Shown: positions 1-23,685 of the stretch, piece after piece
Position numbering within the stretch: the stretch's first letter is position 1
Layout of the letters: every line of letters starts with the position of its first letter
Origin: a virus
Virus record (IMG/VR): IMGVR_UViG_3300028086_000007
Span: 1-23,685 of that record
DNA: 23,685 nucleotides
Strand: one strand, 5' to 3'
Program-made: the position numbers and the translations under genes
The notes under the pieces: model-generated
Databases searched by the model: none
Told to the model about the DNA's origin: nothing
The model's input: the letters and a program-made list of their open reading frames with translations, nothing else

Positions 1-709
1 CCTGCATACCTTCAAATATGACGTTTGCGCCCTTAACAACATTCAGCGCGCCGCCTGCCGATGTGCAGTTGCCATCACGAATGATGACGTTTGCGGCAGT
101 TCCAAGCTGATTGACGTAGTAGCCTACGCCTGAACCAGTGGTTGTGTTCCGGTTAAGGATAACGCTGTCACCTACGTTATCGAGATAATAGCCGCCGAGC
201 GACCAGTTATCTTCAAAAACAGATGTAAATAGACCGTCAAGATTTGGGATAGGATTGGACAACTCAACAAAACGCCCAGTGGAGACTGCCGAGTTCGAAA
301 TGACGCGCTTGAGAGTTAGCTTGCTGACATATTTGTTAGCAGCACTAATATCGATATTAAACACAGAGGTAGCGGAACCGTTATTGGTTACGCCAAAATC
401 AGAAATGCGCCAGTTTTTCGGGTCCGTTGACGCAGGAGGCGATATGGTGAAAATTGGGGTCGCGCCAAATCCGCCAGTGGTCTGGATAAGCGTTTTCTTG
501 CCATTACCAGTAAACGATTTGGCGACCGTTAGCGGCACGTTTGCTGAAATGGAAAATGTTCCATCAGGAATGCTGACCGTGCTTGCGCTTGAGCCAGCTG
601 CCTGAAATGCAGTCACGCTATCAGCAACGCCAGTGCTGTCAGCGCCCAAGTCAACAACATTGCTCGGCGCGCCTTCAATCATCGAATAGGTTGCTTTGGT
701 AAGGCTCAT
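1..709 (-). CDS. Tailspike-like beta-helix protein, 3' end missing
   Basis: The open frame starts with ATG at 709 and stays open for 236 codons to the left edge, so the C-terminus is outside the window. Residues about 15-40 hold the signature of the pectate-lyase superfamily found in phage tailspikes (VVDLGADSTGVADSVTAFQAA-type; Asp-Gly-Ala, then D-S-x-T-A-F-Q-A-A). The rest is rich in short Asn, Gly, Ser and Val strands typical of a right-handed beta-helix. Proteins of this class bind or cut surface polysaccharide. The start lies 9 bases after the stop of the lectin-like gene. Unlike the 706-aa tailspike upstream in the operon, it has no visible virion-anchoring domain before the helix signature. 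It may attach through another fibre. Substrate and catalytic residues cannot be told. Confidence 0.8.
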   Translation of the reverse strand, partial: MSLTKATYSMIEGAPSNVVDLGADSTGVADSVTAFQAAGSSASTVSIPDGTFSISANVPLTVAKSFTGNGKKTLIQTTGGFGATPIFTISPPASTDPKNWRISDFGVTNNGSATSVFNIDISAANKYVSKLTLKRVISNSAVSTGRFVELSNPIPNLDGLFTSVFEDNWSLGGYYLDNVGDSVILNRNTTTGSGVGYYVNQLGTAANVIIRDGNCTSAGGALNVVKGANVIFEGMQ

Positions 710-718
710 GTTGTGATC

Positions 719-1981
719 CTATTTAGAAAATGCTTGAACTTCGGCATTGATAAGGCGCTGCGGCCAATATTTGATTTGACGCATATGGCCGTTCAAAAAT
801 GTTGATGTAAAGGCTGACCCAATCCACAAGCGATCAACCGTAACAGGCATTGCGCCAAGGCTATCAGTCGATGGAGCAACCCCACTTTGCGACCAAGCAA
901 AATTATCCAGCTTGGTAGCGAAGCACATTTTGATTGGCGTGTTGAGCGTTGTGGCAACGCCATTTGTGCCGGAAACTTGTGACACGCTGTTAGAAACAAC
1001 AGATGCTGAAAAGTTATTGGTTGCGGAAAAGTTCATCAAAATACGGTTGGGAAAACCGTTGTTATTGATGTTGGCAACAAACTTATCAGCAGCCGCGTTT
1101 GAGAATGTAGACGCTTCGGCCATCAGCGTGCCTTCGCTGGCATTATACCAGCTGCTGAAATTGGTCCCCGTCATGGCAACTTGGTCAGCGTTGCGTGTGG
1201 TCGATCCAGTCGCCAAATTGGCGATGTAACTGGTGGCAAAGCCGCCGACCTCAAGGTCGGCCCCCCATAGCGTCAGCGCAGTGCTGCCGTTCGATCCAGC
1301 GTAGGAATTGGTGCCGTTGGCAGAAGCGGCTGCGACGCCGACGTTACCTCCAGCAGCAGCAGTCGAAGTGGCTGTGACGGTGCAGCGATACCAACCATTC
1401 GGCAGCGCCGTAATCGTGCGAGACGTTGGCGTGCCAGTGGCATTGCCAAGTGAACCAGCACCAGACAGATTGAAATAGCCGCCCTGCGCTGCGCCAAAGG
1501 CTGCGGTTGGTAGGAAGATCTGGACCCAAGTGCGCAGGCTTGGCTTTACAAACACCGAAAACGTGTAAGCCGTGGCATTGGCAAAGGTGAAAAACTGCTG
1601 CGCGATGTGCAGGCCAGTCGATCCATCCTCGACGACATTATCTGCGGTCGTGTTGCCGTCTGGAGCCACCACAGCATTTGACCCGATTGTGACACCAGTC
1701 TTGGCCCAGTTTCCGTTGCTGAAATCTTCTGAATACAGGATGGCGTTGGAACGGCTTTCTTCGATCAGCAGGCCACGGCAGGCCAGCGTTGAAGGATCAT
1801 AATCAAAGCGCGGCAGGTTGGCGTTGACCGTTGCCACCAAGCCGCTGCTATTGATTACGGTGGCAGTGTTGAGCGCACGAGTCACAGTCACGCGTGGATC
1901 AAGAGATGCAGTCGTAAAGTCCAGCGCAAGCCTTGGAAGCACTCGCTCGGTGGCAGTCATGCCATATGCCGGAGTAATCAT
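719..1981 (-). CDS. Lectin-like (LamG/concanavalin-type) phage tail protein
   Basis: A 420-aa protein, probably virion-associated and involved in surface binding. N-terminal residues about 15-75 (ALDFTTASLDPRVTVTR, then LIEESRSN) match a pattern I know from phage tail proteins that carry jelly-roll carbohydrate-binding domains. Two beta-rich Ser/Thr/Asn/Gly segments follow, about 80-250 and 265-415. The end, GHMRQIKYWPQRLINAEVQAFS, is the usual closing strand of a LamG/concanavalin-like fold in such proteins. Its ATG overlaps the stop of the 706-aa tailspike gene as TAATG, so translation is probably coupled. It lies between two beta-helix genes, which supports a role in host recognition. The family assignment is by pattern only, and no enzymatic residues are evident. 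Confidence 0.7.
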   Translation of the reverse strand: MITPAYGMTATERVLPRLALDFTTASLDPRVTVTRALNTATVINSSGLVATVNANLPRFDYDPSTLACRGLLIEESRSNAILYSEDFSNGNWAKTGVTIGSNAVVAPDGNTTADNVVEDGSTGLHIAQQFFTFANATAYTFSVFVKPSLRTWVQIFLPTAAFGAAQGGYFNLSGAGSLGNATGTPTSRTITALPNGWYRCTVTATSTAAAGGNVGVAAASANGTNSYAGSNGSTALTLWGADLEVGGFATSYIANLATGSTTRNADQVAMTGTNFSSWYNASEGTLMAEASTFSNAAADKFVANINNNGFPNRILMNFSATNNFSASVVSNSVSQVSGTNGVATTLNTPIKMCFATKLDNFAWSQSGVAPSTDSLGAMPVTVDRLWIGSAFTSTFLNGHMRQIKYWPQRLINAEVQAFSK

Positions 1982-4101
1982 TAGAGCGCTCCTAGGATGA
2001 ACATCACCAGCTCATCATAACGGATGCCGTAGATGTCTCCATCATCCAGATCATCATGGCACAGCAGTCCATAACGTCGAGCATCCAGACCCTCTGCGGT
2101 AAAAGCCGCTTCAACTTCCTGCGCCAGAACGCCAGTATGAATGCGCGCAGCATCACCCTTCTTTTCGATTGCATCCTTGAAGCGGAACTTGCGGATCAGA
2201 CCCTTGAGCGCCAATGCAACGCGCTTCTCAGCAGCATCCAGTTCAGCAACGTCCTGCTTGTTGCGTGCGTCAGAGGTGTTGATGGTGCCAGTGGCCGCAT
2301 AAACGACCGACCAGCGCGCCGAGGCCGTGCCATTGGCCTGTGTGTTGTCAGAGCCAGGGGAGATGTGAGTTGGCGTGACAAAAAAGCGGTTGGTAGAGTT
2401 AATCCTGAAAGCGTAAAAGCCAGTGGCATTACGCGTGTCCATGATGATGTCGCTGCCAGCATCGGTGGCGGCTTGGATTATAAGATCGTTTGACGCATTC
2501 AGGCCAAGAACCGGAAAATCGCCGCCGCTGGTGGTGCGCGCAGTGAAGTAGCGGTTGTTGTCAATCCGCAGACTAGCATCGGTGACAGGCAGCACGTTAT
2601 CGGTGCGAGAGGTGTAGAGGCTCGGGAAGCGTGGACCACTGTTGTTGAGAACGATAAAAACGTTGCTGGGATCAAGCGACTGGTTGTCAAAATAGGCCCA
2701 ATCAGTCCGGAGCGTAATTACGTTGCGACGAGAAAATTGTTGCAATTCAGTAGATATGGGTGCGGTTCCGACCACGCCATCCCAATCCCACGGGATCAGG
2801 TCGAAGATGTTGTCCTGTCCGCAGATGTCGAACATAACATCTGTGGTGCCAATCTTGGGCTGGCACTTAGCGAGAATATTGTTGCCGTCGAGGCCGTAGT
2901 TGTTGGCTTGGCTCGACGCCATAGCCAACCCGATCAGCGTTTCAGATGCGCTGATTTCGATGGTGTTGGAGGTGATGAACTTGCTCAAGTCGGTGGAGGT
3001 CTGCTCCATCCGCACGCCATACTGGAAGCGGTTAATATCGGCTTGCAACTTGACGTTCATGATGCGGGCGATGGTATCGACCGCCTTGAAATAGACCGCC
3101 GTGCCGGTAAACCCGCTGGCGTTGACCACAACGTCAACGTCCGTCTGAATGTGCAGACGGAACGGTGAGCCGGAAGTCTCACCCTTGCCATCAATCACTA
3201 CCGCGTTGCCCGAATAGGTCGGAAACGCGCTGACATCGACCTTGCCGCGCACGGTGCAGCCGCCGTAGATCGTGAGAACGCTATTGCTGCTGGTGGTCGG
3301 CTTCAGCACATTGAACAAAAAGGTGACGCCAACCGGGACAACGATAGGCGTGCTGACAAGGCTGGTGCCGTCAGCCGTAACGGTGCCGCCGCCGTTGTTC
3401 TTAACGTAATCGATTGCCGCTTGAATTTCGGTTGCATCGTCAGCAATGCCATCACAGGCAGCACCAAAGTCCTTGACCGAGATATACTGCTCCAGCTTGG
3501 TCTGAACGCTCTGGAGAGTGGCCCCAGGAAAGCTGGCGGTGTAACTGATATCATTGGCATTACCGGAGTTGATAACCCCAGTCTCACTGGTGATGATTTC
3601 GATACTGGAGCCAAGCGGAGGTGCGACCGAGAATGTGATTACATTGCCAGCTAGGCTGTAGCTATCCTTTTCCTGATAGACACCATTGATAAAGGCATTG
3701 GTTGCCAGCTTGGTGCTAGGTGATGCGGACAGGGTAAAATTGGTTTCAACTCCATCGCCAGTAAAATCGTTCTTAACGACCGATGCAGAAACCGACTTCG
3801 GATCGAAGCCATAGCCAAGCGGAGAATACAGAACAAACTCGTGGCGCTTGTTGCGGATCGTGATCGAGAACTCGCCAGCAGTATAAAGAAGCGCAGGCGT
3901 GCCATTGCGCCACGCATAGCCGCTATTGGTGCGGATCGGCTGAGTGGCAGGAATCGTGAGCGTGCTGTCCCAAAAAACCTGAATCGGATTGGTCTCAGGA
4001 TCTTGGTTGATTTCGCCAATGTAGAGATAGCCGTCATCGAGCGGAGAGCCGTCGAGGTCCGTAAAGATCGGATATGGTCCGGTGACCTGAGTAAGGGCCA
4101 T
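1981..4101 (-). CDS. Tailspike with P22-like head-binding domain, beta-helix and S74 chaperone
   Basis: A 706-aa receptor-binding protein. Residues about 8-100 (GPYPIFTDLDGSPL, YLYIGEINQDPETNPI, QPIRTNSGYAWRNG, ending YGFDP) resemble the P22 tailspike head-binding domain that docks on the tail hub. Residues about 105-172 form a small beta linker domain common in phage fibres. From about 207 (ISVKDFGAACDGIADDAT) a pectate-lyase-type beta-helix begins. The C-terminus from about 600 is an intramolecular chaperone of peptidase family S74. The SDARNK motif supplies the Ser-Lys pair (Ser610, Lys615) known to release the domain after trimer folding, and TGVLAQEVE is the usual following motif. The start is ATG 4101, with AAGGAG eight bases upstream, rather than the in-frame TTG one codon earlier. 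The substrate is unknown. Confidence 0.88.
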   Translation of the reverse strand: MALTQVTGPYPIFTDLDGSPLDDGYLYIGEINQDPETNPIQVFWDSTLTIPATQPIRTNSGYAWRNGTPALLYTAGEFSITIRNKRHEFVLYSPLGYGFDPKSVSASVVKNDFTGDGVETNFTLSASPSTKLATNAFINGVYQEKDSYSLAGNVITFSVAPPLGSSIEIITSETGVINSGNANDISYTASFPGATLQSVQTKLEQYISVKDFGAACDGIADDATEIQAAIDYVKNNGGGTVTADGTSLVSTPIVVPVGVTFLFNVLKPTTSSNSVLTIYGGCTVRGKVDVSAFPTYSGNAVVIDGKGETSGSPFRLHIQTDVDVVVNASGFTGTAVYFKAVDTIARIMNVKLQADINRFQYGVRMEQTSTDLSKFITSNTIEISASETLIGLAMASSQANNYGLDGNNILAKCQPKIGTTDVMFDICGQDNIFDLIPWDWDGVVGTAPISTELQQFSRRNVITLRTDWAYFDNQSLDPSNVFIVLNNSGPRFPSLYTSRTDNVLPVTDASLRIDNNRYFTARTTSGGDFPVLGLNASNDLIIQAATDAGSDIIMDTRNATGFYAFRINSTNRFFVTPTHISPGSDNTQANGTASARWSVVYAATGTINTSDARNKQDVAELDAAEKRVALALKGLIRKFRFKDAIEKKGDAARIHTGVLAQEVEAAFTAEGLDARRYGLLCHDDLDDGDIYGIRYDELVMFILGAL

Positions 4102-4153
4102 CAATCAAACTCCTTGATCGGCGTTATGCCAGAAATTGCTTGGTAAAGAAAGG

Positions 4154-7100
4154 TCATTGCTGTGGCCTTGTGACGATCGCACCTGCTGGCGGTTCAGCCG
4201 CAGGCGGTCCAGCTTCTGGACCCATGCTCTGAACGGTGCCAGCGGTGATGATCGATCGCAGCCAATTGCGACCCTGCCCCAACTCAAGGCCAATCGTCTT
4301 GGCGAAGTCGCGGAACCGCTGAGAAGATGCAGCGCGATTGATAGCGCGCCCAGTAACTTCTGGCTGAGTTGCTGCCTCAGTCAATAGTGCCTGGAACTCA
4401 GGGCTGGCGAACATCTTCCCAGCTGCACGCACTGCATCAGGATTGCCCTTGCTCATTGCCTGCATGATGTCAGGCATCACAGCGCCAGTAACCGGACCGC
4501 CAAGACCAGCCACAGCCCCAACAGCACGCTTGGCCGCTGTGCTGTCCATGATCTTAGCAATGATGCTTTCTGCGTTGAGCGATTCCACCAGAGCCTGATT
4601 GGCTTTGCCAGTCGTCAAGACATTGGCGCGTGCCTCGGTGATACGTTTTGACACCTGAAAAAGATCGCGCAGCGTATCAGCTGCTTTAGGACCAAGCGTC
4701 TCAACGATCTGCTTATAGACCTGCGGATTGGCGCGCAGCTTCGGATAGAGATCCGCAAACTCAGAAAAGCCAAAGCCTCCTTTTTCAGCACCGCGTGCCG
4801 ATCGTGAAGCTGCCGTCAATGCGGTGGCAACGACTTCTTTGCGCAGATCGGCAGGAACAGCCTTCATCAACCGCGCAAACTCGCCAGGATCACCCTTTGC
4901 AGCACCAGTGATGGCAGCGCGCATCTTGTTGGCAATTCCGCCTTCCAGATCACGCCCAAAGGCATTGACGATGCGCTCACCGAGCGCACGCTCCTTGGCA
5001 TAGATCAAGTTCGCACCACGCAGCTGCGATCGCAGTTCTTCGCCGCCAATCCGACCAACATTGTCCAACTGGTCGGTGGCAAGCGCGGCATAAAGGCGCT
5101 TGAGCGTGGCTTCATCGAGGGAGCCATAAGGCGACTCTTCACGCTTGAGAGCCTTGCCGATCAGGTTCTTTTCGCGGATCAGACGACCATAGGTAATGTC
5201 GCCGCCACCAGCCTCGCCGCTCTGGATAAGACCCATCAGGCGCTTTTCCTGCGCAGTCATGCCGCTTTCACCAACCTCACCAGCAATGGCGGTCAGTTCG
5301 CGGAAGAGATTATCCATCTGCACTGGCGTTTGCTTCGGCACAGACTCATCGACGCGCTTATAGATTGCCGAGGCTTCTGCGTTCAGATCCGCACGGGTTT
5401 TCGTCAAGCTATCCTTGACGCGCTGCGATACAGTCCCAGGCGACACTGCACCTTCAATAAACTGCGCATCAAAACTGCGCATGACGTTATCAGCCTGATC
5501 AACAGCATTGGAAACAGCATTCCGCCATGCGGCTTCTGCCTCTCCACCAGCAAGCGATCGCGTCAAACCAATGGCTGAACGCACCTGCGGATTGTCCGCA
5601 AACACATCGACAGGCACTTCAATCCCAAGACGTTCAGCAGCAGCCTTCGCCTCTGGATTGATCTGAGCCATTTCAGCCAGCTTGATCTGAGCGCCCTTGG
5701 CTTTCATGCCAGTGCCAGATGCCTCACGAATGATCGTGCCAAGTTCTGCGGCCATTTCAGGCGTAGGAGCAGGCGCAGCAGCCGCAGGGGCAGCAGGAGC
5801 CGGAGAAGGCGCTCCAGCAGCTACAGGAGGCATTTCTGGGGCCATTGCAGCCATAGGAGGCGCTTCTGGGGCCATCCCAGCCACAGGCGGAATCTCAGGC
5901 ATTACTGCACCAGCAGGAACCTCTGGTCCTCGACGGATTCCACGAACGGCAGATACAGCAGCGGGAATTATTGGCTCAATAATCTTGCCGCCAGCGCCGC
6001 CGAGACCTGCAATACCTACTTCGCTGGTATTAAATTCTCCACCAGTAGCAGCTTGCGTTGCCTCAATCCCTGCTTGCGTAAGCGCAGAACCACCAGCAGC
6101 GCCAGCAATAGTTGTAGCGCGGCCAGCAGGCGTAAACGCAAGGATGCCACCCAATGCACGCGGAACATCGCTCCAGCGGAATCCAGGCTTAATCCCATAC
6201 TCGCGCCCATCCTGTGAACGCAGAATGTAATTGCCCTTGGAATCCTGACGCACTTGCACGCCAGGATAATTGGTTTTGATGATTTGGACCGATTCTTCTG
6301 GGCTTGAGAACATCGTTCCGAGGCCAGTCCTTGCACCAGCAATCGAAAGCTCATTCAATTCAGGCATTGTGGTCCAGTCCGGCAATGCCTCGATTTCCGG
6401 TGTGCTGCGCTCTGAACCCGTTACAGATTCCACAAGTCCTTCAAAGAAACCCTGCTCTTCTGCAGGCTGACCAGTCGGAGACGCATAAAACGACATGGAG
6501 CCGTTTTTTGCACGCGCATCGCGCATCCGTTGAATATCTTCGGGAGCAAAATCTCCACGGCCAAATTGCTGGTTTAGTTGAATAATTTCATCAACTGATC
6601 GCCCAGCATTCCATGCGTCTTGCAGTGCGCGCTGAACAGCAAGATCCGCTTCTGTCTGGAACGGCTTGCCAGGTTCAGGTGCAGCGCCAGGTGCAGGAAC
6701 TCCAGGGGCAGCAGGCTTCTCACCAAACTCTAGAGTTGGTGCCAGCGTGATACCCTGCTCGTCTGGATTTGCGCCAAGATTACCCATCAAACCGCGATAG
6801 GTTTTAGCGAGATCCTCATAGCCAATCTTGCGCGTGTTATAGATGCTGATGGCAGTATTCGCCATGTCGGCGCGCTGCTCAGGCGAAAGGCGCTCACCAG
6901 CAATAAGCTGGTTGTAATAGTTGCGGATACGCTCAGGAACGCCAGCAGCGTTCTGCGCATTTGCCTGCTCACCTTCTCGAACTACAGAACCGGGATCTAG
7001 CGTTTTCATGTAGGAGAAGATCAGGCCAAGATCTCCCATCGGAGAACCTTCGCCTTTGGCAAGGCCAATGATCTGTCGCGTCGAGTTGGTTACGCCGCGA

Positions 7101-7369
7101 AACTCTTTGACTTCTGGGATGCCCAAAAACTCAGTGCGGATCTTGCTAATCTGGTCAAACGTGGTGCTTTCAATGGCGCGCTTTTCAGTGCGCTGTGCGC
7201 GTTCTTCTCCAGCTGCTTCACGCGCCTCTTTAGCACGACGAGCAGCAGCCTCTTCGGGCGATTCACCACCAATGATCGGTTTGATAGTCGTGACAGGCAC
7301 ATTGGCAGGAGCAGGCTTATAATTGCCATACTTCTGCAGGAAGGCTTCATCGTTAGCTTGAGTTGCCAT
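4154..7369 (-). CDS. Large ejection / internal virion protein (P22 gp16-like role)
   Basis: A 1071-aa protein at the place where P22 carries its last ejection gene. Residues about 90-180 (DLGLIFSYMKTLDPGS, VVREGEQANAQN, GERLSPEQRADMANTA) form a domain I know from phage internal virion proteins. Residues about 330-450 form a second recurring block (PELNELSIAGARTGLG, then GGILAFTPAGRATTIAGAA), with a hydrophobic Gly/Ala stretch at about 405-435 that could enter a membrane. Residues about 482-540 are Pro/Ala/Met-rich and repetitive. The remainder to 1071 is mostly helical. The likely role is transfer of DNA across the host envelope during infection. The start is ATG 7369, preceded by GGAAAG and only one base after the peptidase stop. 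The TTG at 7381 is in frame but unlikely. The exact family was not tested. Confidence 0.78.
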   Translation of the reverse strand: MATQANDEAFLQKYGNYKPAPANVPVTTIKPIIGGESPEEAAARRAKEAREAAGEERAQRTEKRAIESTTFDQISKIRTEFLGIPEVKEFRGVTNSTRQIIGLAKGEGSPMGDLGLIFSYMKTLDPGSVVREGEQANAQNAAGVPERIRNYYNQLIAGERLSPEQRADMANTAISIYNTRKIGYEDLAKTYRGLMGNLGANPDEQGITLAPTLEFGEKPAAPGVPAPGAAPEPGKPFQTEADLAVQRALQDAWNAGRSVDEIIQLNQQFGRGDFAPEDIQRMRDARAKNGSMSFYASPTGQPAEEQGFFEGLVESVTGSERSTPEIEALPDWTTMPELNELSIAGARTGLGTMFSSPEESVQIIKTNYPGVQVRQDSKGNYILRSQDGREYGIKPGFRWSDVPRALGGILAFTPAGRATTIAGAAGGSALTQAGIEATQAATGGEFNTSEVGIAGLGGAGGKIIEPIIPAAVSAVRGIRRGPEVPAGAVMPEIPPVAGMAPEAPPMAAMAPEMPPVAAGAPSPAPAAPAAAAPAPTPEMAAELGTIIREASGTGMKAKGAQIKLAEMAQINPEAKAAAERLGIEVPVDVFADNPQVRSAIGLTRSLAGGEAEAAWRNAVSNAVDQADNVMRSFDAQFIEGAVSPGTVSQRVKDSLTKTRADLNAEASAIYKRVDESVPKQTPVQMDNLFRELTAIAGEVGESGMTAQEKRLMGLIQSGEAGGGDITYGRLIREKNLIGKALKREESPYGSLDEATLKRLYAALATDQLDNVGRIGGEELRSQLRGANLIYAKERALGERIVNAFGRDLEGGIANKMRAAITGAAKGDPGEFARLMKAVPADLRKEVVATALTAASRSARGAEKGGFGFSEFADLYPKLRANPQVYKQIVETLGPKAADTLRDLFQVSKRITEARANVLTTGKANQALVESLNAESIIAKIMDSTAAKRAVGAVAGLGGPVTGAVMPDIMQAMSKGNPDAVRAAGKMFASPEFQALLTEAATQPEVTGRAINRAASSQRFRDFAKTIGLELGQGRNWLRSIITAGTVQSMGPEAGPPAAEPPAGAIVTRPQQ
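5826..5915 (-). repeat. Imperfect 30-bp tandem repeat, three units, inside the ejection gene
   Basis: Three 30-base units follow each other (5826-5855, 5856-5885, 5886-5915). The first two are close copies, both containing TTCTGGGGCCAT, and the third is more diverged. They encode ten-residue Pro/Met/Ala repeats (MAPEAPPMAA, MAPEMPPVAA) that form the start of a flexible linker. The 30-base length keeps the frame, so unit gain or loss would only change linker length. Confidence 0.75.
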
Positions 7370-7370
7370 A

Positions 7371-7733
7371 TTACTTTCCAATCACCACGTGCCAGTGCGG
7401 ACCAGTAGCATTTTTTGATGGGTTTTTCACTTCATCACGTGCTTCGATAATACGATAGCCAGCTTTGCGAATGCTAGTGAGATATTCGTTAAATGTCATC
7501 CCAGGGATAGGCAGAATATCAACCGCACCAGCCGTGCGCGCATGATATGATCTGGGATTTTTCTTCGACAGCGGATGCTCTGGACCGCGATAGCCAGAGG
7601 TGATTGTGGCGCTAGGGAAAAGCTGTCCAATCACTTCGCGGCCATTAGCGAAAGCCACCAGACGGGGCGGAACCCGTCTGACCTCCCGCTCCAAGAACCT
7701 TTGCCGCCGAGCCAGGACCAAACACCTCGTCAA
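7371..7733 (-). CDS. M15-like peptidase domain, start unclear, maybe fused to the upstream gene
   Basis: Residues about 35-120 look like a metallopeptidase of the M15 / D-Ala-D-Ala carboxypeptidase type. They contain SGYRGPEHPLSKKNP, then SYHARTAGAVDI (candidate zinc ligands His and Asp), then GPHWHVVIG near the end (candidate His). Such domains cut peptidoglycan peptides. The H-to-D spacing is one residue longer than in the canonical motif. The frame opens with a TTG at 7733, 89 bases inside the preceding ejection gene, with no convincing ribosome site. The first 25 residues are Arg-rich and look like out-of-frame translation. A GTG at 7658 would give 95 aa but also lacks a nearby Shine-Dalgarno. 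The domain is in the +1 frame relative to the 262-aa gene and may be its broken or frameshifted C-terminus. Confidence 0.65.
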   Translation of the reverse strand: MTRCLVLARRQRFLEREVRRVPPRLVAFANGREVIGQLFPSATITSGYRGPEHPLSKKNPRSYHARTAGAVDILPIPGMTFNEYLTSIRKAGYRIIEARDEVKNPSKNATGPHWHVVIGK

Positions 7734-8433
7734 AGGTCTTAGGCGTGACGCGCCCAGCCTTTAGATCAGCCTCAGCATCTGCTGGAATGATTGGCTTCAC
7801 ATCAACAGTTGGAGATCCAGACCTTTCAGCAGCAGCAACAGCGCGATCGATGTCGGACCTGAGAACGATGCCAACACCAGGCACGGTCACATAAGGCTCG
7901 GTTTCCTTGAAAGCCTTTTCATAGATCCGTGCGCCCTCTTCATCCTGAGCAAGAGTGGTGACGATGAGCGATTCCTGCAGCTTCGGATTGTCCGAATATT
8001 GCTCATAAACACGCTTCATGTCTTGGAGCTTTTGAACAAGCTGAGGATTGTCGGCAGCTGCTGTGATGCGTTGATCAATCAGGCTGATGACAGTTTCGGG
8101 TTTGTTATTGCGGTGCGCCATGAGAGCTTCACCAGCAAGCGATCGGATGACAGGCCGTTCTGCGGCACTTGCGCCCTTTTGGACAGCGGTGATTTCCTGC
8201 TGATACTCAGGATATTTCGCCATCAACTGCTTATAGCCTTCTGGCGTTGGATTCTGCACCCAATTGGATACTTCGGTGCCGAAAGCTGCAAGGCGTGCTT
8301 GCTTATCACGCTCGGACTCAGCGCGTGCGCGCTGCGCTTCAACCTGTTGCTGCTGCTGGCCGATCTGCATACCAGCCAAGAAAGCTTCGCCAGGAGCAGG
8401 AACTTTCAGTGTATAATCATATGGCTGCACCAT
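7645..8433 (-). CDS. Ejection-module coiled-coil virion protein (P22 gp20-like position)
   Basis: A 262-aa protein, mostly helical and hydrophilic. Residues about 22-50 (QIGQQQQQVEAQRARAESER) predict a coiled coil, and helices continue to about 185. A short segment, YVTVPGVGIVLRSDIDRAV at about 190-208, is followed by a low-complexity Gly/Ser tail ending GGFR. It starts with ATG 8433. The GAGGTG ribosome site overlaps the TGA of the preceding gene, indicating coupling. Its position between the Gly/Ala-rich virion protein and the peptidase plus 1071-aa protein suggests an internal virion protein ejected with the DNA. I recognise the pattern from other phages but cannot assign a named family. 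The last 89 bases overlap the peptidase frame. Confidence 0.7.
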   Translation of the reverse strand: MVQPYDYTLKVPAPGEAFLAGMQIGQQQQQVEAQRARAESERDKQARLAAFGTEVSNWVQNPTPEGYKQLMAKYPEYQQEITAVQKGASAAERPVIRSLAGEALMAHRNNKPETVISLIDQRITAAADNPQLVQKLQDMKRVYEQYSDNPKLQESLIVTTLAQDEEGARIYEKAFKETEPYVTVPGVGIVLRSDIDRAVAAAERSGSPTVDVKPIIPADAEADLKAGRVTPKTFDEVFGPGSAAKVLGAGGQTGSAPSGGFR

Positions 8434-8441
8434 GTATCACC

Positions 8442-9089
8442 TCAAAACATCTTGCCGAAGCCGGGTTTACCAGCGCCATAAGCCATGCCTGCAAATTGCA
8501 TCGGAAGCGATGCCAGATTGCCCCAAGCCTGACCAACCCCCAAGGCTGCTCCAGCCCTTGCTGCGCCAGCCTGACCAAGCAGATCGGCAATAGCGCCAGC
8601 TGACTGCATCCCAGCAGATCCAACGCCAGCTGCTGACTGCTGACCGAGTGTGGTGAGACCTCCAAGACGTTCATACTGCTGCGTTAGGAACTGATTCAGC
8701 AATCCAGGGCGAAACTGGGCCAGTGCGCCTTGAAGGTTGCCACCGCGCAATCCACCAGTCGCAGATGCCTGCTGCAACATGGCTTCTTCGCCTTGGCGCG
8801 CCAAAGCCTGAAAGATCGGGCTTTGCTCTTGCTGGGCAACAAAAGCTGCTTGCTCTTCTGGACCACGCAATCCCAGTGCTGCCATCTGCGCTTGCAACGC
8901 AGGACCGCCAGCTGCCACATACGGCTCAAGCAGGCGGCGCATTTCCTCACGCGCTGCACGTTGCTCGGCTACACCAGCCTCAGCAGCTTGGGTTTGCGCC
9001 CTTCCTGCACTCCTAGCGGCGCTGGAGCCAATGACAGCCGAGCCAACCGAACTGACTGCGGCAATGCCAGCAGTTACTGGATCAGGCAT
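8442..9089 (-). CDS. Gly/Ala-rich internal virion protein (DNA-transfer type)
   Basis: A 215-aa protein with an N-terminal small-residue hydrophobic helix at about 5-25 (TAGIAAVSSVGSAVIGSSAA) that could insert into a membrane. A charged helix (AEQRAAREEMRRLLEPYVAAG) follows, then a block seen in many phage DNA-transfer proteins: SPIFQALARQGEEAML, ASATGGLRGGNLQGALAQF, QQYERLGGLTTLGQQSAAGV. The C-terminus is Gly/Ala-rich. By position it matches P22 gp7/gp20-like ejection genes. The ATG overlaps the previous gene by 8 bases, with AAGGAA upstream. The proposed role, forming part of the conduit that carries DNA across the envelope, rests on pattern and context. Confidence 0.72.
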   Translation of the reverse strand: MPDPVTAGIAAVSSVGSAVIGSSAARSAGRAQTQAAEAGVAEQRAAREEMRRLLEPYVAAGGPALQAQMAALGLRGPEEQAAFVAQQEQSPIFQALARQGEEAMLQQASATGGLRGGNLQGALAQFRPGLLNQFLTQQYERLGGLTTLGQQSAAGVGSAGMQSAGAIADLLGQAGAARAGAALGVGQAWGNLASLPMQFAGMAYGAGKPGFGKMF

Positions 9090-9543
9090 TAGACATTTCC
9101 TTCATGTATTCCTCAAGGCTCTCGCCATAAAGCTTCAAGACCGCATGGCCGATATCCATTGCCGCTTGCACGCCATGCTCGATTTGCACTGCGGCCAGGA
9201 CCAGATCATAATATCCAGCGCGCCAGACAAAGCTGGTGGCGCAAGCACCGCCATCGCGCTCAACGGTGTCGGAGGCTTTCCACTTGAACACCGCAACGCC
9301 CATCAGCGGGATCAGAACGTGTGCATTGCGCTGATAGAAGCCATTGGCAGGAAGGCCGACCAGAGCGTTCCAGATAGCTGCATCGAGATCATCACGATCG
9401 ATCGTGCCGCCATCTGCAATATCGTCAAACAGCTGGATGACTTCCCAAAGCGCAATAAGCCAGTCGGAGGCTTCATCCGAAAGGCCAAGTGCCTCGGTGA
9501 AATTCCGCCTGAGCCAGTATTTGGGTGAGCCGTCTTGCGTCAT
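9082..9543 (-). CDS. Conserved helical phage protein of unknown function
   Basis: A 153-aa, almost wholly helical protein. I recall similar unassigned proteins next to virion genes of other podoviruses but know no function. Conserved-looking parts are WLIALWEVIQLFDDIADG (about 28-45), DAAIWNALVGLPANGFYQRN (about 54-73) and SFVWRAGYYDLVLAAVQIEHG (about 104-124). A DDxxD element (Asp40-Asp44) sits in the first block. It starts with ATG 9543 behind AAGGGG, after a 64-base gap that holds an inverted repeat. Its end overlaps the next gene by 8 bases. No signal peptide or clear membrane segment is seen. Confidence 0.75.
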   Translation of the reverse strand: MTQDGSPKYWLRRNFTEALGLSDEASDWLIALWEVIQLFDDIADGGTIDRDDLDAAIWNALVGLPANGFYQRNAHVLIPLMGVAVFKWKASDTVERDGGACATSFVWRAGYYDLVLAAVQIEHGVQAAMDIGHAVLKLYGESLEEYMKEMSNA

Positions 9544-9561
9544 TCAAACCCCTTTAAGGTG

Positions 9562-9593
9562 AGCCACCGGCTGCTCAATGACGCTCGGTGGCT
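9562..9593. repeat. Inverted repeat in the 9544-9607 gap
   Basis: AGCCACCG at 9562-9569 is matched by its reverse complement CGGTGGCT at 9586-9593, with 16 bases between. In the transcript it would form an 8-bp stem in the gap between two minus-strand genes. No T-tract follows, so it is not a standard terminator. It may be an mRNA-processing or attenuation structure. Confidence 0.4.
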
Positions 9594-9607
9594 GCACCCT
9601 ATCATAA

Positions 9608-10009
9608 TCAATCTTCAAATTCAAACTCGCGCTCTTCCCATGCCTGGCAGGAGCGCAGATCATGGCAGATGAACTCGAACTTGTGGCAATAGCCACGGAA
9701 GCCAGCTTCAACGTCCCAAGCGTTCCAAGGGATCTTGTCCATCTTGGCTTGGGTCAGCGTGCTGTTGTCGTAATATTCGCAGTTGGAGCAGCGACGACGA
9801 CGAGCCTCAGCTTCATCGCATTGCATAGCCTTGCCAAGCGCACGCCAATATTCAGGATTAGCACCACGCTCATTGCTGGGCTTTTCAGGACCAAGCATCC
9901 AGTCATCGATGACGACCTGGGTGTTTTTCTTGTTCTCGGCGGCGGTGATGAACGGTTCGCTTTCGCTGATACCGTTAAAACCTTCGATCATGATCATGGG
10001 CTTTTTCAT
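9608..10009 (-). CDS. Six-cysteine conserved phage protein
   Basis: A 133-aa protein with cysteines at about 64, 74, 77, 108, 115 and 121: CSNC gives C-x2-C and CHKFEFIC gives C-x6-C, followed by C-x5-C. Such spacing suggests a bound metal (zinc or iron-sulfur). The region NPEYWRALGKAMQ, then CSNCEYY, then GYCHKFEFICHDLRSCQAW is one I recall from unassigned podovirus proteins coded near tail genes. The ATG overlaps the upstream stop as TAATG, so it is translated with the tail cassette. The N-terminal 50 residues look flexible. No function is known to me, and structural or enzymatic roles are both open. Confidence 0.75.
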   Translation of the reverse strand: MKKPMIMIEGFNGISESEPFITAAENKKNTQVVIDDWMLGPEKPSNERGANPEYWRALGKAMQCDEAEARRRRCSNCEYYDNSTLTQAKMDKIPWNAWDVEAGFRGYCHKFEFICHDLRSCQAWEEREFEFED

Positions 10010-10344
10010 TATGCAATCTCCCGACCGGATGCGCGGATATTGATGGCTGACGCGGTGCCAGCAATCGTTGAGATAAAGCCACCAGATGCGAGAACCTGCC
10101 CGACCAACTCGGGGAAGGTATAGGTCTCGCTTGGCTGCAACGTCTTGGTCTTGACGATCAGGTTGTCATTACCAGCAGATCCGCCACTCGTGACCAAGTT
10201 GACGCTGATAGATGCAGCGGTTGCGCTATAATTGGTCGCGGTGAACTTATCGATGATCGTCGTGACATTGGTCGCGGTATATTGCGTGGTCTGCGTGTTC
10301 TCGGCAGTCTTGGCCGCGATCAGCACCCTAGTTGAAACAGCCAT
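10009..10344 (-). CDS. Small beta-rich virion-cassette protein
   Basis: A 111-aa protein with alternating Ser/Thr/Ala/Val strands and almost no helix-forming blocks (TTIIDKFTATNYSATAASIS; TLQPSETYTFPELVGQVLAS). This suggests a small beta-sandwich. The gene has a strong start: ATG 10344 with GGAGG six bases upstream, 1 base after the previous stop. It sits between the needle candidate and the six-cysteine protein, so a structural or decoration role is plausible. I recognise only a general resemblance to small phage structural proteins and assign no function. Confidence 0.7.
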   Translation of the reverse strand: MAVSTRVLIAAKTAENTQTTQYTATNVTTIIDKFTATNYSATAASISVNLVTSGGSAGNDNLIVKTKTLQPSETYTFPELVGQVLASGGFISTIAGTASAINIRASGREIA

Positions 10345-10345
10345 G

Positions 10346-11137
10346 TTAAACCTCCAAGGAACTTACGTTATCGGTGACAGTCAAAATGACTGACGGGATG
10401 GCAGGATGAATACCCGTTGCTGGGTCTGCGTGCAATGAGACGTTGATGCTGTCTACTTCCCACATAAGTTCAAAGTAGTCGCCTGCGTTCATTTGCAGCA
10501 GGTAGTTCCACGCCGCGATCACTTCGGTGTTGTTTCCTTCGATGCGCTCGACACCGGAACTTTCCGGCACATTGGTGCCGTTCTTGCGCAGCCAAATCCA
10601 TGCGCGGTTTGCGCCGCCGCCAGTATTTATAAACTGGGCAGAAAACTGAATGTTATAAACATTCGGACTATCTACATAAATGCGAGATGTGGGAGATCCA
10701 CGTGTAACGCCAAATGACAAATCAGTCGCGTTGAACGTAATAGGATAAGCCACATTGATAGCTGCTGCCGTCTGGTCGGTCGTATCATAGAACGAGCCAT
10801 AGCGAGGCGTGCGATATTCCTTGGGCGGTGGCGTTTGCTGCAATGCAGTAATCTGATCTTGGAGATTATCGATCTGCTCTTGCGATGCTCCGCTTGGTGC
10901 CTGCTGCAGCAACTCCAGAGCCGACATCATTCCTGCGATATAGGACAAAGCCTCGTTAGCAGATGATTGAGCATTGCCAGCCAAGATAGAGGCTTGCGTC
11001 ACAGCATCAGGTGCAACCTCGGCATCGACGATCGCAAACAGGTTCTCAAATTGCCTGATCTGTTCATGATCGCTAAGAAATGCAGCCAACTGATCGCGAG
11101 TCAGCCCCAGCTTTCTGGAAATGGGAGCTTGAGCCAT
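10346..11137 (-). CDS. Probable tail needle / plug with trimeric knob
   Basis: A 263-aa protein directly after the gp10-type hub gene, where P22 encodes its tail needle gp26. The N-terminus (APISRKLGLTRDQLAAFLSD, then HEQIRQFENLF) is helical. Residues about 45-80 are Ala-rich helix. About 84-102 (SQEQIDNLQDQITALQQ) looks like a short trimeric coiled coil. Residues about 112-258 form a beta domain (YGSFYDTTDQTAAAINVAYP ... WIWLRKNGTNVPES ... GDYFELMWEV) resembling a C1q/TNF-like knob. The phage Sf6 needle knob is known to have a TNF-like fold. The coiled coil is much shorter than in P22 gp26, so a short fibre or head decoration is an alternative. The ATG is coupled to the preceding stop by TAATG. 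Confidence 0.65.
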   Translation of the reverse strand: MAQAPISRKLGLTRDQLAAFLSDHEQIRQFENLFAIVDAEVAPDAVTQASILAGNAQSSANEALSYIAGMMSALELLQQAPSGASQEQIDNLQDQITALQQTPPPKEYRTPRYGSFYDTTDQTAAAINVAYPITFNATDLSFGVTRGSPTSRIYVDSPNVYNIQFSAQFINTGGGANRAWIWLRKNGTNVPESSGVERIEGNNTEVIAAWNYLLQMNAGDYFELMWEVDSINVSLHADPATGIHPAIPSVILTVTDNVSSLEV

Positions 11138-12549
11138 TAGAACGCCAACGGCTCAATAGCCGCCTCTAGCCTGATAAACGACAGATGTGCGTCTGAGGTG
11201 CCTTGGAAGCGTTGAATGCGCCAGTTGCGCATCCAGCCTTGCTGGAACCAGACTAGGCGCTTGGCATACTGCCCTTGCTTGCCAGCGTTGATAAACTTCT
11301 GCTGGCTCCAGTTCAGACCATCAGTCGAATAGCTGGTGTTGATCGTCGGATCTTCACCATAGGCAACCGAGCCAGTCAGTGCGACAAGCTCAAGGTTTTG
11401 GAAGATTGCACCGCGTCCCTCGTTATAGACGATCGTCGTGCCAAATTCCCAGCGCACCTTTTGGCCCCAATGCGTTGAGATATTGTTATCCAGATATCCG
11501 ACTGCGCTGCTATTGGTGTCTCCGCAGAGCCACTTGTCATAGGCCCAGACAAAGTTCTGCGCACGATATTTGGCAAATCCAACGAGACTGCTGGTCAGCG
11601 TGAACCATACAGGCTGGCCCATCTCCTGCGTAGCTGCTGCGTCAAAGACCAGCGTGCGATCTGGCAGATGCACATAAAGATGCTGGTGCGCTCGATCGTT
11701 GCGTGCCTCAAGCTTCACCAAAGCAAGCTGTGCTTCGGTATAGTCAAGCAGGATCTCGTCAATCTCTTGCGTGCTGATCTTGGTCGCAGTGGCATTTGCG
11801 CCCATGTAGATGCCAGGCGATTCATTGCGGCCACTGCCCAAGAAAGCAACGGTCTCGACAAAGACGCAAGCGTTCTGCGTGCCAACCGCGCCCTTCTGGA
11901 TCTGAGCGCCATCGATGCGCTGGAAGGGAAAAAGATCGCCGCCCACGTTGTCGAACACTTCGATCGTGTTGCGGTTGATCGCATAGATCTCGTTGCGCAG
12001 TTTGACCAAGCCAACCACTGGGTCTGGATCGACTTCCGATGATCCGTATTTCAACGGGTTAACTGCCAACGGGTTATTAAGTTCTGTGACAACAAGAAAT
12101 TCGCCATCCGTGGTCATGAAATAACCATCAACCCAAACCACATCGAGGACCACGCCAAGATCTGGATCGGTGTTCTGCGTCAGCGTTGAGGTTGCTGGAT
12201 TCCAAAAGAATAGATTCTGGTTGGATGCGATTGCCAGCAGATCAAAGCTGTAATCCATCGAAACTTGCAGGCCATCATTACCCACATCGCCAAGAACCGT
12301 AACTGTGCCGTTGCTGGCGACAGTCACCAATTTAGAACCCATCACGCGATAGCAGATGCCATTCCAATTGATGCCGCCGCGATCGGTGCCAGGACCAGTG
12401 CCATTGGCAACCAAGCCATCAGCAGGACGCAGGAAGCCTTCGCTGATGCCATTGCCCTTCGGCACCGGAACCATGTTGACCGGATATGAAGTCCGAAGGT
12501 CTGGGCCAGTGTCGGTATAGATGCCATTCAGGATCGGGATCTGGGTCAT
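11137..12549 (-). CDS. P22 gp10-like tail hub / head-closure protein
   Basis: 470 aa, close to the 472 aa of P22 gp10, and in the same place downstream of a gp4-like gene. Shared landmarks are an N-terminus PILNGIYTDTGPDLRTSYPVN, then MVPVPKGN and a GFLRPADGL-type line, CYRVMGSKL, a DDVVWVDGYFM-like segment, NRNTIEVFDNVG, RIDGAQIQKGAVG, HQHLYVHLPDRTLVFDA and WAYDKWLCGDTNSSAVGYLD. Proteins of this family (Phage_stabilise) form a hexamer on the gp4 ring, close the portal vertex and carry tailspikes and needle. The head-binding domain on the tailspike at 4101-1981 fits this hub. The start is ATG 12549, one base after the previous stop. Confidence 0.88.
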   Translation of the reverse strand: MTQIPILNGIYTDTGPDLRTSYPVNMVPVPKGNGISEGFLRPADGLVANGTGPGTDRGGINWNGICYRVMGSKLVTVASNGTVTVLGDVGNDGLQVSMDYSFDLLAIASNQNLFFWNPATSTLTQNTDPDLGVVLDVVWVDGYFMTTDGEFLVVTELNNPLAVNPLKYGSSEVDPDPVVGLVKLRNEIYAINRNTIEVFDNVGGDLFPFQRIDGAQIQKGAVGTQNACVFVETVAFLGSGRNESPGIYMGANATATKISTQEIDEILLDYTEAQLALVKLEARNDRAHQHLYVHLPDRTLVFDAAATQEMGQPVWFTLTSSLVGFAKYRAQNFVWAYDKWLCGDTNSSAVGYLDNNISTHWGQKVRWEFGTTIVYNEGRGAIFQNLELVALTGSVAYGEDPTINTSYSTDGLNWSQQKFINAGKQGQYAKRLVWFQQGWMRNWRIQRFQGTSDAHLSFIRLEAAIEPLAF

Positions 12550-12550
12550 C

Positions 12551-12835
12551 TCACCACTTCACCTTGTCTGCCCAATAGGCTGCGCTCATCTTGCCCTTGG
12601 CGATATTGCGTGCGTGCCTGGCCTTGAAGCTTGCGCGCTTCTTCTTCATCGCTTCGGACTCACCAGCCTTTGGCTTGCCAGCGGTCTTTGCGCCCTGCTC
12701 ACCGAAGCGGATCGTCTTGATCTTATCGCCTTCCTTGGCAACGACGATATGCGACTTCTTCGGATGCCCAGGCGTGCGCTTTGGCTTGTTATAGCCAGTC
12801 ACGCCAGCGTTAGCGAGACGCGCATCTTTCTTCAT
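12551..12835 (-). CDS. Basic conserved phage protein (DUF6321-like)
   Basis: A 94-aa Lys-rich protein: YNKPKRTPGHPKKSHIVVAK, then IRFGEQGAKTAGK, then RASFKARHARNIAKGKMSAA and YWADKVKW at the end. I recall this pattern as a small family in phages and bacteria, which I think is DUF6321, but the number is from memory. The function is unknown. High positive charge suggests nucleic-acid contact. I choose ATG 12835, which overlaps the upstream TAA as TAATG, over the in-frame ATG 15 bases upstream. The overlap resembles its neighbours, and the protein then begins MKKDARL. It lies between a knob-like protein and the tail hub. Confidence 0.75.
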   Translation of the reverse strand: MKKDARLANAGVTGYNKPKRTPGHPKKSHIVVAKEGDKIKTIRFGEQGAKTAGKPKAGESEAMKKKRASFKARHARNIAKGKMSAAYWADKVKW

Positions 12836-13161
12836 TAGCCGACATACCAAGCAGTGCCATTGCTCCAGACAGGAACCTGATTAGAGCCGCCACCAGCTGC
12901 TGCAGTGCCAAAGGTGGAGACGGTGCAGTCAGTGATGAACGCACGCGCACCAGCATTGCCGACAGGATTGGGAAGCTGACCAAAGGTGGTCGGAGTTGTC
13001 TGAACGCTATTGCAGACCACGCCATCGAAGTTTTCTTCGATGAACTGGATGAAGGTCGTGATCGAAGCGCGGCGCGAGTCACCTTGGTTGGGAACCCAGA
13101 GAACCAGATTGTCACCGCCTGAAAGCTGCGTGATCAGCGGCAGATAGTTGATAGTCGGCAT
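12835..13161 (-). CDS. Small virion protein with fibre-knob-like C-terminus
   Basis: A 108-aa protein. Residues about 1-45 (INYLPLITQLSGGDNLVLWV, then GDSRRASITTFIQFIEENF) form a segment often found at the base of phage fibres. The C-terminal part, about 62-108 (NAGARAFITDCTVSTFGTAA, then GGGSNQVPVWSNGTAWYVG), is a motif seen at the ends of many phage structural proteins and is probably a trimeric knob. It starts with ATG 13161, with GGAG eight bases upstream. It is placed between the gp4-like and gp10-like genes, where P22 has no gene. The likely role is a small decoration or fibre, inferred from pattern. Confidence 0.7.
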   Translation of the reverse strand: MPTINYLPLITQLSGGDNLVLWVPNQGDSRRASITTFIQFIEENFDGVVCNSVQTTPTTFGQLPNPVGNAGARAFITDCTVSTFGTAAAGGGSNQVPVWSNGTAWYVG

Positions 13162-13164
13162 TGC

Positions 13165-13644
13165 TTAACTCCATTCAATAGGACCATCAGGCCCAGCATC
13201 AACAGGATCAACGGGAGGCTGGGCATAGGGATTGTCCCAGCGCCAAGGCTTATTGCCCTGGCCGATCGGCATCGTGTCAGGCAGCTGCTTCTCAAGCGGG
13301 AAGGTGGCACGCTGCATCAGAACGTTGAGAGCGTTCTTTGCGATCACCTTGGTGTCTGGAGAGACAGTCTTGCCGTATCCTGGAGCGATTCTGATGGCGA
13401 GATTGGTGATCACCGCTTCCCATGCGCTGTCAGGCGTAAAGGTCTCGGTGTCCAAATCCGCATCCTGCGGGCTGCTGGCGATGGGATAGCCCAGGCGAAT
13501 GCCAGAGGCGTTCCATTCCATCATCATGGCATCCAAGCGCCGCAGAGCCGATTCCAGCTGCTCAGGCTGGAGGTCGAACACATAATCAGCCAGCCCGATT
13601 TCCTCGAAGGCTGCAGTCACAAACTGGCGCTTGGTGTATCCCAC
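13165..13644 (-). CDS. P22 gp4-like head-tail adaptor (tail accessory factor)
   Basis: 159 aa, close to the 166 aa of P22 gp4. Shared features are an N-terminal helix FVTAAFEEIGLADYVFDLQP, then LESALRRLDAMMMEWNASGI, GYPIASSPQDADLDTETFTP, AVITNLAIRIAPGYGKTVSP, and a late PDTMPIGQGNKPW line matching the P22 RMPTGSGN line. In P22 this protein binds the filled portal first, as a ring of subunits, and starts tail assembly. The start codon is GTG at 13644. GGAGG lies seven bases upstream, overlapping the previous gene's end, which decides the start. No ATG gives a better start. Confidence 0.87.
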   Translation of the reverse strand: MGYTKRQFVTAAFEEIGLADYVFDLQPEQLESALRRLDAMMMEWNASGIRLGYPIASSPQDADLDTETFTPDSAWEAVITNLAIRIAPGYGKTVSPDTKVIAKNALNVLMQRATFPLEKQLPDTMPIGQGNKPWRWDNPYAQPPVDPVDAGPDGPIEWS

Positions 13645-13646
13645 GA

Positions 13647-13979
13647 TTAGCCCTCCAGAGCCTCAGCGATGCGTTCTGCCAGCTTCTTATCAGAAGTTCG
13701 CCCATTAAACGAGACACCAAGTTCTTTTGCCTTGGTCTCCAGTTCATCGCGGGTCGGAGCAGACACCTCATCAACAGCATCCTCGAATGCCTCAGCGGCT
13801 TCGATGATCTTGCCAGCGGTCTTGCCAGCCGCAGCTTCCTCATAAGACGGGAACCAGCCCTGCTTGAGCAGTGCGTCAAACTCTGCCTTATCGGCTGCGC
13901 CAGTGGTCTTGTAAGTGCCGCCACGCGGCTTCTTATGCGGACCAGGCGTGCGATACATGATGGTCGGGAAGTCGGTCAT
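13647..13979 (-). CDS. Small protein with HeH/LEM-like C-terminus
   Basis: A 110-aa protein. The first 45 residues (YRTPGPHKKPRGGTYKTT, then FDALLKQGWFPSYEEA) resemble a short region found in phage head-associated proteins. Residues about 50-72 are a Glu/Ala helix. The C-terminus (PTRDELETKAKELGVSFNGR, then SDKKLAERIAEALEG) fits a HeH/LEM-type helix-extended loop-helix domain, which often binds nucleic acid. The ATG overlaps the previous TGA as ATGA, so it is coupled to the Lys-rich gene. Its place between coat and adaptor genes suggests a head role. The function is not known. Confidence 0.75.
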   Translation of the reverse strand: MTDFPTIMYRTPGPHKKPRGGTYKTTGAADKAEFDALLKQGWFPSYEEAAAGKTAGKIIEAAEAFEDAVDEVSAPTRDELETKAKELGVSFNGRTSDKKLAERIAEALEG

Positions 13980-14152
13980 TTCTTTTTCGCCTTTGGCTTC
14001 TTTGCGGTCTTGGCAGCGGAAGCGAATGCAGCTGCAGTTGGAGCGCCTTTGCTGCCAACCTTACGCATCCGCTCCACCTTTTTGCCAGCGGCCTTCTGCG
14101 CCTCGATGCGCTTACGCTTCGCGTGGATGTTGGCGTAGAGACCAGGCTTCAT
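13976..14152 (-). CDS. 58-aa lysine-rich mini-protein
   Basis: A short frame of 58 codons plus stop, read as MKPGLYANIHAKRKRIEAQK, then AAGKKVERMRKVGSKGAPTA, ending AKKPKAKKK. The pattern (GLYANIHAKRKRI ... MRKxGSKGAPTA) is one I recall from small conserved podovirus proteins. The ATG at 14152 overlaps the previous stop as TGATG, and the TGA overlaps the next start as ATGA, so three genes are chained. About a third of residues are Lys or Arg. No function is known. Charge and position beside the coat gene suggest DNA contact inside the head, but this is inference. Confidence 0.72.
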   Translation of the reverse strand: MKPGLYANIHAKRKRIEAQKAAGKKVERMRKVGSKGAPTAAAFASAAKTAKKPKAKKK

Positions 14153-14334
14153 CACTTCATCTTCTTTTTGGCAGCGCGCTTCGGAGCCTTCGAAGGCTTG
14201 CCAGCCTTCATCGCAGCTTCACGAGCGACATTGAGAGCAATAGCGATCGCCTGCTTTTTGGGGCGACCAGCCTTCTCTTCCATCTTGATGTTCTTGCCGA
14301 TGCTGGAACGGCTATAACCTTTTTTCAGCGGCAT
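14152..14334 (-). CDS. 60-aa lysine-rich mini-protein (DUF6496-like)
   Basis: A 60-aa protein starting MPLKKGYSRSSIGKNIKMEE, then KAGRPKKQAIAIALNVAREA, with a histone-H1-like tail APKRAAKKKMK. The PLKKGxSxxxIxKNI ... KKQAIAIAL pattern is common in tiny phage proteins. I recall it as close to DUF6496, unverified. ATG 14334 is chosen because AAGGAG lies eight bases upstream. The longer frame from GTG 14343 would put the ribosome site right at its start. It lies behind the coat gene and the 14360-14381 hairpin and is chained to the 58-aa gene by TGATG. The role is unknown. Confidence 0.75.
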   Translation of the reverse strand: MPLKKGYSRSSIGKNIKMEEKAGRPKKQAIAIALNVAREAAMKAGKPSKAPKRAAKKKMK

Positions 14335-14359
14335 CTTGATCACTCCTTCAATGGAAGTT

Positions 14360-14381
14360 GGGGGAGACCGAAGCCTCCCCC
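14360..14381 (-). terminator. UUCG-capped hairpin behind the coat gene
   Basis: In the transcript of the minus strand, a 9-bp stem (GGGGGAGGC pairing with GUCUCCCCC, one G-U pair) is closed by a UUCG tetraloop. It lies 14 bases after the coat stop and 25 bases before the next start. It lacks a following U-tract, so full intrinsic termination is doubtful. It more likely pauses polymerase, protects the coat message from 3' exonucleases, or reduces expression of the downstream small genes. Confidence 0.6.
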
Positions 14382-14395
14382 TCCCCCTGTTAGAC

Positions 14396-15670
14396 TTAGG
14401 TCTGGTTGAACAGCAGGATGCCAGCCATTTCAGGGTTGGTCATCACAACGCCGTAGAGCGTATCCAGCGTGTAGAGCGTCTGGAAGGTAAGCGGGTCAAA
14501 ACGCTTGGTCATGACCAACTCGATGCCCTGATCGGTCGAAGCGCGCAGAACGTCCACGCCAGCGCCATCCGGCACAGCGTAACGGCCCGGAAGCAGTTCG
14601 ATCGAGTCCTTGCGCCAGAACGGGTTAATGTTCGAAGCAGCAATGTTCAGGAAGTTGATCGGAGCAGTGGCCGAGGTCGAAACGACTTCGACGTTCTGAT
14701 ACTGCAGTTCCGCATCGGTGGGCGACGAGTTCGCACCGATGATCGGCGGCGAGATCACCATCGAAGTGCCGTTGACGACTTCAATGACGCGGAACGTCTT
14801 GAGTTCACCAGTCGAACGCTTGGTGATGTGGTGGACCGCTTCGATGCCATCGATCGTGAACGAGTCACCAGCAACAACGCCAGTCGTCGAAGAGACGGTG
14901 ACGGTCTGATAGCGGTTGTCCACGTTGAGAACACCACCAGTGCTGGTGGTGGTTGCCTGCGGAACGTAGCGAACCTGAGCGCCGTTGGTGGCGATCGTCG
15001 GAGTCGCAGCGTTAGCAGCGCAACGGTTGGCATAGTCGAGCTTGTAGGTCGAGAAGCTTGCGACTTCACCGACAAACGAACGCTCGTAAGCATTAGCCGA
15101 CTTGTTGCCGGTGAACGAACGGGTCGCCACCGCCAGGTTGCCAGCCATGCCGTTGTAATCGCGGCTCGACAGAGCGAGGTAACGATCACCGGCCATCACG
15201 CCCTGCTCGTTCATGATGCTGTCGCACAGAGCAACGTCATCATAGGTGCCAGCAGCGGTTGCGATCGGAACCACGAGGGTGCCCTGAGCAGCGGCCAGGT
15301 CCATAACCGAGAGGTTGATGTCCGAAGCCAGTTTCTGCTTGGCCGAGTCACCGAGGCGACCTTCCTGCAGAGCATCGCGCAGTTCCAGAGCGTTCATCTG
15401 CCAGGCAGAGCACTTGTTGAAACCGAGCGTCGAGGGAACCGACAGCTGAGTCATGTTCGAGACATCGCCAGCAATCGAGGTGCCAACGGTGCGGTCGAAC
15501 GACTGAGCGATGTAGGGCTGCGGACGCCAGATGGTGTCACGAGCGCGTTCCATCGTCACGCCGCTGGTGTTGTAGATGGTGACGTTCTTGCTGAGGATCA
15601 GCGCGTCATTGAAGCCTTCGAGGATGTCCTCAAAAGCAACAATTTCTTCCTTGGAAAAGCTGTTAGCCAT
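14396..15670 (-). CDS. Major capsid protein, P22 gp5 (coat) type
   Basis: 424 aa, close to the 430 aa of P22 coat, in the order scaffold-coat-tail factors. Matching stretches are ERARDTIWRPQPYIAQSFD near 41-59, ASDINLSVMDLAAAQGTLV near 115-133, and especially LNVDNRYQTVTVSSTTGVVA near 248-267 (P22: VNVDNRFATVTLSATTG), then TFRVIEVVNGTSMVISP near 292-308. The family folds as HK97-like subunits with an inserted beta domain, assembles on scaffold without cleavage, and builds the T=7 shell. ATG 15670 has GGAG about eight bases upstream. The very low use of codons TTA, CTA and TCA leaves a long antisense frame open. That frame is an artefact. Confidence 0.92.
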   Translation of the reverse strand: MANSFSKEEIVAFEDILEGFNDALILSKNVTIYNTSGVTMERARDTIWRPQPYIAQSFDRTVGTSIAGDVSNMTQLSVPSTLGFNKCSAWQMNALELRDALQEGRLGDSAKQKLASDINLSVMDLAAAQGTLVVPIATAAGTYDDVALCDSIMNEQGVMAGDRYLALSSRDYNGMAGNLAVATRSFTGNKSANAYERSFVGEVASFSTYKLDYANRCAANAATPTIATNGAQVRYVPQATTTSTGGVLNVDNRYQTVTVSSTTGVVAGDSFTIDGIEAVHHITKRSTGELKTFRVIEVVNGTSMVISPPIIGANSSPTDAELQYQNVEVVSTSATAPINFLNIAASNINPFWRKDSIELLPGRYAVPDGAGVDVLRASTDQGIELVMTKRFDPLTFQTLYTLDTLYGVVMTNPEMAGILLFNQT

Positions 15671-15687
15671 TTGAAATTACTCCAAAA

Positions 15688-16536
15688 TTAGGTTTTCTTG
15701 CTGCGCTTATAGGCCATGACCTTCGACATATCTCCGGTCTTGAGAGCCTCTTCACGCAAGCGATCGAGGGTTGAGTCCACAGATCCTGAGATGCGTCCAC
15801 CGCCAGTGGAGATGGTGCGCTCAGGCGCTGCTGCTGCCTTACGATTGGTGACTTTCAACTGCGTCTCCAGTTTTGCAACCGCGAAGGCAAACTTCACGGG
15901 GTCAGTGATTGAGGCAAGTTCCTTGGCCTTGGTCGAGTTTTTGCCGAGTGCGTAAATGATCAAAGCAGGATTGTCGGAGCCTTGAAGAACGATTCCCTGC
16001 TGCGTGACATTGAAGGTTTCCAAGGCAACTGCCTCAGCATCCTCATAATCGCGCACCTTTAGCGAGGCTCTCGCCTTCGCATAGGAATCCAGCTTGTCCT
16101 GCCATGCTTTAGCCTCAGCATCTCGCTGGGCTTGGGCTTCGGCTTCGGCTGCATCGGCATGACGCTTTTGCTCATACCAGTCAGCAAGCTTCTTCTCATA
16201 CTCCTCGGAATCGTAATCGCACGCCTCAAGCGTTGGCTTCGGCCCCAGTGCAACCGGCTTGGTCTCAGTTGCGGTGGCATTCAGCTTTGCTTCGAGTTCG
16301 CGGATCTTACGTTCTTTTTCCCGATTCGCTTTACGCAACTCACGCACCCACTCAGGCGCACGAGCTTCTTCCTCTTGAGGTGGCGATTCCTCACCTATCG
16401 AAACGACAACATCATCTTCACTTTCGCCTTCATCATCTGAGATGGCATTGTTCTCATCGTCAGATGCGTCATTGGCTTCGGTGTTGATCTCGATAGCTTC
16501 GAGAGTGTCGTCGTTCTCCAGTTCTGCCGTTTTCAT
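15688..16536 (-). CDS. Scaffolding protein, P22 gp8-like
   Basis: 282 aa, against 303 aa for P22 scaffold, directly between portal and coat genes. The N-terminal about 75 residues are very acidic (NNAISDDEGESEDDVVVSIG). Residues about 78-110 are a strong coiled coil (VRELRKANREKERKIRELEA), followed by charged Ala/Glu helices at about 115-175. The C-terminus is a short basic helix pair ending DMSKVMAYKRSKKT, in line with the coat-binding helix-turn-helix of P22 gp8. It would drive procapsid assembly and leave during packaging. Sequence similarity to gp8 is low, as usual for scaffolds, so the call rests on position, charge pattern and C-terminus. Confidence 0.85.
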   Translation of the reverse strand: MKTAELENDDTLEAIEINTEANDASDDENNAISDDEGESEDDVVVSIGEESPPQEEEARAPEWVRELRKANREKERKIRELEAKLNATATETKPVALGPKPTLEACDYDSEEYEKKLADWYEQKRHADAAEAEAQAQRDAEAKAWQDKLDSYAKARASLKVRDYEDAEAVALETFNVTQQGIVLQGSDNPALIIYALGKNSTKAKELASITDPVKFAFAVAKLETQLKVTNRKAAAAPERTISTGGGRISGSVDSTLDRLREEALKTGDMSKVMAYKRSKKT

Positions 16537-16553
16537 ACATTACCCCGTCAAAC

Positions 16554-18629
16554 TCACCCAAATTGCGTGGTGGGTGGAACCACATTGGTTTGCGGCTGCA
16601 ATGCAGCCCCAATCTTTTCAGCCGTCTCGATCGCGGCCTTGCGCTGATCGATATCGATGTTGGAGAGCGTCTCCATCGTCTTGGCTTTAGTCTCTTCGGC
16701 ACGCGCCAGGCTGTATTCAGTGTTAGCCTGCGCCTGAACGGCCTTGGCCTGCGCTTCCTGCGCTGCAGCCATCAGATACATTGATTGCGGATCAGGCTGC
16801 TGACCAGCCATCATGGCTTCCATCATCGCCATCTGTTCTTCTTCGGTCGGCTTGATAACACCAAGCTGCACCAGCTTCTTGCGGAAGAATTCCTTGATGT
16901 CGCCAATGCCTTCGCCATCCATGTTCATGATAGCCATCGACTGCAGGATCATCTGCGTCTCAGGATCGCTGGTGACCTGCATCATGCCAGTCAGAGCGCG
17001 CACAGTTGCCTCGCGGCGGCTGGTGAAGGACGGACCAACGTCAACCGCCACATCAAACAGGGCCTGGCTCAGATCGTTCTCATAGACCACATCGCCAGTC
17101 TCAAGATCGATGGTCGGCTTCATGATCTCGATCGAGGACACCTGATCCATCTGGTCGATCGCCTTCATCTTGCGACCTTCCTCGACGTAGATATCCTTCG
17201 CCATCGACAGCCAGATCTCACCGCATCGACGCATGGCCTTCGCCATGTTGGTCATGTAGATGAACGACTGCATATCCAAGCGCGTCTGGATCAGTTCAAC
17301 AGCCTTGCCGCTGATGTTGCTGACCATCTTGTCAGCCTGCTGATTGTTGCCGAGGATCTCGGCCATGTCCTGCTCGGTCAGCTGCAGGAGCGCAGCCATC
17401 GCAGGCGGAATGTCAGAGGACTTGGTATAGGCAACCGGACCAGCGGCTTGCTGTTCGCCATTGGGACCAGTGATCGGGTTGACCAGCAGATAGGGATAGT
17501 TGCGGATGTTATCTTCCGCCCACATGACCTGATGGCCGTTGACCTGCTCTGGTGTCAAGATCGGCTTCTCGACAGACGAGAGCGCGCTGATCTCACCAAG
17601 CTTAGACAGCTGCATATTCTTGAGGCGCTGCGGATCTTTCGCCAGACGCACATGGCCCATGCAACGCTCGACGTTATCAACGAACCAACGCTTGCCATAG
17701 TAAGGCACGATCGGAATGTTCTTGCCAGCGATATAGCCGCAATCCTCAAGGATGCCGCCACCGCTCATGATATACTTGTGAACCTTGCGGCGCTTCACGC
17801 GCTTTTGGCGCACCTCGATCGTGCCGACAGCAGCCAGCGTTTCTTCGAGCGTTTCGTCCGCGTCAAAGTCAGCCTGGGTGTAGCGTTCTTCCTCGCCATC
17901 GATCGTCTGGAATATGCGGATGGTCTCGCGCACTTCTTCGACGCGGTAATACTCCGCCACGAACACAACGTCAGGCGTATCCCAGTCGAATTCGTATTGG
18001 TGGATCTCTTTCGGCCAGGTGGTCGGATCATCGTTCCACTCAGCCTTGTAAGCTTCGCGGGTTACCGAATAGAGGACGAAGCAGTATTTCGCGTCTGACT
18101 TGTCTTGCTTCTTGGCATCTAGGTCAAAGAACACCGACGAGTCTGCGTCATAGATCGGCTCGAACCGAATGCGCTGGCGCTCGTTGTCATCGTCCTCTTC
18201 ATCTTCATAGACGGTGCGCAAACGCCATGCACCAAAACCACCGCCAACACCTTCCTCGAAGGCATTGTCGAAAGCTTCATCAGCCACGCTGTCCTGCTCA
18301 TCAGCGCGGTAAAGACCATTGCAGGTCTCGGCCAGCTTGTCGTTCTTGGTCCCATCCTTGGAAACAAAGTCAACGCTGATGCGGTTGTTGCGGTATTCGT
18401 TGATGATGCGGATCACGCTCATGTGAATCTTGTTCACTTCGAAGCGCGGCTTGTTCTCGAACTGGTCTCCCAGCGGACCTTCCCACTGCGCACCAGACAG
18501 CGAATAGAAGCGACGATCTTGGAGGCACTGCAGGCGCTCTTCCTGCATGGTGGTCTGACAGCGGTCAAACTCGTTCAGTGCAGCTTGATGCACATTACCG
18601 AGCCGTTGTTCCCTGTTCAGTCGTGCCAT
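16554..18629 (-). CDS. Portal protein, P22-like
   Basis: 691 aa, against 725 aa for P22 portal and much larger than siphovirus portals. N-terminal features typical of this family are ALNEFDRCQTTMQEERLQCL, then DRRFYSLSGAQWEG and NKPRFEVNKIHMSVIRIINE. The middle part has NIPIVPYYGKRWFVDNVERC, then GHVRLAKDPQRLKNMQLSKL. The C-terminus, about 630-690, is an Ala/Gln-rich helix (AAAQEAQAKAVQAQANTEYS) that would form the internal barrel seen in P22. Twelve copies form the DNA channel and terminase docking site. The ATG follows the terL stop without any gap (TAA then ATG). Confidence 0.9.
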   Translation of the reverse strand: MARLNREQRLGNVHQAALNEFDRCQTTMQEERLQCLQDRRFYSLSGAQWEGPLGDQFENKPRFEVNKIHMSVIRIINEYRNNRISVDFVSKDGTKNDKLAETCNGLYRADEQDSVADEAFDNAFEEGVGGGFGAWRLRTVYEDEEDDDNERQRIRFEPIYDADSSVFFDLDAKKQDKSDAKYCFVLYSVTREAYKAEWNDDPTTWPKEIHQYEFDWDTPDVVFVAEYYRVEEVRETIRIFQTIDGEEERYTQADFDADETLEETLAAVGTIEVRQKRVKRRKVHKYIMSGGGILEDCGYIAGKNIPIVPYYGKRWFVDNVERCMGHVRLAKDPQRLKNMQLSKLGEISALSSVEKPILTPEQVNGHQVMWAEDNIRNYPYLLVNPITGPNGEQQAAGPVAYTKSSDIPPAMAALLQLTEQDMAEILGNNQQADKMVSNISGKAVELIQTRLDMQSFIYMTNMAKAMRRCGEIWLSMAKDIYVEEGRKMKAIDQMDQVSSIEIMKPTIDLETGDVVYENDLSQALFDVAVDVGPSFTSRREATVRALTGMMQVTSDPETQMILQSMAIMNMDGEGIGDIKEFFRKKLVQLGVIKPTEEEQMAMMEAMMAGQQPDPQSMYLMAAAQEAQAKAVQAQANTEYSLARAEETKAKTMETLSNIDIDQRKAAIETAEKIGAALQPQTNVVPPTTQFG

Positions 18630-19856
18630 TTACCACCTATTCATCGTTGCTAGAGGCTGCACCTCGACCGCCTTTTTAGGGGCCGCACGACGACTTGCCT
18701 CGCACGCATAACGCAGTGCGTCAATTAGATGATTATCACGATCAGCAAGAACTGGCAAGACAACGCCAGTCAATGGGTCTGTCTTGTAGCTGTAGCAGGT
18801 CAATTCATCGATCGTGTGCTGGCAGCGCGGATGCACCACGATGTCATGTGACTTGAGCCATTCGATCCCTTCCTCGACGGATTTCGGACCTTTGATGGCT
18901 GGCATGATTTTCGGGAAGCCATTCTTCTGCATATGGCTGATCGTTTCTGGCCGTGCGCTATCAGCCACGATCGGCCACTTCTCGGAATCTGGAACGGTCA
19001 GGAATAGGTCTGGCGTATCAACGATCTCACAGCCGACACGATAGGCTTCATGATCAACGAAAAGAGTGCGGCCAATAATGTGACAGCGAATAAGCACGGT
19101 AGGATCAGAAGCAAAACCCCAGTCCGCGCCAAAGCGATGGGTCGCATCTGCAGGAGCTTCGAATTCCTCGATGCGCCAGTTGCGAAATACTCGCGCCTCA
19201 GAATTCGAAACGTATCCACCCAGCCAAACGTGCTTGTATTTGTCAGGATCTCGCGATCGGTCATATTCCATCTCCGCTTTGAGAACGTCAGGAAACCAAG
19301 GATTGTCTTGATAGTTGACCTCGCGCACGATCGCGTCAGGCGGTGGCCGATCGCCACGCAGCAGCACATCAACGGGATCGCTGGATTGGTTTGGGTTCCA
19401 GGTGAACCACAGTTCCGAGTCAGGCTTGCGGATGGTTGGTCGGAGCAGATCGAGGCTGCGCTGGGAAAGGCTTTGCGCCTCTTCCACCCAGGCGCAATCA
19501 TAGCCTTCGAGCGACTTGATGGAGTCGCTGGTGTGGTTCTGCATCCCTTGGAATATGATCAGCCCATCGCCATGCCGCGATTTGATCTGGCTCTCTTGGA
19601 TTTCGAAATAGGACTGCACGCCCAGCTGCTCGATCTTGAGTTCGAGGAGGCGTTTGACCGACTGCGCCAATGATTTCTGGATCTCACGCACACAGACCGT
19701 GCGGCGCTTTGGGTCCATAACGTGCGCCTCGATGACCGCTTCGGCAAAGGCGTGCGACTTGCCAGAGCCACGCCCACCATGCGCGCCCTTGTAGCGGCTG
19801 GGATTGAGGAACGGCTTGAACCAGCGCGGTGTCTTAATCGTCAGCGTCTGTGCCAT
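18630..19856 (-). CDS. terL: Terminase large subunit
   Basis: A 408-aa packaging motor and nuclease. The ATPase half has Walker A GGRGSGKS (27-34), Walker B with CAWVEEAQ (Glu125/Glu126) and the coupling motif TWNPNQ (152-157). The nuclease half has acidic sites in FGADWGF (Asp245), IVADSARPE (Asp299) and DNHLIDALRYA (Asp374, Asp379). It is of the PBSX/Terminase_3 type and is expected to cut concatemers, probably in headful mode. The start is ATG 19856, with GAGG about six bases upstream. The TTG one codon earlier is in frame but poor. It overlaps terS by 23 bases and abuts the portal gene. Confidence 0.93.
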   Translation of the reverse strand: MAQTLTIKTPRWFKPFLNPSRYKGAHGGRGSGKSHAFAEAVIEAHVMDPKRRTVCVREIQKSLAQSVKRLLELKIEQLGVQSYFEIQESQIKSRHGDGLIIFQGMQNHTSDSIKSLEGYDCAWVEEAQSLSQRSLDLLRPTIRKPDSELWFTWNPNQSSDPVDVLLRGDRPPPDAIVREVNYQDNPWFPDVLKAEMEYDRSRDPDKYKHVWLGGYVSNSEARVFRNWRIEEFEAPADATHRFGADWGFASDPTVLIRCHIIGRTLFVDHEAYRVGCEIVDTPDLFLTVPDSEKWPIVADSARPETISHMQKNGFPKIMPAIKGPKSVEEGIEWLKSHDIVVHPRCQHTIDELTCYSYKTDPLTGVVLPVLADRDNHLIDALRYACEASRRAAPKKAVEVQPLATMNRW

Positions 19857-20235
19857 CAATCACCTCGCGCTTGATGCGATTGACCAAGTTGCCGCTGATG
19901 TTCAGCTTCGCAGGCTCGTTGTATCCGTGCATCGCGTTTAGCTCTTTGACTGCTGATACCTTCACTGCTCCGGAGCCTTCACGATAAGCTTGCACAAGTG
20001 CTTTGACAGACATTTCACGAGACCACAGTTGCTTCTCAGCTACCTGTGCTTTCAATTCAGCAACCCTTGCCGCAACCTTTCCGTCACTCATAAGCACAGA
20101 TGCTTTGGAATAGATGGTGCTATCCTTCATGCCTTCAGCGTCATAGGCGGTGCGATAAGCGTCTGCCTGTCCCAGTCCGTCAGCGATGCCTTGGGCGAAT
20201 GCTTCCTGCTTTGCGGTTAGCTTAACATCAGCCAT
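19834..20235 (-). CDS. terS: Terminase small subunit
   Basis: A 133-aa DNA-recognition subunit. The N-terminus LTAKQEAFAQGIADGLGQAD, then AYRTAYDAEGMKDSTIYSKA, is the standard terminase small subunit (Terminase_2) opening with a helix-turn-helix at about 5-50. Residues about 52-95 (VAARVAELKAQVAEKQLWSR) are the central helical oligomerisation part. The C-terminus is acidic and would contact TerL. It overlaps the methyltransferase gene by 8 bases and terL by 23, with GGAGAG about eight bases before its ATG. By analogy with P22 gp3 it would bind a pac site, often located in or near this gene. No such site is identifiable here. Confidence 0.9.
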   Translation of the reverse strand: MADVKLTAKQEAFAQGIADGLGQADAYRTAYDAEGMKDSTIYSKASVLMSDGKVAARVAELKAQVAEKQLWSREMSVKALVQAYREGSGAVKVSAVKELNAMHGYNEPAKLNISGNLVNRIKREVIDGTDADD

Positions 20236-21397
20236 TGAAGGTCTCTCCCGTCTCTGCGTGAGTAGCTTCCTTGCCAGTGAAGTCCTGCCAACGCTTGATG
20301 ATTACGTCACAGTATTTCGGTTCAAGCTCCATGACTCGCGCACTGCGATGGTTCTTCTCACAAGAGATAAGGGTCGAGCCAGAGCCACCGAAAGCGTCAT
20401 AGACGATCTTCTTATTCGGCTGATCCACCATTGCCATGTCGATAAGCTCAACAGGCTTCATCGTTGGATGCACTGTGTTCTTCTGCCGCTTCATCTCCCA
20501 GATGTCACCTCGAAGGGTTTTGCTCCCACCGAAGTCTCCGTAATAAAAGATAATCTCGTGTTGCTTGAAATACTTGTCGAGGTGCTGCGCTGGGTTAACC
20601 TTGTTCCAGACTATCATCGCTTTAGGTGCGCGAGCTATATCTGTCATCGCCTGCTTAAAGATGCTCGCATACTGCCACGAGCAACACACATACATCGTCT
20701 CGCAACCCATTAGAGATTGCCGCAGGAAGTCTAGGAAGTCTGCGTCCGACATCTTGTCGTTCTTGATCTTGTCTCGCTTGTCGCTAACGCCCTGGTAGTC
20801 GATATTGTACGGCGGATCAGTAAACACCATATCAGCCTTCGCACCATTCATAAGCTTATCAACAGCATCGATGCTTGTGCTATCACCACACATCAATCTG
20901 TGATTGCCTAGCACCCAGACGTCACCTGGGACTGTCTTTGGTATCTCAGGCACTTCAGGAACAGCGTCTTCGTCGGTCAGCCCGTCCGTTGGTTCTGGCT
21001 CCAGCAATCCATCAAGGAATTTTTCGTCAAAGCCCAGCAAGTTAATATCGAAGTTCTCTAAGTTGAGGTCTTCGATCTCCGCCTTCAGCATATCCATGTC
21101 CCACCCTGCGTTTAGGGCAAGCTGGTTGTCTGCTATCACTAGGGCGCGTTGCTGTGCCTTTGTTAGGTGGTCGAGAATAATTGCTGGCACTTCTTCAAGG
21201 CCGAGCTTTCTTGCTGCCAGTAGGCGTCCATGCCCTGCAATGATCGTGTTATCGCCATCGATAAGGATTGGATTGGTCCAGCCAAACTCTTTGATGCTGG
21301 CTGCGATCTGCGCCACCTGCGCATCGGAGTGCGTGCGGCTATTGGCTGCGTAGGGAATTAGATCTGCGACTAGGCGCGTTTCAATCTTCGGTGTCAT
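20228..21397 (-). CDS. ParB-N domain fused to a DNA methyltransferase
   Basis: A 389-aa fusion. Residues about 8-100 form a ParB/Srx N-terminal domain (LIPYAANSRTHSDAQVAQIA; GHGRLLAARKLGLEEVPAII). Residues about 155-375 form an N6-adenine/N4-cytosine methyltransferase. The catalytic TDPPYNIDY motif (194-197 DPPY) comes before HPTMKPVEL (310-318) and the SAM-binding DAFGGSGST (334-342). That order is the beta class, as in CcrM or HinfI methylases. The recognition site is unknown. Expected roles are protecting phage DNA from host restriction or epigenetic control. No restriction enzyme is next to it, so it is probably an orphan. It lies directly upstream of terS, overlapping it by 8 bases. Confidence 0.9.
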   Translation of the reverse strand: MTPKIETRLVADLIPYAANSRTHSDAQVAQIAASIKEFGWTNPILIDGDNTIIAGHGRLLAARKLGLEEVPAIILDHLTKAQQRALVIADNQLALNAGWDMDMLKAEIEDLNLENFDINLLGFDEKFLDGLLEPEPTDGLTDEDAVPEVPEIPKTVPGDVWVLGNHRLMCGDSTSIDAVDKLMNGAKADMVFTDPPYNIDYQGVSDKRDKIKNDKMSDADFLDFLRQSLMGCETMYVCCSWQYASIFKQAMTDIARAPKAMIVWNKVNPAQHLDKYFKQHEIIFYYGDFGGSKTLRGDIWEMKRQKNTVHPTMKPVELIDMAMVDQPNKKIVYDAFGGSGSTLISCEKNHRSARVMELEPKYCDVIIKRWQDFTGKEATHAETGETFNG

Positions 21398-21398
21398 C

Positions 21399-21794
21399 TC
21401 AGTTTCCGTTCTCGGTCTGGTGAGGTTGATTTACATGACCAGCCGCATTTTGTCCACGCTCCAACCGATCGACCACCAGCTGGGTATATCCGACGATATC
21501 GATCCATGAGTCGGCATAGGTTGGATTGCCATTCAAGATCCGTCCGATCTTGAGCGCCACCATTTCCAAACTCTCTTTCATATCGGCTGGAAGCTTCTGC
21601 CAATTTGGGCTGTGCCGCATCGCCGCTTTGATGTTTTGCGAGATCAACGCCTGGCTTCCAAAATCGCCATAGCTGGAACCTCGTTCTTCGAGAATGAAAT
21701 TGATATCCTTCACTGGTATCTCCCCAATAGCTTTTGCCCATGACCCTGGCTCTGATTGATCATCGATCGTGACCGTCTGGTTCCTAAAATTCAT
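21399..21794 (-). CDS. DUF6378-like phage protein
   Basis: A 131-aa protein with NFILEERGSSYGDFGSQALI (about 32-51) and ESLEMVALKIGRILNGNP, then YADSWIDIVGYTQLVVDRLE (about 75-113). I recall this pattern as the DUF6378 family of phage proteins, whose function I do not know. Helices with regularly spaced acidic residues recall all-alpha NTP pyrophosphatases such as MazG, but the motif is not exact. The start is ATG 21794, with AGGAGGT five bases upstream. The longer frame from ATG 21818 would begin inside the TGACCCT array and lacks a ribosome site. It is the first gene after the array and is spaced 1 base from the methyltransferase gene. Confidence 0.75.
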   Translation of the reverse strand: MNFRNQTVTIDDQSEPGSWAKAIGEIPVKDINFILEERGSSYGDFGSQALISQNIKAAMRHSPNWQKLPADMKESLEMVALKIGRILNGNPTYADSWIDIVGYTQLVVDRLERGQNAAGHVNQPHQTENGN

Positions 21795-21823
21795 CCCGAC
21801 CTCCTCTGACCCCTGCATGGCGA

Positions 21824-21938
21824 TGACCCTATGACCCTGGCCCTATAGGGCCAGAGGGTCAGGGAGGGTCAAAATTCGCCCTGTTTTGCCCCTTTTTGAC
21901 CCTGACCCTGATTTTGACCCTAGGGTCATTTAGGGTCA
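21824..21938. repeat. Array of nine TGACCCT heptamers in both orientations
   Basis: TGACCCT occurs on the plus strand at 21824, 21832, 21897, 21903 and 21915. Its reverse complement AGGGTCA occurs at 21855, 21865, 21922 and 21932. Several starts are about 8-10 bases apart, near one helical turn. Two perfect 14-bp palindromes are included: GGCCCTATAGGGCC at 21839-21852 and TGACCCTAGGGTCA at 21915-21928. A near copy, TGACCCC, lies at 21807. The array fills the only gap of about 130 bases in the window and reaches a few codons into the primase 3' end. It looks like protein-binding iterons: a replication origin, operator or partition-like site. Confidence 0.8.
21842..21872 (-). promoter_or_regulatory. 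Possible promoter inside the heptamer array
   Basis: On the minus strand, TTGACC (21872-21867) resembles a -35 box. TATAGG (21847-21842) is a weak -10, with a 19-base spacer, or 18 if CTATAG is used. It points toward the DUF6378-like, methyltransferase and terminase genes and lies about 48 bases before ATG 21794. Both boxes coincide with heptamer copies, so a protein bound to the array could control it. The match is modest. Confidence 0.3.
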
Positions 21939-23685
21939 CCGTTTTTGCGCAGCAGCATTGCGCTAGAATTGACCTCATCGATCATGATCCAGCCATGCTC
22001 AAACGCCTCGATGATCTCGCCCTGAATAAGCGCGCCGATCAGTTTGTCAGAGTAGGATGGGTTGACCATATTGCGCACTGTGCGCTCGGCATTGCCATCG
22101 GCTGTCAGCATATCCTTGAGCGCTGAGCGTGAGACATAGGGACTGCCTTCGCGTGTTTCGGCTCCTCCGGCCCACCAGGCGCGTTCCCAAGTCTTTCGGT
22201 GTCCATCTAGCTTGGACTCCTTCTGAGGCGCTACGGGAGCCTCCTCGATCGCGAGGACGGCACTGCAGACCTGTTCGCCATCCTCATCCATCCAGCCCTT
22301 GATTGGCACGATGTTGAGGTTGGCATAGATCGGCTGGGCTTCTTCGGCATCTTTCGACTTGCGCTGGACGATCTGCATGGGCTGATCGCCTTTTGCTGGC
22401 ACGATGCTGATTTCAATTTCGAGCGCGCCTTTCCATGCTGATGAGCCACGCGCACGATGCTGGGCTTCTTCTGAGACACCAGTATGGTGGACCAACAAGA
22501 CGCTGCACTCAAACTCACGCATCAACCCAGCGCAGGCATCGATCATAGTCTTGGCATCCTGGGCGCTGTTTTCATCGCCAAGCAGGAAGCGGTGCAGCGT
22601 GTCGATTACGATCAGGCTGGGCTGTTTTGGCAGTGACCTGACGGCATCGAGGACGCGCTGATAGCCTTCTGGCGTATTGAGATCGCACCCAGCCTTGGAG
22701 AGCCACATATTGAGGTTCTTGGCCCCATGATGCTGCTTCCATGCAGCAACGCGGCTGCGCAGGCCGTGGTGGCCCTCACCGGCCAGATAAACGACCGTGC
22801 CAGCTTTGACCTTGTGACCGTTCCAGTCTGGCATAGCTGCGGCCATGTGCAGAGACCAGTCAAGGACAGCGAAGGTCTTGCCACCACCTGATGGACCGTG
22901 GACCATGATCAGGGCTTGTTCTTGGAGCCAGTGCTTCACCAGCCATTTGATGGGCGCTGGTTTGGTGCAGAAGTCGTCGGCCGGGACCAACCAGTCTGAT
23001 GCTGGCGGCTGGAGCAGGATCTTGAGATCGTGTCCGGCTTGGACATAATCATTTGCGTCACCATCGATCGGCGGCATGACAACGCGTGCGCCATATTTGG
23101 CCGAGGCTTGATCGGCATATTTCTGGCCTGTGCCTGATGCGTCATTGTCGGCCACAATGACCAACTCCTGCATTTGTCCGTATTTCTCGCGGATCGATCC
23201 GGTTACGGGAACCAGATTGGACGCGGAATAGGCAACGATGCAAGGCCGATGCGTGATCTCGTGGATCGTGGCGGCAGTGGCGAAACCTTCGGCAATGTAG
23301 ATTGTTCCAGGCTCATCGGTTGTGCCGACCATCCAGAAGCAGCCGCCAGTCTGACCGCCTGCGTGGTAAAGTTTGCCACCTTCCTGATCGATATACTGGA
23401 TCGATGCCAGCTTTCCTTCTGGCGTAAAGAGCGGAGCCATCAAGCGGCCATCGCTGGTGATGCGAGTTCCGTGCGCTCCAACGCCCTTGCGCGCCAGATA
23501 TGGGTGATCTGGACTGGCTCCCATGCCGTTTGACCAGATGATCTCGGCAGTATCGGCCACTGCTTCGCGCTGGCGTTTTAGTTCATCGTCGCGGATCTTG
23601 ATGGCTTCGGAAAGCCTGCGCGCATGAATGATCTGCTCTGCATCAGTCAGCTGGCGACCAACATCCGCGCGCCATGTGACTTCGA
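21926..23685 (-). CDS. TOPRIM primase / RecA-like helicase, 5' end missing
   Basis: The frame is open to the right edge without an ATG. The GTG at 23560 is probably internal, since 41 further codons (EVTWRADVGRQLTDAEQIIH and on) read as normal protein. Counted from that GTG, residues about 85-175 form a TOPRIM domain with IYIAEGFATA (Glu91) and VIVADNDASG (Asp138, Asp140) for primer synthesis. From about 205 comes a RepA/DnaB-like ATPase with Walker A HGPSGGGKTF (221-230), Walker B LIVIDTLHR (316-324), VLLVHHTG (354-361) and RARGSSAWKG (369-378). A winged-helix-like tail follows from about 450. It would prime and unwind phage DNA, as T7 gp4 does. The N-terminal zinc-binding part is expected outside the window. 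Confidence 0.88.
   Translation of the reverse strand, partial: EVTWRADVGRQLTDAEQIIHARRLSEAIKIRDDELKRQREAVADTAEIIWSNGMGASPDHPYLARKGVGAHGTRITSDGRLMAPLFTPEGKLASIQYIDQEGGKLYHAGGQTGGCFWMVGTTDEPGTIYIAEGFATAATIHEITHRPCIVAYSASNLVPVTGSIREKYGQMQELVIVADNDASGTGQKYADQASAKYGARVVMPPIDGDANDYVQAGHDLKILLQPPASDWLVPADDFCTKPAPIKWLVKHWLQEQALIMVHGPSGGGKTFAVLDWSLHMAAAMPDWNGHKVKAGTVVYLAGEGHHGLRSRVAAWKQHHGAKNLNMWLSKAGCDLNTPEGYQRVLDAVRSLPKQPSLIVIDTLHRFLLGDENSAQDAKTMIDACAGLMREFECSVLLVHHTGVSEEAQHRARGSSAWKGALEIEISIVPAKGDQPMQIVQRKSKDAEEAQPIYANLNIVPIKGWMDEDGEQVCSAVLAIEEAPVAPQKESKLDGHRKTWERAWWAGGAETREGSPYVSRSALKDMLTADGNAERTVRNMVNPSYSDKLIGALIQGEIIEAFEHGWIMIDEVNSSAMLLRKNGDPK

Follow-up and report, generated by a model that had tools for sequence, protein, structure and literature searches.

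A putative iteron origin beside a phage primase-helicase, with a repeated word that tracks the protein's winged-helix domain

In bacteriophage P4, a single protein, alpha, unites a TOPRIM-type primase, a helicase and a C-terminal winged helix that binds the origin repeats (PMC4234260). The Sulfolobus plasmid pRN1, which has no iterons, carries its origin just 3′ of the ORF904 gene, with a stem-loop whose structure is conserved and whose sequence is not; a small repressor gene lies upstream, and ORF904 has a C-terminal winged helix (PMC4234260). In the PLE satellites of Vibrio cholerae, the initiator's DNA-binding domain is swapped along with the origin, leaving the rest in place, and this diversification has been ascribed to a nuclease directed at the origin (PMC8263062). 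The PLE initiator, RepA, is of the RepA_N type, works with iterons of about 30 bp and contains no primase or helicase (PMC7145576). Geminiviruses have short iterons of conserved layout and diverse sequence that are matched to the cognate Rep (PMC12548392).

We analyzed a 23,685-nt stretch of viral DNA (IMG/VR record IMGVR_UViG_3300028086_000007), hereafter the window, whose main genes lie on the minus strand, so that an array of short repeats falls downstream (3′) of a primase-helicase gene (Table 1). Like P4 alpha with ori1/crr, this locus combines a single-protein domain plan with putative origin repeats. P4, however, is a satellite with an SF3 helicase, whereas the present carriers are tailed phages, their helicase is RSF1010-RepA-like (AAA_25) and falls outside SF3, and their repeated words form at least 21 classes. 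The fold of the C-terminal winged helix is predicted with high confidence, and this domain would bind the origin. The layout of pRN1 is similar in its origin 3′ of the replication gene, structured element, small upstream regulator and C-terminal winged helix, and it thereby provides a precedent that supports reading the array as an origin; ORF904 nonetheless consists of an archaeo-eukaryotic prim-pol and an SF3 helicase, neither of which is found here.

In RSF1010, the same three jobs are done by three proteins (RepA helicase, RepB primase and RepC iteron binder) instead of one fused protein, and the helicases are homologous, with RSF1010 RepA matched by the primase-helicase family profile among solved structures (E 1.5e-7). 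RSF1010 iterons are longer than the present words. The joint change of initiator domain and origin in the PLE satellites resembles that of winged helix and word in our phages, though initiator type and iteron length differ, and geminivirus Rep is a rolling-circle protein of plant ssDNA viruses, unrelated to the present one. By analogy, the best reading is that this system would work like P4 alpha and its origin, or like pRN1 ORF904, with a different protein architecture. We found no description of the origin of this phage family in the open-licence literature, which is weak evidence of novelty.

Table 1. Features in and around the repeat array (positions in the 23,685-nt window)
Feature	Position	Strand	Basis or remark
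Putative iteron array, nine exact heptamers and near copy TGACCCC (21807-21813)	21807..21938	.	Heptamer counts
Perfect palindrome TGACCCTAGGGTCA, two fused heptamers	21915..21928	.	Sequence
Hairpin CTGGCCC-TATA-GGGCCAG	21837..21854	.	Between inverted heptamer pairs 21824/21832 and 21855/21865
Core element GGGGCAAAA between array halves	21884..21892	-	Kept when heptamer changes
Primase-helicase: TOPRIM, RSF1010-RepA-like helicase, C-terminal winged helix	21926..23683	-	5′ end cut by contig edge
Predicted winged-helix DNA-binding domain, residues 450-539 of 544	21944..22213	-	AlphaFold2
Putative specificity stretch codons, residues 490-504 (NAERTVRNMVNPSYS; predicted helix 492-499)	22049..22093	-	Per-column test, hold-out prediction
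DUF6378 protein, next gene downstream	21399..21794	-	Likely start 21794, behind AGAGGAGG
ParB-N methyltransferase, ParB_N domain	20228..21397

A preliminary description of this DNA had reported nine exact heptamers (five TGACCCT and four AGGGTCA) with one near copy, a perfect palindrome, two 10-base spacings and a density far above chance, and our counts bear out each of these. The exact copies begin at 21824, 21832, 21897, 21903 and 21915 on the plus strand and at 21855, 21865, 21922 and 21932 on the minus strand, spanning 21824–21938, with the 10-base spacings at 21855/21865 and 21922/21932. Including one further copy, the window holds ten exact heptamers against a shuffle mean of 1.95 (sd 1.49, maximum 8), and none of 100 shuffles of the window reached ten. 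The heptamer's frequency outside the array had been proposed as a check; within the window, nine of the ten copies lie in the array and one outside it, at 21741 in the next gene. A de novo hexamer search also ranks the array as the top cluster of the window. The description of the site as a non-coding gap needs correction: the array ends before the ribosome-binding site of the DUF6378 gene, but it starts inside the last codons of the primase-helicase gene and is not purely intergenic, because the heptamers at 21932–21938 and 21922–21928 encode the last codons and stop of that protein (G-D-P-K-stop). The window has no AT-rich stretch of note, and across the family AT-richness is only slightly raised (median percentile 99.4, compared with 93.7 by chance).

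Because the contig breaks off within the primase-helicase gene (window 23560–23685), the record lacks the N-terminus and the early genes; the open reading frame at 21926–23560 encodes 544 residues. Its TOPRIM-type primase domain matches Toprim_3 (E 1.4e-12) and its helicase domain matches AAA_25 (E 4.9e-36). AlphaFold2 predicts the winged-helix domain with a pLDDT of about 92–97 per block, and winged-helix folds are among the structural matches, all of which are weak and generic (best Z 6.9; Foldseek E ≥ 0.1). P4 alpha is absent from the structural match lists, an absence that is no evidence against kinship, and the winged-helix profile gave no credible match to the sequences of solved structures (E 0.22). 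In the AlphaFold2 prediction, residues 492–499 form the second helix of a helix-turn-helix and would thus be a candidate recognition helix.

Beyond the DUF6378 and ParB-N methyltransferase genes follow terminase subunits, a P22-like portal and a P22-like coat protein. The gene downstream of the array varies among relatives that share one word, and the DUF6378 gene is not part of the mechanism. The DUF6378 protein (window 21399–21818) matches PHROG phrog_474, labelled phosphofructokinase, probably only via a shared small domain. Annotated relatives have a small Cro-like regulator ahead of the primase gene, facing a Sak4/exonuclease/helicase operon of opposite orientation; we saw the Cro-like gene upstream of the primase gene in L056–L061 and in about 96 loci.

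Searching IMG/VR and named phages for relatives, we obtained 53 loci with the window protein, 80 of at least 516 in a profile scan and many more in later scans, about 170 of them distinct. An array lies directly downstream of the primase-helicase gene in nearly all of these ∼170 relatives, including 94 of the 103 newly scanned, and is the densest hexamer cluster in most contigs by de novo search. In three loci (L024, L045 and L048) it is found one gene further down instead of adjoining the primase-helicase gene, and a few others (e.g. L350, L366, L367, L373 and L381) have no clear array. A DNA-level search in annotated phages returned one weak relative only. In L060 (MW202475, ct76p945; primase C-terminus and 13003–13500), the winged helix is short and degenerate and there is no array, possibly reflecting loss of the origin module. 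Named members include Salicola phage CGphi29, Idiomarinaceae phage 1N2-2 and Alteromonas phages XX1924 and PB15, and the circular genome ct3Oc712 also belongs to the family. CGphi29 (L056) is the source of the published TIGR-TasH system (PMC12045711), which appears unrelated to the present array. TIGR arrays alternate edge and loop repeats, with spacers of about 9 nt, and go with a Nop-domain Tas protein (PMC12045711); we rejected this identity because the present array repeats a single word in both orientations and its spacers are not regular.

The repeated word itself varies by phage, with the copies within one array changing in concert and in both orientations. Single-linkage grouping of 169 loci gives at least 21 classes of word, a number that the method makes a lower bound. 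Besides TGACCCT, the words include GGTAAC, GGGAAC, GGGCGTT, AACCCT, GCCCCC, TGCCCC, TCACCTA, GGTACA, GGTACC, GGTTCA, GGGACA, CGGACC and CGTACC, among others, the short GTAC-type words being weakly defined by the hexamer method. The order of elements is conserved: a left repeat block, then GGGGCAAAA or a close form (present in 57 of the 75 dereplicated loci), two repeats, a hairpin and two inverted repeats. In the window and in relatives, the GGGGCAAAA core stays constant while the word around it changes. Conservation of the gap in syntenic relatives, raised in the preliminary description as a way to judge the array, is thus seen for the architecture and not for the words.

The position of the hairpin and its loop, often TTTA or TATA, recur in many relatives, in which stem sequences differ from that of the window and vary among themselves yet remain complementary through compensating changes. 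The longest hairpin arm has a median of 7, compared with 5 in shuffled sequence, and arms of at least 8 are found in 48% of loci versus 1.3% of shuffled sequences. These compensating changes and the recurrent loop, together with the strong single-strand fold of the array region in the window (z −6.4), could be expected if the repeats acted in RNA or ssDNA as a large transcript-end hairpin (a terminator, attenuator or packaging signal) whose identity is kept by pairing. Pairing alone, however, would explain neither the retention of direct copies nor the tracking of the word with residues of the predicted DNA-binding helix described below; in addition, no T run follows the hairpin in the window sequence and the array region matches no Rfam family. 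We consider such a role very improbable, and rejected both an intrinsic terminator, for lack of the T run, and a known RNA family. If the hairpin instead had a structural part to play within an origin, as in pRN1, this would be compatible with the origin reading favoured below.

Among known features of origins, we found exact DnaA boxes (TTATCCACA) 51 times in array regions, in 24 of the 75 loci, which are not independent because related contigs share boxes. Their density is 1.55 per kb in array regions compared with 0.037 elsewhere in the same contigs, a 42-fold difference, and shuffled 9-mers gave at most 2 hits. The boxes accompany several word classes (GGGTCA, GCCCCC, GGTAAC, GGGAAC, TCACCTA and GGGACA), and the window has none, even allowing two mismatches. 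At the spot that a DnaA box takes in some loci, many others carry a (C)GATGC(GG)-like element immediately past the final repeat, for example at 21809–21825 in the window and after the hairpin in L007, L011, L025, L039 and L123. Cumulative GC skew, proposed earlier as a check, was computed and proved uninformative, with its minimum near a divergent gene boundary 2–2.6 kb away in most relatives checked and a signal not separable from gene direction. As in iteron origins, short identical repeats are clustered at a single place in the genome, adjoining the putative initiator gene; as in pRN1, the array is a structured non-coding element 3′ of a replication gene. The earlier suggestion of an iteron origin gains support from the architecture kept by ∼170 relatives, the 42-fold enrichment of DnaA boxes and the covariation with the replication protein.

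These repeats could instead be an operator through which the winged helix of the primase-helicase represses or times its own gene or the late genes, with replication starting elsewhere. An operator would be expected to produce the same protein–DNA covariation, and the window array does lie between replication and late genes. Against it stand the clustering of DnaA boxes at arrays, the hairpin and GGGGCAAAA core, which are atypical of operators, the variable downstream genes of phages with the same array, and the three loci in which the array is one gene further down; we regard an operator as unlikely. The late-gene switch entertained in the preliminary description is also contradicted by terminase and portal proteins that are 88–95% identical between phages with different words. 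We rejected a late-gene operator or packaging site, as the neighbouring genes either vary or are conserved whatever the word.

Which protein, then, does the word follow? Across the 75 dereplicated loci, and with TOPRIM and helicase identity controlled for, the similarity of words correlates with sequence identity in the winged helix (partial r 0.40, permutation p 0.001) and in the specificity stretch (partial r 0.47, p 0.001), while TOPRIM and helicase given the winged helix have partial r of −0.05 and −0.06. Pairs less than 72% identical in the helicase and at least 80% identical in the stretch share the word in 45 of 45 distant cases, and close pairs with a stretch identity of at least 80% do so in 96%. 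Conversely, the word is shared in only 1.5% of 948 close pairs (helicase ≥ 72%) with a stretch identity below 60%, and in 1–1.5% of the roughly 2,360 pairs below 60% overall. The word thus follows neither phylogeny nor neighbouring genes, but residues ∼490–504 of the winged-helix domain. Natural swaps illustrate this: L069 and L098 are 99% identical in both TOPRIM and helicase and 35% in the winged helix, and their words differ; L025 and L029 are 95–96% identical in TOPRIM and helicase and 45% in the winged helix; and the window shares its TOPRIM domain with L045, with helicase, winged helix and word all different. On trees, we count at least 32 word changes along the helicase (72 loci) and 21 along the winged helix, for 17 classes. 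In L045, L047 and L051, a TOPRIM domain nearly equal to that of the window protein (21926–23560) is fused with a different helicase of the RepA type and a different winged helix, which at the level of sequence reads as domain exchange inside one gene.

Since the array adjoins the winged-helix codons, lying within about 300 bp of them, one recombination could move both, and recombination clearly does move gene end and array together (L020 versus L025, L069 versus L098). The two might therefore co-travel by linkage only, with another protein binding the array. We assessed this column by column, holding the rest of the winged-helix domain constant. The signal peaks at residues 488–506 (mean log2 odds ratio 2.82), with the highest values at N500 (7.4), M498 (7.1), N497 (6.3) and T494 (5.4); the C-tail, which is nearer to the array in DNA, has −0.37 and the helicase 0.19, which argues against simple linkage. 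Moreover, near-identical domains that are one to three stretch residues apart have different words: AKQY to AKVY (Q497V) accompanies GGTAAC to GGGAAC (L131 versus L132), KPGYP to KPGSA accompanies CGGACC to CGTACC (L128 versus L197), and VRNM to VKNM accompanies GGGTCA to GGGTTA, all of these being natural correlations. Finally, the adjacent Cro-like regulator, present in 60 of the dereplicated loci, has no predictive value for the word (rho 0.06, partial −0.01), and we rejected it as the array binder. Linkage alone is, on this evidence, a decidedly improbable explanation.

The preliminary description had considered the binding protein not visible in the window and had named the ParB-N domain of the methyltransferase as a possibility. 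That gene is close by and does encode a ParB_N domain, but the complete genome of Alteromonas phage PB15 has the array and no homologue, and methyltransferase similarity ignores the word (68% to L007, with a different word; 62% to L003, with the same word). This binder can be given almost no credence, and a ParB/parS system was rejected, as the repeats do not follow the ParB-domain protein. Judging from sequence comparison, the best candidate is in plain view: the C-terminal winged helix of the primase-helicase.

We also predicted words for 103 winged-helix sequences outside the first set, from the nearest neighbour at residues 490–504. At a stretch identity of at least 0.9, 22 of 22 words were right (chance 5%), these hits being not all independent, with about half in the GCCCCC class. 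Between 0.8 and 0.9, 44% were right, and the switch from GYP to GSA accounts for all five misses. Below 0.65, prediction was about at chance level, as expected for unseen specificities.

Together, the conserved array architecture, a word that covaries with residues ∼490–504 and with none of the neighbours tested, the DnaA boxes enriched around arrays across the family and the predicted winged-helix fold make it highly probable that the array is an iteron replication origin read by the winged-helix domain of the adjoining primase-helicase. In this mechanism, the C-terminal winged helix would physically bind the heptamer, and several primase-helicase molecules would gather on the heptamers that flank the hairpin in both orientations. 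The ring of the RepA-like helicase would then be loaded and open the DNA, and the TOPRIM domain would prime synthesis, presumably at the hairpin. In many relatives, host DnaA bound at the flanking boxes may assist. The copy in the window would be active as an origin in the same way.

With less assurance, we lean towards the view that this widespread family of TOPRIM, RepA-like helicase and winged-helix proteins rewrites its own origin as a self/non-self label of the replicon. Changes of one to three residues in a single predicted helix, or swaps of the whole domain, would then be matched by concerted replacement of ∼10 iteron copies, and the set would amount to a natural winged-helix recognition code, so that the protein sequence of an unseen phage would reveal its origin word. 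The family offers more than 20 natural combinations of a DNA word with a recognition stretch, some of them differing by one to three residues, so that a change of protein–DNA specificity becomes directly testable. The findings also raise the question of whether superinfecting relatives, satellites or origin-targeting nucleases (PLE/Odn) drive such frequent origin change. For the phages of this large and for the most part uncultured group, they would place both the origin and its initiator.
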